A DNA stretch of 64,000 nt from Deltaproteobacteria bacterium (GTDB taxonomy: Bacteria; Bdellovibrionota; Bdellovibrionia; Bdellovibrionales; Bdellovibrionaceae). Below are positions 1-64,000 of this stretch, piece by piece. The notes beneath the pieces were generated by a model that saw nothing but the letters and a program-made list of their open reading frames with translations, ran no database searches and had not been told where the DNA came from. Every line of letters starts with the position of its first letter. Positions within the stretch are counted from its first letter, which is position 1. Location: the NCBI GenBank assembly GCA_017302835.1, contig JAFLCC010000009.1, forward strand, positions 1 to 64,000, written 5' to 3'. The position numbers and the translations under genes are program-made.

Positions 1-247
1 ACATGGAGTATTTTAAGCTTAAAATAATGCAAAAAGTTGGCTACCTAAACAGCCGTTTTGCCCTGCAATGGAAGTATGACCCTGAATCCAATTAAACCCC
101 TATCCCCACAAAAAGAAGAAAGAGGCACGTACCTGTTTAGGCTTCGTACATGTGACAATCATGGCCGTCAAAAGTCATCTTATACATTATTTTTTTGATA
201 ATTGTTGAGCATTATTCTTCCAATTTAATGATCATAAGCCCATAAAT
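1..247. other. Left-edge region without a convincing gene
   Basis: No complete gene is visible. A short frame on the plus strand, open from the window edge, ends at a TAA at 93-95 and would encode about 31 residues from an ATG at 3. It could be the tail of a gene lying outside the window, but I recognise nothing in it. The rest, up to the promoter-like site at 248, is non-coding in all frames I checked. Confidence 0.4.
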
Positions 248-265
248 TTGGCACTGTTTTGGCAT
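248..265 (+). promoter_or_regulatory. Candidate sigma-54 promoter
   Basis: The sequence TTGGCACTGTTTTGGCAT has GG at 250-251 and GC at 262-263, exactly ten bases apart, as in the -24/-12 promoter of RpoN. It matches the YTGGCAC half perfectly and the TTGC half with one mismatch. Transcription would start near 275, about 26 bases before the ATG at 301, which has a GGAG ribosome-binding site at 290-293. No enhancer-binding protein gene is nearby, so control by one is inferred. Confidence 0.5.
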
Positions 266-300
266 ACCCCTAGGAGGACCCATCATTCTGGAGTAAAAAA

Positions 301-2034
301 ATGCCTACCTTTTCTAAATATTTTACTTTGCCAATTATTTCAAAACTTCCCGTTCTGATAATCGTCTTAAGCTTTGTATCGACTTCTTTTTCTGAATCTA
401 CTAGAGGCTGTAAATTTTATTATAGCCAAGAAAACGCTCATTCATCGGTAGGTTCTAGAATCAAGGACGCACTTTTGAGAAGTCCTGAATCACATCTTGA
501 ATATCTAATATCTAATGTTCTTTCAGCCGAGGTATAGGCCCTAACTGACGAGTACAAGAAAATTATTGAAGTTATTGGCAAAGAAGGTAAGGAGAATAAA
601 GTATCTTATGCATTGAAATCGATTCCAATGGTTTTATCGAGATTTAAAAAAGTTGCTGATGAAACACAAAAAGAATTGGAAAAAAAAGTAGAGGATAGCA
701 AAAGAATTAAAACACTCTCTGAGGAGCTCGGAAGATGTCAAGAAAATTTAGGTACTTGTAGTGCCATCTTAAGAACAGCGTTGACTTCAGCCGAAAAACA
801 TAAAGCGGCGGCATCCAATCTCTCGATAAAATTAATGGCTAAAGCTAAAGAAATACTTAACCTTCTTGAGGAAAATTCAGAATTAACTAAGAATTTTCCC
901 GATGTCGTAGTGGCATCTTTAAGAGAGGCTCAAATTCAATTTTCTGAAATGATTCTTACGTATCACAGAAACATTGAGGCTGCTGGTAAAATTTTTAGTG
1001 AGATGGAAGATAGTTTAAGATCACTTTCTCCTGAATTAGCTGTGGCGGAAACTCGATTAGGATTTCTGCAGGCACAGGGAGCTGCGCTAAAAGGTGCACT
1101 TGAAAACCCCGACACTGATGATGCAAATTATGGTGGGAAAAATCAAAATGAATTGAATCCATCTGGAAATTTCATGGTAACAATGGACAGTCCTGAGGTT
1201 AATGGCGGCCTTGTTAAGTTTTTTAAAAGAGTTTTTAAGGGAAACCAGCCTTCAGCGTTTAATCCTTCGTTTGTAAGTGTACGAGTTAACAAAACATTTA
1301 GAATGGTTGCGGGTGACCGTCAGGTTACTGTGACCCTTACAAAACCTTTTGAGATTATGTCAATTCCGACAACTCGAGGTATGTGGAAAAAAGTTGCAGA
1401 TTTAACAAATGAATATATGAGTATTGAAAAAAGAAGTGAATTTAATCTGGACCCTAAAAATTTTGTAAATAGGGATGATGAGCGACTTCCAGTCACAAAT
1501 CATTCAGAATTGGAGATCTTTGGCTGGTTAGAAGCTCTAAACACTTTATCTTCAATGAACAATAAAAATATTCAAAGTGAGCTTTCATCGGCATTTCCAA
1601 ATCATTATTTCGGGAAAAAATATCGATTACCGACAGTCGCGGAATGGGAATATGTTGCAAGAAACGAAGGTAATTTAGATTACAATGAATTTAACCAGCT
1701 ATATTCAGGAAAAAAAATTAGATCTATCGGTTCATTTGGATGGACTTGGAGGGGTCATTTGGCCAAAACAAAGCTTAATCCGGTAGGTCTTTTGAATCCA
1801 ACTTTTGTAAAAGGACAGCCAGTGTATGATTTGTTCGGAAATATTAGTGAAGCGACTTACAATCACTTCGGTCAGGGCGAGGTTTCTAACCTGCGACCTT
1901 TCGAAAAAGTCGTTCTTAAAGGATTTGACTCTCCTGATTTTTATCAAATTAAAGATCAATATTACAACAGTTGGAATGGCCTGTTGTTTGGATTTCGATT
2001 AGCTAGCGATATCCCACAGACCCCTAATCCTTAG
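301..2034 (+). pseudogene. Secreted FGE-sulfatase-domain protein interrupted by an in-frame TAG
   Basis: The ATG at 301 has a GGAG at seven bases and begins a Sec signal peptide (hydrophobic core LPVLIIVLSFVSTSF, ending near residue 31). The frame stops at TAG 535-537, then stays open in the same frame to TAG 2032-2034. No good ribosome site precedes the TTG at 613 where the second part could start. The middle is helical and charged, probably coiled coil. The C-terminal third is an FGE-sulfatase/C-type-lectin-like fold: RLPTVAEWEYVAR, then YDLFGNISEA and FGFRLAS near the end. The copper-binding cysteines of true formylglycine-generating enzymes are not visible, so a structural role is more likely than catalysis. 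It could be a nonsense-mutated pseudogene, a sequencing error or a readthrough gene. Confidence 0.75.
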
Positions 2035-2049
2035 AACAGAAATCTAGGA

Positions 2050-2424
2050 CTAAAATAATTTATTCACAGCTAAAATAGAGCCAATCAGTGGTAAGGAAAT
2101 AATAATCAGATAAGTAATCAAGGTGCTCAGTTTTTTTCTTTTAATAAGTGCTGCCATGCCGCCAGCAATGAGCCAAAGAGCTATTTTTACGTAAATCCAT
2201 CCTGGAAAGTCTGATAAATAACCTAATCTGGCAGCCAATCCAAAGCCAGAAATAAGAACTAAGGTCAAACCTATTCCATGACCCATGCTAAACTTTTTGG
2301 TCATATTTTTTGTTAAATCAGTTTCTGATGTCACAAAATAACGAAGCGAAAAACTCCCAATAAGAGAAGTGAAGGTTAAAATTAAGGCGCAGAAATGTAA
2401 AACTTTGTAGAATTCGTAGGTCAT
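2050..2424 (-). CDS. Small four-helix membrane protein
   Basis: The 124-residue protein has four hydrophobic stretches, at about residues 7-27, 47-65, 75-92 and 100-120, with few charges between them, so it is an inner-membrane protein. Size and layout recall SirB2/CopD-like small membrane proteins, but no diagnostic motif is present and I assign no function. Its ATG overlaps the stop codon of lpxD by four bases (ATGA), so the two are translationally coupled and probably co-transcribed. Confidence 0.75.
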
Positions 2425-3485
2425 TTGGTTTCCTCTATTTTTTCGGTAAGATTTAAATGTTTATAAATACTTGAGATTGTTTTTCGCATTTCAACGAGCT
2501 TGCCAATGCTTGAAATTGTTTTTAATGCGTCTTTGAGCTTTTGTAAAGGGTATCCTCCATATTGACCCGGTTCTGTGATATCCTTCGTGACTGTCGATCT
2601 TCCAGCCAAGGTCACATTGGGACAGATCTTAATATGAGTTGAAACGACGCTGTTGCCTCCGGAAGTAAAGTTATCACCTAAGGCTGAGGAGCCTGCGACA
2701 AAAAAACCTGCGGCAATTAATGAGTTTTCTCCGATAGTACAATTGTGCGCGATATGACAGAGGTTATCGATTTTGGTTCCTTTTTTTATCAGAGTTCTCG
2801 AAAGGGTGGCTCTGTCAAAACAGCAATTGGCCCCAATCTCCACGTTGTCTTCGATGATCACTTTTCCCAGCTGAGGAATTTTGTGATGCTGGTAATTCCT
2901 ATCAGTAGTATATCCAAAGCCATCGGACCCAACAGTTGTGTGTGGGTGAATCTCGCAGTTAGAGCCAATTTCACACTGAGAACCCAAAAAGACAAAACCA
3001 TGCAAGATACTGCTCGAGCCAACTTTTGAATCGCTTTCAATAATACAATGAGCGCCAATGATGACATTCTCTTTGATGATGACATTGTTGCCGATGACAG
3101 AGTAAGGGCCAATTTTACAATTTTTCCCAAGCTGAGCTGATTCAGAAATGACAGCTGTTGAGTGGATCGAAAAATTAAATCTTTCTAACTTGCTGTCAAA
3201 CAGCGGGAGGACTAGGCGCATGCTGTCTTTAAGATTATTTACGGAGAATAAAGTAAAGGGATAAACTTTTTCATTTTGAATCAAGGTTTTTGTGGCAATA
3301 ACGACGCTTGCTTTTTCTTTGATACAGCTTTGTAAGTGCTCATCTTTTGAAATAAAAACCAAGGTGTTTTTAGCTATATTTTCTGGAATAGAAACCCCAG
3401 AGATGAGTCCACTTTTTGGACCCGATACATATATTAAATTTTGGGGATCGAGATTGATAAGTTCAGTCAGTTGGATGATGTTCAT
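2421..3485 (-). CDS. lpxD: UDP-3-O-(3-hydroxyacyl)glucosamine N-acyltransferase LpxD
   Basis: LpxD transfers a hydroxyacyl chain from acyl carrier protein to the 2-amino group of UDP-3-O-acylglucosamine, the third step of lipid A synthesis. The 354-residue protein has the usual layout: an N-terminal uridine-binding domain (about 1-105), a left-handed beta-helix of hexapeptide repeats (about 108-305) and a C-terminal helical extension. The signature VGSDGFGY is at 185-192, [13 protein letters not shown] follows, and [15 protein letters not shown] carries the likely catalytic His247 (His239 in E. coli). It stands apart from the usual bamA-skp-fabZ-lpxA cluster; the only partner here is the overlapping small membrane protein downstream. 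Confidence 0.95.
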
Positions 3486-3602
3486 TTCATAAAATCCTTT
3501 TATGCTATTGCTCTGCAGTAAACTAATTTAAAATAGTTACAAGTACTTACAAGCTAGTATAGTGAAAGTCATTGATAACTGCAATAAAGGAGGATGCTGT
3601 TA

Positions 3603-4322
3603 ATGGCCAAAAAAGCATCAAAAGTAAAAAAAGTATTAAAAGTCAAAAAAATAAATCAAAGCGTTGGAGCTAAATCGAGCTCCATAAAAACAAAAAATCC
3701 TCAAAAAGGGACAGTGAAAGGTGTTGGTAATTCAAAATCTGTAAAAAGCGCGAAGGTTTCTAAGAAGCCTGGTGCTAACCTTCAGACTGGAAAAATGGCT
3801 TCTTCACCTAAAACTTCAAAGGGAAAAACGGAGTCTGTTTCTTTTAAAGCGGACAAGGATTTGGTGACTCAAGTTAAAGATAAAAAACTTAAAAAAGTTC
3901 TTAAAAAAGATACTAAAGATACGATTAAGAGTTTGGATAAGGAAAATCTTCCCGCCAGTTCCGTCGTTGAACAAAAAGTAAATTCTGACAAATCAAGTCT
4001 TTTAAAAATTGGCAAAGTAGAAAAAGTCAAAACAGAAAAAGTCAAAACAGAAAAAGTTAAAAAAATTGTAGAGCCTAAAAAGCCTAAGCTTACAAAGTTA
4101 GAAAAGGCCGAGATTGATCAAAATGCAAAATGGGCTGATTTGTTTGAAAAATTTAAGGCAGTCAAGCCTGTGGATTACAATATGAGAGACGTGTTTGAGT
4201 CCAATCAGCCATTAATGCACAAGATTTTAGGGTGGGGATGGATTTTATCAAGTGAAAATGACAGGCTTGAAGTTTTATTTAAAGACGGAAAGAAAATACT
4301 GATAAGTAATTATAAATCTTAA
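3603..4322 (+). CDS. Lysine-rich protein with a small C-terminal domain
   Basis: The start is placed at the ATG at 3603, nine bases after AGGAGG (3588-3593); the in-frame ATG at 3594 abuts that site. The first 160 residues are low-complexity and very rich in Lys, Ser, Thr and Val, with a tandem VKTEK repeat near residue 140, like histone-H1-type nucleoid tails. The last 75 residues are normal in composition and end in HKILGWGWILSSEN...VLFKDGKKILISNYKS, a small beta-rich module of the type that opens with an H-fGxGxI turn. DNA or RNA binding is inferred from charge only. It is transcribed divergently from lpxD and precedes infA by 83 bases. Confidence 0.8.
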   Translation: MAKKASKVKKVLKVKKINQSVGAKSSSIKTKNPQKGTVKGVGNSKSVKSAKVSKKPGANLQTGKMASSPKTSKGKTESVSFKADKDLVTQVKDKKLKKVLKKDTKDTIKSLDKENLPASSVVEQKVNSDKSSLLKIGKVEKVKTEKVKTEKVKKIVEPKKPKLTKLEKAEIDQNAKWADLFEKFKAVKPVDYNMRDVFESNQPLMHKILGWGWILSSENDRLEVLFKDGKKILISNYKS

Positions 4323-4327
4323 TATTC

Positions 4328-4358
4328 ATTCTGGTAATAATTATATTTTTGCCAGAAT
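4328..4358 (+). promoter_or_regulatory. Stem-loop ahead of infA
   Basis: A ten-base arm ATTCTGGTAA (4328-4337) pairs with TTGCCAGAAT (4349-4358) with one G-T pair and an 11-base AT-rich loop. On the plus strand it is followed by AATAAAAAAGG rather than a T run, so it is not a classical terminator for the upstream gene. It may protect the mRNA end or attenuate infA. Confidence 0.45.
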
Positions 4359-4405
4359 AAAAAAGGTTGTTGCAATTCAACGAGAACTCACCTAGAAAAT
4401 AATCA

Positions 4406-4624
4406 ATGGCAAAAGATGATTTAGCACAAGTAGACGGAAGAGTTATGGATGCCTTAGCTGGCGGAATTTATAAAATCTTATTAGATAATAAGGTTGAGAT
4501 TTCTGCGAAGTTGTGTGGCAAAATGAGAAGGTTTAACATTCGAGTTGTTGTTGGGGACAGAGTTACGGTTGGGGTTTCTCCCTATGACCCAACACATGGT
4601 TTAATCATGTACCGGCATAAATAA
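4406..4624 (+). CDS. infA: Translation initiation factor IF-1
   Basis: IF-1 binds the ribosomal A site on the 30S subunit during initiation. The 72-residue length is canonical. The OB-fold is recognisable from GRVMDALAGGIYKILLDN, through GKMRRFNIRVVVGDRVTV, to SPYDPTHGLIMYRHK at the C-terminus, where most proteobacteria have DLTKGRIxxRxR. No Shine-Dalgarno sequence of normal strength precedes the ATG. It is a single-gene unit here, between the lysine-rich gene and tex. Confidence 0.95.
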   Translation: MAKDDLAQVDGRVMDALAGGIYKILLDNKVEISAKLCGKMRRFNIRVVVGDRVTVGVSPYDPTHGLIMYRHK

Positions 4625-4657
4625 TAATTATTTTACAATTACATTTTTGAGGAGATT

Positions 4658-7132
4658 ATGGATCAAGCTCTCCAGGGATATTTCGCAAAATTTTTACCAA
4701 CAATAAGTTTAAAATCCGCATCGGCCGTTTTAGAATTAACGGCTGAAGGTGGTACCGTTCCCTTTATCGCAAGATATAGAAAGGAAAAAACTGGAAATTT
4801 GGATGAAGTCCAAATACGGAGCATTATTGAGGCCAGTGAAACTTGCCAAGAGGTTATCAAAAGAAAAGCTTTTTTGATTAAGGAAATTGGAGATCAGGGC
4901 AATCTAACTGAAGAAATTAAAAAAAGAATTGAAATTTCGTGGGATCTTGGAGAGCTAGAAGAAATCTATAGACCCTTTAAAAAGAAAAAGAAAACAAAAG
5001 CAACGATTGCCAGAGAAGCAGGGCTAGACCCATTAGCAAATTGGCTTTGGGAAGTGGGACATGGGATCATTCAGGATAGTTTGACTATGGAAATGAAAGC
5101 CAAGGCTTTTATAAATCCAAGTCAAAAAATTCAAACTTATGAAGACGCCCTCAAGGGAGCTCAGGATATTCTTGTTGAAAAAATTGCCAATGATGCTGAT
5201 TTAAGAATCCAAGTGCAAAAGAATTATTTTGATTTAGGAAAAATTATTTCAAAATCTGCCAAAGGGTATAAACCTCATTCTAAATACGAAATGTATAAGG
5301 AGTTTGAAGAATTTGTAAAAAGTTTATTGGAAACCAAAAATTCACATAGATACATGGCAATGAGAAGGGGCTGGCAAGAGGAAGAGCTAAGTTTAGATAT
5401 AAAGGGTGAAGATGAACTCTTGTTAAAAAAATATGTTTCCTTTTCTACCAACAATCCGGAAGCGCCTATTGGCGATTTCTTGGCCAATTGTGCAAAGGTC
5501 GCTCTTAATGTCTATGTGATTCCATCAATCACCAATGAAGTTCATCGGGCTTTGAAAGAAAAATCTGATGAGGATTCGATTAAGGTGTTTGCTGAAAATG
5601 TAAGAAAATTACTATTGAGTTCACCATTTGGCTCAAGATGTGTCTTAGGTGTAGATCCAGGCCTCAGAACTGGATGTAAGGTAGCACTAATTGATAAAAG
5701 TGGGACATTTATTTCTCATACAGTTCTCTATACTTTGGGTGAGGATGCAGAATCTAAAGCCAAGAAATTATTTTCTGAAGTTCTAAAGCAAATTCAAATT
5801 GATGCCATCGCTGTTGGAAATGGGACTGCGGGTAGACAGACAGAAGCTTTTTTGCGAAAAATTTTATTAGAATTAGGAAAAAATATCCCCGTTATCATGG
5901 TTAATGAATCGGGGGCGTCAGTTTACTCTGCATCTGAAGTTGCAAGACAGGAATTTCCAGATTTGGATGTGACCGTTAAAGGGGCAATTAGTATTGCCAG
6001 AAGATTACAAGATCCATTAGCTGAGCTAGTAAAAGTAGATCCAAAATCAATTGGCGTTGGTCAATATCAACATGATGTAAATCAAACTCATCTGAAGAAA
6101 TCCTTGGATGCGGTTGTGGAATCCTGTGTGAATGCAGTTGGAGTGGATCTAAATACGGCCTCTGCGCCATTGCTTTCATTTGTTTCAGGGATTGGCCCCT
6201 CATTGGCGCAAAATATTGTTGAGCACAGGAAAACCAAGGGCCTTTTTTCTGACCGTTCTGAATTGTTAAAAGTGACCAAGTTCTCTTCCAAAGTTTATGA
6301 GCAGGCTGCCGGATTTTTAAGAATCATGGGTGGAAAGATTTTGTTAGACGCTACAGGAATTCATCCTGAAAGATATGCGGCCATCAAGGATATGGCTCAG
6401 GATATGAATGTTTCTACAGGTGATCTTATTGGAGAGGGCGCAAAGAAACTTTTAGAGCATCGAACGAAGTGGGCCAAACTAGTTGGGGAATACACTTTTG
6501 ATGATATCGTTAAGGAATTAGAAAAACCAGGACGAGATCCAAGGGATCCCTTTAAAGTTTTTCAATACAGGGATGATATTTTTGAAGTTAAAGATTTAAA
6601 AGAAGACATGATATGTCCAGGAATTGTAACAAACGTGACTAATTTTGGTGCCTTTGTTGATATTGGGGTTCATCAAGATGGACTTGTTCATATTTCAGAG
6701 CTTTCTCATAAGTTTATTGAAGATCCAAGGAAGGTTGTAAATCCGGGGGATCAAGTCAAAGTTCGTGTGCTAAAAATCGATGTTGAAAAAAATCAAATTG
6801 CTTTAACTATGAAATTAGAGGCACCTTCTGCTGAAGTTAGATTCGAGAGACAGACATCGGTGAAACCAATGGCCAAAATGATGCCTAAACCAATGAATAA
6901 GCCCGTACCTAACCCCATGGTTAAGACTCAGGCAAATAGGCCGAGCCCGTCATCAAGCTCTCAAGTAAATAATGTTCATAAGAAAGACCAAGTCGCGAAT
7001 AAATATGAACCAAGAAATGAAAAATCCCAAGCAGGTGGTGGAAGCTATCAAAATAAAAATGTTAACGCTGGAAAGCCAGCGCAGAAACCATTTAACAATC
7101 CATTTGCAGCTTTGACTCAATTAAAAAAATAA
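4658..7132 (+). CDS. tex: Tex family RNA-binding transcriptional accessory protein
   Basis: The 824-residue protein has the Tex domain order: N-terminal helical Tex region (about 1-200), a YqgF/RNase H-like domain beginning VLGVDPGLRTGCKVALID (near 330), tandem helix-hairpin-helix motifs (FVSGIGPSLAQNIVEHRK, near 510) and an S1 RNA-binding domain (GIVTNVTNFGAFVDIG, about 655-725). The last 100 residues form a Pro/Asn/Lys-rich disordered tail, longer than in typical Tex proteins of about 770 residues. Tex binds nucleic acid and influences transcription and RNA turnover in other bacteria. A GGAG lies seven bases before the ATG. Confidence 0.95.
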   Translation: MDQALQGYFAKFLPTISLKSASAVLELTAEGGTVPFIARYRKEKTGNLDEVQIRSIIEASETCQEVIKRKAFLIKEIGDQGNLTEEIKKRIEISWDLGELEEIYRPFKKKKKTKATIAREAGLDPLANWLWEVGHGIIQDSLTMEMKAKAFINPSQKIQTYEDALKGAQDILVEKIANDADLRIQVQKNYFDLGKIISKSAKGYKPHSKYEMYKEFEEFVKSLLETKNSHRYMAMRRGWQEEELSLDIKGEDELLLKKYVSFSTNNPEAPIGDFLANCAKVALNVYVIPSITNEVHRALKEKSDEDSIKVFAENVRKLLLSSPFGSRCVLGVDPGLRTGCKVALIDKSGTFISHTVLYTLGEDAESKAKKLFSEVLKQIQIDAIAVGNGTAGRQTEAFLRKILLELGKNIPVIMVNESGASVYSASEVARQEFPDLDVTVKGAISIARRLQDPLAELVKVDPKSIGVGQYQHDVNQTHLKKSLDAVVESCVNAVGVDLNTASAPLLSFVSGIGPSLAQNIVEHRKTKGLFSDRSELLKVTKFSSKVYEQAAGFLRIMGGKILLDATGIHPERYAAIKDMAQDMNVSTGDLIGEGAKKLLEHRTKWAKLVGEYTFDDIVKELEKPGRDPRDPFKVFQYRDDIFEVKDLKEDMICPGIVTNVTNFGAFVDIGVHQDGLVHISELSHKFIEDPRKVVNPGDQVKVRVLKIDVEKNQIALTMKLEAPSAEVRFERQTSVKPMAKMMPKPMNKPVPNPMVKTQANRPSPSSSSQVNNVHKKDQVANKYEPRNEKSQAGGGSYQNKNVNAGKPAQKPFNNPFAALTQLKK

Positions 7133-7147
7133 AATTAAGGAGAATCT

Positions 7148-7255
7148 ATGATTACAAAGATAAAGACACATAAAAAAAGAAATAAAAGTGCTAAGCACAA
7201 GGCAAAACGAATCTCTAAAAAGAAGAAAATGATCAAGAAAAGACAGAAAAAATAA
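7148..7255 (+). CDS. 35-residue highly basic protein behind tex
   Basis: A short ORF with a strong AAGGAG (7137-7142) five bases before its ATG begins 15 bases after the tex stop codon, so it is probably co-transcribed and well translated. About 20 of the 35 residues are Lys or Arg, with several His; it begins MITKIKTHKKRNKSAKHKAK and ends RQKK. There is no hydrophobic segment. Composition and size resemble small ribosome-associated proteins such as bTHX or the AURKAIP1/COX24 family, but I cannot assign it to one. Confidence 0.65.
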   Translation: MITKIKTHKKRNKSAKHKAKRISKKKKMIKKRQKK

Positions 7256-7301
7256 CAATTCGAACTCGCATTAAAGGTTTTTTTTTGAATGGGGAGAGAT
7301 T

Positions 7302-8081
7302 TTACTTATTTTTAATTAGCACCTTTGCAATTTCTGAAAAACCAAGACCACCTTTTTTTTCTGATAGATAGTTCGGGTGGTTTTTTATTTGATTGAGAAA
7401 TTCTTTTATATTACTGACGGCAAAAGAGTTTTCAAAATATTCAAACATGGGCTCATCATTGGGAGAATCCCCGACGAAGGCACAAATATCTTGGATTTTT
7501 TTGGAAGAAGTTAGTGAATACTCATTTTTTAAAAATTTTAAAGCCATCTTTAGCTTATTAAACTCACCAAACCAACCGTTTATATGGATGCTGCTAGCTT
7601 TAGCAGTGGCTCCGTGTTTTTCAAAAATCGAAATGATGGATGCTATATTTTTTTTTGTTAAAGGTTTTACGTCTTCACAAAAATCGATAGCCAAATCATG
7701 CATTCGACAAAATTGATCAGAAGAAACTGCAGATCCAGGAACTTTTTTTAAAATTTCATTTTTAATCTTTTTTAACTTTTTGAGATGAATTTCTGAAGCG
7801 GCTTGTGAGTTAAAGTAAACGCGCTTCATTTTGCCATCTTGATGACTAAAATAAAAAGCTCCGTTTTCGCCGATCACTCCCTTTACAGGCCAAAATCGAG
7901 CTATCATTTCACACCATCCCGCTGGTCGACCTGTTATGGGAATAATATCGATTTTTTTTTCCTGCAATCTCCAGAGGGCTTGATAACTTTCAGAATTTAA
8001 TTTTCCATTTAAGGTAAGAGTGTCATCAATATCCGTAAACAAAATCGAAATACTTTTTTTAAATTCAAAAATGGATTTCAT
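7302..8081 (-). CDS. HAD superfamily hydrolase, Cof/sugar-phosphatase type (subfamily IIB)
   Basis: The 259-residue protein is a haloacid dehalogenase-type phosphatase. Motif I is FTDIDDTLTLNG near residue 14, with the nucleophile and acid Asp pair DxD. Motif II is PITGRPAGW, motif III includes a conserved Lys in FNKLKMALKFL, and motif IV is FVGDSPNDEPMF. The cap insertion lies between motifs II and III, as in mannosyl-3-phosphoglycerate and trehalose-phosphate phosphatases. The substrate cannot be told from sequence. It is a single gene converging on tex. Confidence 0.85.
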   Translation of the reverse strand: MKSIFEFKKSISILFTDIDDTLTLNGKLNSESYQALWRLQEKKIDIIPITGRPAGWCEMIARFWPVKGVIGENGAFYFSHQDGKMKRVYFNSQAASEIHLKKLKKIKNEILKKVPGSAVSSDQFCRMHDLAIDFCEDVKPLTKKNIASIISIFEKHGATAKASSIHINGWFGEFNKLKMALKFLKNEYSLTSSKKIQDICAFVGDSPNDEPMFEYFENSFAVSNIKEFLNQIKNHPNYLSEKKGGLGFSEIAKVLIKNK

Positions 8082-8165
8082 AAATTGAGTGTAGAAAATA
8101 GGAGGATTAATTGAAAGGAATATGTTTAAATTAATGAGCTAGTTTTAGAGCTGAAATTTTTTTGA

Positions 8166-8197
8166 AGCTAGGCAAAGAGCTAGGCAAAGAGCTAGGA
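8166..8197 (+). repeat. 12-bp tandem repeat upstream of topA
   Basis: AGCTAGGCAAAG occurs twice in perfect tandem (8166-8177, 8178-8189), followed by a third truncated copy AGCTAGGA (8190-8197). It lies in the 202-base gap between the divergent HAD gene and topA, about 90 bases before the topA ATG. A slippage product or a protein-binding array are both possible. Confidence 0.7.
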
Positions 8198-8283
8198 ATT
8201 GAAGCGCAAGGTCAAATTTAGAACTTGCGTCAAGTGAATAAGATTTTTAACTTAGGTCAACGTCGATAAGGGGTCTTAACAGA

Positions 8284-11019
8284 ATGGTTCAATCAAAATC
8301 AGAGTCTAAAAGTGGTATTAAACTTGTTATTGTTGAATCTCCGACAAAAGCAAAAACAATAAGAAAGTTTTTAGGTAAAGATTATATTGTTGAATCATGT
8401 ATGGGACATATTAGAGATCTTCCTCAATCATCCAAAGATATTCCTGAAAAATTTAAAAAAGAAAAATGGGCCCAATTGGGTGTCAATGTGGATAAAAATT
8501 TTGAGCCTCTTTACTGTGTTCCTAAAGATAAAATCAAGGTGGTAAAAAACTTAAAGGACAAATTAGCAGAGGCCAACGAGCTATTTCTAGCAACGGATGA
8601 AGATAGAGAGGGAGAAAGTATATCCTGGCATTTAGTTGAGGTTTTAAATCCAAAAGTGCCAACAAAAAGAATGGTCTTTAATGAAATCACCAAAGAAGCT
8701 ATTCAAAAATCTTTAAAAGAAACGCGTAAGATCGATTTTAATTTAGTGAAGGCGCAGGAAGCTCGGCGTGTGTTGGATCGACTTGTGGGATATACGATAT
8801 CGCCGTTACTATGGAAAAAAGTGGCTTATGGACTGTCGGCGGGAAGAGTTCAGTCTGTTGCTGTACGCTTGATCGTGGAAAAAGAGTTAGATCGAATCAA
8901 ATTTAAAAAGTCAGAATATTGGGGTGTTCGGGCCGAATTAGAAAAGAATGGAATTTCTTTTGAGAGCAAACTAGCCGAATATAAAAATCAAAAAGTAGCT
9001 ATAGGTAAAGACTTTGATGGTCTTACTGGAAAACTTATTGAAAATAAAAATGTTATTGTTATCGATGAAGCCAAAGCTAAAGAGATTACAATTCAATCAA
9101 AAAACTTGCCTTGGATCGTCAATGAAATTGAGGAAAAACCAGTCTTAAGAAAACCATCTGCGCCTTTCATCACTTCGACATTGCAGCAAGAGGCAAATAG
9201 AAAACTAGGTTTGAGCTCCAGAGAAACGATGCAAGTGGCTCAGAAGCTTTATGAGCAAGGGTTTATTACCTATATGAGAACAGATTCTCCCTTTCTTTCT
9301 CAAGAGGCAATTCTAGCAGCTCGAGATTGCATTTTAAAAAAATATGGTAAGGAGTATTTGCCAGAAGGGCCTCGGGTTTATGATGCAAAAAAATCTAAAG
9401 GAGCTCAAGAAGCCCACGAGGCCATAAGGCCCGCGGGTTCCCAATTTGTTGACCCTGAAGCCTCAGAATTGACGGGCTCGCAATTTAAACTTTATGAACT
9501 CATTTGGATGAGGACCATGGCTTCACAAATGGTGGATTGTCGTCAGAAACAAGTTTCAAGTAAAATCAAAGCTGGTGAAGCTCTTTTTTCAGCCTCAGGG
9601 ATGACGATTGATTTTCCTGGGTTTCTTCGGGCTTATGTCGAGGGATCAGATGATCCAGAGGCTGAATTATTAGAAAGAGAAGTTCGTCTTCCCAAATTGC
9701 TTAAAGGCGACAATCTAAAATTACTTCAAGCAGAAGTCACTTTTCACGAGACGAAACCTCCCGCAAGATTTACGGAGGCCAGCTTGGTTCAGACAATGGA
9801 AAAAGAGGGAATTGGTCGGCCGTCAACCTATGCAAGTGTTATCGGTACTATTATTGACCGTGGTTACGTCAAAAAAATGCTCAATGCTCTTTATCCTACT
9901 TTTACAGCCATGGTCGTATCAAAACTTTTAAAAAACTATTTTCCTGAATATGTGGACTTGGGTTTTACCTCTGGGATGGAAGCTTCGCTTGATAATATTG
10001 CTGGTGGAGATTTAGATCGGGAACAATATTTAAAGGAAGTATATTTTGGAAATAAAGGTTTAAAGCATCAGGTTGAAGATCAATCAGAAAAAATTGATCC
10101 AACAGAAGCGCGCACTATCAAACTAGAGGGAATGGATAAATTTACGTTTCATGTTGGAAGGTATGGTGCGTATTTAAGTACGAAAAGAGATGGCGAGGAA
10201 TTTTCAGCCTCTTTGCCAGAAAGTGAATCCCCAGCCGATATCACCCCTGAAATGGCAGAAAAACTGATCGATCAAAAAATTAATGGGGCGGATAGTTTAG
10301 GCAAAGATCCAGTAACGGGTTTACCTATTTATGTTTTAAGTGGTCGATTTGGTCCCTATGTTCAGTTAGGAAATATTACTGAGGAAAATGATAAACCGAA
10401 AAGGGCCTCTTTGCCGCCAAATGTTTTGCCTGAAAACGTAACATTGCAAGTGGCTACAAGTTTGCTTTCTTTGCCAATAAATTTAGGTCCACATCCAGAA
10501 ACAGGGAAAGATATAAAAGTAGGTTTAGGTCGATTTGGTCCCTATGTTGTTCATGATGGAGATTTTAGATCTATTCCAAAAGGCACGGATATGTTTCAAG
10601 TAGATATGAAACAGGCTCTTGAATTAGTTAATGCCCCCAAAAAGGGTCGAGGGGCCAATAAAACTCCTGTAAAATCCCTAGGTATACATCCTGTGACCAA
10701 TGAAGAAGTGCAGATATTTAATGGCCCTTATGGTCCCTATTTTAAAGTCGGTAAAGTAAACGGTTCTTTGCCTGAAAACGTAGAAATAGAGAAAGCCACT
10801 CTGGAAATGGCCATTGAGGTTTTAAAAGATAAAGTAAAACCTCCAAAAGTGGTTAAGCCAAAGAAAGCATCTAAAGCTGAAAAAAGCCTTAAGGAAAATA
10901 AGGAAATTAATGGTTCCAAGGGCGCTAAAGTTTCCAAAGAGTCCAAGGTAATTAAAGAGTCTAAAGTGTCAAAAAAAGAGCTTCCAGCTAAAAAAATAAT
11001 TATTAGAAAAAAAAAATAA
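8284..11019 (+). CDS. topA: DNA topoisomerase I
   Basis: This type IA enzyme relaxes negative supercoils. The 911 residues contain the TOPRIM domain (IVESPTKAKTIRKFLG at 16-31; the acidic triad ATDEDREGE with Asp105 and Asp107) and the active-site tyrosine Tyr330 in FITYMRTDS. The C-terminus carries no four-cysteine zinc fingers. It has four GRFGPY-type repeats instead (near 620, 690, 750 and 820), the Toprim-Crpt form found in many non-enteric bacteria. The protein ends in a Lys-rich tail of about 60 residues. The gene is monocistronic, with a GGGG-type ribosome site ten bases before the ATG. Confidence 0.97.
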   Translation: MVQSKSESKSGIKLVIVESPTKAKTIRKFLGKDYIVESCMGHIRDLPQSSKDIPEKFKKEKWAQLGVNVDKNFEPLYCVPKDKIKVVKNLKDKLAEANELFLATDEDREGESISWHLVEVLNPKVPTKRMVFNEITKEAIQKSLKETRKIDFNLVKAQEARRVLDRLVGYTISPLLWKKVAYGLSAGRVQSVAVRLIVEKELDRIKFKKSEYWGVRAELEKNGISFESKLAEYKNQKVAIGKDFDGLTGKLIENKNVIVIDEAKAKEITIQSKNLPWIVNEIEEKPVLRKPSAPFITSTLQQEANRKLGLSSRETMQVAQKLYEQGFITYMRTDSPFLSQEAILAARDCILKKYGKEYLPEGPRVYDAKKSKGAQEAHEAIRPAGSQFVDPEASELTGSQFKLYELIWMRTMASQMVDCRQKQVSSKIKAGEALFSASGMTIDFPGFLRAYVEGSDDPEAELLEREVRLPKLLKGDNLKLLQAEVTFHETKPPARFTEASLVQTMEKEGIGRPSTYASVIGTIIDRGYVKKMLNALYPTFTAMVVSKLLKNYFPEYVDLGFTSGMEASLDNIAGGDLDREQYLKEVYFGNKGLKHQVEDQSEKIDPTEARTIKLEGMDKFTFHVGRYGAYLSTKRDGEEFSASLPESESPADITPEMAEKLIDQKINGADSLGKDPVTGLPIYVLSGRFGPYVQLGNITEENDKPKRASLPPNVLPENVTLQVATSLLSLPINLGPHPETGKDIKVGLGRFGPYVVHDGDFRSIPKGTDMFQVDMKQALELVNAPKKGRGANKTPVKSLGIHPVTNEEVQIFNGPYGPYFKVGKVNGSLPENVEIEKATLEMAIEVLKDKVKPPKVVKPKKASKAEKSLKENKEINGSKGAKVSKESKVIKESKVSKKELPAKKIIIRKKK

Positions 11020-11021
11020 GG

Positions 11022-11041
11022 TGAGTTCCTACCAGAACTCA
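11022..11041 (-). terminator. Terminator between convergent genes
   Basis: TGAGTTC (11022-11028) pairs with GAACTCA (11035-11041) around a six-base loop. Read on the minus strand it follows the stop codon of the small secreted-protein gene and is followed by CCTTATTTTTTTTT, so it suits rho-independent termination leftward. Rightward, for topA, only TTTG follows. Confidence 0.6.
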
Positions 11042-11046
11042 TTTGA

Positions 11047-11358
11047 TTAGCTTCCTTTGCACCAGTCTTTGGGAACAAAGACTCGCCTTAAATCTGAAGG
11101 GCTATTTTGAGCAAAAACGGGTTTTCTTTTTATATTTGCAATTTTTTGAGCTTGGCTTTGGTTGAGCCAACCAAACTTAGCCGATTTCCTCACGGGCTCA
11201 TAGTAAAAACATCGATTGAATTTGGACTCTTTAAAGAGTCTTTTCTTATTTGAATAGAGCTGGTTACCTAAAGCCATGGAGTTAGAGGAAATAAACAGAA
11301 AAACAAGAGAATAATTTAAGATATTTGATAAAGTTAAAAATCTCATAATTGATTTCAT
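11047..11358 (-). CDS. Small secreted protein, unknown
   Basis: The start is the ATG at 11358, six bases after GAGG; the longer in-frame GTG at 11370 lies inside that site. The 103 residues begin with a signal-peptide-like segment (MKSIMRFLTLSNILNYSLVF then FISSNSMA). The mature part is basic, with two cysteines that could form a disulphide (RCFYYEP and DWCKGS). I do not recognise a family. It converges on topA and shares a terminator region with it. Confidence 0.6.
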   Translation of the reverse strand: MKSIMRFLTLSNILNYSLVFLFISSNSMALGNQLYSNKKRLFKESKFNRCFYYEPVRKSAKFGWLNQSQAQKIANIKRKPVFAQNSPSDLRRVFVPKDWCKGS

Positions 11359-11545
11359 CGGTTGCCTCACTTTTTATAGTCATAGATTCAACAATAAGGC
11401 CAATGGATAAATAAGCAGTGAGTTAGCAATGGTTATGAGAATCAAATATAGAGATATGATAATTTTTTATGTCAAAAAAATAGACAGTCTCTAAAATCGT
11501 TAGTCATCTGTAAAAAACAACATAAATGTGCTATAAAACGTCCAG

Positions 11546-12415
11546 ATGAAACGAGTCCAACTTGAGTTTAGTATCATAAAAGAACCAGAACAGGATAGAA
11601 ACTATTCCAGGGGTGGAAGGAGTTTTTACTTTTTTGACTTTGATGACAATATCGCTTGCTTAATGACGCCACTCATTTTGTTTCATAAGGAAAGTGGAGT
11701 GGAAATACCACTTTCGAGTCAAGAGTGGGCGGCTGTTCATCACACCATCGGAAAAACGGGGAAGTATAAGAATTATGAAATTAGATTTTGTGATCAGTCC
11801 GGGACCTTTAAACATTTTCGAGATCACGAGGCCCATGAGCTTGAAAGGCTGGGCCATAACGATCAAATTTTTGTAAGGGATGTTGCGCAAATTTTAGGTT
11901 ATGCCGATAATGAATGGAAGGGGCCCTCTTGGGAATGTTTTTATCATGCCTGTTTTAATCAACGTCCCATTTCTATAATCACGGCCAGAGGTCACCATCC
12001 AGAAACCATTGTTAAGGGAATAAAGAAATTTGTCGATTCTGGTTGGCTTCCTCAAGAGCCGAATTATTTAAGCATTTATCCTGTTTCTAATATCCAAATA
12101 AGAAAAGAGTTAGGTGATGATGATTTGGATTTATCTACGGCTGAGTTAAAACAAAGGGCTATTCGAAAAAGTGTAGAAAAGGCATTTGAGATCTATGGTT
12201 TTAATCCCCATCATCGATTTGGCATGAGTGATGATGATCCAAAAAATTTAGCTTTGATTATTTCTGAAATGACCAGTTTAAAGAAAACTTATCCTGAAAT
12301 TTGTTTTTTTGTTATTGAAACTCAAAATGGACAATTCATTAAGCATGAGATTAATTGCGTGAATGCCGAGACCATTCCATTAAATGAAAAACAACTTACT
12401 TTGCCGGACCTGTGA
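11546..12415 (+). CDS. HAD-like phosphatase family protein
   Basis: The 289-residue protein has HAD motifs in order: FFDFDDNIACLMTP near residue 30 (motif I, with DxDDN instead of the usual DxDxT/V), IITARGHHPETI near 150 (motif II), and FGMSDDDPKNL near 230 (motif IV acidic cluster). The Asn after the second Asp and the acidic string SDDDP are unusual for housekeeping HAD phosphatases. The substrate is unknown. No signal peptide is present, so it is cytoplasmic. It stands alone between two 170-180-base gaps. Confidence 0.7.
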   Translation: MKRVQLEFSIIKEPEQDRNYSRGGRSFYFFDFDDNIACLMTPLILFHKESGVEIPLSSQEWAAVHHTIGKTGKYKNYEIRFCDQSGTFKHFRDHEAHELERLGHNDQIFVRDVAQILGYADNEWKGPSWECFYHACFNQRPISIITARGHHPETIVKGIKKFVDSGWLPQEPNYLSIYPVSNIQIRKELGDDDLDLSTAELKQRAIRKSVEKAFEIYGFNPHHRFGMSDDDPKNLALIISEMTSLKKTYPEICFFVIETQNGQFIKHEINCVNAETIPLNEKQLTLPDL

Positions 12416-12599
12416 AGTAATACCTGTGAAACAATAATCTAGATCAAATGATAAATTCTGACAATGGTCTTAACGAGAAGTTTTTAATATTTCTCTTTTG
12501 GATTATGTTTTATCCTGAAATTACTTTATTATCTATCAAGAATTAAGTAAATGATCCGACAGTGAATTGGTATATTTTTGAATATTAAAAGGGGATAAA

Positions 12600-14669
12600 A
12601 TGAGGCGTCTGCTATCAATATGGATTGTTACCGTGTGTTTTTCGACGATGGTTTTGTCTCAAGTTGAAAAAGATTTAGAAAAAGATGATAAAAAAATACC
12701 AAGTCCTACGGGGCCTGCGAGTGGAGCCATCACTTTCCTAAAAAAAGAGGGTATGGAATGCCGATATATTCGAATGATTGAAGATGGTTTTCTAAAATAT
12801 CATGTGACTTATAATAAAAGAGATAAAGAGTTAGAGAAAAGAGTTGTCGATCAACATATCAAAAAGTTAGATCCATCTAAAATTTATTTTACCCAAGAAG
12901 ATTCTAATCTTGTCGCCGAATTAATGAAAAATGTATTTGATAAAACTAAGAATAATCAATGTGATTTTTTAGTTGAAGCGCAGAACTTACTTCTAAAAAA
13001 GGTAAAAGACAGAGCCGAGTTTGCCAAAAAATTTCTTGGAAAAGATTACAAGTTTGATGATAAAACTGAATTTGTTTATGATCCAGAACAAAAGAAATTC
13101 GCCAAAACAAATGATGAAGCTAACGAGTATTTAAAAAAATACATCCACTTTCAAGTTTCAAATTATTTATCAACGGATATGAAACTAGAAGAGGCTAAAG
13201 AGAAAGTTAAAAAGAATTATGACTTAGCAGTAAAGAGAATGCAGGAAACATCCTTGGATGATTTGTATTCTGGATTTCTGGATAGCTTTGCAAGATCCCT
13301 GGATCCACATTCGAGTTTCTTTTCGAAGGACGTTTTGGAAGATTTTCAAATCCAAATGAGTTTGTCTCTTGAAGGTATCGGCGCCACGCTTTCAAGTGAG
13401 AACGGCTTTACGGTTGTCGAGCAGTTAGTTCCTGGAGGTGCTGCAGCCAAATCGGGGTTGGTGGAGCCCCAAGATAAAATCATTGCCGTTGGTCAAGAAA
13501 AAGGTGACATGGATAATGTCATCGATATGGATTTAAAAGATGTTGTCAAAAAGATTCGCGGCACGAAAGGAACTAAAGTAAGACTTACGATTCTGAGAAA
13601 ACAAGGTGATGGCAAAAAGAGGGTAGATATCACTTTGGTTAGGGACAAAGTGAATCTTGAAGATGATGCCGCTCAGATTCAATATTTAGATAAAGAAATA
13701 AATGGGCAAAAAAAGAAAATTGGTTTGCTCAATCTTCCTTCGTTTTATGCAGATTCAAAACGTGGGGGTAAGAGTGCTGCTGATGATATGAAGAAATTGC
13801 TTAAACAAGCTCGTGAAAATAAAGTAGATGGTTTAGTTCTGGATTTATCAATGAACGGTGGTGGCAGTTTAGATGACGCTGTTAATATTGCCGGACTTTT
13901 TTTTAAAACAGGAAATGTAGTTAAACAATCTTCTAAAGTAGAAGGAACGGAACAAGTATTAGATGATACGGATAAGATGGTTGATTGGGCAGGCCCCATG
14001 GTGGTGTTAACTTCTAGAATCAGTGCTTCGGCTTCAGAAATTGTGAGCGGGGCTTTGCAAGATTATAAACGGGCTGTGATTGTGGGTGGTGATCATACTT
14101 TTGGGAAAGGCTCTGTGCAGAGTGTGTTGCCTATTCCTGGGCAGTTGGGGGCTATCAAAGTGACGGTGGGGATGTTTTTTATTCCGGGTGGAAATTCAAC
14201 CCAACATCGAGGGGTTTCTGCGGATGTGACTTTACCTGGTCCTTACAGCAATGATGAGATTGGTGAAAAATCATTAGATTACTCTCTTCCGCCAAAGAAA
14301 GTGGATCCCTTTATTTCAAAGGAAGCTTACGTGACCGAAGGTGAGGGTGCGTGGAAAGAAATAAAAGAAGAATGGATTAAATCTTTAAGAGAACAATCCC
14401 AGGCTCGAGTTGATAAAAATGCAGATTTTAAAAAAATTATTGAGGAATTAAAAAAAGTTAAAGAAAAAGGAAAAACAATAAAAGTTTCTGAAGTCTTAAA
14501 AGATAAAGATAAAAATGAAAAAGAGAAAAAAAAGAGCAAGAAAAGGTTGTCTAAAAACGAACGAAACAAAGAATACTTAAAAAGAGCCGACATCAACGAA
14601 TCAGTACAGGTTCTTTTAGATTTGATTCAACTTGAAAATGGTAAGAATTTAACCCTAAATAGTAAATAG
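12600..14669 (+). CDS. prc: Tail-specific (C-terminal processing) periplasmic protease, S41 family
   Basis: Prc/Tsp cleaves proteins from their C-terminus in the periplasm and in other species controls murein hydrolases. The 689 residues show a signal peptide (1-20), the Prc N-terminal helical domain, a PDZ domain (about 258-345; VPGGAAAKSGLVEPQDKI) and the S41 core. The Ser-Lys dyad is seen as Ser477 in ISASASEIVSG and Lys503 in TFGKGSVQS. The C-terminus is strongly Lys/Glu-rich and helical. It has a GGGGA site before the ATG and is probably monocistronic. Confidence 0.93.
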   Translation: MRRLLSIWIVTVCFSTMVLSQVEKDLEKDDKKIPSPTGPASGAITFLKKEGMECRYIRMIEDGFLKYHVTYNKRDKELEKRVVDQHIKKLDPSKIYFTQEDSNLVAELMKNVFDKTKNNQCDFLVEAQNLLLKKVKDRAEFAKKFLGKDYKFDDKTEFVYDPEQKKFAKTNDEANEYLKKYIHFQVSNYLSTDMKLEEAKEKVKKNYDLAVKRMQETSLDDLYSGFLDSFARSLDPHSSFFSKDVLEDFQIQMSLSLEGIGATLSSENGFTVVEQLVPGGAAAKSGLVEPQDKIIAVGQEKGDMDNVIDMDLKDVVKKIRGTKGTKVRLTILRKQGDGKKRVDITLVRDKVNLEDDAAQIQYLDKEINGQKKKIGLLNLPSFYADSKRGGKSAADDMKKLLKQARENKVDGLVLDLSMNGGGSLDDAVNIAGLFFKTGNVVKQSSKVEGTEQVLDDTDKMVDWAGPMVVLTSRISASASEIVSGALQDYKRAVIVGGDHTFGKGSVQSVLPIPGQLGAIKVTVGMFFIPGGNSTQHRGVSADVTLPGPYSNDEIGEKSLDYSLPPKKVDPFISKEAYVTEGEGAWKEIKEEWIKSLREQSQARVDKNADFKKIIEELKKVKEKGKTIKVSEVLKDKDKNEKEKKKSKKRLSKNERNKEYLKRADINESVQVLLDLIQLENGKNLTLNSK

Positions 14670-14743
14670 GTTTCGATTTTCAACTAGAATTAACTAGACA
14701 TCACCTCAATGCTTCCTTAAGAATAAGACTGAAGGAGGCCTTG

Positions 14744-15766
14744 ATGGCGGCGTCTAAAAAAAGCACTTCAAAGCTTAAAAATCTCCCACCAGCCTTGATG
14801 ATTCAAATTCATGAGTTAATGGTTAAATCAAGAGTTCTTGAGGAACGACTGATAAAGATTTACCGTGCAGGGGAGTCTTATTTTTGGATCGGTGGACCAG
14901 GCGAAGAGGCTTGGGGCGTACCTTTAGGTTTGTTAGTGCAAAAAGGACAGGGCCTAAAGTACGATTATTTACACCTACATTATCGCTGCACTCCGACCCT
15001 GACGGCCATGGGGATGGAGATGAAAGAAGCGATTCGCTTGATGATGAATAGAGCAACAGATCCTTCTACCGGAGGAAGAAATTTTTCAGGACATTACTGT
15101 TTTCCAAAATGGAATGTGGCTCCTGTGACCTCTCCGATTGAAGTTCAATATAGCATCTCTTTAGGCACAGCCCATGCGCAGAAAAAAGCTGGTACTAAAA
15201 GAATTTCAATTGTTTCTGGCGGAGATGCAGGCACGGCAGAGGGTGACTTTGCGAGTTGCCTGATTTGGGCCTCCAGAAAAAATCAAGAATTACCTTTGTT
15301 GATCACAGTTCAAAATAACAGGTGGGGAATCTCAACGAACTTTGAAGGCCAGCATGGCGAGTCTCAAATTGCAGATAGAGCCAAAGCCTTTAACATCAGA
15401 TCTAGAGTAGTAAATGGAAATGACCCCATTGAAAGTTATTTAGCTTTAAAAGAAGAAATGGATTATATTAGATCCACAGGAAAACCTAGTTTTATCGAAG
15501 CTCAGGTTTCAAGGCTTTATGGTCATTCTTCGGCAAGTGGTGCTAATTTCATTGCTAATGAAATAGACTGCATCAAAGAATTTGAAAAAAAATTATTGGA
15601 TGCAGGCATGATTTCGAAAAAAGAAATTTCCCATATTTGGAAGAAGTATGAAGAAGAAGGGGTTGCCATGGCTGAGGAAGCTCGGAGTGAAGCCGCCCCC
15701 AGAGCTGAATCTATCTGGGATCATGTTTATGCGAACAATGAAAATTCAGATTGGAGAAAATTCTAG
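14744..15766 (+). CDS. 2-oxoacid dehydrogenase E1 component, alpha subunit
   Basis: E1 decarboxylates a 2-oxoacid with thiamine pyrophosphate and hands the acyl group to E2 lipoate. The start is the ATG at 14744, five bases after GGAGG (14734-14738); the TTG at 14741 is less likely. The 340 residues carry the TPP fold: LHLHYRC, the SGGDAGTAEGDF motif for Mg-TPP and VQNNRWGIST. Overall it looks closer to the branched-chain E1 alpha than to PdhA. Its TAG overlaps the GTG start of the beta subunit. No E2 or E3 gene is in the window. Confidence 0.9.
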   Translation: MAASKKSTSKLKNLPPALMIQIHELMVKSRVLEERLIKIYRAGESYFWIGGPGEEAWGVPLGLLVQKGQGLKYDYLHLHYRCTPTLTAMGMEMKEAIRLMMNRATDPSTGGRNFSGHYCFPKWNVAPVTSPIEVQYSISLGTAHAQKKAGTKRISIVSGGDAGTAEGDFASCLIWASRKNQELPLLITVQNNRWGISTNFEGQHGESQIADRAKAFNIRSRVVNGNDPIESYLALKEEMDYIRSTGKPSFIEAQVSRLYGHSSASGANFIANEIDCIKEFEKKLLDAGMISKKEISHIWKKYEEEGVAMAEEARSEAAPRAESIWDHVYANNENSDWRKF

Positions 15767-16821
15767 TGGCAAATATGGCTCAAGCTATTCGAATGGCTCT
15801 GCATTATGCAGAGAAAAATTTAGAACTTAAAGATGTTTTTGGTCAGGACGTAGGAGCTCCATTGGGTGGGGTTTTTACGGCAACCCAAGGATTGAAAACC
15901 GCTTGGAATGCTCCCTTGGATGAACGAGGCATTATCAGCATGGCTATGGGAATTGCCATGACAGGATCCCGATGTGTGGCCGAGATTCAGTTTTGCGATT
16001 ATATTTTTAATACGATGGATCTGCTAAAAATTGCGGGAAACACCTTGTGGTGTACAAATGGCCAGTACAACTTACCTATGGTGGTGATGACCCCTGTGGG
16101 AGCGGGCATACGTGGGAGTATTTATCACTCTCATTCTTTTGATTCCTGGGCCAGCCGTCTGCAAGGATGGAAAGTGGTGATGCCATCAAATCCTTTGGAT
16201 GCCTATGGCTTATTATTGTCAGCGATAAAGGATCCTAATCCTGTTTTATTTCTAAAACCAAAAGCCTTGATGCGAGTTCGGGGGGAAGAGCTGATTCCTG
16301 GAGAGCCAACATCTGAAAAAGAGTTGAAAGCAATGATTGACGCACCCATTGGGGATCGGTCTAAATGGAAGCCCCAGTGGCCCCAAGTAAAAGATTACGA
16401 AGTGCCAATCGGAAAAGGCAAGATCACTCGTTCTGGAGAAAGGCTGACCTTGGTGAGCTACGGCAGGCATTTGCTTTTATGTAATGAGATTGCCGATGAG
16501 TTAAAACAAGAAAATATTTCGATTGAAGTGATCGATTTAAGATCTATATATCCCTATGATTGGCAGATGGTAAAAGAATCTGTAGTTAAAACAGGGAGAG
16601 TGCTTTTTGTGAACGAGGACACAGAGGTCACCAATTTTGGTGAACATCTTGTGTACCGAGTGGTTCAAGAGCTGTTCTATCACTTACTGGCTAGGCCTCG
16701 GGTGATAGCTGCGAAAAATGTTCCAGGAATTGGTTTGCATCCAAATCTTGAGGACGCCACGGTCCCACAGAAAAGTGAAATAAAAAATACTCTACTTGAA
16801 ATAATAAATGAAATTCCTTAG
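15766..16821 (+). CDS. 2-oxoacid dehydrogenase E1 component, beta subunit
   Basis: The beta subunit completes the E1 active site. I choose the GTG at 15766, which overlaps the alpha stop (TAGTG) and lies nine bases after GGAG (15753-15756); the family N-terminus MANMAQAIRMAL then follows. The TTG at 15751 and the ATG at 15775 are alternatives. Family motifs are FGQDVGAPLGGVF, EIQFCDYIF, GIRGSIYHSHS and the transketolase C-terminal domain TLVSYGRHL...EVIDLRSIYPYDW. Co-translated with the alpha gene. Confidence 0.9.
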   Translation: MANMAQAIRMALHYAEKNLELKDVFGQDVGAPLGGVFTATQGLKTAWNAPLDERGIISMAMGIAMTGSRCVAEIQFCDYIFNTMDLLKIAGNTLWCTNGQYNLPMVVMTPVGAGIRGSIYHSHSFDSWASRLQGWKVVMPSNPLDAYGLLLSAIKDPNPVLFLKPKALMRVRGEELIPGEPTSEKELKAMIDAPIGDRSKWKPQWPQVKDYEVPIGKGKITRSGERLTLVSYGRHLLLCNEIADELKQENISIEVIDLRSIYPYDWQMVKESVVKTGRVLFVNEDTEVTNFGEHLVYRVVQELFYHLLARPRVIAAKNVPGIGLHPNLEDATVPQKSEIKNTLLEIINEIP

Positions 16822-16829
16822 GAAAAAAA

Positions 16830-17669
16830 ATGATCGAATCAGGCACTAAAAAAAGAGTCACGAAAAAACAAAACCATCTTGTATTTGATAAATACAAATT
16901 ATACACGAAGGCTGTACAATCTCCAGAAGGCGACGTCGAGTTTTTACGAGATACCTATAAAGAAATTAAAGGAAAAGTACCCAAAATTTTAAGGGAAGAT
17001 TTTTGCGGAACCTTTGCTCTTTCCAGTCAGTGGGTAAAGCTTCATAAAAACCATCAAGCCTATGGGGTTGATTTGGATCCTGAGCCAATGGAATACGGAA
17101 AAGCAAATTATTATCGTAAATTATCACCTGAGCAGCAGAAAAGATTACATTTAATTGAGGGAGATGTGCTCAGAGTGGAATTGCCAAAGGCCGATTTGAC
17201 GGCAGCACTGAATTTTTCTTATTTTTTATTTAAAACAAGAGCTCAGCTTAAAGAATATTTTCAACGTGTGTATGAATCTCTAAATAAAGACGGAATTTTT
17301 TTAGTAGATGTTTTTGGCGGAGGGCAATGCCACGATGCCATTGTCGATAAAATAGTTCATAAAAATTTTACCTATTATTGGGATCAAACAGGCTATGACC
17401 CGGTTAGTAACGAGGCTCTTTTTTACATTCATTTTAAAGTGGGATCCAAGAAAATAGAAAAGGTTTTTACCTATGATTGGAGAATTTGGTCAATTCCAGA
17501 AATTCGCGAAATCATGACTGAAGTTGGATTTAAAAAAACCTACATTTATTGGGAAGGCTCCAATAAAAAAGGCCGAGGAAATGGTTTGTTTAGCCGCACT
17601 GAAAAAGGCGAACCTTGCTTATCATGGATCGCCTACGTCGTCGGAGAGAAAGAAATAAGTAAAATATAG
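16830..17669 (+). CDS. Class I SAM-dependent methyltransferase
   Basis: The 279-residue protein has a Rossmann methyltransferase core. Motif I appears as ILREDFCGTFALSSQW near residue 51, lacking the usual GxGxG, followed by GVDLDPEPMEYG (acidic residue for SAM ribose), EGDVLRVELPKADLTAALN and LNKDGIFLVDVFGG. The substrate is unknown. It begins nine bases after the E1 beta stop with its own AGGA site, so it is the third gene of that operon; a link to 2-oxoacid metabolism is not evident. Confidence 0.8.
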   Translation: MIESGTKKRVTKKQNHLVFDKYKLYTKAVQSPEGDVEFLRDTYKEIKGKVPKILREDFCGTFALSSQWVKLHKNHQAYGVDLDPEPMEYGKANYYRKLSPEQQKRLHLIEGDVLRVELPKADLTAALNFSYFLFKTRAQLKEYFQRVYESLNKDGIFLVDVFGGGQCHDAIVDKIVHKNFTYYWDQTGYDPVSNEALFYIHFKVGSKKIEKVFTYDWRIWSIPEIREIMTEVGFKKTYIYWEGSNKKGRGNGLFSRTEKGEPCLSWIAYVVGEKEISKI

Positions 17670-17670
17670 G

Positions 17671-19251
17671 TTATAAAGAGTTTCTCATAAAAAAATTGCG
17701 GATTTGATCATACCTGTTCTGCCAGTTCTGTTGATTAGAATAAAAGACATCGTTTCCTTGATGGACGCGATTATCCAATGGAGAGAATTTATGAAGATAT
17801 TGAAAAAATCGTCCATAAATTACCAGACTTCTTTGGTCGATGGTTCCTTGAGAGCGGGCCTTCAATACGGATTCATAAAACTCAATGGTGGATTCAACGC
17901 GATAACTAATCGTTGGATATACAACAGAATAGTACGACTCAGCCCATGTTGTGTTTTTTCTCGATACCAGATAATTAACCGTGAATTCCGCAGTTTCTGG
18001 GTCCTGTAAATTTTCAAAAATGTTTTCTTTGATAAGATCGCTTGATGAAAGCGGGATCGTTAATTCAGAATAAACTTCTGAATTTTGAATTTCCTTATTA
18101 CTATGAAAAGTTCGGATGCGACGAAATGCCGCTTCAAGAATATTTATTGGATCTATTTTTAAAAAAGAGAACGATGATGACTGAGCCTGCTTTAAATTGT
18201 TTAAGATGGCATTAACTGTTGAATCTTCAGGGGGTTTTTCCTTAAACGAATTAACGGTTCTATTGATTAAAACGCCAAATGAGATCCATGATTTATTTTG
18301 TAACAAATTGACTATTTGAGTATAGAAAAAATTAGAACCAAGAAGGTAGGAAGTATCAATTTTCTGCATGACTTCGAGTAACCTATTTATAAGAGTAGAA
18401 GTTGATTGGTCATTCAGTTTTTTATCCTGGATAATACGAGTTAAAAAAACGTGAGCTATAGATTTCTGGTCGAACGTTTCAATGGCTGCCATTTGTTTAA
18501 GATCAGTAAGCATCTGATTATAAAACTCTTCCGGACGGTCAAGGGAGTCAGAGGTCTTAATCTTACTCAATATTATTTTTTGAATGACACTTTGCCTTTC
18601 AATACCAATGTTCTTTAGAAACTGGGGATCATTCATCATTTTCAAAATTCCATCAAACGTTGTTTCTTTTGCAATGGAATCAATAATGGCATGAACTTGA
18701 TTTATAAGGTTACGTCGTTCATTTCTATATGATTTACGTTCGATCCCATTTTGAGATTCATGCAAGTTAAAATTATTAGAAAGTTGACGTAACTCATCTG
18801 AAATTTCTATTCCTTTCGTTTCAATTTGTCTTTCTAAACTCATTTTACGCTTAAGAAAGTTTTCTCTACTATTAGAATTATAGGATTCTTCAATTTCTGG
18901 CTTTGAAAATGCGGCCCGAACCTTAGAGAGCCGCGAATTAAGTGAATTCAGTCTGGATTGTTTTCTTTCTTTTTGTAATCTGAGAATTTCGTCGACAGTA
19001 TCAGATTGATCACTTTTCTTATCAAAATCAGAATCTAACTTTTTAATCTCCAGAAGTAAGTTTTCCAAACCAATAATTTTAGAATTAACAGGATCTTTAC
19101 TTGGAAGTGGCGCTCTGTCATGGAAATTTCTATACAAATTACTGCAGTTGTTTGCTGTTGCCAAATTTGGGAAAATGAACAAGAGCAAGAGCGAGAAATA
19201 GGCAAAAAATACAAGTTTTGAAGATGTTGAAGATGTTGAAGAAACTTTCAT
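17671..19251 (-). CDS. Large secreted protein, unknown
   Basis: The start is the ATG at 19251, six bases after GAGG; the ORF is open 45 bases further but without a site. The 526 residues begin with a signal peptide (SSTSSTSSK then FFAYFSLLLLFIFPNLATA). The mature part is helical, hydrophilic and almost cysteine-free, with coiled-coil-like stretches between about 50 and 180. No catalytic motif is visible and I recognise no family. It is monocistronic and converges on the methyltransferase gene with a two-base gap. Confidence 0.75.
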   Translation of the reverse strand: MKVSSTSSTSSKLVFFAYFSLLLLFIFPNLATANNCSNLYRNFHDRAPLPSKDPVNSKIIGLENLLLEIKKLDSDFDKKSDQSDTVDEILRLQKERKQSRLNSLNSRLSKVRAAFSKPEIEESYNSNSRENFLKRKMSLERQIETKGIEISDELRQLSNNFNLHESQNGIERKSYRNERRNLINQVHAIIDSIAKETTFDGILKMMNDPQFLKNIGIERQSVIQKIILSKIKTSDSLDRPEEFYNQMLTDLKQMAAIETFDQKSIAHVFLTRIIQDKKLNDQSTSTLINRLLEVMQKIDTSYLLGSNFFYTQIVNLLQNKSWISFGVLINRTVNSFKEKPPEDSTVNAILNNLKQAQSSSFSFLKIDPINILEAAFRRIRTFHSNKEIQNSEVYSELTIPLSSSDLIKENIFENLQDPETAEFTVNYLVSRKNTTWAESYYSVVYPTISYRVESTIEFYESVLKARSQGTIDQRSLVIYGRFFQYLHKFSPLDNRVHQGNDVFYSNQQNWQNRYDQIRNFFMRNSL

Positions 19252-19530
19252 TTTAAACCTCACTCTATTAAGTAAGATCAGCAAGCAGGAAGCCAATGGA
19301 ACTACCTGGACCCATTTCTAGGAGTTCTCGGACAGAGTTAAAACTTTGAAAATACTTAGAATTTTAACTTGATTTTGGTTATAAGAATAGAGGTAGTATT
19401 TGATTTTGTTGCTTTTGGATTTTGCGACAAATAGTCACCTGTAATGTCATTATTTTAGACACAAAAAACTAGACACAAAAAAATTAATGCTTCATTTGCT
19501 TTTTTTCATATTTAGTATGGTTTTTTACAG

Positions 19531-20064
19531 CTAGGCGTTTTTAAGATCGTCAGAGGTAAAGAGAGTTTGAATTTTAAGTTTGGCTTCGCTAAATTTTGAA
19601 TTTTCTTTTTCTCCTCTTAGTATGGCACAAAGAACCGTATCGATTAGAGCCCCTGAGTTGCGCAAGTCTTGAGTGCTAATGAGCACCTGTCCTCCAGTCG
19701 TGATCACATCTTCGATAAGGCAAAGTTTTTTATTCTGAATGTCTATGCCTTCAGCGAATAAACAGGTTCCATATTCTTTGGGAGTTTTTCGAACAAAAAC
19801 GACGGGAAGTCCAGTCTCTAGACTAAGGGCTGTGGCAATGGGTATCCCCCCCATTTCAAGTCCAGCAAGGGCCTGAGTGTCTGATGGGATCATATTTTTT
19901 AAATGAAAGGCCATGGAGCGAAGAAGGGTGGGTTGGGATTCGAAACGGTATTTATCAAAATATTCATGGGAAATTTGTCCCGATCTTAGTTTGAATGTTC
20001 CTTGTAAATAACAGGCTTGAAATACTTTTTTTGCGAGTTCCTTTTTGTCTATAATTTGATTCAT
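19531..20064 (-). CDS. pyrE: Orotate phosphoribosyltransferase
   Basis: PyrE couples orotate to PRPP to form OMP in pyrimidine synthesis. The 177 residues show LRSGQISHEYFDKYRF at the N-terminus, the GLEMGGIPIATALS loop, the flexible-loop lysines VFVRKTPKEYGT and the PRPP motif CLIEDVITTGGQ. The length is at the short end of the family. It is a single gene transcribed away from the small membrane-protein genes that follow. Confidence 0.93.
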   Translation of the reverse strand: MNQIIDKKELAKKVFQACYLQGTFKLRSGQISHEYFDKYRFESQPTLLRSMAFHLKNMIPSDTQALAGLEMGGIPIATALSLETGLPVVFVRKTPKEYGTCLFAEGIDIQNKKLCLIEDVITTGGQVLISTQDLRNSGALIDTVLCAILRGEKENSKFSEAKLKIQTLFTSDDLKNA

Positions 20065-20194
20065 AATTCATCCTTGCATTTTGCGTACGTTTTTATGGTG
20101 GTAGCAATTTGTCTATTTAAAAAAGGTATTAAAGATGCAGTGTAAGATAAATAATTAGGAGTTAAGGGTCAACTTCATATTAAAGGTAGCCAGG

Positions 20195-20335
20195 ATGGAA
20201 GAAAAAAATAAAATTGTCCTTCAAACGTTTAGTCTTTTTATAGTGTTAGCACTCCTCACTTTGGTATTTGTTTATGGTTTTAACTATCTTTTTTTTGAAG
20301 CCAATTTTTCACCAGCAATTCCTGCCATTAAATAA
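20195..20335 (+). CDS. 46-residue single-span membrane protein
   Basis: A short ORF begins at the ATG at 20195, with a weak AAAGG eight bases upstream. It encodes a charged start (MEEKNK), one hydrophobic segment of about 22 residues (SLFIVLALLTLVFVYG) and a short tail ending PAIPAIK. Such small tail proteins are seen in respiratory complexes, but nothing here proves that. It precedes two more small ORFs and the carbonic anhydrase gene on the same strand. Confidence 0.45.
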   Translation: MEEKNKIVLQTFSLFIVLALLTLVFVYGFNYLFFEANFSPAIPAIK

Positions 20336-20351
20336 ATTATTAAACCAGACA

Positions 20352-20522
20352 ATGACGAAGAATGAATCTGACCAGGTGCGCGATGGGAATAATGATGTTC
20401 CTACTTTTAAAACTATTTATGATAGAACTACGTTTCGTCAGAGTAGAATAGAGATTATTATTAAACGATTAACAAAGGTTGAATTATGTTCTGGGACTTC
20501 TATTATCCTATTTTGTTTTTAA
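20352..20522 (+). CDS. Possible 56-residue soluble protein
   Basis: An ORF from the ATG at 20352 lies between two small membrane-protein ORFs and overlaps the second by 37 bases. It is rich in Asp, Arg and Thr (MTKNESDQVRDGNND) and has no motif I know. No clear ribosome-binding site is visible. Its final residues lie inside the coding part of the next, better supported gene, which argues against it. Kept at low confidence because the gap would otherwise be unexplained. Confidence 0.25.
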   Translation: MTKNESDQVRDGNNDVPTFKTIYDRTTFRQSRIEIIIKRLTKVELCSGTSIILFCF

Positions 20523-20707
20523 TTTTCAGTAGTTTAATTTTATTTTTTGGATTAAGAAAAGAAATCAGTAAATTTAAACAATTAGAATCACGAAAAGCAA
20601 TGGACATCGTTTATTTTGCCTTCAATTTTATTCTTGTTTTAGTATTTGGTGGAACTTTTTTTGCTGGAAGTATTACAAGAATTATTTATTTAGTTTCTAA
20701 AACCTAA
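20486..20707 (+). CDS. 73-residue two-span membrane protein
   Basis: The ATG at 20486 follows AAAGG at about eight bases. Two hydrophobic segments (about residues 5-23 and 46-68; LILFFGLRKE and FILVLVFGGTFFAG) flank a charged cytoplasmic or periplasmic loop KEISKFKQLESRKAM. It ends nine bases before the carbonic anhydrase ATG, so the two are likely co-transcribed. A role in anion or CO2 handling would be a guess from position only. Confidence 0.6.
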   Translation: MFWDFYYPILFLIFSSLILFFGLRKEISKFKQLESRKAMDIVYFAFNFILVLVFGGTFFAGSITRIIYLVSKT

Positions 20708-20715
20708 AGAGAAAA

Positions 20716-21354
20716 ATGGCTAGAAAAGATATTATTAAATTATTAGCGGGATTTAAAAGATTTAAGGATAAATACTTTGATAACGAAAACTCAATTTATC
20801 ATAAATTGTCTTCTGATGGCCAAACCCCCAAGACCTTAATTATTGGTTGTTGCGATTCACGTGTGGATCCTGCAATTATTTCTTCCGCTTCCCCAGGGGA
20901 TTTGTTTATCGTTAGAAATGTGGCAAATTTGGTTCCTCCCTTTGAAAAACTAGGTGGAGTCCATGGAGTCAGTGCAGCGATTGAGTTCGCTGTTGTGAAT
21001 TTAAAAGTAGAAAATATATTAATTCTGGGGCACCGTCAGTGTGGTGGCATTCGCTCCCTTTTTCTTGATAATAAAAAAGAAACAACATTTATATCTCTTT
21101 GGATGAAGATTGCAGAAAAAGCCAAAAACCAAGTCTTAGAAAAATTTCCAGATGCAGATACTGAGACGCTTTGTCGCCATTGCGAACTAGAGTCTATAAA
21201 AGTTTCTTTGGAGAATCTGCATAGTTTTCCTTTTGTAAAGCAAGCCTTAATAGAAAGAGAAATCAATATTTTAGGAGTCTATTTTGATCTTGAGCAGGGA
21301 AAGCTCTGGGAGTACGACGAACAGATTTTAGATTTCAAGACTATAGAAATATAG
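20716..21354 (+). CDS. Beta-class carbonic anhydrase
   Basis: The enzyme interconverts CO2 and bicarbonate with a zinc ion. The 212 residues carry the ligand motifs GCCDSRVDP (Cys45 with the Asp47-Arg49 dyad) and GHRQCGG (His106, Cys109), plus RNVANLVPP and GVHGVSAAIEFAV typical of the bacterial Can/CynT clade. It lacks a signal peptide. It is the last gene of the small-membrane-protein unit and is followed by the large palindrome at 21361. Confidence 0.93.
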   Translation: MARKDIIKLLAGFKRFKDKYFDNENSIYHKLSSDGQTPKTLIIGCCDSRVDPAIISSASPGDLFIVRNVANLVPPFEKLGGVHGVSAAIEFAVVNLKVENILILGHRQCGGIRSLFLDNKKETTFISLWMKIAEKAKNQVLEKFPDADTETLCRHCELESIKVSLENLHSFPFVKQALIEREINILGVYFDLEQGKLWEYDEQILDFKTIEI

Positions 21355-21360
21355 TTATCA

Positions 21361-21485
21361 CCAGGGGTTACGCCTAGGCCTCAACTCTTCGTTCTCGTCG
21401 GTCGAACTCCCTGCGACTTGGCCTTGCCAAGCCTCAGTCGTCTCCCTCCTGCGGCCTCGATTTGAGGCCTAGGCGTAACCCCTGG
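21361..21485. repeat. 125-bp GC-rich nested palindromic element
   Basis: A perfect 24-base inverted repeat has its left arm at 21361-21384 (CCAGGGGTTACGCCTAGGCC and four more bases) and its right arm at 21462-21485. The 77-base centre holds a second hairpin, CTTGGC-CTT-GCCAAG (21417-21431), flanked by CGACT/AGTCG. The element is visibly richer in G+C than the DNA on either side. It sits between convergent genes. It could be a REP/BIME-like mobile palindrome, a non-autonomous element or a strong bidirectional transcription barrier. Confidence 0.85.
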
Positions 21486-21547
21486 GAATAGAAACACCAT
21501 TGTAAAAATTTAAAATAAATAAGTAAGTAAAAGTTTAAAAGCTAATG

Positions 21548-21572
21548 AAGCTAGGGACAAAGTCCCTAGCTT
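21548..21572. terminator. Bidirectional terminator hairpin
   Basis: AAGCTAGGGAC (21548-21558) pairs perfectly with GTCCCTAGCTT (21562-21572) around AAA. Rightward it is followed by TTATCTTAT, a reasonable T-rich tail; leftward, after fusA, by CATTAGCTTTTAAAC. It lies 13 bases beyond the EF-G stop codon, so it serves that gene and backs up the palindrome for the carbonic anhydrase gene. Confidence 0.75.
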
Positions 21573-21584
21573 TTATCTTATATC

Positions 21585-23693
21585 TTACTTCTTTTGTTCT
21601 TCGGCACGTTTTTGTTGGTATTTTTTTGCTAATTCTTCTTGAATGTTTCTTGGTGCTGGAGAGTACTTTGCAAACTCCATAGAGAATTCGCCTTTTCCCT
21701 TGGTTGCTGAACGCAAATCAGTAGAGTATCCAAACATTTCTGTTAATGGTACTTCCGCCTCAATCACGCAGTTTCCTTCAAAGTTTGTAGTTCCAACAAT
21801 AACTCCCCGACGTTGATTGATTTGCCCAACAGCCGCACCCTGATACTCATCAGGCACCGTTGTTTCAAGCTTCATAATGGGCTCTAGAACCGTAGGCTTA
21901 GCTTTGAGATAAGCCTCTCTCATAGCTGCCATGGCGCAAATTTTAAACGCCATATAGCTTGAATCCACATCATGATATTGACCATCTTGCAGGATCACAT
22001 TAACTCCAACAATAGGAAATCCTATCAATGGACCTTTTTGACATTGTTCTTGGAATCCTTCTTCAACGGCAGGAATAAATTCCTTAGGAATACGTCCGCC
22101 CACAACTTCATTTTTAAAAGCAAAAACTTCTTTCACATCAGCAGGAAGTGGTTCAATTCGTCCAACAACTTTAGCGAATTGACCGGCACCACCTGATTGT
22201 TTTTTGTGAGTGTAGTCATAAGGGCCTTCTTGCATGATTGTCTCACGGTAGGCTACTTGAGGCTGTCCAACGATCACTTCACAGGCAAATTCACGCTTCA
22301 TTCGCTCAACATAAATTTCTAAATGGAGTTCGCCCATTCCTGAGATAATGGTTTCAGCAGACTCTTCATCCCTATGAACTCTAAAGGTGGGGTCTTCTTT
22401 TCTAAATTTTTGTAAGGCTTTTGAAAAGTTATTAGAACCTTGTTTGTCTTTAGGAGCCACGGCGAGGGAGATAACGGCATCAGGAACATGCATGGATTGC
22501 ATAGAAACATTAATCGTACCATCAGTAAAAGTATCACCAGAGGCGCAATCCACACCGAAGAAGGCAACGATATCGCCAGCATAGGAAGACTGAATCTCAT
22601 CCATTTTATCTGAATTCATTCTCACCAGTCTGGGCACTTTAACTCGTTTTTTATCCGTGGTGTTGGTAATAAAGTCACCAACGCTGACCGTACCTTGATA
22701 AATTCTCATGTAGGTTAACTGGCCAAATTGAGTTTGTTGAAGTTTAAACGCCAAAGCAACTAGAGGTTTTTCATTGTTGGGGAATAGATCGATTTTTTCT
22801 TCATTTTTATCTAAATCAAGAGCCGTTTCTCTTTTTTCTTCTGGAGTTGGCAAATAAAGAGCCACAGCATCTAAGAGTAATTGAACCCCTTTATTTTTAA
22901 AGGCGGATCCGCAAAAAACGGGAACTAGTTTTAAGGTAATAACCCCTTTTCGAATGGCTTTATGCATTTCTTCAACGGTAGGTTCTTCTTCCATCAGGAA
23001 TTTTTCACCAATAGCATCGTCCACATCAGCAAGTTTACCGATAAGTTCATGACGGTAATTTTTAGCTTGGTCTAATAATTCTTCAGGGATGGGAATTTCT
23101 TTTACAATCTCACCGCTAGAGCCTTCGTTGACATAGGCTTTCATGGTAACTAAATCTACGGCGCCTCTATGATTCTCTTCCAAACCAATAGGTATTTGAG
23201 CCATGACCGCGTTTAGTCTTAATTTTTCAACTAAGGCTTCTTTCACTCTAAATGGGTTGGCGCCTTGACGGTCTAATTTGTTAACAAAGGCAAGTCGAGG
23301 AACTCCATATCGTTTCATTTGTCGATCAACAGTGATAGATTGAGATTGAACTCCTGCTACTCCGCAAAGAACTAAAATGGCACCATCGAGAACGCGAAGA
23401 GAACGTTCCACTTCGATTGTGAAATCCACGTGCCCGGGAGTGTCGATTAAGTTGATAATGTTTTCTTTCCAATAAACTTGCGTAGCTGCCGATTGGATGG
23501 TGATACCTTTTTCTCTTTCAAGATCCATGGAATCCATGGTCGCTCCAACTCCATCTTTACCTTTAACTTCGTGGATAGCGTGGATTTTACCACCATAGTA
23601 AAGAATTCTCTCGGATAAGGTCGTCTTACCAGAGTCAATGTGAGCTGAAATACCTATGTTTCGGACAATATTGATATCCCATTTTTTGGCCAT
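21585..23693 (-). CDS. fusA: Elongation factor G, spd/mitochondrial EFG1-like paralogue
   Basis: EF-G drives GTP-dependent ribosomal translocation. The 702 residues have G1 [16 protein letters not shown], switch [27 protein letters not shown] and the domain IV and V signatures. The G1 loop with Ser (HIDSGKTT instead of HVDAGKTT) and the string [17 protein letters not shown] are features of mitochondrial EFG1 and of the spdEFG group in spirochaetes, planctomycetes and delta-proteobacteria. It stands alone, not in an rpsL-rpsG-fusA-tuf operon, so a second EF-G gene may exist elsewhere. Confidence 0.93.
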
Positions 23694-23867
23694 TTTTTAG
23701 TTCCTTTTGTATGATTTTGTTAAAAGTTACTGGCTATCATCAAATTGAATTCAGGGCAAAAGAAGATTGTAATAGCTCAAGTTATCACTTTGCGTTAACT
23801 TGCAATCAAAGCTCCATAGATTTTTTGATTTAGCCAATGCAAGATACAATGATTCACAGAGAGGTTT

Positions 23868-25331
23868 ATGCCACAAAAATCAATATCTCCATTAATTGAA
23901 ATTTTAAAGCAAAATTTTCCCTATTTAGGCTTTATTCATTCGCAAGAAAAAATTCTCAATTTAGTTTTTCAAAAGAAAAATGTCTTGGGCCTCATGCCTA
24001 CGGGAGCTGGGAAAAGCTTATGCTATCAGCTTCCGGCGAAGATCACAAAGGATTTAGTATTGGTTATTTCTCCTCTGATTGCTTTGATGCAAGATCAGAC
24101 ACAAAAAGCCCAAGATCTGGGAATTAGAGCCACCTTTATAAACTCTAGTTTGTCTGCAGAAGAAAAACAGAAACGCTATGAAAAAATTTCAAGAGGTGAA
24201 TACCAGCTCATCTTTGTGACTCCTGAAAGATTTAGAAAACCTGATTTTGTCAAATCTCTTGAAAATGTAAAAGTTGATCTTCTTGTCGTGGATGAGGCCC
24301 ATTGTATCAGTCAGTGGGGTCACGATTTCAGGCCTGATTATTCGCAGATTTCTGAATTTTCCAAAATCTTAAAAAACCCTCCCCTTTTGGCGCTCACAGC
24401 AACAGCGACGGAAGAAACACAAAAAGATATCGTTAACAAATTAAGTATTCAAAATGATTTTGAACTCGTTTGGGCAGGCATGGAAAGGGCCAACTTGCAG
24501 GTTGAAATGACGGAAGCTTACGAAAACGAGGACAAACTGGAATTGCTGTTAAAAAAACTAAATACCGAAGAAGGCTCACAAATTATTTATTTTTTGTTAA
24601 TAGAAAGTCTTCATAAAGTTTCGGTTGAATTACAAAAAAGAAAAATTCCCCATAAGGTCTACCATGGAGACCTAAAGAATGATCAGCGAAAGCAAAATCT
24701 AAATTTCTTTCAAAAAAACGATAGGGTGCTGATGCTGGCCACACCAGCGTTTGGGTTAGGCATCGACAAACCCAATATCCGTCAAGTATTTCATATGCAA
24801 TTGCCTGGATCCATAGAGTCTTATTTTCAAGAGATAGGGCGAGCCGGAAGGGATGGGTTACCGGCTCAAGTTTTCTTATTTTATAGCGAAAACGATTTGC
24901 CTATCTCGATGGAGTTTATCAAGTGGGCTTACCCAGAGAAAGAATACTTGCAACGTGTTTTTGATTTGTTAACTAATTATAAAACTCAATTCTTTCAAGA
25001 AGGTTTTGATTTTTTAAGAGAAAAATTAAGCTTTAAAAACAAAAGAGATTACCGGGTTGAGGCGGCCTATCATATCTTAGCCAGATGGGGATGTGTTCAG
25101 CCGTTGTCTTTACTTAATGAATTAGAACCGAAGGATTTAATTTTGCGAGCTCCGGACTCCGAAGATTTTATTAAAGAAAATCAAAAGATTTTGTTTCAAC
25201 ATCAAAATAAAAAATTATTGGAAATGTATCAGTTAGCGCAGAATCAAGATCAGTGCCGGCTTGGCTTAATCTACAAGTATTTTGGCGGTCCCTATTCTGA
25301 GTGCGGTCACTGCGATGTGTGCTTGCGATGA
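23868..25331 (+). CDS. recQ: RecQ-family ATP-dependent DNA helicase, short form
   Basis: RecQ unwinds DNA 3' to 5' in recombination and repair. The 487 residues contain Walker A GLMPTGAGKSLCYQLPA (41-57), the DEAH box with aromatic loop VVDEAHCISQWGHDFRPDY (near 140), motif III ALTATATEET and motif VI QEIGRAGRDG. The zinc-binding cysteines close the protein (CRLGLIYKYFGG then CGHCDVC). The winged-helix and HRDC domains of the longer E. coli type are missing, so this is a truncated architecture, as in some natural short RecQ proteins. Its stop overlaps the aat start (ATGA). Confidence 0.92.
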   Translation: MPQKSISPLIEILKQNFPYLGFIHSQEKILNLVFQKKNVLGLMPTGAGKSLCYQLPAKITKDLVLVISPLIALMQDQTQKAQDLGIRATFINSSLSAEEKQKRYEKISRGEYQLIFVTPERFRKPDFVKSLENVKVDLLVVDEAHCISQWGHDFRPDYSQISEFSKILKNPPLLALTATATEETQKDIVNKLSIQNDFELVWAGMERANLQVEMTEAYENEDKLELLLKKLNTEEGSQIIYFLLIESLHKVSVELQKRKIPHKVYHGDLKNDQRKQNLNFFQKNDRVLMLATPAFGLGIDKPNIRQVFHMQLPGSIESYFQEIGRAGRDGLPAQVFLFYSENDLPISMEFIKWAYPEKEYLQRVFDLLTNYKTQFFQEGFDFLREKLSFKNKRDYRVEAAYHILARWGCVQPLSLLNELEPKDLILRAPDSEDFIKENQKILFQHQNKKLLEMYQLAQNQDQCRLGLIYKYFGGPYSECGHCDVCLR

Positions 25332-25990
25332 CCAAATTCAAACCGGGGTCGTTGGCTCATTTTAAGTCCACTATTTCCTTTCCTCAAATTCCTTACCTGG
25401 AAAGCCATGAAGATATAGTGGCTATTGGTGGAAAATTGAATGTGGGCACTCTTCTAGCCGCCTATGAAAAGGGGATTTTTCCTTGGCCACAACAGGGAGC
25501 GCCGTTGTTGTGGTTTTTTCCTGAGCAGAGAGGTGTTTTGGATTTTAGTGACCTACATATTCCAGAGAGTTTGATTAAATTTATTAAGAAAAATAGTTTT
25601 CGCTTTCGTTTTTCTGTGAACGAAGCTTTTCCCCAGGTTATTGAGAATTGTCAGTTGCAGAAAAGAAATAATCAGCCAGGAACTTGGATCATCCCTGAGT
25701 TAAAAAAAGCCTATATAGAATTTCATGAAGCAGGTTTTGCTCATTCGATAGAGTGTTGGGAAGGTTCACAGTTGGTGGGCGGGGTGTATGGAGTTTTGGT
25801 TCATCAAGTTTTTAGTGGAGAAAGCATGTTTCATCACACTACCAATGTCAGCAAAATGTGTTTGTTGTTTCTGATTGATTGGCTCAAAAATAAAGGTATT
25901 TCATGGATGGATATTCAAATGGTGACCCCGTTGCTTGAAAGTTTTGGGGGTAAGTATATATCGGATGAAGAGTATTTCCATCGATTGTGA
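25328..25990 (+). CDS. aat: Leucyl/phenylalanyl-tRNA-protein transferase
   Basis: Aat adds Leu or Phe from tRNA to N-terminal Arg or Lys of proteins, marking them for ClpS-ClpAP degradation. The ATG at 25328 overlaps the recQ stop by four bases and is preferred over the upstream in-frame start at 25301. Conserved blocks are YEKGIFPWP, PLLWFFPEQRGVL, NQPGTWIIPELKKAY, GFAHSIECWEG, GGVYGVLV, FSGESMFH and MDIQMVTPLLESFGG. The length of 220 residues is normal. It is translationally coupled to recQ. Confidence 0.94.
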   Translation: MTKFKPGSLAHFKSTISFPQIPYLESHEDIVAIGGKLNVGTLLAAYEKGIFPWPQQGAPLLWFFPEQRGVLDFSDLHIPESLIKFIKKNSFRFRFSVNEAFPQVIENCQLQKRNNQPGTWIIPELKKAYIEFHEAGFAHSIECWEGSQLVGGVYGVLVHQVFSGESMFHHTTNVSKMCLLFLIDWLKNKGISWMDIQMVTPLLESFGGKYISDEEYFHRL

Positions 25991-26048
25991 GGTAACTGTT
26001 AGTCATGTAACCCTCATATTTGCCAGCGACGTTAAGTTCTCTTTCCAC

Positions 26049-26079
26049 TTTACTGTAATCAATAAAACTGTACTATAAT
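26049..26079 (+). promoter_or_regulatory. Candidate promoter of the heavy-metal efflux operon
   Basis: A perfect -10 box TATAAT (26074-26079) lies 19 bases after TTTACT (26049-26054). The long 19-base spacer is typical of promoters activated by MerR-family metal sensors, and the site precedes a metal-efflux operon. A direct repeat ACTGTA (26052-26057 and 26067-26072) sits inside. No MerR gene is seen nearby and the usual dyad is missing, so the regulator is a guess. Confidence 0.4.
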
Positions 26080-26124
26080 GTTCTGTGCTAAACTATTTAG
26101 ATTATGAATTTCTATAAGGAAACG

Positions 26125-26598
26125 ATGAAGGTGAACACCATGGTTGATCGATTTGGAAATATGTATTCAGGTTCATTTCTGAAATTAAGTCTCGTTCTTT
26201 TTTTGTTTTTTACGTCCATTGGGCACTCTCATGGTGAAGATAAATTAGGGCCAAATGGGGGCTATATAAGAATGCCAGGGGCTTTTCATACAGAAGTTGT
26301 AATGGATGGATCGAATAAAATGAGAGTTTACCTTCTTGACATGAATTGGAAGAACTCTTCGGTTAAAGATTCAGCGCTTGAAGTGACTGTTATGCAATCA
26401 AATCAAACGAACAAGGGAATATGTGTTATCGTTGATAATTATTATTCCTGTGAGTTGCCAGAGGGATTTAATCTGAAACCAGGAACAATGAAAGTGAAAG
26501 CTCAGCGAAAGAAATTAAAAGGGACTGCGGTTTATGAGTTGCCTCTTCAGTTAAAAAAAATAGAAAAAACAGAAAAAAATCATGGTGGTCATCATTAA
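26125..26598 (+). CDS. Small His-rich secreted protein of the metal-efflux operon
   Basis: I choose the ATG at 26125, four bases after AAGGA; the ORF extends to 26104. The protein (157 residues) has a signal peptide (FLKLSLVLFLFFTSIGHSHG), then LGPNGGYIRMPGAFHTEVV and VYLLDMNWK, and ends in a HGGHH tail. This resembles the isolated N-terminal metal-binding module found on some CzcB-type adaptors. It is paralogous in layout to the protein encoded at 29762. Metal binding in the periplasm is inferred. It lies 12 bases before the pump gene. Confidence 0.75.
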   Translation: MKVNTMVDRFGNMYSGSFLKLSLVLFLFFTSIGHSHGEDKLGPNGGYIRMPGAFHTEVVMDGSNKMRVYLLDMNWKNSSVKDSALEVTVMQSNQTNKGICVIVDNYYSCELPEGFNLKPGTMKVKAQRKKLKGTAVYELPLQLKKIEKTEKNHGGHH

Positions 26599-26610
26599 GG
26601 GAATCTGAAT

Positions 26611-29600
26611 ATGTTGGATAGAATAATACGATTTTCCTTAACCTATCGGGTGTTCGTTTTATCCATAGCTTTTCTTATGGCAGGGTATGGTTTGTTCACC
26701 CTGAATCAAATGCCAGTAGATGTATTTCCTGATTTAAATAAGCCCACCGTGAGTCTCATGACGGAAGCTCCAGGACTGGCGCCTGAAGAAGTGGAAACCT
26801 TGGTTACTTTGCCATTGGAAACAGTGCTAAATGGTTTGCCTGGAATTGCAAGAGTTAGATCTACCTCTGGGATTGGCCTATCTGTTGTTTATGTTGAGTT
26901 CGAATGGAAGACAGATATTTATAGAAATCGTCAGTTGGTTGCAGAAAAATTACAGCTCATAAAAGAAAAATTACCGAAGGGTGTGATTCCCATTATGGGC
27001 CCTATTTCTTCGATCATGGGTGAAATTCAGTTGGTTGGATTGTCTTCCCCAAAAGGGAATGTAAATCCTTTGGAATTAAGAACTTTTGCTGATTGGACAA
27101 TAAGACCTAGGCTTCTTGCCATTCCCGGAGTGGCCCAGGTGGTGACCATGGGTGGAGGGGTGAAACAGTACCAGATTCTTTTATCTGCAGAAAAGATTCA
27201 AAAAAAACAACTTCCCTTAGAAGAGATCGAGAAAAATCTAGCGAAAGTGAGTTTGAACACGACCGGTGGGTATATTGATCTGGATAAAAAGGAATATCTC
27301 ATTCGAAATATCGGAACCATCAAATCAGAAGAAGATATTTTGAATTCAGTGGTGGGACTTCATTTAGGTCGTCCTATCTATGTAAAAGACATTGCCGAGG
27401 TTAGGTTGGGCGCCCAGACGAAGAGGGGGGATAGTAGCGTGAACGGCAAACCTGCTGTTATTTTGAGTATCCAGAAACAACCTGGAGCCAACACCATCGA
27501 GTTGACTAAAAAAATGGATGCGGCATTGGTAGAGTTGGAAAAGTCACTTCCTCGAGGAGCGGAGTTAAGTAAAGATTTATTTAAACAAGCTTATTTTATT
27601 GAGGCAGCTGTTGGGAATGTCAAAGAGGCTCTGCGTGATGGAACGCTCTTCGTAATGATCATACTTTTTGTTTTCTTATTGAATATAAAAACCACCATCA
27701 TCACGCTCACGGCAATTCCATTATCTTTTTTAATGACAGCTCTCGTATTTCATTTCTTTGGTTTATCCGTAAATACCATGACCTTGGGAGGCTTAGCCAT
27801 TGCGATTGGAGAGGTTGTTGATGATGCCATTGTCGATGTTGAAAATGTCTTTCGCAGATTAAAAGAAAATAGAAGGAGTGCCAAACCCTTACCGACCAGG
27901 CAGGTGGTTTATCAAGCCTCCCTGGAGGTTCGCAACTCTATTGTGTTTGCAACAGTGATCGTGGTTCTGGTCTTTGTTCCTCTTTTTTACATCAGTGGCA
28001 TTGAAGGACAACTTTTTATTCCTCTGGGACTTGCTTATATTATTTCTTTAATAGCCTCACTCATTGTGGCTTTGACAGTGACCCCCATTCTGTGTTCCTT
28101 TTTTTTAGGCAACGAAAAATTTCTTCGCGTTGAAGATTCGTGGCTTGTTAAAAAACTAAAGAGATGGGATCGCATTGTTTTGGTTCACTCTTTGGATCAC
28201 CCCAAAATTGTATTTTCCTTGGCTATCGGATTATTGGTTGGGTCTTTGGCTCTGATTCCCCATATAGGAAAAGATTTTTTGCCTAAATTTAATGAAGGAA
28301 CCGCGACGATTAATGTGCTGGCTCGGCCTGGGATTTCTCTAGAAGAATCAAATAAAGTGGGTACCCAAGCAGAGACCTTACTTCTTAGTGTTTCTGAAGT
28401 GAAATCTGTATCCAGAAGAACAGGGCGAGCAGAACAAGATGAGCATGCAGAGGGAGTTCATTATTCTGAACTGGATGTCGATTTTAAGACCGGTGGAAGA
28501 TCCAAGGATGTTGTGATTGCTGAATTAAGAGATAAATTAGAAAGCTTGAAGGGTGTATTTACAAATGTGGGTCAGCCCATATCTCACCGGTTGGATCATT
28601 TGCTCTCAGGGGTGAAAGCCCAAATTGCTATTAAGATTTTTGGTCCTGATTTAAAAGTTCTTAGAACCAAGGCCGCAGAGATTTACCGAACGCTTGAAGG
28701 GACGGAGGGGCTCGCCGATCTTCAGATAGAACAACAAGTATTAATTCCGCAAATTAAAATTCAAATTTTAAGAGAAGCCGCCGGAGAGTACGGCATTGTT
28801 CTTGGTGAGCTGTCAGGAACTTTAGAAAAAGCCTTGAACGGTGAAGTGGTGGCTCAAGTTCTTGAACAACAAAAAACTTTTGATGTTTTGATGAGGTTTG
28901 ATGATTTTTCAAGAGCTAATTTAGAACTCATGAAGAAAACAGTTCTAAAAATAATGCCTGATGGTCGTAAAGTCACCTTAGAGAAAGTCGCAGATATTTA
29001 TGAATCCGAAGGGCCAAATCAGATCCACCGTGAGAATTCACAAAGAAGAATCGTTGTTTCAGGAAACTCGAAGGGAAAGGATCTGGATAGTTTGGTGAAG
29101 GCAATTCAGTCAAAAGTTCAAGAACGGGTGCCGTTACCTGAGGGATATTATCTTGAATATGGAGGGCAATTTGAGAGTCAAAAATCAGCCAGTAGATTGA
29201 TTTTTATTTTAGGAATTCTATCAATGGTAGGGACATTTTTAGTTTTGTATGCCCATTTTAAGTCAGCTTTTATTGCCTTCCAAATTATATTAAACATTCC
29301 CATGGCTTTGATTGGAAGTCTGCTGGCTGTGTATTTTACGGATCGTATTTTTTCAATTGCCTCCATGGTTGCCTTTATCACGCTGTGTGGAATTGCTAGC
29401 AGAAATGGAATCATGATGATCTCTCACTACTTGCACCTTATGAAATTTGAAGGCGAAACTTTTAGCAAAGAAATGGTTATTAGAGGTAGTTTGGAAAGAT
29501 TGGTGCCTGTTTTGATGACAACCCTGACTGCAATTCTGGGGCTCTTTCCTCTTTTGATTTCAGCTGGTGCCCCAGGAAAAGAAATACTTTATCCTGTGGC

Positions 29601-29730
29601 GGTTGTCATTGTTGGAGGTCTGATGAGTTCTACTTTATTAGACATGTTTGTAACACCAACTTTTTTTTATAAATTTGGAAAAAAGTCTGCAGAGAAAAAC
29701 ATTCATTTTGAGGAAGTAAATTTGAAGTAG
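26611..29730 (+). CDS. Heavy-metal efflux RND pump, CusA/CzcA family
   Basis: This inner-membrane proton-driven pump exports metal cations through a tripartite complex. The 1039-residue length is normal. It starts RIIRFSLTYRVFVLSIAF (TM1), has two large periplasmic loops and the TM4 motif AIAIGEVVDDAIVDVENV with the proton-relay aspartates, and ends after TM12 with MFVTPTFFYKFG. The HME-RND group is clear. I cannot tell whether Cu/Ag or Co/Zn/Cd is carried. No gene for the periplasmic adaptor (CusB/CzcB) is in the operon. Confidence 0.93.
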   Translation: MLDRIIRFSLTYRVFVLSIAFLMAGYGLFTLNQMPVDVFPDLNKPTVSLMTEAPGLAPEEVETLVTLPLETVLNGLPGIARVRSTSGIGLSVVYVEFEWKTDIYRNRQLVAEKLQLIKEKLPKGVIPIMGPISSIMGEIQLVGLSSPKGNVNPLELRTFADWTIRPRLLAIPGVAQVVTMGGGVKQYQILLSAEKIQKKQLPLEEIEKNLAKVSLNTTGGYIDLDKKEYLIRNIGTIKSEEDILNSVVGLHLGRPIYVKDIAEVRLGAQTKRGDSSVNGKPAVILSIQKQPGANTIELTKKMDAALVELEKSLPRGAELSKDLFKQAYFIEAAVGNVKEALRDGTLFVMIILFVFLLNIKTTIITLTAIPLSFLMTALVFHFFGLSVNTMTLGGLAIAIGEVVDDAIVDVENVFRRLKENRRSAKPLPTRQVVYQASLEVRNSIVFATVIVVLVFVPLFYISGIEGQLFIPLGLAYIISLIASLIVALTVTPILCSFFLGNEKFLRVEDSWLVKKLKRWDRIVLVHSLDHPKIVFSLAIGLLVGSLALIPHIGKDFLPKFNEGTATINVLARPGISLEESNKVGTQAETLLLSVSEVKSVSRRTGRAEQDEHAEGVHYSELDVDFKTGGRSKDVVIAELRDKLESLKGVFTNVGQPISHRLDHLLSGVKAQIAIKIFGPDLKVLRTKAAEIYRTLEGTEGLADLQIEQQVLIPQIKIQILREAAGEYGIVLGELSGTLEKALNGEVVAQVLEQQKTFDVLMRFDDFSRANLELMKKTVLKIMPDGRKVTLEKVADIYESEGPNQIHRENSQRRIVVSGNSKGKDLDSLVKAIQSKVQERVPLPEGYYLEYGGQFESQKSASRLIFILGILSMVGTFLVLYAHFKSAFIAFQIILNIPMALIGSLLAVYFTDRIFSIASMVAFITLCGIASRNGIMMISHYLHLMKFEGETFSKEMVIRGSLERLVPVLMTTLTAILGLFPLLISAGAPGKEILYPVAVVIVGGLMSSTLLDMFVTPTFFYKFGKKSAEKNIHFEEVNLK

Positions 29731-29761
29731 TACATGAAGAATTAAATTTAAAGGAGTCATC

Positions 29762-30193
29762 TTGAAAAAATTAATTGTGAAGTTAAAGCCCTTTTTGTTA
29801 ATGTTTTTAATTTTTGGAGTGTTCATGGCGTCCTTAGAGATTTCTTGGTCTCATGAGGGGCACCAAAAAATTCCAGGAGATACTTTGGCTCCTCACGGTG
29901 GGAGGGTGAAAGGGACGGATTATTTATATTTAGAATTGGTAGCCACCAAAGAAGAATTTAAGCTTTACCCCTTTGATCATGATTTCAAATCTTTGCCACT
30001 TAAAGATATTCATTTGGAGGCTTTAGTCATGTTTCCAAAAAAAAGCAAGCCCCTGGAAATAAAGCTGGAACCGGTTGGGGATTTTTTTCAAGCCAAAGTT
30101 AATACCAAGGGAGTTCATCGTTATACCCTAGAGTTAAAAATTAAGGGAAATGGAAAAACAGAAAAACTTAGTTTTGTTGTCGAGCCTGAATAA
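29762..30193 (+). CDS. Second small secreted protein of the metal-efflux operon
   Basis: The TTG at 29762 is the start, six bases after AAGGAG. The 143 residues have a signal peptide (FLLMFLIFGVFMASLEISWS), then SHEGHQ, LAPHGGRVKG, LYLELVATKEEFKLYPFD and a beta-rich C-terminus ending ELKIKGNGKTEKLSFVVEPE. It follows the same plan as the protein at 26125 (His-containing start, L-P-x-GG, E-x-V, Y-L/P-x-D), so the two look like diverged copies flanking the pump. It probably binds or delivers metal in the periplasm; that is inference. Confidence 0.75.
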   Translation: MKKLIVKLKPFLLMFLIFGVFMASLEISWSHEGHQKIPGDTLAPHGGRVKGTDYLYLELVATKEEFKLYPFDHDFKSLPLKDIHLEALVMFPKKSKPLEIKLEPVGDFFQAKVNTKGVHRYTLELKIKGNGKTEKLSFVVEPE

Positions 30194-30210
30194 GATGCCA
30201 GGGGGTATTT

Positions 30211-31542
30211 ATGCAAATTAATTTTAGAGTAGATAACTTAATTATATTTCTGAAGTTTTTTTTGTTTGGTTTTCTTTGGATCTTTTCTTCATTTGCAGAT
30301 CATCCAAATGAGGGGAGCTTGCCATTAAATCAATTGCTTCATTGGGCTGAGGAAAATAACTTAGAATTACAGCAAGCTAAAAAGTCATTGCAAAGTAAAG
30401 AATCTCTTTTAAAAAGTAAATATGGGGCCTTATTGCCAAGCTTCTTTTTAGAAGCGGGGCCTCTTTTTGCCAAGCTTGAAGATGAAAAAAGATCGGACAC
30501 TTTTGTCTATGGGAAAGCTGAATGGAATTTATATCGAGGAAATTTCGACTCCGCCGAAATTAATAAGGAAAAACTTCTTCATCAGTTGGAAGTGAAGAAA
30601 TTTGAGTCTTTGCAATCTAAATTGCAAGGCGAAGTTAGTCGTCTTTACTATGAGTTGCAATTTTTACTTGAAAGCATCTCGTTAAAAGAACGAGCTCTGG
30701 TTATGAATGCCGAACAAATGAAGTTGGCCCTTATAAAAAAAAATTCTGGTTTTACCTCTATGGGAGATGTGATTGAATTTGAGCTCAGAGAATCTACTTT
30801 AAAATCAGATCTTGTTTTTCTGAATCAGGAAATCGAAGTTAAATCCAGACAGCTTAATTTGTTAGTAGCTAGAGGTGATGCCGCGCTCTCTGTAAGTGAA
30901 TCTAAAACTCTGAGAGTGAAGGGGCATTTGTTTAGGGAGGAAAAGTTACTGAAAAAGGAATTACGACTTAAAGACAAGCTATCAGCTTTAATGGTATCAA
31001 AAAATATAGAACTTGTTGAAGCCAATTTACAAGTAGCTGCGGCAGAGGAAGAGCTGAGAATGGCTCAATCCGCCTATTTCCCAAAAATCGATTTGGAAGC
31101 TAAATATGGTAAATTATACAACGAAGAGAAAGCCTATTCTCAGAATAATAATTATTTATTGGTTCTCAAGTTTTCAATACCTTTATTTTCAGGTTTGGAA
31201 ACTCAAAACTTAACCAGATACAAAAGTTTGGCAAAGGAAGAAAAAGAAATTGACTTTAAAAGACGAAAATTAGCGGTAATGGCTGAATTTGAAGACACCT
31301 ATAGCCTCATTGAGGCTTTATCCCAACGGCTAGATCTTGAAGAAAAAAATCTTTCACGTTCTGAAGAGTATTACCAAATTACATTGGGTGAGTACAAGCG
31401 AGGTATTAAAAATTCTCCAGATATGGTAGGTGCCTCTGAAAGGCTTTTATCCTCTCGAATTAGAAATTTAGAATTTCGTCGTGATTTAAAGCTTGCTGAA
31501 ACGAAAATTTACGAATTAGCAAACACAACTCCGTTTAATTAA
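30211..31542 (+). CDS. TolC/CusC-like outer-membrane efflux protein
   Basis: The 443 residues begin with a signal peptide (IIFLKFFLFGFLWIFSSFAD). The rest shows the repeated coiled-coil helices of the OEP family in two halves: LPLNQLLHWAEENNLELQQA, then LPSFFLEAGPLF and LYRGNFDSAEI, and again AQSAYFPKIDLEAKYG and FSIPLFSGLETQN. No lipobox cysteine follows the signal, unlike many CusC proteins. It ends the four-gene efflux operon, 17 bases after the preceding gene. Confidence 0.88.
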   Translation: MQINFRVDNLIIFLKFFLFGFLWIFSSFADHPNEGSLPLNQLLHWAEENNLELQQAKKSLQSKESLLKSKYGALLPSFFLEAGPLFAKLEDEKRSDTFVYGKAEWNLYRGNFDSAEINKEKLLHQLEVKKFESLQSKLQGEVSRLYYELQFLLESISLKERALVMNAEQMKLALIKKNSGFTSMGDVIEFELRESTLKSDLVFLNQEIEVKSRQLNLLVARGDAALSVSESKTLRVKGHLFREEKLLKKELRLKDKLSALMVSKNIELVEANLQVAAAEEELRMAQSAYFPKIDLEAKYGKLYNEEKAYSQNNNYLLVLKFSIPLFSGLETQNLTRYKSLAKEEKEIDFKRRKLAVMAEFEDTYSLIEALSQRLDLEEKNLSRSEEYYQITLGEYKRGIKNSPDMVGASERLLSSRIRNLEFRRDLKLAETKIYELANTTPFN

Positions 31543-31565
31543 TCTGCTATTTTCAATAGAGCTTT

Positions 31566-32597
31566 CTATGCTGCCAGCAAGGGCGCCATCGCTGGTTTGA
31601 TCGAAGAGTCTTCAGCATCAACTATAATTTTTGCAGAATCATAGAGAGCTTTATTGTAGGGCTGCGATGAGTAAATATCGATGTCTTTGCAGCCCAGATT
31701 ATGAAAGAGTTCATGGAAATAAGTATTTTTTGCAGATTTGCTTTTCCATTCCTTACAGGTTTTTGGATTCATTGAAATTAAAGGATGATCTTGATCGGCT
31801 GGACTCGCAGTTGCATGTGCATTAGCACCTGCCCAATTAAAACTATCTTCGTTGCATACAACTTTTGGTTTTGGTTGGGAATTAAAAAGACCAAAGAATC
31901 TGACTACATGTTCATTAGACTTTGAGGTGTTCAGATTTTGAAGACACTGGAGTCCTGAGTGAAGTGCTTCTGAGTACTCTTTTAAAGCAATCTGGGCCCC
32001 TCCTCGTGCATCGATGCAAGATTTATGAATACGAAGTCCATATTTTGTATTAAGAAAGCCAGCATTGTCATACGCTAAATTTTGATTAAGCGAGGAGATC
32101 TGTTGAAAGAAAGTTTGTAATTGAGATTTTGAACACGATTCTGAATTTTGGGTCACAATGAGCTTAACATGGGTTTCAATTAATTTGTTATTTGTAAAAA
32201 GTTGAGTTTCCAAATAAGAAATTTCCGCGAATGATTTTAAGACAGTTTTTTCTGAAAGGTTAGAGCTTTTATAAATTCTTCTTTCAAACCGAGGGTGTTT
32301 ATTTGATCCATACTCTTCAATCCAGTCAATGGTTCCAGTAAAATTGGAATCCTTCTCGATCCTCGAAATATAATTGTCTTTGTCAACAAATTGGCAGAAG
32401 TCCAGTTTTCTATCTTGATTTAAATCAAAACAATGTTTAGTGAATCTTCCGCTTTTTAAAATAACAGGTTTAATCTTAAATTCATTCCAGCTAAAACTTT
32501 CTTCAGGTGCTGAACCAGCAAAACTCTTACTAAGTAAGAAGAAAAAATAAATTAAGTTAAAAATTAAAATTTTAAAATGATTCAAAGGAAGAGGCAT
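31566..32597 (-). CDS. Secreted HExxH metalloprotease-like protein
   Basis: I take the ATG at 32597, which gives a compact signal peptide (NHFKILIFNLIYFFFLLSKS) and avoids overlap with the next gene; GTG at 32612 and TTG at 32609 are possible. About 343 residues. Near the C-terminus lies YFHELFHNLGCKD (zinc motif HExxH at about residue 295), preceded by two cysteine-rich stretches. A sequence LNQDRKLDFCQFVD near residue 70 resembles a calcium-binding DxDxD loop. I do not recognise the peptidase family. It is downstream of, and possibly co-transcribed with, the oxidoreductase gene. Confidence 0.7.
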   Translation of the reverse strand: MPLPLNHFKILIFNLIYFFFLLSKSFAGSAPEESFSWNEFKIKPVILKSGRFTKHCFDLNQDRKLDFCQFVDKDNYISRIEKDSNFTGTIDWIEEYGSNKHPRFERRIYKSSNLSEKTVLKSFAEISYLETQLFTNNKLIETHVKLIVTQNSESCSKSQLQTFFQQISSLNQNLAYDNAGFLNTKYGLRIHKSCIDARGGAQIALKEYSEALHSGLQCLQNLNTSKSNEHVVRFFGLFNSQPKPKVVCNEDSFNWAGANAHATASPADQDHPLISMNPKTCKEWKSKSAKNTYFHELFHNLGCKDIDIYSSQPYNKALYDSAKIIVDAEDSSIKPAMAPLLAA

Positions 32598-32658
32598 AAA
32601 ATGCTTCAACACGTATTTGTCGCCCCGTAATTTGTATGTGGCAGGCTTCACCAGGCGA

Positions 32659-33741
32659 TTATAAATCAACTGACAACTCTGTGCCAAGCCTATCTTCTAT
32701 AGGCAGTCTAATAGTTCTTCCTTCAGTTGAACTTTGAAATGCTAATTCGATAATTTTGGCGACGCTTAAGGCTTCTTGTGGTGAAACGGGAAGTTCTCCG
32801 AGCCCAGTGGTTATCTTTTTATAGAGGAGATCATAGAAACAGAGATAAGAGCCTTTTTCAGATTTAATTTTTTCAATTTTTTGATTGTTTGGAAAGACCA
32901 ACTGGCCATCATATTTTTCTTCTTCAATTCCAAAGGAGGAGTTTAAAACGGATACCCCATGTTTCATTTGTTCTTCCTGTGGATCAAGTCCAAATTTGGT
33001 AAAACATGCCTGATCTCCAAAAATTTGAAATCGAGGCGTTGAAGAGGAAAAGGATGAACTCTGCAACAGGACTCTGGTGGATCCGTATTTTAAGATGATA
33101 TGAAAAAAATCATCATTAACAGAGCCATCCTTTTGGTTACAAATATCAGCAGTCAAATGATCAGGACTTCCAAAAATATTTAAAGCTTGGTCGATAAGGT
33201 GAGTTCCTAAATCATACAAAATACCAGAGCCTTTTAAAGATTGTTCTCGCCAACGATCTGGACGCACCGTTGGGCGCCAACGATCAAAATGAGATTCAAA
33301 ATGTTTTATATGCCCTAATTTTCCCTCTTTAATTAATTTCTTCACAGTTAGAAAGTCGGAATCCCATCTGCGATTATGAAAAATGGATAAGACTTTTCCA
33401 GTGCGTTGGGCTAGTTCAATTAAATGTTTTCCTTCATTGACAGAATTCACAAAGGGTTTTTCAATGACCACATTTTTTCCATTCTTTAGCGCTGCTTCTG
33501 AATAGGAAAAGTGAAAAGAATTGGGGGCCGCATTAATGATAAGATCTAAATGAGGGTGATCGATAAGTTCGCAGGGATCTGGAGTCACTCGAACTTCGGG
33601 AAGGGATGATTTTACTTTGCCTGTATCAGAGGAACAGACCATGTCGATTTGATAACCGCCATGGGCCTGAAGCAGTGGTGTATGAAAAAACTTTCCCGAA
33701 AGACCAAACCCGATGATTCCTACTTTAATTTTCTTTTTCAT
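32659..33741 (-). CDS. Gfo/Idh/MocA-family NAD(P)-dependent oxidoreductase
   Basis: The 360-residue cytoplasmic enzyme has the N-terminal dinucleotide fold GIIGFGLSGKFFHTPLL (8-24), the family motif NVVIEKPF near 100, and the second-domain strings FHNRRWDSDF and GSGILYDLGTHLIDQA with the catalytic-site Asp and His. It is closest in layout to the YdgJ/YvaA/IolU group, which oxidise cyclitols or sugar alcohols. The substrate is unknown. Start ATG with AGGA nearby (GAGGACACTCTC before it). Confidence 0.88.
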   Translation of the reverse strand: MKKKIKVGIIGFGLSGKFFHTPLLQAHGGYQIDMVCSSDTGKVKSSLPEVRVTPDPCELIDHPHLDLIINAAPNSFHFSYSEAALKNGKNVVIEKPFVNSVNEGKHLIELAQRTGKVLSIFHNRRWDSDFLTVKKLIKEGKLGHIKHFESHFDRWRPTVRPDRWREQSLKGSGILYDLGTHLIDQALNIFGSPDHLTADICNQKDGSVNDDFFHIILKYGSTRVLLQSSSFSSSTPRFQIFGDQACFTKFGLDPQEEQMKHGVSVLNSSFGIEEEKYDGQLVFPNNQKIEKIKSEKGSYLCFYDLLYKKITTGLGELPVSPQEALSVAKIIELAFQSSTEGRTIRLPIEDRLGTELSVDL

Positions 33742-33795
33742 GAGAGTGTCCTCAATTCTAAATTACCTACGACAATAAATCATTGGTCTATTCGT

Positions 33796-34167
33796 CTATT
33801 CACAAATGAACATTAGGGTTGTCAATCTTTTTAATCCACCTTGAGTAATGTTTTTTCCAGGAGCCAATGTGACATCTGTCTCGGTTTGCCCTTTACCAAA
33901 ATGTAGATGGGTAGCATCATTAATAATGGCTTCTCCAGTGGCTACTGGCTTACTATCAATTAAAATGTGATGGTGGCCACAGGTCTTGTCGGCGGTCTTT
34001 TTTCCAGCTTCACAAATCTTTCGCCCTTCAAGAGCCATTTTCACATGAAACTTGGTGCCAACGACACTCTAATTCTTGGGTTCGACAAAAGAAATACCTT
34101 CTGCAGCAAATGCAGAAAAACAAAAACAATTAATAACCAAACACATTGCAGTCGATTTAAAGTTCAT
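33796..34167 (-). pseudogene. DUF4399-family secreted protein, broken
   Basis: The ATG at 34167 follows AGGAG by six bases and starts a signal peptide (STAMCLVINCFCFSAFAA). After 32 codons a TAG (34071-34069) interrupts the frame, which then continues with KFHVKMALEG, CGHHHILIDSKP and ATHLHFGKGQTETDVTLAPG, the DUF4399 core. The last 20 residues no longer fit the family; a different frame reads on as KKIDNPNVHL before its stop, so a frameshift after the PGK is likely too. DUF4399 proteins are small periplasmic proteins of unknown role. Confidence 0.75.
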
Positions 34168-34286
34168 GAATTCTCCTCTTGGTTATTAGTAATAAAAAGT
34201 ATTCGATGAAAATACTAAGGGGTCAAGGTTAGCTCGGAAATTTTTTTGTCTCGAGTTGTACTAATGCTGAATAAAGCAGATACTAC

Positions 34287-35648
34287 TTACCAACAAAACC
34301 GGGCGCCTTGGTCCCATAGGTCTAAATCTAAGCTTGCATTTTTAATAATTTCTTTTGTTCCAATATTTGCATTGAGTTTAGACTGGATATCAAGCATCTG
34401 GTAACCAAGGCCAGCTAAAATCGTTATGCTTAAAGCCGATTCTTTTTTTATTTTATTTTGAAGTCTCAAACAAGAGGTTAAGGCAGCTGTTGAATAGTGG
34501 TGAAAATCTGTTTCTCTTAGTCGTTTAACTAGATAGGTGTTAAACTCAATCCATGGTAGAAATTTCATCAAAACGGTATTCGCCTTTTCTGAGTCTATCA
34601 GTTTAGGCTTCAGTACCTCCGCATTTAACAACGCTGCATTTATTTGGGTTCTGAGGGAGTAGGGAAGAGTCCAATCTTTGAATCGATCATGTTGATTAAG
34701 TAAAAGTATTTTTTCTGTAAAATTAAATTCAGGACATCTTGATGAGAGCTGATTAAATAAGAATGAAAAAATCTGACTCAAAGGTTTATCGGTTGGGTTA
34801 AAATTAAATGGCTGCCCGGCTAAACAACTAAAAGATTTATGGCTTAAGTTTTTAATATTTAAATTTACAAATGGATAAATTTCATTTTCATCAGCACTGG
34901 ATGGATATAAAAATTGATAGGGGTTGATATCTTGAAAGGTGTCATTTAAAAGTTTTAAGCGGTCCTCTTTCGGTAGGCTAAAAAATTGAATTAATGACCA
35001 GCGAACAATTGGTTTTTCGATGAGAGCCAGGCCAATGTTCAGATAGGACTCAATAGTCTTTTGGTTTGACTCAGAAAAAAAATATTTTAAAAGTTTCTCT
35101 AGAGAAATTCTGATAATGGGAGGTTGAGGAGAATTTGAATTATTTAAAAGTTTGGTAATCATTAAAAATTGCGTCGACCATAAGTCATCAGAAACAAGTT
35201 TTTGATAAAACATCATGGCATCCGTTGTCCGAGAATGACCGATATTAAAGGGTGCTGGCTTTTTACAAATTTGTTGAAATTGATTATGAATGGACTCAAG
35301 TTTCATTGCCATCTCGCTGAACACATTTACGGGTACCGTCTCAACAAAATTTTGCTTTCGATTGAGTAAATCAAAGTGAGTTACTTTTTGTCCAGATTGT
35401 TCCATGTAAACAGTTTCGGTGATTTCTTCAACGGCTCTTTCGAGGAAAGCGGCATTTTTAGGGTCTGTTTTTTTTAAGCTATCATAACATTTTTGTAATT
35501 CAATAAAGAGCCCTATACTATGTTGAGCGTTCTCGTTATTAAGGCTTTTTTTAAGGAGAGGAAGTGAAATCGTTGGGGTTGCTTCCGACTCCCTATAAAA
35601 TAAGCAAAATACAAGTAATGCAGGGAATGCAGAAAAAAGATATTTCAT
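34287..35648 (-). CDS. Secreted protein of unknown function, third gene of operon
   Basis: The 453 residues begin with a signal peptide (MKYLFSAFPALLVFCLFYRE, cleavage near 23). The mature protein is helical and mildly charged, with cysteines at KCYDSL, QICKKP, FSCLAGQ, RCPEFN, TSCLRLQ and the C-terminal RFCW, possibly paired. No catalytic motif is visible. It begins six bases after the stop of the preceding gene, so the three secreted-protein genes (39111 to 34287) form one operon. Confidence 0.75.
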   Translation of the reverse strand: MKYLFSAFPALLVFCLFYRESEATPTISLPLLKKSLNNENAQHSIGLFIELQKCYDSLKKTDPKNAAFLERAVEEITETVYMEQSGQKVTHFDLLNRKQNFVETVPVNVFSEMAMKLESIHNQFQQICKKPAPFNIGHSRTTDAMMFYQKLVSDDLWSTQFLMITKLLNNSNSPQPPIIRISLEKLLKYFFSESNQKTIESYLNIGLALIEKPIVRWSLIQFFSLPKEDRLKLLNDTFQDINPYQFLYPSSADENEIYPFVNLNIKNLSHKSFSCLAGQPFNFNPTDKPLSQIFSFLFNQLSSRCPEFNFTEKILLLNQHDRFKDWTLPYSLRTQINAALLNAEVLKPKLIDSEKANTVLMKFLPWIEFNTYLVKRLRETDFHHYSTAALTSCLRLQNKIKKESALSITILAGLGYQMLDIQSKLNANIGTKEIIKNASLDLDLWDQGARFCW

Positions 35649-35654
35649 TCAAGC

Positions 35655-37250
35655 CTATTCTTTTAGCTGGTTCAAAATCCAATTAATTTTGCCAGCATCT
35701 TGTCCTGGACCATCGCCTCCGTTTTTCCAGTTGATCGCCGATGTGGGATCAGTTGGCATATAAATATCAAATAAACGATGAGCTGTGATAATTTCTTTAA
35801 TCGGTTTATTTTTCGCTAGTCCTTGTTTTAAGGCTAAAAATAAAATGAGCTCATCGAGTTTTTCTTCAACATCGAAAAGTTCTGGCGAATACTGAATTTG
35901 ATCTGGCATCATTGCTAAAATACCATCAAGTAGTTTTAAATTATAGATCACTCGACCATCTTCTATATTCTTAAAATTCTCAGGGATATTGTCGTTGTTA
36001 AAAGTCGGAGGTAACATGACATAAGTATGTTGAGTCCACTGTCCATTTGAGAATCCATTACCTTGAGAGTCGGTAATCTCTGAAATCAGCACCGCCACCA
36101 CATCTTGATAATTGCGAGCCTCTTCGGCCAATTGTTTTAAGGTAAGCGAGCTTAAATGAGAGGTCACGTCCACCCCTTTTTTGTTAAATCTAACGACTTT
36201 TAATTTGAACTTAGATGAAGATTGGAAATTCCATTTATCTGAAGAAATCTTAACAACTGGCTTTGTTTGCACCGAGTTCATTGATATACTGTATTGGGAT
36301 CCATCACAGTCAAATGGACAAAACCATTCCGTATTTGTTGAAATATGATAGGACAGATTGGGTTCTTGAACTTTCACTATGGAGTCGGCTCGATTTAAAA
36401 AATAGTGCTGAGCAGTGGAGGAAATGCCTTCAATAGAGCCAACTTTCTCTGTTAAAAAGTGTTTTGTATTGGAACTGAGTAAGGCTTGTCCTTTACACTT
36501 ATCAATATCAAATTCATCATTACTAAATATTTTCTCTATTGTAGATCGACTCACTTTCCATTCATCGCTTAGGCACCAATAGGTGCCTTCACGCAAATTT
36601 TGGGTCATAGGGGTTTTATTTAGAAAGTTTCTGACCTGTCCTAACAACATTTGTTTTTCTACAATCGTCAAACCCAGATAGCTTTGGTCATTTTGGTGAA
36701 AATAAAAGGAATGGGGATTTATTCTGGCCCAAGCGGCATCTTTTCCTTCCACATGACCTAGTGTGAAATTTCCACCGTAAAGCCCTTCATTAATCGACAT
36801 CGTTAAAGAAGATGCTGCATCAAACCCAAGTCTTGACGAGGCGCTTGTTCCGTCAATTCTGGCAACGGCTAGATTATTAGGAAGTTTTATTTCAATTTTC
36901 GTTTCAGTTCCCGATTTGCGGCGAGAAATATCGCCCATGGGGGTACCTACGCCAACATCAATGCTGGATTTTCTTTTCTGAGCTACCACATCAAAAACCC
37001 CGTAATTTTTTTCTCGAGTGCAAGCATTTCCCATAGAATCACACGGGAAATTCATTTTAGAATGAGGGCCGCTAAAGCGATAAACTTTCCAAGGGTTTGG
37101 GGCCTCTACAAAAGCTTTCGGTGAAAACTGACCAAAAGAGCCCGTAGATTTGTCTAATCCTCCAGCCCTGGCGTTAAATTCGACGCCAAACACTGAATTA
37201 AATATTCCTATGACAACGACCCAATTTTTAATTCTATAAATCTGTTTCAC
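35655..37250 (-). CDS. Secreted protein, paralogue of its operon neighbour
   Basis: The start is the GTG at 37250, six bases after AAGGAG; the longer ATG at 37271 would place that site inside the gene. The 531 residues begin with a signal peptide (RIKNWVVVIGIFNSVFGVEF then NARA). Conserved with the upstream neighbour are EGTYWCLSD, a DIDKCKG motif, and the C-terminal MMPDQIQYSPELFDVEEKLD. The function is unknown and no membrane anchor is visible, so it is periplasmic or released. It overlaps the preceding gene by 17 bases. Confidence 0.8.
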   Translation of the reverse strand: MKQIYRIKNWVVVIGIFNSVFGVEFNARAGGLDKSTGSFGQFSPKAFVEAPNPWKVYRFSGPHSKMNFPCDSMGNACTREKNYGVFDVVAQKRKSSIDVGVGTPMGDISRRKSGTETKIEIKLPNNLAVARIDGTSASSRLGFDAASSLTMSINEGLYGGNFTLGHVEGKDAAWARINPHSFYFHQNDQSYLGLTIVEKQMLLGQVRNFLNKTPMTQNLREGTYWCLSDEWKVSRSTIEKIFSNDEFDIDKCKGQALLSSNTKHFLTEKVGSIEGISSTAQHYFLNRADSIVKVQEPNLSYHISTNTEWFCPFDCDGSQYSISMNSVQTKPVVKISSDKWNFQSSSKFKLKVVRFNKKGVDVTSHLSSLTLKQLAEEARNYQDVVAVLISEITDSQGNGFSNGQWTQHTYVMLPPTFNNDNIPENFKNIEDGRVIYNLKLLDGILAMMPDQIQYSPELFDVEEKLDELILFLALKQGLAKNKPIKEIITAHRLFDIYMPTDPTSAINWKNGGDGPGQDAGKINWILNQLKE

Positions 37251-39111
37251 TTTTAACTCCTTTATTCGCATGGTCTTTAATTATAACAGCTGAATTTCCT
37301 GATGGAAAAGTATCTGGAATTCGGGTTTTACTTGAGGCCACAATTTTAAGATCTCCAAATAGATCCCAAATTTTTTGTTGCGCGGTCAGGTGATCTTCCT
37401 CGGTTCCCACATCCACAGCATCTTCCAACGTGATCACACCGGGATCCTTTGCTGCATTGTTCTTTAAAATAATAAAAATCTTATCAAGATAATCTTCAAT
37501 CTCCACTAACTCCGTGGACAATTGAGCTTGATCTGGGATGGCAGCTAAAGCTTTATCAATGAGTTTTAGTTTTGTAAGCTCAGGAACTTCGATGCCATTA
37601 AGTTTTGGTGGAACTAAAATATAGAGGTGAAGAGTCGAGCTGACCCAGGGATTGCATTCTTTATTGTAATTTAAGTTGATGGGTCCATATCCATGATATC
37701 CTTTTTCATGTTGGGGATTAACATATTCATTATAGGTTGCATTACCCCAACCACTTGTTTTAATCGTTTTTTCTTCGCAGGCAGTTCCATTAGCACGAGT
37801 GTAGACCTCACCTACTTTTTCGTAAGCCACCATGGCCACACGCTGTGAAGCCAGTTCAATTTTTTCTGATGAAAGCATACCTCTCTTTTTTGAATACACT
37901 TCGAGAAACCAAGAATCGCTATCTGAAATTCCCTCAAAGTCAGGATCCAAGCGCCAATTAAAGCTCAAAAGCTTGGACCTTGGATAGTTGCACTCTCCAC
38001 TTTGTCGTGTGAGGGTGCTAGGGCAATTTTGCATTTCATTCAAATTAAACCGTTTTGAGTTCCAATAAAATAAATTGATATCCTTATCGTCCTTCTTATA
38101 TTGAGCTTTGTAATCTGTTCCATTTGCCGAAATGATGGAGACATCGGTGATAGATTTATATGATAAACCGGTGGCACGCGTTTCAGGGTCTCTGATAGCG
38201 ACGACAGAGCTGGTTCTATCTGTGAATGCCTGCTTAAACATTCCACCCGTGGTGGTGATGGAATCGATGGGCTTAACAATGCCTTTACAGTCACGAAAGT
38301 CATATTTGTCATTATATAAAAAAAGTTTTTCTAAACCTTTAGTCAATCTTACCGAATCAGAGTCACACCACATAGTTCCACGCCGCATCCCTTCCGAAGT
38401 TTTGGTATCAGTTTGATTTGTCGGAATAACTCTTTCAATAACTGTTGTCACAAATTGATCTTTATTATCAATGTGCCGGTAAACTGATTCTGGTTGATTA
38501 AACATTTTAGGAGCATCAGCTTCCTCGATATGCCCCAATTGACGAGGAGTTCCCTTTTTGTCGAAGCCGAAAAAAGTTTGAACTTGAGATTCATCAATTT
38601 GTAACTTAGCTTGGGCCTCAATTTCATCTAATCGCAGAAGGTTGATCCCTTGGGGGTTTTGTACTAAAGTTTGCTCAACACTTCCATGATCAAATGACTT
38701 AACCAAACCAATAATGGTTTCTTGAGCCACTCGTTGCCCCTTTTGGTCAGTACCAGCATCGATTTTAAAAATTTGAGCCTCTTTTTCAAAATTACAGTCG
38801 CCACTTTTGCATAGAGGGCCAAGATAAGCTTTGTCTCTGCTACAGCTCCCCTTACTATCACAGGATTCACCGCTATAGTAGGGGATATAATCTCGTTGTT
38901 TCAGAGTTTTCACGACGATATGGTAACCACTCCATCCAGAAGCGATATATTTAGAAGGTGACCAATTTCCATTATGTATTTGATCAGGGGCAATGATGCT
39001 GCTGCCACTGTTCATCGTAGAACTGAAGGCTCCTGCATAGGTGACTTGTCCCACTACAAAGTGTAAAACTGTCATGCATCTGATTATTCTTTTTACAGAA
39101 AAAAAGTTCAT
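37234..39111 (-). CDS. Secreted protein, first gene of operon, paralogue of the next
   Basis: The start is the ATG at 39111, five bases after GGAGG. The 625 residues begin with a signal peptide (RIIRCMTVLHFVVGQVTYAG). A cysteine-rich stretch follows (SCDSKGSCSRDK, PLCKSGDCNF), as in the paralogue's PCDSMGNACTRE. Shared blocks are RRGTMWCDSD, FRDCKG and AAIPDQAQLSTELVEIEDYLD. It is larger than its neighbour mainly in the middle. Function unknown. The gene is transcribed divergently from an HELAH metalloprotease-like gene. Confidence 0.8.
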   Translation of the reverse strand: MNFFSVKRIIRCMTVLHFVVGQVTYAGAFSSTMNSGSSIIAPDQIHNGNWSPSKYIASGWSGYHIVVKTLKQRDYIPYYSGESCDSKGSCSRDKAYLGPLCKSGDCNFEKEAQIFKIDAGTDQKGQRVAQETIIGLVKSFDHGSVEQTLVQNPQGINLLRLDEIEAQAKLQIDESQVQTFFGFDKKGTPRQLGHIEEADAPKMFNQPESVYRHIDNKDQFVTTVIERVIPTNQTDTKTSEGMRRGTMWCDSDSVRLTKGLEKLFLYNDKYDFRDCKGIVKPIDSITTTGGMFKQAFTDRTSSVVAIRDPETRATGLSYKSITDVSIISANGTDYKAQYKKDDKDINLFYWNSKRFNLNEMQNCPSTLTRQSGECNYPRSKLLSFNWRLDPDFEGISDSDSWFLEVYSKKRGMLSSEKIELASQRVAMVAYEKVGEVYTRANGTACEEKTIKTSGWGNATYNEYVNPQHEKGYHGYGPINLNYNKECNPWVSSTLHLYILVPPKLNGIEVPELTKLKLIDKALAAIPDQAQLSTELVEIEDYLDKIFIILKNNAAKDPGVITLEDAVDVGTEEDHLTAQQKIWDLFGDLKIVASSKTRIPDTFPSGNSAVIIKDHANKGVKSETDL

Positions 39112-39208
39112 ATAAACCTCCGAAGGTCTTATTTTTTCATATGAAATCATAGGGCAATTGAGGGGCCAACTTTGGCAAGCTTTTCGCAATGTTTTCTATT
39201 TTATGTTT

Positions 39209-40111
39209 ATGAAATTTATTAAATTGTTTTTTATCATCATCTTCTTTATCTCTGAGGTTTATGCGCAGAGGTATGATAATTTTTTAAATTCCGTTCAAGA
39301 AAATCTTCCAGTGAATACAGATTTTTTAAAATGGGTTTTAAAAAATCATGGAACAAAGCTGGCGACCCCTTCCAAGTTGGAACAATGGGGTCTGATTAAT
39401 TCGGAAAATGCAGCTGCCTTTTTTCAAATATTTAATGCCCTTGTTGTGAAACCAGAAAACTTAATTCGTGATGAAAAATCGAACAAAAGACGTCTTAAAA
39501 ATTGGGATGAACTTAGAAAAACAAATCCAGATAATTGGACGATAAGAATGGGAACCATTTTTCATGAGCTAGCGCATGCGGAATATGACTGGTTACCAAA
39601 TTCAGAAAATGAAGTTGATAAAGAACTTTTTCATTTTCTTGAAAATGATTTTAAAAATTATTTAGAATTACATCATCCTAACTATAACTATTTTGATCGC
39701 AACAGCGCTCCATCGGAAATGTACGCCTATTTTCACGGGGAATTTTTGTACATGTTATTATATTTAGTTGATGATTTATTCGTTGAAAATGGCTATTTTA
39801 AATTTTTAAAGAAATGTAAAAACGATAAGAAATTGGAAAAAATACTAGCAAACATTAGTCAACCCAGTAAAAAACTTTTTTTTACATTGGGCCAAGATGA
39901 GAATTTTACGCAAGGTCCACTGCCAAGTATTTATGTGAAAGGGAAAGAAGTCATAGTTGATTCAACTCAACAGGAAATGATACGGTTGAGGGAGTTGCTA
40001 TGGAAGCAATTCACAGAACACGCAGTTCCTGTACGATCTAAGTTTGAAGTCGTCAGGTGGATGAACACCAAACCAAATCTACTGAAATTAATTTCCAGCT
40101 GTAGAAATTAA
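39209..40111 (+). CDS. Secreted HELAH metalloprotease-like protein
   Basis: No clear ribosome site is present; the ATG at 39209 gives a standard signal peptide (MKFIKLFFIIIFFISEVYAQ), while the frame is open back to 39158. The 300 residues contain IFHELAHAEYDW (His119, Glu120, His123), and later SAPSEMYAYFHGEF, which could supply a third zinc ligand. The C-terminus is charged. The family is not recognised. Its start faces the secreted-protein operon, suggesting shared regulation from the short gap between them. Confidence 0.7.
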   Translation: MKFIKLFFIIIFFISEVYAQRYDNFLNSVQENLPVNTDFLKWVLKNHGTKLATPSKLEQWGLINSENAAAFFQIFNALVVKPENLIRDEKSNKRRLKNWDELRKTNPDNWTIRMGTIFHELAHAEYDWLPNSENEVDKELFHFLENDFKNYLELHHPNYNYFDRNSAPSEMYAYFHGEFLYMLLYLVDDLFVENGYFKFLKKCKNDKKLEKILANISQPSKKLFFTLGQDENFTQGPLPSIYVKGKEVIVDSTQQEMIRLRELLWKQFTEHAVPVRSKFEVVRWMNTKPNLLKLISSCRN

Positions 40112-40279
40112 TCTTAAAACGTGTTTCAAGCCTTTTCAAACATACTCTTATAGGCATTTATTTCATATTGGTGTAGGTGACTATATTTAATTGGTAAAAA
40201 TAATTTTTCTGTAGTATAGACTTCGAACGCCGCTAAATTACTATATCTAAATCACTATATCATTGTTTGGAGAATTAAT

Positions 40280-41950
40280 ATGACGACCCAACAGAACAGA
40301 TTTTTCTTTCCATGGCCTTTCTTTCAAAGATTAGTTTTTCAAAACTCGCTGTTATGTTTAATATTCTTAGCAATAGGAGCAAGCCAACTAACTTCTGCAG
40401 AACCCCTCGGAACAAATGCTTCTGATACGGGTCTGATTTCAGAATATACAGGTACAAGTTTTCAAGAGCTAATAGATGTCATTCAAGACAAAAATTTTGT
40501 GCCAAGCACTTCCGAACAAAGCAAAGAGTTCGATGTTTATAAAAGTCAAAACCTACCTCATTATGAAGTTTCTTTTAAATCCTTAGGGGGACTATTAAAA
40601 AATAATTTAGATTCAGTTTCAAAAAGAACGCTTAAAGATCGTTATGATTATTACCCTCAAGGTTTTATAAAATTCGTCCATGCAAATGGAATTTGTTTGT
40701 CTGGTACTTGGGATATAACGGAAGATACACCTTATACGGGTTATTTTAAAAATGCCAGTCATGGACTTGTGATCGCCAGGGCTTCCGTGGCTTTAGATGG
40801 AACCACTAAAAATTCTTCTCGCGGATTTGGATTGGCTGTCAAACTTTTTCCTACCCTGAATTCTAATGAAAAAATTAAAACGTCTAATCTATTCACTGTC
40901 GATATTTTAAGTGGAAGCCATTCAGATCGATTTTTAGATGTCGCACTGACCAATAGTCCTCCATTGGTTTTGGATGCCAAACTTTTAGGTGTTTTCTCAA
41001 AAATTGGACCAGCTTTTTTAACAGCAGACTCGTCTCCGACCTATAGACCTATTTCTTCATTCGCAAAAATTGGAGTCTTGGAAAATGAAACTGCTGTTGC
41101 TCCCATTTTTATACGTTATCGCCCTGTTAAAGAAACAATTAAAAATAGTCAAAGTGATTTTAGAAGCGAAATATCCGAAGCGATGAAAGAAAATGGTGTC
41201 CTAAAATTCATGATTGAGGTTTCAGATACCACCAAGGATAGATTTGCTAGCTCTGGATGGACACCTATTGGTGTTCTTACCTTTGACCAAACCTATTTGA
41301 GTTATAGTTGTGATCGACGTTTGCATTTTCCTCATCCTGCTGATGACAAAAGAAGTAAACTACCCAAATCGATTTCATCTATTTCTGCGATGAGTTCATC
41401 TGCAAATGCGTCTGTGAGTTCATCGGTGATTCCTCAAGAAAATTTTAAATCGGTACTTGCAAAAATAAGTGATACTTATTGGAAAGGTAACTTTCAAGTT
41501 CATGGTCTTGGTCCGTTAACAAATTGTTCTGGAGACTTAGATATTCGATTTTTTCCAGAAGTTGTTGAAGACTTTTCCCAAGGAGAAAGTACTGTTTCAT
41601 ACCGTCACCATGCTGACTTTACAAAAAATAAAAACCCGATATGCAGATATATAGTGGCTGAATTGAGTCCTGTCGCTGTTGGAAAATGTGAAGAAACGAT
41701 TCCAAAGAAATATAATCCTGCAGAAACTGCAATGGTTCCTTTTCGTACGATTATTCCTAGCTCGAATGGAGACTCGGCAATCGTTAGTTCTCCTAGTTGT
41801 GATAATAAATCTCATACCTACTCTAGAAAAAATATCCAGCTGGCCAAGGCGACTCTTACTGACCAGAACAGAAAACTAGAACTTGAGCTGCACTTGGGAT
41901 TGTTAGGTTCAACTTTTAAATTAACCTATCAGCTGAATAAACAAGATTAA
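40280..41950 (+). CDS. Secreted catalase-like protein
   Basis: The ATG at 40280 follows GGAG by seven bases. The 556 residues start with a signal peptide (FQNSLLCLIFLAIGASQL). The first 330 residues look like the catalase-like/SrpA fold: GFIKFVHANGICLSGTWD near 130, then TPYTGYFKNASHGLVIARAS and RGFGLAVKLFPT, equivalent to the haem-catalase segment with RFS and RGMA. The last 200 residues form a second, cysteine-containing beta-rich region. The haem-ligand tyrosine region of true catalases is not obvious, so peroxidase activity is uncertain. Confidence 0.65.
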   Translation: MTTQQNRFFFPWPFFQRLVFQNSLLCLIFLAIGASQLTSAEPLGTNASDTGLISEYTGTSFQELIDVIQDKNFVPSTSEQSKEFDVYKSQNLPHYEVSFKSLGGLLKNNLDSVSKRTLKDRYDYYPQGFIKFVHANGICLSGTWDITEDTPYTGYFKNASHGLVIARASVALDGTTKNSSRGFGLAVKLFPTLNSNEKIKTSNLFTVDILSGSHSDRFLDVALTNSPPLVLDAKLLGVFSKIGPAFLTADSSPTYRPISSFAKIGVLENETAVAPIFIRYRPVKETIKNSQSDFRSEISEAMKENGVLKFMIEVSDTTKDRFASSGWTPIGVLTFDQTYLSYSCDRRLHFPHPADDKRSKLPKSISSISAMSSSANASVSSSVIPQENFKSVLAKISDTYWKGNFQVHGLGPLTNCSGDLDIRFFPEVVEDFSQGESTVSYRHHADFTKNKNPICRYIVAELSPVAVGKCEETIPKKYNPAETAMVPFRTIIPSSNGDSAIVSSPSCDNKSHTYSRKNIQLAKATLTDQNRKLELELHLGLLGSTFKLTYQLNKQD

Positions 41951-41951
41951 A

Positions 41952-41982
41952 GCATCGGAAATTTAAAGCAATAATCTAGACC
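41952..41982 (+). repeat. 31-bp dispersed repeat, copy 1
   Basis: The 31 bases immediately after the catalase-like gene match 45779-45809 at about 26 of 31 positions, sharing the core TTTAAAGCAATAAT. Both copies lie just behind a stop codon on the same strand. No gene or hairpin explains the core. Confidence 0.6.
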
Positions 41983-42095
41983 TTATTCAATGTCTATTTT
42001 CAGCCCTCTAGAATTTATTTCCGCTTCAGAGCAATGATTCCTGGACGCTTCTAGAAAGCGGCGTCTTTAGCATCGACAAAGACGGACTCTTGCTC

Positions 42096-42377
42096 TTAGG
42101 GCGCTGGTAAGGCGATAAACTTCAGATCGATCAATGCCAAGATAGATTCTGCGAATTCAGTATTTTTATTTTCCAGAAATGTCGCTCGCGATAGAGGGAA
42201 ATAAAATCGAGGAAGGGTCTGGGTCAGGCCATCCGCCATCTGCGGCTCTATCACTTGCCATCGGTTAGGTTCAATTTCGGCCTCAACCCAGGCATGCATG
42301 CCCGGCTTGTCTGCACAAGGCCAGAGTGATAAAAAATTAAACCATTGAATTCGTTCTAATTTTTGTAATGGGATACC
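42096..42377 (-). pseudogene. C-terminal fragment of a transglutaminase-like protein
   Basis: The minus frame is open from 42377 (just after an in-frame TGA) to the stop at 42096. It contains CADKPGMHAWVEAEI and NRWQVIEPQM, the His-Ala-Trp and Trp-x-x-x-(D/E)-P region of transglutaminase-like cysteine-peptidase folds. The upstream part with the catalytic Cys is missing and no proper start exists. I read it as a gene remnant. Confidence 0.6.
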
Positions 42378-42415
42378 TCAGTCCGACACATCTCTATCTA
42401 GTTAACAGGCCGTTG

Positions 42416-42832
42416 TTACCGGTGCAAATTATTTTTCAGGCCAGAGTAGAAACGCGCTCTATCTAACCATCTCTCCAGTTTTTTACTATCGGTAGTTGTG
42501 AGCAAGCTAGAACAAAACCATTTCTCTTTCCCTTGCACTTTGATCGTCACGGACTCGCTGCAATTTGCAATTTTGCGCTTATTGGCGATTTTTAATGCTT
42601 CCACGATTTGAAGAAAATCAGACTCCATCGAATGAAATGTTTTTTCTGTTAGGACCGTGAACTTCAGAACTTCTCCATTTGAAATATGATTCAACAAATA
42701 CGTCTTATCAATTTTTGAGGGCGTATCTGACAAACTGTAGCCGTTTTTAAAATAGCCACGATTGTTTGTAATTTGAAAATGAATCGCTAGTGTTGACAAG
42801 GACAGAAGAAAGATAGTTAAAAATATTTTCAT
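42416..42832 (-). CDS. Small secreted protein, second gene of a pair
   Basis: The 138 residues begin with a short signal peptide (MKIFLTIFLLSLSTLA). The mature part has two cysteines (IANCSES, WFCSSL) and a basic C-terminus. No family is recognised. Its ATG overlaps the stop codon of the metalloprotease-like gene by four bases, so it is translationally coupled to it; it could be an inhibitor, chaperone or partner of that protein, which is speculation. Confidence 0.7.
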   Translation of the reverse strand: MKIFLTIFLLSLSTLAIHFQITNNRGYFKNGYSLSDTPSKIDKTYLLNHISNGEVLKFTVLTEKTFHSMESDFLQIVEALKIANKRKIANCSESVTIKVQGKEKWFCSSLLTTTDSKKLERWLDRARFYSGLKNNLHR

Positions 42833-44646
42833 CTTGTTTGTCCCTCCCTTTTTGCATTGTCATTTCCTGTTTCATGCGGATGTGAGAAGTTTTTTAATTT
42901 ATCGAAACACTGAGTGTTTTTACCAGGACTGCAATCTAAGCTCTCAGCGATCTTAGGAAGACTAAAATACAGGTCGTTCAATCTAACTTCATGAGGTGGA
43001 TGAACCAAACTCAAACGCAATTGATCTTGCATCTTACCTGATTTTGCAATTGATTTAAGACTGAAGAGCGACAACTGTTGTGGACGAATTTTTGAGGTGT
43101 ATTTAACTTCTTCTTGGTGGTGGTTGCAATAGCTGATTCCAAAAAACGAATACAAACTGATTTTTTCAAGATCTGATTTGGGTGGGTGTTCAGTCAGGTA
43201 CTCATCCATGGCTAAGGCACCCCACATGTCAGCCATGGCTTCGTCTGATTCGTCGGCTTTATCAAATCCGCCTAGGCATTCGATAAAGTGTTCGTTTCTT
43301 GATTGCAATTGTCTTTGATCTTCAACAGATAGTGGCGAACCCTGGGATTGAAAAACTTGAGAGGTTGTGCTTGTTAGCTTTGTTGAATCTTCTTTTGAAA
43401 CGATTCGAAAATTTGAATTTTTAACGATACACTCTTTGACCTTTGCAAATGGATAGTCTTCTTTATCAATCTTTTCCACAATCGGCGTGAAGAGTTTAAT
43501 TTTATCCGTGTAGCTTCTAAATGATTCACTCATAAAGTAGTCATTATTAATACGGACGGTATGATTTTGCGGCATCGCTCGTTTGAGATCTTCTAGAAGT
43601 TCATTATCAATTCGATTAGCATTCGCGGACTTCTTAGAAAGCAAACTATCCAGCATTTGAGGATCGACTTTATCCAAACCTAAACTTAAGCTACATGCAC
43701 TGATACTGTGACCCATTTCATGCCCGATAATTCCAACTAACTGATTGTCTGGGTAATTTAAAACAGAATCACATACAACAAAGGTGTGTGTTGGTGGATT
43801 GTAATAAGCATTAGGCCCATTCTGACACGGTTTTCTTAGGTCTGGAGGAATTTCGTCCTCAAACTTAATCGTTAAGTCATCTATTGTTTGATCAAGCGCT
43901 TTTTTATTTTTATTGGATGCATTTCTTTCAAAATTTTTTTTGAAGGAATTTTTGGCCACGTCAAAAAGTTCTTTCGCCTTGTCTCGGCGCTGTTGCATAT
44001 GGGCTTTTTGTTGTTCCTGCTGACTATTCAGAGCTTCATTACTGGCAGGATTGCTATAGGCGCCACTTAATATCGAATTTGTTTTTATTTGAAGCTCGAT
44101 GACATCCTTTAAAGCCCTTCTTGTTTGAGGACTGACGTTTTCAGAGTTCATGAATTCAACCATTTCATCTATCGAAACAGTTTGATACTTTTGTTGATTC
44201 CCGTTAGGTGGCCAGAAAAACTTTACAGGCATATCCAGCAAATATTGTTTTTTAGATAATTTTCCGCTTTTTTCGAAGTTGATGAAAGAGAAGAAAACAA
44301 GATGAGGATCTGTCAAAACATTCATTTGAAATTCACTAGTCATTTTTTTTTCTGAGCTTAATACATTAGCCAATTGCCTGCGTGCTTGGATTAATCTCAT
44401 TGACGAGTTATCATACTCTGCCATTTTAGCTGGATCCGGTTTCATCCCCATCCCCATCCCCATCCCTTGAGGATCTGTTTTTGGATGACGAGGATTTGGA
44501 AAAGATGTTCCATCTGATAATTTGATTTCTGCTGGATATGAGTCAAAAATGCGGCAATCGCGAGTTAGAACGGAAACGTCGCATGCCGGTTTGTCTGCGG
44601 CATGAACCAACAAACTCGATATCCCTAAAAAAAAGAATTTTTTCAT
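42829..44646 (-). CDS. Secreted zinc metalloprotease-like protein (HEMGH)
   Basis: The 605 residues start with a signal peptide (MKKFFFLGISSLLVHA). A GMGMGMGM repeat lies at 61-68. The zinc motif is VGIIGHEMGHSISAC (His309, Glu310, His313), and SDEAMADMWGALAMDEYL near 470 looks like the distal E-xx-AD helix of gluzincins such as M48. Around 200-260 the protein is Gln/Lys-rich and coiled-coil-like. There are no transmembrane helices after the signal, unlike HtpX. Function in the envelope or outside is unknown. Confidence 0.8.
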   Translation of the reverse strand: MKKFFFLGISSLLVHAADKPACDVSVLTRDCRIFDSYPAEIKLSDGTSFPNPRHPKTDPQGMGMGMGMKPDPAKMAEYDNSSMRLIQARRQLANVLSSEKKMTSEFQMNVLTDPHLVFFSFINFEKSGKLSKKQYLLDMPVKFFWPPNGNQQKYQTVSIDEMVEFMNSENVSPQTRRALKDVIELQIKTNSILSGAYSNPASNEALNSQQEQQKAHMQQRRDKAKELFDVAKNSFKKNFERNASNKNKKALDQTIDDLTIKFEDEIPPDLRKPCQNGPNAYYNPPTHTFVVCDSVLNYPDNQLVGIIGHEMGHSISACSLSLGLDKVDPQMLDSLLSKKSANANRIDNELLEDLKRAMPQNHTVRINNDYFMSESFRSYTDKIKLFTPIVEKIDKEDYPFAKVKECIVKNSNFRIVSKEDSTKLTSTTSQVFQSQGSPLSVEDQRQLQSRNEHFIECLGGFDKADESDEAMADMWGALAMDEYLTEHPPKSDLEKISLYSFFGISYCNHHQEEVKYTSKIRPQQLSLFSLKSIAKSGKMQDQLRLSLVHPPHEVRLNDLYFSLPKIAESLDCSPGKNTQCFDKLKNFSHPHETGNDNAKREGQTR

Positions 44647-44983
44647 ATAAAATAGGGTACTCGTTTTTGATCTCTGAAACAGCCAAAGTCCCCAAGATTT
44701 TGACCAAAGTCTTATTTTAGGCAGTTTGTTTCATTACTTTGGGACAGATTCTATTTTTTGCGGGGGCCTGACCAGGTGAATGTGGCCTATGGAGAATTCA
44801 ACCATTGGGTGACTTCCTTCGATGGCAACATAAATCTAAAATGGATCACTGACTTCGGAAATGAGATTATTTGCAAGAAGTCAGTATAATGGCAAATTTA
44901 ATCACTCTTGACACCATTCTATTGCCCCATTACTGTTTTTCAAGTTACAGTCAAGAACTAAGTAAACCGATGGAACTGAATAC
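44647..44983. other. Intergenic region, no gene supported
   Basis: This 337-base gap separates the divergent metalloprotease-like and toxin-antitoxin genes. One plus-strand frame is open from about 44707 to the TAA at 44887-44889 without a good start or ribosome site; its translation (for example YGEFNHWVTSFDG) matches nothing I know and may be a gene remnant. Confidence 0.4.
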
Positions 44984-45175
44984 ATGCAAAGCTCTTCTTC
45001 ATCTTTTAAAAAAAGAAAACAAACTAATCTTGAGACAGCCAATGAAATGTTTAAAGATGCCTTTTTAGTTAAAAAAGCTCGCTTTTCACATCTATACCCG
45101 GAGCGGTCAGAGAAAGAACTTCTTAAATTGACTGCTGAGTATTTCAAAAAGCTGAATGAGGAAAAGTCCAAATGA
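44984..45175 (+). CDS. Antitoxin, Rv0078B/MenA1-like
   Basis: The 63-residue acidic-basic helical protein has the pattern of the Rv0078B-related antitoxins: an N-terminal polar start, ANEMFKDAFLVKKARFSH, then LYPERSEKELLKLTAEYF, as in the xxHPxxSExEIxxxLxxW family signature. The ATG at 44984 lacks a strong ribosome site. Its stop overlaps the ATG of the nucleotidyltransferase gene (ATGA), the classical coupling of a toxin-antitoxin pair. Autoregulation would be expected but no operator is identified. Confidence 0.65.
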   Translation: MQSSSSSFKKRKQTNLETANEMFKDAFLVKKARFSHLYPERSEKELLKLTAEYFKKLNEEKSK

Positions 45176-45720
45176 TAGGGTTGCTCGATGTTTTAAGAGA
45201 GGTCGTTTTAAAATTTGAAAAAGCAGGAATCGAATACTTTATGGTGGGATCAATGGCGACTATGTATTATGGCCAACCCCGCTTCACGCGAGATTTAGAT
45301 CTTGTGGCACGCCTTCGTGCTCGTCAAGTTTTGGGTTTTGAAAAGCTATTCCCACTTTCTGAGTTTTATTGCCCTCCCATCGAACTTATACAAGATGAAG
45401 TTCAGCGTAAAGGAAGTTTTAATCTTATTCATCAAGAATCTGGAATCAAAGTGGATCTTGTTATTGATAAGGAAACTGAGTTCTACATCTCTGAATTTGC
45501 ACGAAGAAAAAAAGTAAAAATATCTGAGGACCTTCAGGTCTATCTTGCTTCTCCAGAAGATCTGATTATTAAGAAGCTTGATTTTTACAGAGAGGGTGAA
45601 TCAGAAAAACATCTGAGCGATATCCGTGATATTCTCATGAATGTTGCAGTGGATGAAGAGTATTTACAACATTGGATCAAAAAAATGGGACTCGTAAACG
45701 AGTGGAACAAAGTTCAGTGA
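45172..45720 (+). CDS. Nucleotidyltransferase toxin, MenT/AbiEii-like
   Basis: MenT-type enzymes add nucleotides to tRNA 3' ends and stop growth. The 182 residues show the polymerase-beta-type signature YFMVGSMATMYYG (Gly26-Ser27) with FTRDLDLV (Asp41, Asp43), followed by VDLVIDKETEF and the late LASPEDLIIKKLDFYREG with SEKHLSDIRDIL typical of the DUF6036/AbiEii-like group. The catalytic residues are intact. With the overlapping small gene upstream it forms a probable MenAT system related to M. tuberculosis Rv0078A. Confidence 0.75.
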   Translation: MIGLLDVLREVVLKFEKAGIEYFMVGSMATMYYGQPRFTRDLDLVARLRARQVLGFEKLFPLSEFYCPPIELIQDEVQRKGSFNLIHQESGIKVDLVIDKETEFYISEFARRKKVKISEDLQVYLASPEDLIIKKLDFYREGESEKHLSDIRDILMNVAVDEEYLQHWIKKMGLVNEWNKVQ

Positions 45721-45778
45721 CGGCATTTTCCAAGCCTTGAAGGAGCCCACCATTTTCGGTTCTTCTGGAAAAAGTTTT

Positions 45779-45809
45779 GCATAGGAAGTTTAAAGCAATA
45801 ATACAGGCC
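45779..45809 (+). repeat. 31-bp dispersed repeat, copy 2
   Basis: Second copy of the sequence at 41952-41982, 58 bases after the toxin gene. It runs straight into a small hairpin AGGCC-GTC-GGCCT (45805-45817) followed by TTCC, a weak terminator candidate that copy 1 does not have. Confidence 0.6.
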
Positions 45810-45892
45810 GTCGGCCTTTCCAATCAGAAATCGCTCCCAATAAAAGAAATGTTAAATACTGCCTGATCGCATTGATAGAAACAAAATAACCC

Positions 45893-46005
45893 GACAATTA
45901 AGTTAAAAATGACAATTGTTTTTGACTCGAGAAAATTGTACGATTCCAGTGGTGAGCCCTTAAAAAAGGGAGCCATTTTTCAAAGGGATTTTGATGAAAG
46001 CATTT
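45893..46005 (+). promoter_or_regulatory. Promoter/leader of the epimerase gene, duplicated elsewhere
   Basis: This segment covers the upstream region, ribosome-binding site and first four codons of the epimerase gene and matches the reverse complement of 59606-59719 at roughly 90 %. It contains ACAATTGT, TTGACT (45922-45927), and a leader hairpin CCCTT-AAAA-AAGGG (about 45957-45970) whose stem is kept in the second copy while the loop length differs. A clear -10 box is not seen; ATGACA (45909-45914) may be a -35. Confidence 0.6.
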
Positions 46006-46983
46006 ATTACTGGAGCTACGGGATTTATAGGGACTCATGTCATTGAAGAGCTAGATAAAGATGGTTGGGAAATACGAGCATTGCATCGGTCTAATTCCAA
46101 TTTAAGTGAGCTTAGAAAATGCCGTCATGTTGAGTTTGCACTGGGTGATATCACAGATATAGAATCTTTAAGAAGGGCCATTCCCGAAGGCATAGATGCT
46201 GTCTTTCATGTAGCGGGTTCCGTGGCACATTTGCCGCATTCACAAGAAAATTCTAGATATGGAATCAATCAAGATGGAACAAGGAATTTAATTGATGTTT
46301 GTTTAGAAAAGAAAGTGAAGAGATTTATTTATACGTCAACAGTGGTGACCTATGATTTTCACCAACCTGGAAAAATAACCGAAAATTTTCCAAAAAATAA
46401 TTGGTGTAAAGATGCTTATGTTCACTCTAAAAAATTGGCAGAGGATGAAGTTGATAAAGGTCTAGAGAAAGGTTTGGATATTGTTTACCTACACCCTTCA
46501 GCTGTTTTTGGCGCCTATGATAAATCCACTTGGTCTAAAATGTTTCTCGAAATAGAAAGAGGTTTGCCTCTTCCCTTTGCGCCTCCGGGTGGAGGGAGCG
46601 TATGTCATGCTAGGAAGGTGGCTCGGGCTCATGTTGAAGCCTATTACAAAGGACGGCGAGGGGCTCATTATATTCTAGGAGGCCCAGATGTTTCTTGGCT
46701 TTTAGTGGCTCAGGAGATTGCTAAAATCTTAAAAAAACCAGGCCCCATTGCAGCACTTCCTGAGTTTCTTTTTAGAGCCTATGGAACGCTTGAGTTTTGG
46801 ATTTCAACGTTCATTCAAAGGGAGCCGACACTAACCCCCCATACGATTGATATCTTAAGTGAACATGTTTATTCTGATTCAAGCGCTGCCATTAAAGAAT
46901 TGAATTATCAACCATCAAGTCTTCAAGAAATGCTTCAAGACTGTTACCAGTGGATGGTTTCAGTAGGGATGCTAAAAAGATAA
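45994..46983 (+). CDS. NAD-dependent epimerase/dehydratase family protein (SDR)
   Basis: An extended short-chain dehydrogenase of the dihydroflavonol-reductase type. The ATG at 45994 follows AAAGGG by about six bases. The 329 residues have the Rossmann motif ITGATGFIGTHV (5-16), VFHVAGSVAH, the catalytic YVHSK (Tyr and Lys, near 146) and YLHPSAVFGAYD. The substrate may be a sugar nucleotide, a terpenoid or a sterol-like ketone; it cannot be fixed from sequence. Its upstream region is duplicated at 59.6 kb. Confidence 0.9.
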   Translation: MKAFITGATGFIGTHVIEELDKDGWEIRALHRSNSNLSELRKCRHVEFALGDITDIESLRRAIPEGIDAVFHVAGSVAHLPHSQENSRYGINQDGTRNLIDVCLEKKVKRFIYTSTVVTYDFHQPGKITENFPKNNWCKDAYVHSKKLAEDEVDKGLEKGLDIVYLHPSAVFGAYDKSTWSKMFLEIERGLPLPFAPPGGGSVCHARKVARAHVEAYYKGRRGAHYILGGPDVSWLLVAQEIAKILKKPGPIAALPEFLFRAYGTLEFWISTFIQREPTLTPHTIDILSEHVYSDSSAAIKELNYQPSSLQEMLQDCYQWMVSVGMLKR

Positions 46984-46992
46984 CTTTATTAC

Positions 46993-47562
46993 TTAAGTAA
47001 TCAACAAATCAAAACAGGTGGACCCAAGATGAATGAGGACGGCAGGCTTGTTTTTCCATTGAAATAAAAGTTCGTTGGGATGTTGTTCGATAAAATTTTG
47101 AAAGTGTGGACATTGCAGTTCCAGCGCCCAGAGAGAATGATTTTTTCTCAGTTTTAAGAAAAGTTTTAATTCACTTTCCGCCATAGACTCATTTAAGATC
47201 GATATTAATTTAAATTTAGGATTAAGTGTCATGTAATGGGGCGGAACAAGGTAATCAGAAGGGAATTCATGTTCAAAGGGAGTAAAATTTCTTTTCTCTT
47301 TGTAGGATTCTTGGAAGCATTTTGGGTCATTCTTTTGAGAGTTATCTTTGCTCGAAAAGTAGAGGACTTCATCATGAACTTCTCTGATTTCAAGACCTTG
47401 AATTTTAAGTCCTTGAAAATTTTCTAATTCAGTATCTAGCAAACAGAGGTACTCGACATAGCCATTTTTTAGAGTTAAATTATTTTTAATGAAATGTAAG
47501 CCTGTGGTCTCAAGATGTTGAATCATACATTCTGTGAAGCTAAAACCGACTAAAGTTTTCAT
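46993..47562 (-). CDS. Conserved-looking cytoplasmic protein, unknown
   Basis: The 189-residue protein has no signal peptide or membrane segment. It has several aromatic-rich beta strands (GYVEYLCLLDTELENF, DYLVPPHYMTLNPKFKL). I see no catalytic motif. The gene converges on the epimerase gene and is transcribed away from the MlaF-like ATPase gene; the 80-base gap between the two starts would hold both promoters. Confidence 0.65.
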   Translation of the reverse strand: MKTLVGFSFTECMIQHLETTGLHFIKNNLTLKNGYVEYLCLLDTELENFQGLKIQGLEIREVHDEVLYFSSKDNSQKNDPKCFQESYKEKRNFTPFEHEFPSDYLVPPHYMTLNPKFKLISILNESMAESELKLFLKLRKNHSLWALELQCPHFQNFIEQHPNELLFQWKNKPAVLIHLGSTCFDLLIT

Positions 47563-47642
47563 AATTTTGCATCATAGTCTTCTTTTCTTTGTTTGCAAGC
47601 GAGTGTAGAAAATTTACACGTCAAAAGAAAGTAGAGTTACCA

Positions 47643-48410
47643 ATGAATCGGCCTATTATTGAGTCCAAAAATGTCACTATCGAGTTAGGTGGTGAAATTA
47701 TTTTAAAAAATATATCAATGTCTGTTTTTGAAGGAGAAATCATCGTTTTGATTGGCACCAGTGGTGGTGGGAAAACGGTTTTATTAAAAACTCTGGCTGG
47801 ATTAATTGAGCCCAAAGAAGGCTATGTGACCTGCTACGGTCAAAAATGGAATGAGTTATCAGTCATGGGACGACACGATCTGTCCCGTCATGTGGGAATG
47901 CAATTTCAGAAAAGTGCCCTCTTTGACGAGTTGTCCACAATTGAAAACGTGGCCTATCCATTGCGAGAACACACTCAAATGAATGAGGCAGAAGTTCAAG
48001 CGAGGGCCTTGGAATGTTTGAAAATGGTCAATTTGGAAAAGGCAAAGGACTTAGAGGCTTTTGAACTCTCTGGTGGTATGAAAATTCGATTAGGAGTGGC
48101 TCGTTCTATCGCGCTCAAACCAGAGATTTTATTTTTGGATGATCCCACCGCGGGCCTAGATCCCATTAACTCTGATGAAATGGCAGAGCTTATTTTAAAA
48201 ATTAAAAATGAAATTAATGCCACCCTGATCATTGTGACCCATGACATAATGAGAGCCTATCAATTTGCCGGAAGGATATTTTTGATTGGCAATAAGAGTG
48301 TTATCGAAACAGGTTCTGCAGAGGAAACAAAAAACAGCCAAAATCCCAGCGTTCAGCAATTTATTCATGGTTGGCTAAAAGGGCCCTTAACAGATGGATC
48401 AAGTAATTAG
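47643..48410 (+). CDS. MlaF-like ABC transporter ATPase
   Basis: The ATG at 47643 is the family start; the frame is open to 47589. The 255 residues have Walker A IGTSGGGKTVLL (37-48), the MlaF-type Q-loop GMQFQKSALFDELSTIENVAYPLREHT, signature LSGGM (142-146), and Walker B ILFLDDPTAGLDP. At the catalytic position after Walker B the residue is Asp167, where Glu is usual. MlaF works with MlaE, MlaD and MlaB in phospholipid transport between membranes; none of these is next to it here, so partners must lie elsewhere. Confidence 0.88.
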   Translation: MNRPIIESKNVTIELGGEIILKNISMSVFEGEIIVLIGTSGGGKTVLLKTLAGLIEPKEGYVTCYGQKWNELSVMGRHDLSRHVGMQFQKSALFDELSTIENVAYPLREHTQMNEAEVQARALECLKMVNLEKAKDLEAFELSGGMKIRLGVARSIALKPEILFLDDPTAGLDPINSDEMAELILKIKNEINATLIIVTHDIMRAYQFAGRIFLIGNKSVIETGSAEETKNSQNPSVQQFIHGWLKGPLTDGSSN

Positions 48411-48447
48411 GGATTGCGTCGAGAACCTAAGAAAGCTATATAGGGCC

Positions 48448-49101
48448 ATGACTAATTTGGCTGATATAAAAATAGGTAGCGTGGCGGTTCTTGAGGTCGT
48501 GAGTGCAACGTCCGTGGGCGCTTTTTTAAATTGGGGTCTGCCTAAAGATTTATTTTTACCTTTTTCAGAGCAGATTTGGGAAGTGAAGCCAGGAGAAAAG
48601 GTTGTGGTTTTTGTTTATCTTGATAAGGCAGATAGAACTACGGCCTCGATGAGGTTGGAAAAAAAATTAAAAAAAACCGCTACGATTTCAGACTACAAAG
48701 TAAATGAGAAAGTAGATCTTATTTTATTTGATAGAACTCCCTTAGGATTTAAGGCCGTGGTTAATCAAAAGCATATCGGTTTAATCTATGCCAATGAGGT
48801 TTTCAAAAAATTAAACTACGCCGACGAGATGGTCGGTTTTGTTAGCAAGGTCAGAGACGATGGAAAAATTGATTTGTTACTAAATCAAATGGGTCATCAA
48901 GGTGCTGATGATGTTAAAGATAAAATTTTAGAGTTATTATCAAGTCATAATGGGTTCTATCCTTTAACGGATAAAACCGAGCCAGATGAAATTTATAAAC
49001 TTTTTGGTGTGAGCAAAAAGAAATTTAAAATAGCCTTGGGAGCTCTCTATAAAACGAGAACCATTGAGGTTTTAGAAAATGGAATTCAATTAAAGAAATA
49101 A
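48448..49101 (+). CDS. CvfB-like S1-domain RNA-binding protein
   Basis: I prefer the ATG at 48448, where the family N-terminus begins (IKIGSVAVLEVVSATSVGAF); the ATG at 48394 lies inside the preceding gene. The 217 residues have an S1-like barrel (1-65), a second OB-like part (VDLILFDRTPLGFKAVV) and a C-terminal winged helix (DEIYKLFGVSKKKFKIALGALY). CvfB/YitL proteins bind RNA and affect virulence factor expression in Gram-positives. Probably co-transcribed with the ATPase gene, with unrelated function. Confidence 0.8.
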   Translation: MTNLADIKIGSVAVLEVVSATSVGAFLNWGLPKDLFLPFSEQIWEVKPGEKVVVFVYLDKADRTTASMRLEKKLKKTATISDYKVNEKVDLILFDRTPLGFKAVVNQKHIGLIYANEVFKKLNYADEMVGFVSKVRDDGKIDLLLNQMGHQGADDVKDKILELLSSHNGFYPLTDKTEPDEIYKLFGVSKKKFKIALGALYKTRTIEVLENGIQLKK

Positions 49102-49196
49102 TGATAATAACAATGAAAATGAAAATGAAAATGATAATTAAAGTAAAGGTTAAAAGATAATCTTAAAAAATAAATTTAGATAAAATAGGAATTTCT

Positions 49197-50417
49197 ATGA
49201 AATCATTCACTGACTTAGGTTTATTGCCATCACTTCTCAAGACTCTTAAAACCAAACTCATTTTTACTCCCACTGAGATACAAGCTTACACCATTCCTAT
49301 GTTGATGGGAGGACAATCGGTAGTTGGCGTTTCAGAAACGGGGAGTGGAAAAACCTTAGCCTATGCTCTGCCCTTGTTACATCAATTAAAAACCATTGAA
49401 ACAGAAGAAGGGAACCCTATTCAAAATCCAGCATCTCCTCGGGCTATTGTGATGGTACCGACTCGGGAATTAGGTGAACAAGTGGCCAAGGTTTTTAAAT
49501 CCCTCACCCATGAAACGCGCTTACGGGTGCGTCCAGCCCTGGGAGGAATGACTTTTGAACATGCAAGACGAAATATAGAAGGACAATTCGAGATTTTATT
49601 AGCGACACCTGGTCGGTTAGCTCAGCTTATCGATAGAAAATTAATTCAGTTGTCTGATGTGCGGGTGATTGTGTTTGATGAAGCGGATCAAATGATGGAT
49701 CAAGGATTTTTACCTGACTCGAAATTGATTGTAAAAAATTGTCCCTCATCGGTTCAAATGGCCTTGTACTCGGCAACGATCTCTACCGCTGTTCAGGAAT
49801 TGATGAACAGTTTATTTTCTTCCGCAGAAGTTTATCGAAGCACAGGAAGTGGAAAGGTCGTAACGAGCCTAGTTACCAAAAACATGATGGTAAAAGATGG
49901 AAAGCGGTGGCCACTGTTTGATCGACTGATGAGACTGCCGGTTAATGGTGGAACTTTGGTTTTTGTCAATACCCGCGAACAGTGCGATAAACTAGCTAAA
50001 GAGCTGACAGATAAAGGTTTCCTCTGCGCTGTTTACCGTGGTGAAATGGACAAAAGTGAACGACGGGCCAATTATAAAAAATTTCGCGACGGTAAAATCG
50101 ATTTACTTATTTCTACGGATTTAGCAGGAAGAGGACTTGATCTCGAACACGTGGGAAGAGTCATTAATTACCATTTACCACAGCAAATGGAAAACTACTT
50201 ACACAGAGTGGGTCGAACGGCGCGTGCTGGCCGTCCAGGTTTGGTCGTAAATCTTGTTACTGAAAGAGACCAACGATTAATAGATAAACTGACGAAAGTC
50301 CCCACGACCAAGGGCAAGACCATGACCAAGATCACGACTAAGACCACGACTAAGGACAAGGACATGACCAAGGGCAAGACCATGACCAAGTTTAGGAGCT
50401 TTCGAAAAAAAAAGTAA
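49197..50417 (+). CDS. DEAD-box RNA helicase
   Basis: An ATP-dependent RNA remodelling enzyme of the RhlE/DeaD type. The 406 residues show the Q motif FTPTEIQAYTIP, motif I SETGSGKTLAYALPL (near 50), Ib LLATPGRLAQL, motif II VFDEADQMMD, motif III YSATI, and the second domain with STDLAGRGLD and HRVGRTARAG. The C-terminal tail (about 362-406) is Lys/Thr-rich with a duplicated KGKTMTK unit and would bind RNA non-specifically. Upstream lies AT-rich DNA with GAAAAT repeats and a weak AGGAA site. Confidence 0.93.
   Translation: MKSFTDLGLLPSLLKTLKTKLIFTPTEIQAYTIPMLMGGQSVVGVSETGSGKTLAYALPLLHQLKTIETEEGNPIQNPASPRAIVMVPTRELGEQVAKVFKSLTHETRLRVRPALGGMTFEHARRNIEGQFEILLATPGRLAQLIDRKLIQLSDVRVIVFDEADQMMDQGFLPDSKLIVKNCPSSVQMALYSATISTAVQELMNSLFSSAEVYRSTGSGKVVTSLVTKNMMVKDGKRWPLFDRLMRLPVNGGTLVFVNTREQCDKLAKELTDKGFLCAVYRGEMDKSERRANYKKFRDGKIDLLISTDLAGRGLDLEHVGRVINYHLPQQMENYLHRVGRTARAGRPGLVVNLVTERDQRLIDKLTKVPTTKGKTMTKITTKTTTKDKDMTKGKTMTKFRSFRKKK
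50310..50390 (+). repeat. 21-bp direct repeats in the helicase tail
   Basis: Two identical 21-base units lie at 50310-50330 and 50370-50390 (they begin AAGGGCAAGACCATGACCAA), 60 bases apart. They encode the Lys-Gly-Lys-Thr-Met-Thr-Lys units of the DEAD-box protein tail. The DNA between them is a degenerate array of ACGACTAAG-like units, suggesting expansion by slippage. Confidence 0.85.
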
Positions 50418-50448
50418 ATTCGATTTAAAATCGTAAACTTTTTTTACC

Positions 50449-50499
50449 AGGAAATTAAATTCCTCGACTTTAAATTTTTGAAAGTCATTCCGAGGAATT
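50449..50499 (+). promoter_or_regulatory. Leader stem-loop covering the ribosome-binding site of the hybrid kinase
   Basis: AATTCCTCG (50458-50466) can pair with CGAGGAATT (50491-50499), which contains the GAGG ribosome site (50492-50495) of the GTG start at 50505. An inner stem GACTTT (50466-50471) with AAAGTC (50481-50486) stabilises it. Upstream AGGAA (50449-50453) can pair instead with TTCCT (50460-50464), freeing the ribosome site. The two folds exclude each other, as in a translational switch or RNA thermometer. It does not match a riboswitch class I know. Confidence 0.5.
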
Positions 50500-50504
50500 A
50501 GACT

Positions 50505-52514
50505 GTGAAGAACAGCAAAAAAGATCCATCTAAAACCCTTGAAGTCGTTTGCATCGATGATGAACCAGATATCTTGGAATTCTACAAATATATTTTGGAG
50601 GAAAACCATCAGTGGCCAGTGGTTACTTTCAGTTCTTCTTTACAAGCTAAAGCGTATGTTGAAAAGAATTTTGACAATATCGGAGCCATCATCTGTGATA
50701 ATAAGATGCCAGATATGGATGGCCTTTCTTTGTTGAAAGAAATCTCTTCACGTTTTGGCAATATTCCTTTTTTACTTGTATCAGGAAATGTTGAAAAGCA
50801 AAGCTTAGAAGAATTTGGAGAAAAAATTTCGGGTTTTTTCCCAAAACCCATAGAGATAAAATCAATTCTTGAAGCGGTAACAAATTTAGTTTCTAAAACG
50901 AAGATTAACAACATAGAAAAATTGGAAATGGGTCGTGATTTCGCAGATGAGGCCATACCGAAAGTTTTTGAGTTGGAAAAACGACTCTTACAGCTTGAAA
51001 GCTCACCTAAAAATATTGAAAACATACAAGCTATTTATCGCATTCTTCATACCTTAAAAGGAACAGCCGCCAGTGTTGGGTTTGCCTACTTGGCAATTTT
51101 TAATCACGATTTCGAAGCGAGATTGTTGCCAATTCGTGATGGAATGGAGGAGATGACACCTCTGATAGTCACTAACTTTTTGTCTGCCCAAGCACATTTG
51201 TTAAACTTTTTTTTAAAACTAAAGCAGGGCGAGTTAGTCGAATTAACACCTTTCGAAGAATTTTTAAAAGGCACAGCGACGGCAAATCAAACCCCCTTAG
51301 AGGGGGAAGCTGCCTACGCTAGTAAAATAAGTGTTGATGTTACCATTTTGAATAGCTTTTTGGAGGGGGTTGGTGAACTGACCATTCTACGAAATCTTCT
51401 TCTGCAGAAAATTGAAGCTATGGGCAATTCCCACAAGGAAAGCCAACAAAATATGAGATTTCTAATTAGCATTTTGAGCGAAATGAACAAGACCCAATCG
51501 AGCATGCAAAAAAATGCGACGGAGCTATTAAAGATACCCTTTGATAGCCTGTTGCCCTCTCTAAGGCGTAATGTAAGGGACCTGAGCATGAAGCTTGATA
51601 AAAAAGTCAGTGTCGATGTGATTGGTGAAAGCGCCTTATTCGATCACAACGCATTGCAGGCCCTATCTGATTCCATGGTTCATTTGCTCAGAAATTCAGT
51701 AGATCATGGAATTGAACACTCCGCCGAAAGGGTAGCGAAGGGCAAGTCCCAGGAAGGTCGAATTATAATTCAAATCAAAGAGGTCGATAAAAAATCCATA
51801 ATTACCATTTCCGATGATGGAAAGGGTATCGACCCTGTGAGGGTAGGTCAAAAAGCCATTGAAAAACAGTTAAAAACAGAGGCTCAAATTAAAGGAATGA
51901 GTGTTCAGCAAATAAATGCATTGATTTTTGAGGCAGGTTTTAGCACCGCAGAAGCCGTCACGGAAGTATCTGGCCGAGGCGTTGGTATGGACATGGTAAA
52001 AAAATCCATTCAGGCGATCGGAGGCAGCGTCCTTGTCAGTTCTGAAATGGGTAAAGGCACTACCTTTGAGATTCAGATACCTAAAAATCAATCTTTGCGA
52101 ATTATCAAAACGATCATCGCGAGTTCGGCAGGGATCGGTAGATTTACAATTCCTTTTGAAGAAGTCCTTACTATGGAAAAAGCCAAAGATGTCATCCGCG
52201 ATCAGCGAATTCTTAATCGTCAAGGAAAAGCTCATGTGCTCTATGAAGGTGAGTTTATTTCTACCCTACAGCTGTCCGAGATTTCTCCTACGGCAATTAT
52301 TATTCTATTACAAAAAGAGATTCAGCGATTTGCAGTGGTTGTCGATAATATCGAGTCCACAGAGGAAACAGTCATACGTGAATTGGACAAATGGGCAATG
52401 AATATTGGTTTTTTTAATAAGGCCGCCATTTCTGGAAGCCACGGGACTTTGTTATTTTTAGATACGAATACTATTAATAAAATGATTGGAAATCTATATG
52501 AGCGAGCAGGATAA
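50505..52514 (+). CDS. Hybrid REC-HPt-CheA-type histidine kinase
   Basis: The GTG at 50505 is the start. The 669 residues contain a receiver domain (1-128: Asp18, Asp19, phospho-acceptor Asp65, Ser93, Lys114), an HPt domain (about 150-255; His182 in RILHTLKGTAASVGF), a CheA-type dimerisation region (about 280-370), a HATPase (LLRNSVDHGIEH, SDDGKGID, GRGVGMDMVKK) and a C-terminal CheW-like domain (about 540-665). A receiver at the N-terminus of a CheA is unusual. No transmembrane segment exists, so it is cytoplasmic. No chemoreceptor, cheY or cheB gene is beside it; a separate HPt gene overlaps its end. Confidence 0.9.
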   Translation: MKNSKKDPSKTLEVVCIDDEPDILEFYKYILEENHQWPVVTFSSSLQAKAYVEKNFDNIGAIICDNKMPDMDGLSLLKEISSRFGNIPFLLVSGNVEKQSLEEFGEKISGFFPKPIEIKSILEAVTNLVSKTKINNIEKLEMGRDFADEAIPKVFELEKRLLQLESSPKNIENIQAIYRILHTLKGTAASVGFAYLAIFNHDFEARLLPIRDGMEEMTPLIVTNFLSAQAHLLNFFLKLKQGELVELTPFEEFLKGTATANQTPLEGEAAYASKISVDVTILNSFLEGVGELTILRNLLLQKIEAMGNSHKESQQNMRFLISILSEMNKTQSSMQKNATELLKIPFDSLLPSLRRNVRDLSMKLDKKVSVDVIGESALFDHNALQALSDSMVHLLRNSVDHGIEHSAERVAKGKSQEGRIIIQIKEVDKKSIITISDDGKGIDPVRVGQKAIEKQLKTEAQIKGMSVQQINALIFEAGFSTAEAVTEVSGRGVGMDMVKKSIQAIGGSVLVSSEMGKGTTFEIQIPKNQSLRIIKTIIASSAGIGRFTIPFEEVLTMEKAKDVIRDQRILNRQGKAHVLYEGEFISTLQLSEISPTAIIILLQKEIQRFAVVVDNIESTEETVIRELDKWAMNIGFFNKAAISGSHGTLLFLDTNTINKMIGNLYERAG

Positions 52515-52860
52515 AAAAATAATTCAAGAGCTTCAAGAACAATTTTTTGAAGAATTCAACGATTTATCTGCTTCCACGGAAATATGCTTAATGGAAATGG
52601 AGAAAGCTGAAAACCTTGAACACCAAAAAACATTATTAAGAAACTTGCATTCAATAAAAGGAAGTTCACGAGCTGTAGGGTTTGAATCGCTCGCTATTTT
52701 TACACATCATCTAGAAACTCGAATTTCAGAGTCGAAAAAAAAATTTGATTTCAATTTTTTGTTTCAAGCCCTTGACCTTATGGTCGAACACATAAAATTA
52801 CTCAAGCAGGATCGCACTGATGAAGCGGATCAGGTTCTTAAAAAGAAAATAAATTCTTGA
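52498..52860 (+). CDS. Stand-alone HPt phosphotransfer protein
   Basis: The ATG at 52498 lies inside the end of the kinase gene (17-base overlap) after GGAAATCT. The 120 residues form a single histidine phosphotransfer four-helix bundle; the phospho-accepting His is in LRNLHSIKGSSRAVGFESLA. The overlap implies coupled translation with the kinase. It probably exchanges phosphate with the receiver domain of the kinase or with a response regulator elsewhere. Confidence 0.85.
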   Translation: MSEQDKKIIQELQEQFFEEFNDLSASTEICLMEMEKAENLEHQKTLLRNLHSIKGSSRAVGFESLAIFTHHLETRISESKKKFDFNFLFQALDLMVEHIKLLKQDRTDEADQVLKKKINS

Positions 52861-52884
52861 GGTTGTTGATTTAATAAATTTCAT

Positions 52885-53013
52885 TCAGAGATCACTCTTT
52901 TCGCGACATCGGTCTAGTTGAATTCTGATCTTTTCAATAATCTCATCTCGACCAGCAAGCTCTGGCATGAGCGTACCAGCTCCAGGGGAATAGGGATTGG
53001 TTCTTGGGTCCAT
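52885..53013 (-). pseudogene. N-terminal fragment of an AAA ATPase
   Basis: The minus-strand ORF of 42 residues begins MDPRTNPYSPGAG and continues PELAGRDEIIEKIRIQL, the typical first 40 residues of a class of AAA_16 ATPases (NPFxPGxGxxPPxLAGRDxxL). It stops at TGA (52887-52885) before the Walker A motif, and no frame continues it. It is a truncated remnant. Confidence 0.7.
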
Positions 53014-53014
53014 T

Positions 53015-53698
53015 TTAAACAATACTTTCCCAAGGATAAATGGGAACTTTTTCTAAGACAAAGCGGTTTTCCCCACCAAATAAAATGATCGGATTAATTT
53101 GACAAGTCGGAAATTTTTTTCTCAGAGAATCGAAAATAAGTAGGTCTCGCTGATCAACATGTTCTGAGAAAATCACCTTAACCGCGGTCAATGATTGTCC
53201 TGACTGATTGACAAAATGAACTGGTTGACTTCGTAAAGATTTGAAAAAGTAAATCTTATCATCAAAAATTCCTTTGTAACTCAATTGAGATTTCAGTTCT
53301 AGATAAATCCAAGTTTCAATTTTTTTTGCCAAGGGCGCATTCAGAAAATCAAGCAACCCGACGTCACATAAATAAAAGATGGGTTTACCAGCAGATTTTG
53401 AAATGGGCTTAACCTCATTAATTACAAATAGTTTTTGTAAAGCCTTCAGGTGACGGTGAATCACTGTTGTGGTTTTACCAAGGGCCCGGGATAAGTTTAT
53501 CGCAGAGGCCTCTTGAAGGTGTGCTATTTGAAATAAAATACCCTCAGCAATATCTGAATCTAATTTTTTATCAGAAAACTGAAATATGTCTCTGGTCACA
53601 GTGAGGTCGATCCAGTCTTTTAATAAGGATTTTCTTTCAAGTTCTGATTTGACAACGAATACTCCGGGAAGTCCGCCCTTTTTAAGATAACGAAAAAC
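53015..53698 (-). pseudogene. C-terminal part of an AAA_14/DUF4143 ATPase
   Basis: The open minus frame begins after a TAG at 53701-53699 and includes FRYLKKGGLPGVF, WIDLTVTRDIFQF, LSRALGKTTTVIHRHLKAL and KPIFYLCDVGLLDFL. This is the conserved lid, winged-helix and DUF4143 part of ATPases of the AAA_14 group. The N-terminal P-loop half is missing and the only start inside is the GTG at 53599. The DNA upstream is in another frame and unrelated. Such ATPases often act as accessory or toxin-like genes. Confidence 0.75.
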
Positions 53699-53787
53699 CT
53701 ACCATACCATCATTTACATCGAAATCTGTGGCTTCAAGTTTGGCGTTTGAATCCACAAAGGATACATTTTTGTTTCGTATATTAGGA

Positions 53788-54429
53788 CTATTCCTTATAA
53801 GGTTTTTTAAGTGCTTTATCTAATTCTTCTTTTGAAAAAAGCTTAACATACTTCTTGTAACCCATTTCTTCCATCTTTTCTAAGGGAATAAATTTTAGAG
53901 ATCCTGAGTTAATACAATACCTCAGACCATTAGAACCTGGACCGTCGTTAAAAACATGTCCTAAGTGAGAATCTGCTTTTTTCGATCTGACTTCTGTTCT
54001 TTCTAAGCCATGAGTAACATCCTTCTTTTCTAGGATTCTTTCTTCAAGTAATGGCTTAGTAAAACTGGGCCATCCACTACCAGAATCAAATTTTTCATTG
54101 GAGCTAAACAAGGCTTCGCCAGAGATAACATCTACATACAATCCAGGATGTTTATTGTTCCAATATTTATTGCTAAACGGTGCTTCTGTTGCATTTTGCT
54201 TAGTAATTTTAAACTGCTCAGGGGATAAAATCTTTCTCAATGCTTCATCATTTTCAGGTAGTGAGCAAACTTCTCCATCTTTTTCTTTCAAAGAGACCTC
54301 CATTTGACTTCTTTTAAGAGTTGTTTCTTTATTTAAGTTTAACTCATTTGAATTTGAATACCTAAAAAAAATTGAAAATAAAATAATGATTGCCACGCAA
54401 GATTCCTCAGCTAAATAGTTATCTTCCAT
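53788..54429 (-). CDS. msrB: Peptide methionine-R-sulfoxide reductase MsrB, exported form
   Basis: MsrB reduces methionine-R-sulfoxide in proteins. I use the ATG at 54429; the TTG at 54456 is open too, and neither has a clear ribosome site. The N-terminus has a hydrophobic segment ([15 protein letters not shown]), so the enzyme is likely exported or anchored. The MsrB core shows [44 protein letters not shown] and the catalytic [11 protein letters not shown]. The two CxxC zinc pairs are absent ([13 protein letters not shown]). A C-terminal tail of about 25 residues follows. Confidence 0.88.
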
Positions 54430-54540
54430 TAATTCATCATTTATAGATTTTTCCAAGCTTTAATGAATATGTCCAATCCCATTTTTTTGAATAAGCTTTT
54501 CTAATTAGTTGTCGTTGTGTCGTGATTAAAGGATTGTGGA

Positions 54541-54775
54541 AATTCAGAGTGTCATTGCCGAATGGTTTTTTGTTTTTAGCTGACAATGGAGTGCATGGAT
54601 CTGAACTCTGGAAATCCGACGGCATCGAGCATAGAATTGTCCTTCAGTTATTTGTTATGTGGGACGGTCGGGATTAAGTTTCGGTGGCAAACTTTTGTAC
54701 GCCTTTGTGGGAAATTATTTCAATCAAATCAGTTTCATAGCCAGCCACAAAAAAAAACTGTTATAAGCACCTTGC
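54541..54775 (+). pseudogene. ELWxxDGT-repeat protein fragment
   Basis: A plus-strand frame encodes FLFLADNGVHGSELWKSDG, the typical repeat unit of ELWxxDGT proteins. The frame ends in TAA at 54673-54675, and a different frame continues with LSFGGKLLYAFVGNYF to the TAA at 54773-54775, so a frameshift has occurred. No start or ribosome site is visible. A related fragment lies at 55502. Confidence 0.65.
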
Positions 54776-54844
54776 AATTTAACAATAGTTAATGGTGGAG
54801 TTCAAAAAAATTTGAACTCCAAGGATAAACTTAGGGAGTTACTT

Positions 54845-55258
54845 ATGAGAAATTTTTTGACCATCGTTTTAGTTATGTTTTTTGGTATGCTTGCTCATGC
54901 ATCGGAATTGGATTGTACATCAAAATTAGACGGCTCTGGGAGTGTATTTCGTGTATTCAGTTTTATGTCTAAGCCAGGTTTTCTATCTCAGTCAGAAAGA
55001 GTTTTACAGCTTGGGTATTACGACAAAAAAACTGGTTCTGAGCAATGGCGTCGTCAATTTGAATTGGTTAGTACAACAATTGACGGGGACTTTCTTAGAA
55101 TTCGCGGTATCCGAAAATCAATATCTGGTAGATTTGATTTGGAAATCAATGTAAGCATTGATTTCAGAAATCGACAAGCTAAAGCAGTGGTATCTGGCGA
55201 TGTCAGAGACTATTCATACGATCTAATCTGCTCAAGTTTACTTCAGTCTGCGAGATAA
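54845..55258 (+). CDS. Small secreted protein, unknown
   Basis: The start is the ATG at 54845, six bases after GGGAG; the frame extends to 54812. The 137 residues have a signal peptide (MRNFLTIVLVMFFGMLAHAS) and a beta-rich mature part with two cysteines (ELDCTSKL near the start, DLICSSL near the end) likely joined by a disulphide. I do not know the family. It is intact although surrounded by gene remnants. Confidence 0.7.
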   Translation: MRNFLTIVLVMFFGMLAHASELDCTSKLDGSGSVFRVFSFMSKPGFLSQSERVLQLGYYDKKTGSEQWRRQFELVSTTIDGDFLRIRGIRKSISGRFDLEINVSIDFRNRQAKAVVSGDVRDYSYDLICSSLLQSAR

Positions 55259-55277
55259 TTTTCTAGAATTATTTTAG

Positions 55278-55463
55278 TTGCTTTACATGTTTTTTGTTGA
55301 GCCTCACTTGATTTTTTTTGAGTTGCTTATTCAGAATGGTGGAGGATATCGAAAACTCACCCACTACTTGAGAAGAATGTATGGAGTTAAGATCAACAAA
55401 AAGAAGGTTTACCGTCTTTGTCGTGAGAATGGAAATATGCTTCCAAGGGGTGTAAAAAAATAG
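55278..55463 (+). pseudogene. IS3-family transposase (OrfB) fragment
   Basis: The frame encodes GGGYRKLTHYLRRMYGV, then NKKKVYRLCRENGNMLPRGVKK before a TAG at 55461-55463. This is the HTH_21 region of IS3-type OrfB, where GYRRIxxxLxxxG precedes KRVxRLMxxxGL. The DDE catalytic part is missing and no terminal inverted repeats are seen. The sequence runs directly into an ELWxxDGT fragment. Confidence 0.65.
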
Positions 55464-55501
55464 TTAAAAGACAAACACCAATTAGCACAATTCCTGGCAC
55501 A

Positions 55502-55798
55502 GTGATGGTGAAAGATGTCAATCCTGGTTCAGCGAGTGCTAAGTCAGCACCGACCTCAATAGCCGTTTTTCCAACTCATATGCTAATGATTTTAGATGAC
55601 GGAGTTCATGGTAATGAGCTTTGGATAACTGACGGCTCTTCGACAGGAACCTATATGGTTGATGATACTAATCCAGGGATTAGAAGCTCGGATCCATATT
55701 ATGTGCGTTCAACAAGCTCAAATAAATTATTTTTCGTTGGAGATGATGGTGTCCATGGCAAAGAGTGGCTTGGGAGCATAGGAAATTTAAAGAATTAG
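55502..55798 (+). pseudogene. ELWxxDGT-repeat protein fragment
   Basis: The frame contains MVKDVNPGSASAKS, DDGVHGNELWITDGS, MVDDTNPG and FFVGDDGVHGKEW, i.e. one complete ELWxxDGT repeat and the start of another. There is no signal peptide or start. The frame stops at TAG after GNLKN; a following frame (to about 55950) is not recognisable. Together with the fragment at 54541 it probably derives from one degraded surface-protein gene. Confidence 0.7.
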
Positions 55799-55958
55799 AA
55801 ATCGCTGTGTTTGTAAAGGATATGGCGTTCAAAGAAGGCCTTCTAAAAATGAAAATTCAGGTGGTGACTACCATCTGCTTTTTGATCTTCGAAGGGGTCC
55901 AAGTTTTTTTGTGTTGGTTATCCGTTGGCGCCAGCAATAAGGATATTTGGACTGGAAA

Positions 55959-56558
55959 TCAACGAACGACCTCAAGCCAAATTTCATTTCGTCTTAAAAA
56001 CCATATCTGAAAGGGAGAGTTAAATCGGGCAAAGATAGGCGCGCCAATCGTTTTTACATTATTTTTTAAAAGTTCTGATGTAAATTCGGCAAGTTTTGAT
56101 TTAAACCGACTCTCTGACCAAGAGCCTGAATAGCTATAAACTGCGACTCTACGAGGTTCAATTTTTCTTAAATGGACTCGAGGATCATTAGGTTCGGGAA
56201 GTGTCTCTAATGTATAGCTGTCCGGCATAGTGAATTGAACCAGCTGTCCGCGCAAATCTTGGATTTGACTAACAGGAGCGGTCATCTCAATTTTTTCAGA
56301 AGTTGGTTGTTGAGCCACAGGTGCCGTCATATTGATTTTCGCCTTCGATTTGTTTTTGCCAAAAATATAGTCGGCTAAAATTCGAAAGGCTTTGTTCCCG
56401 GCCTCGTCGAAATCGGCCTCAACCACAGTTTCCGCGACGGTTGTGGATTCGTAAAGTCGGATTTCGAAATGATCATTTTTGCTTTCAACGCTATATTTTG
56501 GTTCGGTGACTGCCATGGCTACTCCAGAATAGAAGATTAAGAAAATAAGCTTAAACAA
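55959..56558 (-). CDS. SOUL-family haem-binding protein, secreted
   Basis: The 199 residues have a signal peptide (MFKLIFLIFYSGVAMA) and the complete SOUL domain: FEIRLYESTTVAETVV, YIFGKNKSKAKINMTAPV, a second KIEMTAPV block, and the end SPFQIWFLRRNEIWLEV. SOUL proteins bind haem or tetrapyrroles; the bacterial role is not settled. An GGAGG-like site (TGGAGGTTC) precedes the ATG. It is monocistronic and faces the remnants on its 3' side. Confidence 0.88.
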   Translation of the reverse strand: MFKLIFLIFYSGVAMAVTEPKYSVESKNDHFEIRLYESTTVAETVVEADFDEAGNKAFRILADYIFGKNKSKAKINMTAPVAQQPTSEKIEMTAPVSQIQDLRGQLVQFTMPDSYTLETLPEPNDPRVHLRKIEPRRVAVYSYSGSWSESRFKSKLAEFTSELLKNNVKTIGAPIFARFNSPFQIWFLRRNEIWLEVVR

Positions 56559-57066
56559 TTTGAACCTCCATGGCCATCTCTGTTTTTAATGAATTAATAA
56601 TTAAACCTGAGCTGAAGAGATTTTCTGCCAGCACTGGGTAATTTCCGGTCATGATTGATCTCCGCAGAACAAGATAGACAGATTCCATCGAAAAAAGCAA
56701 CGGCAGTTTGTGTTTTCATATTGTCATTTCACACATAGTTCATGTTAAGTGCTATGGCTATGAAACCACCAAATCGCATAAAAGGATTGGAGTAATCAAA
56801 TAATTTTGGGTCGTAAAATTAGAAGAATCGTTTCAGTTGATGAAGCATCCTTTATTATCAAATCAAAATTTGATGACGGTTACCCTTGGTAATGTTGGTC
56901 TTGGTTCAGTATTTTCTAAACCTATAAATTTATCTGCAGAAATAATTAAATGTGGATTGTTTACTAAGCGATAATTAGGACTGGGTTTACAAATTTGATC
57001 AAGCTGGGATTCAAACATTGATCAGTCGGGTCAATGAAAATTTCAAAAATTGGCACGAACTATTTT
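56559..57066. other. Intergenic region, no gene seen
   Basis: About 500 AT-rich bases lie between the start of the SOUL gene and the end of the NlpC/P60-like gene. I find no ORF with family resemblance, no RNA gene and no strong hairpin. The promoter of the SOUL gene must be in the right-hand neighbourhood of 56560, but no clear boxes are visible. Confidence 0.4.
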
Positions 57067-58086
57067 TTATTTTTCTTTTAGTACTTTGCTAAGATTTTCT
57101 GAGAATCTTACTAATTCATCATCTGTTTTTTTAATGTATCTATTAGGCGGTAAGTTTTCCGATATCGATTTCAATTTCATTTGTAGAGAGGCAATCATAA
57201 ATTGGGACTTTTCTTTATTATACCTGGCTTCTTGGGTTCTCTCGGTTTTCAGATATATCGTTAGTGCCTTTGCAATATTTAATATATTTTCTTTTGCCAT
57301 TTCAGATAGAGGAATGATGGACATTGTAAAACTTTCGAGACATTTTTCAGCAGAATCCATATCATCCCAAAGTCTAATTAATAATTGAGGTACATCTGGA
57401 TTTTCTCCAAGGTACTCATTTGTGGAAATGCAGTGATAATAGGTTACCTTTCTATCTATTCCTTTATAAGAGGGGTTATCATTAGCAGTTTCATGTTCAT
57501 TTAAACCATACTCCGATAAAGTATTTCTTTTATATGCTATGGTGAACGGACTTTCTTTATTCTGATTTGGTTTTTCATAAACAAATTCTTCAGACAGATA
57601 AATAAAGGAATGTTGGGCATGATGCTGTTGTCCTTCTCCTGCCATGGAAATCAATCCCAAATCTCCAACTGATGGTTTTTCCTTTAGACCTCGTTTTTTG
57701 CATAGATCTGAATTCATGTAGAAACTGATTTCTTCACTGGTTGTGTAGCGCAAGTTTGGTAGTATTCGCATGTAGACTAATCCTGCGTTATGACAATTTG
57801 GGCCACCTTCGGAGGAGTTTTTGCCAAAATAGTTCTTAATGTTTTCAGGAAGACATTGAGAAACTTCTATCGAGCACTGTTTGTTTTGTTCGACAAGATT
57901 TAACTTGCAAGTAATGGCATCGGTTTTTTGTTTCCAAGAAAGAATGGATTGGGAAATACTCTGAACCTCCTTGCATTCATTAGATTTTACAAAGACAAGA
58001 GTTCCTTGCCGTTGTATTTCAAAACTACAGACCATAAATGGCCAAATTGCGGCAAGTTGAAGGTAAATTAGTTTTCTGAAGGTCAT
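57067..58086 (-). CDS. Secreted NlpC/P60-like protein
   Basis: The 339 residues begin with a signal peptide (FRKLIYLQLAAIWPFMVCSF). The order of motifs fits a papain-like NlpC/P60 fold: GGPNCHNAGLVY with candidate catalytic Cys98, KPSVGDLGLIS (the Gly-Asp-Leu strand, 137-147), and AQHSFIYLSEEFVYEK with His159. If correct, it hydrolyses peptide or amide bonds, for instance in peptidoglycan. The N-terminal part has three more cysteines and the C-terminal 90 residues are helical. Assignment rests on motif order only. Confidence 0.6.
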   Translation of the reverse strand: MTFRKLIYLQLAAIWPFMVCSFEIQRQGTLVFVKSNECKEVQSISQSILSWKQKTDAITCKLNLVEQNKQCSIEVSQCLPENIKNYFGKNSSEGGPNCHNAGLVYMRILPNLRYTTSEEISFYMNSDLCKKRGLKEKPSVGDLGLISMAGEGQQHHAQHSFIYLSEEFVYEKPNQNKESPFTIAYKRNTLSEYGLNEHETANDNPSYKGIDRKVTYYHCISTNEYLGENPDVPQLLIRLWDDMDSAEKCLESFTMSIIPLSEMAKENILNIAKALTIYLKTERTQEARYNKEKSQFMIASLQMKLKSISENLPPNRYIKKTDDELVRFSENLSKVLKEK

Positions 58087-58489
58087 GGTAGTTAAAGAAT
58101 AAACGATTATCTAAAAGTTGAACAAGTTAAGTTAGGCCATCTGGATCATTGTATGGAAAAACATTGGAGAATTTAATAATCTCTTAGTGGATTCAAAATG
58201 GTGAATTCGACACTTTCTGCCTAAATAGCATAATTGATATCGCCAGATCTGGCCAATTGAATGGCGTCAATTTATTCGGTTCTAAATATCCTAAACGAAT
58301 AATTTTCGTTATTATAAATAATAGCGACAATCTGACCTTGTTAAAACTTGTATTGATGGAAACTGGATAGGGCCAGATGGCTTTGAATTTTACCTAGAAC
58401 TGCCAAATTAAATTCCGAAAATTCACAGAATTGATTGATTTGTTTTTTGAGTTGCCCCGATTGATGAGACTGTGGTTGAATTTCGGCAT
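58087..58489. other. Intergenic region with a possible gene remnant
   Basis: The 400-base gap separates two divergent genes. Around 58325-58411 one plus frame encodes a short coherent string ending DGFEFYLELPN before a TAA, flanked by stops, perhaps a remnant. A perfect palindrome GCCAGATCTGGC lies at about 58242-58253. Nothing else is seen. Confidence 0.35.
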
Positions 58490-59416
58490 ATGAAAATCAA
58501 TAGATTGCTAGAAAAATCGCACCTACAAATAAATGAAAATTGCTTAATAAAAAATCTAGGTGATTGTTATCTACTAAATGAAAACAAACTTTATCGAAGC
58601 ATCAGAGTACTGACACTTGCCAACGGGTTTGGCTATACAACGGAGTTAACTCCAGCATATGTGGCATTACCTCTGAGTCAATTGGATGTTTTTTTAAAGA
58701 ATAAAAAAATCCCTTATTTCGATAATGTTAGTATCCTTCAAGAAATAGAAAAGAAAATTCCCAATTCAACACTTTGGGATGAGGTTACTGATAATTTAAA
58801 AAGGAATCATCTTTTTCATGAGTCTTGTCATGCTGTTGCAAGGTCAGAATCAGCTAAAATTTTTGAAAAAGAAGAAAAATCGGAAAATAAGATTTTGCAA
58901 CTAATGATTGAAGAATCCTTCGCCAATGCGTGTGAGCTTGTTTCAATAGTGGATGTGGAAGATCCAGTTCATAAATTGTTTTTTGAAATTAATTCGTATA
59001 TCTTTATGTATGATGACCGCGTTCATTTAAAAAACTTGATTGCTGTTTTTGGTTTTGAATTTGCTCTGAAGTTTTTAATTTTGTGCTATTTGCATAGTAA
59101 TTTTCTTTGTGAAAAATTGGACGATAATCGTTTTGAAAAAGTATTAAAAAACATGGTGAAAAATAAAAATGAATTTGAAGCACTCATAAAAGATGGCAAG
59201 AAAATAAAAAGTTTAAGAGCTATTGCTAAAATTACTTTTGCATTAAATCCAAGATTTAGAATGGTGACCAGTATTTTTTATTTAAGGTTAAGTGGGTTTA
59301 ATTTCCAGATAAATGACTTAAAACAGTTAGATTTCATGAGTCTCATTGAAACTAATCCAAAATTTAATCTATTGCTAGAGACTTTAGTTCAAAAAGTATT
59401 TTTAAAAATAAAATGA
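58490..59416 (+). CDS. Cytoplasmic HExxH metallopeptidase-like protein
   Basis: The 308 residues (start at ATG 58490; the frame is open to 58472) have no signal peptide. The zinc motif is HLFHESCHAVARSE, followed about 30 residues later by MIEESFANACELV, which fits the distal Glu of a gluzincin. The C-terminal half is helical and Lys/Asn/Phe-rich. I recognise no family. Unlike the other three HExxH proteins of the window it appears to stay inside the cell, or leaves by another route. Confidence 0.65.
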   Translation: MKINRLLEKSHLQINENCLIKNLGDCYLLNENKLYRSIRVLTLANGFGYTTELTPAYVALPLSQLDVFLKNKKIPYFDNVSILQEIEKKIPNSTLWDEVTDNLKRNHLFHESCHAVARSESAKIFEKEEKSENKILQLMIEESFANACELVSIVDVEDPVHKLFFEINSYIFMYDDRVHLKNLIAVFGFEFALKFLILCYLHSNFLCEKLDDNRFEKVLKNMVKNKNEFEALIKDGKKIKSLRAIAKITFALNPRFRMVTSIFYLRLSGFNFQINDLKQLDFMSLIETNPKFNLLLETLVQKVFLKIK

Positions 59417-59786
59417 TAAAAAGTAAAAAGATGCTCTATGAAATGTTAAGTTGTAAAGCATTGAAAAAAACCAATGTTATCGGATTTGTTTTGCGGTGCA
59501 GGGCTCTCTCATATTTGGGGTGGTCGTCGGCATATTATTTGTTTTTAAACCGTACTTTTTATTGCAAGTTTCATCTTCGACTCTTGGCACATCGGTGCGA
59601 CAACAAAATGCTTTCATCAAAAAGCCTTTGAAAAAGGGCTCCCTTTTTAAGGGGCGCACCACTGGTGATCTTACAATTTTCTCTAGTCAAAAACAATTGT
59701 CATTTTTAATTTATTTGTCTTACCTAAAAGGACTGTGCTTATATTGATGAATCGACTAAATTATTTAGCCTTGGGGATGGATTCGA
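59417..59786. other. Gap holding the inverted promoter copy; no gene supported
   Basis: The stretch between the metallopeptidase-like and methyltransferase genes contains the inverted copy of the epimerase promoter (59606-59719). A plus ORF at 59496-59747 has one hydrophobic segment (SLIFGVVVGILFVFKPYF), but more than half of it lies in the copied promoter DNA and no ribosome site is present, so I do not call it. Confidence 0.5.
59606..59719 (-). repeat. Inverted copy of the epimerase promoter/leader
   Basis: The reverse complement matches 45893-46005 at about 90 %, including the ribosome-binding site region (TTTTTCAAAGG) and the first twelve coding bases ATGAAAGCATTT. Identity stops abruptly after that codon. 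The minus-strand ORF that would follow has 46 residues, resembles nothing and is not the epimerase. It is a promoter copy without its gene. Confidence 0.8.
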
Positions 59787-60614
59787 ATGATTGCTGAAGT
59801 ATTTCACTTTTTCATTGAAAGCAGAAAATCTTGGATACAACCTCGAAAACCTCGGACGCAAACGAGTATTTACGAAAAAGAATTTTGTGAACGGTATTCA
59901 AGCTCCCAGAAAACAAGCGACTTTGAGATTTTAAATGCCTTTATTCACGAAAAAATTAAGGTAAATATTCCGAATCAGGGAAAATTCTTGGATGTTGCCT
60001 GTGGGCCTGGATGCTTGCTTTTAGAAATGGCGAAAATGTATCCAGAAGTTTCCTTTTATGGAATAGATGCTTCTCAAGAAATGTTAAATATCGCTCGTCG
60101 AGACCTTGAAAGAGAGAAAGTTGCAAATATTCGGCTCGAATTAGGCGATATGAATCAACTCTCAAAATACTTTCAGAAACAAGAGTTTGATTTTATTTCT
60201 TGGAACTTTGCGGCCCATTATTGTGCGTCGGATGAGCAATTTGTATCGATTTTAAATGCTATATCAGAACTTTTAAAGCCTGATGGCAACTTTTTTTTTG
60301 TAGATTTAGTGAGATTCAAGCTTGAAAACACCCTGGATTGGTTTTCGAACAAATATGATCTTCCGGTGGGGATGAAGTTTTTTAATGAAACTCGGAATTC
60401 ATATCTCGCCTCTTTTACACCCATGGAACTAAGAAACCTAATCGGGCAAAGCCTGTTGAAGAATCTGAAGTGTAACTGGTCACCTGGATTTCCAGTTCTT
60501 TTTACTGCCGATAACCTCAAAATTCAGCCAACGTCGATGATCTATCAGGGTCGGCCGTGGCCACAAAAAATGAAGTACTTTTTACTTCGATTGGTTATTG
60601 CTTGTTTCAGATAG
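59787..60614 (+). CDS. SAM-dependent methyltransferase
   Basis: The 275 residues carry a class I methyltransferase domain: FLDVACGPGCLLLEMAK (motif I, near 68), FYGIDASQEMLNIAR (acidic residue binding SAM), LELGDMNQLSKYF, FDFISWNFAAHYC and LKPDGNFFFVDLVRF. The arrangement fits the Methyltransf_25/11 group acting on small molecules. The substrate is unknown. It has its own weak ribosome site (GGGGA) and stands 100 bases before the ABC exporter gene. Confidence 0.85.
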   Translation: MIAEVFHFFIESRKSWIQPRKPRTQTSIYEKEFCERYSSSQKTSDFEILNAFIHEKIKVNIPNQGKFLDVACGPGCLLLEMAKMYPEVSFYGIDASQEMLNIARRDLEREKVANIRLELGDMNQLSKYFQKQEFDFISWNFAAHYCASDEQFVSILNAISELLKPDGNFFFVDLVRFKLENTLDWFSNKYDLPVGMKFFNETRNSYLASFTPMELRNLIGQSLLKNLKCNWSPGFPVLFTADNLKIQPTSMIYQGRPWPQKMKYFLLRLVIACFR

Positions 60615-60714
60615 AACAAGCCGAACCTGGTGGGTGACTTCTAACAACTAGAGATTTTAATAAAGAATAATTATAAAATTTGTCATTCTGATTTTTTCCA
60701 CTCACTATAAAGAA

Positions 60715-62445
60715 ATGAATAAAAATAAATCTATCCAACGATTAATTAGTGTCGCCAAACCCGAACTCAAAACATTAATATGGGGGTTATTTTTTTTAAT
60801 TATCTCTAGTATTTCGGCTTTAGCATATCCGCAGGTCATACGTTGGATGGTGGACAATGTTTTACAAGTAAAACGACTAGATAATCTTTGGTTAGCTGTC
60901 GGAATTCTATTTATTGTTTTTATTCTTCAAGGGATTGCCTCTTCGGTTCGATACTATTTGTTTTCTTTAAGTGGTGAACGTATTGTTTTAAAATTAAGGC
61001 AAAAATTGTTCAAAAATCTAATGGCCCAAGAGGTTTCCTTTTTTGACTTCCATCGCACTGGTGATTTGATGAGCCGGCTGGCCTCTGATTGCACAACATT
61101 ACAAAATACTGTCAGTGCCAATGTCTCCCAGGGATTAAGAAATTTAGGACAAGTATTAGGTGGCCTTGGTTTTATGTTTTATACCTCTTGGCAGCTAACA
61201 GCGATTATGTTCGTATTAATTCCTCCCATCGCTTGGTTTGCAGCTATCTATGGAAAAAAAATTCGCATTCACTCTCGTCAACTCCAAGATGCTATCTCGA
61301 GTTCCAGCATCGTAGCTGAAGAAACCTTATCTGGAATTAAAACTGTTAAGTCGTTTGTAAAAGAAAATTTTGAAGTTAACCGCTACACAATGGCTTTAGA
61401 TCACGCCCTGGGTTTTGTTAAATCACGCATTACTGCCATTATGATTTTTATGATTGTTGCAATGACTGTTGGTTTTACTGCGGTTTGTATTGTGCTTGCT
61501 TATGGTGGCTATCAAGTCATTCAAGGTGCCATGTCCGTTGGTGATCTCACTCAGTTTTTATTGTATTTAATGTTAGTTGCAATTGGCGTTGGCAGTCTTG
61601 GCAGCTTGTGGGGTGATTTCGCGGCAGGACTTGGGGCTTCTGAAAGAATTTTTGAAATTTTAGAAAAGCAAAGTCTGGAATTAACCTCAGGGCAAAAACC
61701 AGAAAAAATTTTTGGTAAAATTGAATTCACAAATGTTAATTTCAGCTATCCAAGTCGAAAAGATATCAAAGTCATTAAAAATTTATCGTTCTCGGTAAGT
61801 CCGGGTCAAAATGTAGCTTTCGTTGGCTCTTCAGGCGCAGGTAAATCAACTATCGCAACCCTTATACCCGGTTTTTATCCAGCAGATTCTGGCCATATCG
61901 AAATTGACGGGATTGAAATCTCTTTGTTGGATGTATGCTGGCTACGTGAACAAATTGGTATTGTTTCCCAAGAACCAGTTCTAATTTCTTCAACCATCGA
62001 AGAAAATATAAAATACGGCAAAGAAAATACTTCGGGCAAAAATATTACAGAGGCCGCAAGATCTGCAAATGCCCTAGAGTTTATCGAAAGATTTCCTGAG
62101 GGTATGCAAACCAAAGTCGGCGAAAAAGGTTTGCAATTATCTGCAGGACAAAAACAACGTGTCGCCATCGCAAGAGCTTTATTGAAAAATCCAAAAATTT
62201 TAATTTTAGATGAGGCGACTTCAAGCTTAGATACAGAAAGCGAAGCTTTAGTGCAGGAAGCCTTAAATCGATTAATGGAAGGACGCACTAGCCTAGTGAT
62301 CGCGCACAGGTTATCCACCATTGTTAACGCAGATAAAATTTTCGTAATAGATAATGGACAAGTTGTTCAAAATGGAACCCATGAAGAACTAGCAAAAGAC
62401 AAATCAGGAATTTATTATCGTCTATTACAAAAACAATTTTCTTGA
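60715..62445 (+). CDS. MsbA-like ABC exporter (fused permease and ATPase)
   Basis: A 576-residue half-transporter that works as a homodimer. Six transmembrane helices fill about 1-310 (LIWGLFFLIISSISALAYP is TM1). The ATPase has Walker A VGSSGAGKSTIATLIPGF, Q-loop VSQEPVLISSTIEENIKYG, signature LSAGQKQRVAIARAL and Walker B ILILDEATSSLDTESE. LSAGQ instead of LSGGQ is a common variant. Candidates for cargo are lipids, lipid A or peptides. No ribosome site of normal strength precedes the ATG (AAAG only). Confidence 0.9.
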   Translation: MNKNKSIQRLISVAKPELKTLIWGLFFLIISSISALAYPQVIRWMVDNVLQVKRLDNLWLAVGILFIVFILQGIASSVRYYLFSLSGERIVLKLRQKLFKNLMAQEVSFFDFHRTGDLMSRLASDCTTLQNTVSANVSQGLRNLGQVLGGLGFMFYTSWQLTAIMFVLIPPIAWFAAIYGKKIRIHSRQLQDAISSSSIVAEETLSGIKTVKSFVKENFEVNRYTMALDHALGFVKSRITAIMIFMIVAMTVGFTAVCIVLAYGGYQVIQGAMSVGDLTQFLLYLMLVAIGVGSLGSLWGDFAAGLGASERIFEILEKQSLELTSGQKPEKIFGKIEFTNVNFSYPSRKDIKVIKNLSFSVSPGQNVAFVGSSGAGKSTIATLIPGFYPADSGHIEIDGIEISLLDVCWLREQIGIVSQEPVLISSTIEENIKYGKENTSGKNITEAARSANALEFIERFPEGMQTKVGEKGLQLSAGQKQRVAIARALLKNPKILILDEATSSLDTESEALVQEALNRLMEGRTSLVIAHRLSTIVNADKIFVIDNGQVVQNGTHEELAKDKSGIYYRLLQKQFS

Positions 62446-62634
62446 GAGGAAAACTTTTAATATGAATTTTCCTGTTTGGTATTTAGGTTACTCTATTTCA
62501 GGTTCCTCACATGCGAATGGCTTCATAAAAAACGTTACCAATGTTTGAACAGTGCCACCCATTTATTTCTGGGTTAACAATTCAGGTAGGAAACTCGATC
62601 GAGAAACGACTCGAGAAGCTTGAAAAAGCAATGA

Positions 62635-62868
62635 AAGTTAAAGCTGGTTAACTTAAACGACAGCATTTATGATTTAATGGCGCTACTTGGTCATTCAGAC
62701 GTTGAAACCACCATGAGGTACGCGCATCTGTGCCCAAAACATCTTACACGTAAAACAGAGCTTATTAAATTTCAGCCCCAAAAGTGTGCCGATCTTCTAG
62801 ATTTTATTTCGCCCAACCATAATCCAACCGTGGATTTGGAAAATGCAAAAAAAGCCGGAACTTTTTGA
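62635..62868 (+). pseudogene. C-terminal fragment of a tyrosine recombinase (integrase)
   Basis: The frame, open after a TGA, contains IYDLMALLGHSDVETTMRYA then HLCPKHL. LLGHSxxxTTxxYxH is the last catalytic block of phage-type integrases, with the second His and the nucleophilic Tyr. The rest of the domain, including the first Arg, is missing. It lies 52 bases from the 3' end of tRNA-Leu, where integrase genes usually sit, so it is the stump of an element once inserted there. Confidence 0.75.
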
Positions 62869-62919
62869 TTCCAGCTTATCGATTTAACTTATTGAATTTA
62901 TTCAGCAATTTGAAATAAT

Positions 62920-63004
62920 TGGTGCCCCGCGAGGGACTTGAACCCCCACGCCTTGCGGCACTAGATCCTAAGTCTAGCGTGTCTGCCAATTTCACCAGCG
63001 GGGC
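62920..63004 (-). tRNA. tRNA-Leu (anticodon UAG)
   Basis: The minus strand folds into a complete 85-base class II tRNA: acceptor stem GCCCCGC with GCGGGGC, anticodon stem CTAGA/TCTAG with loop CTTAGGA (anticodon TAG), a long variable arm TGCCGCAAGGCGT, the TTCAAGT T-loop and an encoded CCA. It reads CUA and other CUN leucine codons. It lies between gcvH and the integrase fragment. Confidence 0.95.
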
Positions 63005-63034
63005 AAAAAAATTAGATTCACTATAATATTAAAA

Positions 63035-63424
63035 TTACTTATCTGCAATGAGTTTTTTATACTCAGGAGCTCTCATTAAATTTGCTAATTCTTTTTCGCT
63101 ATCCATCTCGATTCGAACTAACCAGCCATCATTCATGGGGTCATCGTTTAAGGAGGCAGGATCATCCGTTAAGGTATTATTCACCTCAATAACTGTTCCT
63201 GATACGGGAGAAAATAAATCACTAACGGCTTTAACACTTTCGACAACTCCAAAGGATTGATTCTGAGAAACTTTTTGTCCTTCTTCTGGAAGTTCCACAT
63301 AAACAACTTCACCCAGTTGACTTTGAGCAAACTCAGTAACACCAACAGTAACGATGTTTTCATCGACTTGAGCCCATTCGTGTTCTTTAGTGTAATAATA
63401 ATCTTCTGGAATTCTAAATGCCAT
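63035..63424 (-). CDS. gcvH: Glycine cleavage system H protein
   Basis: GcvH carries the lipoyl arm of the glycine cleavage system. I start at the ATG at 63424, five bases after AGAGG; the GTG at 63430 is in that site. The 129 residues have YYTKEHEWAQVDE, GVTEFAQSQLGEVVYVELPE, the lipoylation block GVVESVKAVSDLFSPVSG (Lys65) and the end NDGWLVRIE. It follows gcvT on the same strand, so the order gcvT-gcvH is normal. Confidence 0.95.
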   Translation of the reverse strand: MAFRIPEDYYYTKEHEWAQVDENIVTVGVTEFAQSQLGEVVYVELPEEGQKVSQNQSFGVVESVKAVSDLFSPVSGTVIEVNNTLTDDPASLNDDPMNDGWLVRIEMDSEKELANLMRAPEYKKLIADK

Positions 63425-63526
63425 AGCCACCTCTAAGTTAATTGAATGAGTTTATATGCTTAAATCAAATTTTCGACAACAATTTTTTTGTGTTCGTCGA
63501 TAGTCAGATTTGATCGCAAAATTTTG

Positions 63527-64000
63527 TTATTTTTCGAGGAAAGGTGTTTTTACAACTTGAGCCAATACTTTTCTGCCTCTAATATCGACATAAAATTCTT
63601 GGCCAAGGCCTGAAAACTCGGAGCGCACATAACCTATGCCAATGGGCTCATCTAAACTTGGCGAGTGAGTGCCGCTGGTGACTTTTCCAATGGGTTCATT
63701 TTTGGGAGAGTACAATTCATATCCTTGTCTGGGAATCCCTTTGTCTTTCATTTTAAAGCCAACAAGTTTTTTTTCTAGGCCCTTTTCTTTTCCCTTAAGA
63801 AGGAGGTCTTTTCCTATAAAATCCTTTGCCTGAGGTTTAATAACCCATCCTAGCTCCGCAGCATAAGGGTTTGTTTGATCGTCTATCTCATGTCCATAGA
63901 GGGAGTACTTCATTTCGGTTCTAAGGGTGTCTCGGGCTCCTAGGCCAATGGGTAAAACACCGTACTTTTCTCCTTTAGTTAAAAGCTCCAGCCAAAGCTG
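63527..64000 (-). CDS. gcvT: Aminomethyltransferase GcvT (partial, runs off the window)
   Basis: GcvT transfers the methylene group from lipoyl-GcvH to tetrahydrofolate. Only the C-terminal 157 residues are inside; the frame is open to the edge, reading LWLELLTKGEKYGVLPIGLG, ARDTLRTEMKYSLYGHEI, then FIGKDLLLK, VTSGTHSPSLDEPIGIGYV and FYVDIRGRKVLAQVV. These are the GLGARDTLRxE and GxVTSGxxSPxLxxxIGxGYV motifs of the family. It precedes gcvH by about 100 bases. Confidence 0.93.
   Translation of the reverse strand, partial: QLWLELLTKGEKYGVLPIGLGARDTLRTEMKYSLYGHEIDDQTNPYAAELGWVIKPQAKDFIGKDLLLKGKEKGLEKKLVGFKMKDKGIPRQGYELYSPKNEPIGKVTSGTHSPSLDEPIGIGYVRSEFSGLGQEFYVDIRGRKVLAQVVKTPFLEK

Follow-up and report, generated by a model that had tools for sequence, protein, structure and literature searches.

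The window, a 64,000-nucleotide stretch of DNA from a member of the Bdellovibrionaceae, carries three closely packed genes on its reverse strand and, divergent from them, the gene for what we call the HELAH protein. The features of this locus are as follows.

37234 to 39111, reverse strand: P0001, 625 aa, the first gene; hydrophobic N-terminus without a lipobox; blocks CDSKGSCSRDK (residue 84), GTMWCDSD (245), DCKG (274) and PDQAQLSTEL (526)
35655 to 37250, reverse strand: P0002, 531 aa, a paralogue of P0001 with a GTG start
34287 to 35648, reverse strand: P0003, 453 aa, the third gene, unlike P0001 and P0002; one distant relative, in genome G110
39112 to 39208: gap between the operon and the HELAH gene, 97 nt if the HELAH start is the ATG at 39209
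39209 to 40111, forward strand: HELAH protein, 300 aa from the ATG at 39209; a divergent neighbour, judged to lie outside the module

The initial annotation placed the three reverse-strand genes correctly, with respect to both coordinates and strand, and described them as an operon. The GTG of P0002 at 37250 lies within the 3' end of P0001, giving an overlap of 17 nt. The P0002 stop and the start of P0003 are 6 nt apart. Because of this overlap and spacing we also read the three genes as an operon; they are probably co-transcribed. In the sequence we read AGGAG six bases 5' of the P0002 GTG and a Shine-Dalgarno-like GGAGG before the ATG of P0001. Alternative starts are an ATG at 37271 for P0002 and, possibly, an upstream TTG at 39158 for the HELAH gene. 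Codon usage, trained on eight genes of the window (seven with Pfam families above cut-off plus the gene at 42829-44646), favored the annotated frame of P0001 (0.131 bits per codon), P0002 (0.110) and, most weakly, P0003 (0.059), with values of 0.007 or less in the other five frames, so we regard all three as real genes. The GC content of the operon (0.35-0.40) was inside the range of the window. A consensus scan listed no promoter-like site in the 97-nt gap; since it found 15 sites compared to a shuffle mean of 19.6, i.e. fewer than in shuffles, the scan is uninformative.

The hydrophobic N-termini fit the prediction that the three proteins are secreted. The best 11-residue hydrophobic means of the four proteins P0001 to P0004 were 1.82, 2.43, 2.59 and 3.05 respectively, with cleavage sites placed by eye, and the lipobox [LVI][ASTVIFLMG][GASN]C was absent from the first 40 residues of all four. 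In P0001-P0003 no 19-residue window past residue 45 had a mean above 1.15, and therefore these proteins contain no clear internal membrane span.

P0001 and P0002 are true tandem paralogues as judged from their alignments. BLASTP returned two segments, one of 59/245 identities (E 1e-17; P0001 84-309 against P0002 70-297) and one of 34/100 identities (E 3e-12; P0001 493-577 against P0002 406-505), so that the similarity extends over about 230 N-terminal and 85-100 C-terminal residues at 24-34% identity. With the signal regions removed, the Smith-Waterman score was 248; shuffles averaged 39.6, and none of 300 came up to the observed score. The GTxWCxSD, xCKG and PDQxQxSxEL blocks on which the pair had been recognized are all present in both proteins, with the same 22-residue spacing from GTxWCxSD to CKG, yet the similarity is not limited to them, because the alignment scores survive masking: 141 with the three blocks masked and 128 with a fourth block (CDSxG) masked too (0/300 shuffles in each case). 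The masked N and C parts taken separately scored 100 and 88, and again no shuffle of 300 reached either score. The middles (P0001 311-490, P0002 298-405) were not similar (258/300 shuffles reached the score), nor were the two halves of P0001 or of P0002 alike (203/300 and 282/300). Neither P0003 nor the HELAH protein resembled either paralogue (87, 217, 236 and 241 of 300 shuffles reached the scores). A cysteine-rich start had been ascribed to both paralogues; the description suits P0001, with cysteines at 84, 90, 101 and 106, but not P0002, which has only two, at 70 and 77. What the two starts have in common is CDSxG(x)xCxRxK, and four cysteines are invariant in the pair alignment (C84/C70, C90/C77, C249/C226 and C275/C252).

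In agreement with the initial annotation, the paralogues matched no curated family at its cut-off. Pfam gave none at cut-off for P0001-P0004, the lowest E value being 0.0043 (Ndc80_HEC on P0003); this match and those to Sec66, ICAM_N and pAdhesive_6 were rejected, as all were below cut-off. In the case of pAdhesive_6, P0002 scored 13.9 bits, the cut-off being 27, while P0001 had no match. Matches in NCBIfam were all far below cut-off, PHROGs gave nothing at E <0.06 and PADLOC nothing at 0.1. Comparison of P0001-P0003 with the sequences of solved structures yielded only chance-level matches (best E 0.16). AlphaFold2 models of P0001 and P0002 from two-row alignments had mean pLDDT values of 28.7 and 30.0, every residue being below 50. 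In these low-confidence models helices flank PDQxQxS in both proteins and strands occur in the N part; we treat each feature as a hint only.

A profile search based on the two paralogues had been suggested as a check. The two-row profile, run against 368 genomes of the phylum (234 of them with completeness of 90% or more and contamination of 5% or less), recovered just the two genes of the window; the other 367 genomes had no relative, and the own genome had no copies beyond the two. The genomes without a match include five congeners, represented by draft assemblies (90-210 contigs, 89-99% completeness), so one absence could be a gap but five hardly could. A search with P0002 was positive in 1 of 196 genomes, its own. 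No relative was found by tblastn of P0001 against plasmids or of P0002 against phages, and none was confirmed by peptide-pattern scans of genome contigs and viral contigs, a method that reaches only relatives keeping the short peptide. A degenerate DNA pattern for WCxSD...CKG was found in 13/368 genomes: both genes matched in the own genome (G000), and each of the other 12 had a single match. These 12 matches lay in stop-to-stop frames of 7-152 residues and a reversed control pattern matched once in each of 6 genomes, and we therefore took them as chance. Since the pair is without relatives in the genomes searched, the operon looks species-specific.

P0003 has a somewhat wider distribution. 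At E 0.01 it was found in 2/99 genomes (its own and G089); we discarded the G089 match (E 0.003), since the frame concerned is, in our own reading, that of a transporter permease. At E 0.001 it was found in 2/368 genomes, its own and G110, which belongs to another family of the same order. The G110 protein (P0005) matches P0003 with a BLASTP E of 4e-10 for the pair and a score of 118, the highest of 2000 shuffles being 62, and on this sequence evidence the match is real, if distant. The two share about 120 aligned residues with RCPE...DR...LP.S...IN, but the setting differs: P0005 is a 279-aa frame followed downstream by a 352-aa cysteine-containing protein. The latter (L060, 3529-4587, reverse strand) had no Pfam match at E ≤0.1. 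The phylum profile search found no relative of P0001 or P0002 in G110, where the contig (5,884 bases) extends for just about 240 bases on the upstream side of the 279-aa frame. Upstream of the G110 gene lies a frame of 81 aa, whose reading as a P0001/P0002 tail was rejected (614/1000 and 201/1000 shuffles reached the scores); its similarity to P0003 was not significant either (72/1000). A two-sequence profile of P0003 and its G110 relative found 5/368 genomes at E 0.01, namely the own genome, G110 and three others (G226, G056 and G266), whose matches (E 2.4e-4 to 0.004) contained internal stops and were rejected. A viral scan for P0003 gave no confirmed match.

The HELAH protein had been assigned to the same module as the operon, and this assignment was not supported. 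Relatives were found in 12/99 genomes, counting its own, including 4/5 congeners (all but G003) and six genomes from a different family within the order. None of the four congeners has a detectable P0001/P0002 relative, which argues that the HELAH protein lies outside the module. The 368-genome set, according to a full list of the same size, includes the genomes with HELAH relatives. In congeners, the DNA flanking the relatives of the HELAH gene and of 42829-44646 yielded no relative of any operon gene (E 1e-3 and 1e-4). A few other window genes matched around the HELAH relatives (e.g. an AcrB-type pump, at 27% identity), and such matches were taken as paralogues. The HELAH gene lies near BPL_N-like and M48-like genes in four congeners, with other genes intervening in some, a reading with which Pfam agrees for the two loci that it covered (BPL_N and M48 on L012, BPL_N on L013). 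In 4/6 genomes of the other family it adjoins genes that we take, from our own reading, to encode PurT and/or a DEAD-box helicase.

Nine of the 12 HELAH proteins were aligned, leaving out a split copy in G002, a short frame in G075 and the G009 match, which is weak and has a stop inside. HELxHAE, SExxAY and two cysteines are invariant across the nine, and so are H119, E120 and H123 of the HExxH motif; within SExxAY, the invariant E170 could be the third zinc ligand. The protein thus shares with M48/gluzincin HExxH metallopeptidases both HELxHAE and the downstream SExxAY. It differs from them in that Pfam gave no match, at E ≤1 for the window protein and at E ≤0.1 for two relatives, and zinc binding is only putative. 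The HELAH protein, together with relatives L011-L019, is best described as a putative exported metallopeptidase of wider distribution, whose position divergent from the operon here is happenstance.

Other genes around the operon are unevenly distributed among the five congeners. A probable exported HExxH protein (31566-32687, reverse strand; FHELFHNLGC), which falls into neither a Pfam nor an NCBIfam family, had no match in any of them; 32659-33741 had a weak match in one; 40280-41950 (forward strand), whose 556-aa product is probably exported and belongs to no known family, was matched in one by a fragment with a stop; and 42829-44646 was matched in two. The region 42416-44646 (reverse strand) holds the gene for a protein of 605 aa, whose M13 and M48 matches are below threshold, and an overlapping small gene of 138 aa, a pair that is conserved in G003. 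No more window genes were found at E 1e-4 in the stretches around the relatives of 42829-44646, save the small partner gene 42416-42832 in G003; in G001 the contig ends at the relative. This patchy occurrence indicates that the stretch containing the operon varies in content within the genus. Between the operon and a Gfo/Idh/MocA gene lies a DUF4399 gene (34167-33796, reverse strand) with an in-frame TAG, seen by eye, after 32 codons; past the TAG it matches PF14347 (E 2.9e-19), and it looks like a pseudogene. The product of 45172-45720 (forward strand) is nucleotidyltransferase-like (DUF6036, 23.4 bits against a 23.6-bit cut-off) and weakly AbiEii-like.

We tentatively read P0001-P0003 as Sec-exported proteins that form a disulfide-stabilized heteromer, arisen by old tandem duplication and encoded by a lineage-restricted operon. 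One ancestral protein, with a conserved region of about 230 residues at its N-terminus and a C-terminal segment around PDQxQxSxEL, would have been duplicated to give P0001 and P0002, whose middles then diverged or were replaced. The N-terminal cysteine pairs CDSxG..C and WC...C probably form disulfides. Coupled in translation, the paralogues would assemble with one another and also with P0003, either in the periplasm or at the cell surface, and the divergent middle segments may provide each partner with its own contact. The three proteins need not work together, however, because the P0003 relative in G110 occurs without a detectable relative of the pair (on a contig that ends about 240 bases upstream). 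A bolder version, an unprecedented lineage-specific exported apparatus that acts on prey or where the cell meets it, with specificity set by the middles, strikes us as very improbable.

The three genes could instead encode independent, fast-evolving secreted effectors or enzymes, for instance against prey or competitors, that are co-transcribed without forming a complex. We consider this doubtful: occurrence in 1/368 genomes and 24-34% identity between the copies fit rapid evolution, and two neighboring genes for probable exported proteins are likewise restricted, but there was no match to an enzyme or toxin family and we recognized, on our own reading, no conserved motif as catalytic. It is unlikely that they are structural or adhesive surface proteins such as fiber, coat or adhesin subunits. 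Large, cysteine-containing proteins without a clear internal membrane span would suit that role, as would the strands hinted at in the N part of the low-confidence models; the sole bacterial adhesin-type match, however, was the pAdhesive_6 match to P0002, at about half its cut-off, and in neither protein are the two halves alike. Recent acquisition from an unsampled donor, in place of a native old duplication, seems equally unlikely. The lack of the pair in five congeners is consistent with it, as is the finding that three neighbor genes were matched in 0/5, 1/5 and 1/5 of them. Against it, the GC content lies within the window's range, the sole tRNA or Rfam match in the window is at 62920, and neither a plasmid relative of P0001 nor a phage relative of P0002 was found. 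Acquisition is compatible with the exported heteromer, since the duplication may predate the transfer and have taken place in the donor.

P0001 and P0002 are, as far as the searches reach, a new orphan family, an ordinary kind of lineage-specific novelty and not a new kind of system. With two diverged members, the family offers a conserved core to test. P0003 represents a small family, predicted to be exported, that reaches another family of the order. The label envelope or predation-related, which the initial annotation gave the locus, does not follow from the sequence facts; should P0001-P0003 turn out to serve predation, they would be predation proteins specific to the species. Lengths of 453-625 aa are long for orphan genes. 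The locus is like other bacterial operons of lineage-restricted (orphan) genes in that the pair has no detectable homologue in the genomes of the genus and phylum that were searched, and in its ordinary composition and operon-like spacing. It differs from them by its paralogue pair, whose divergence suggests that the duplication is old.
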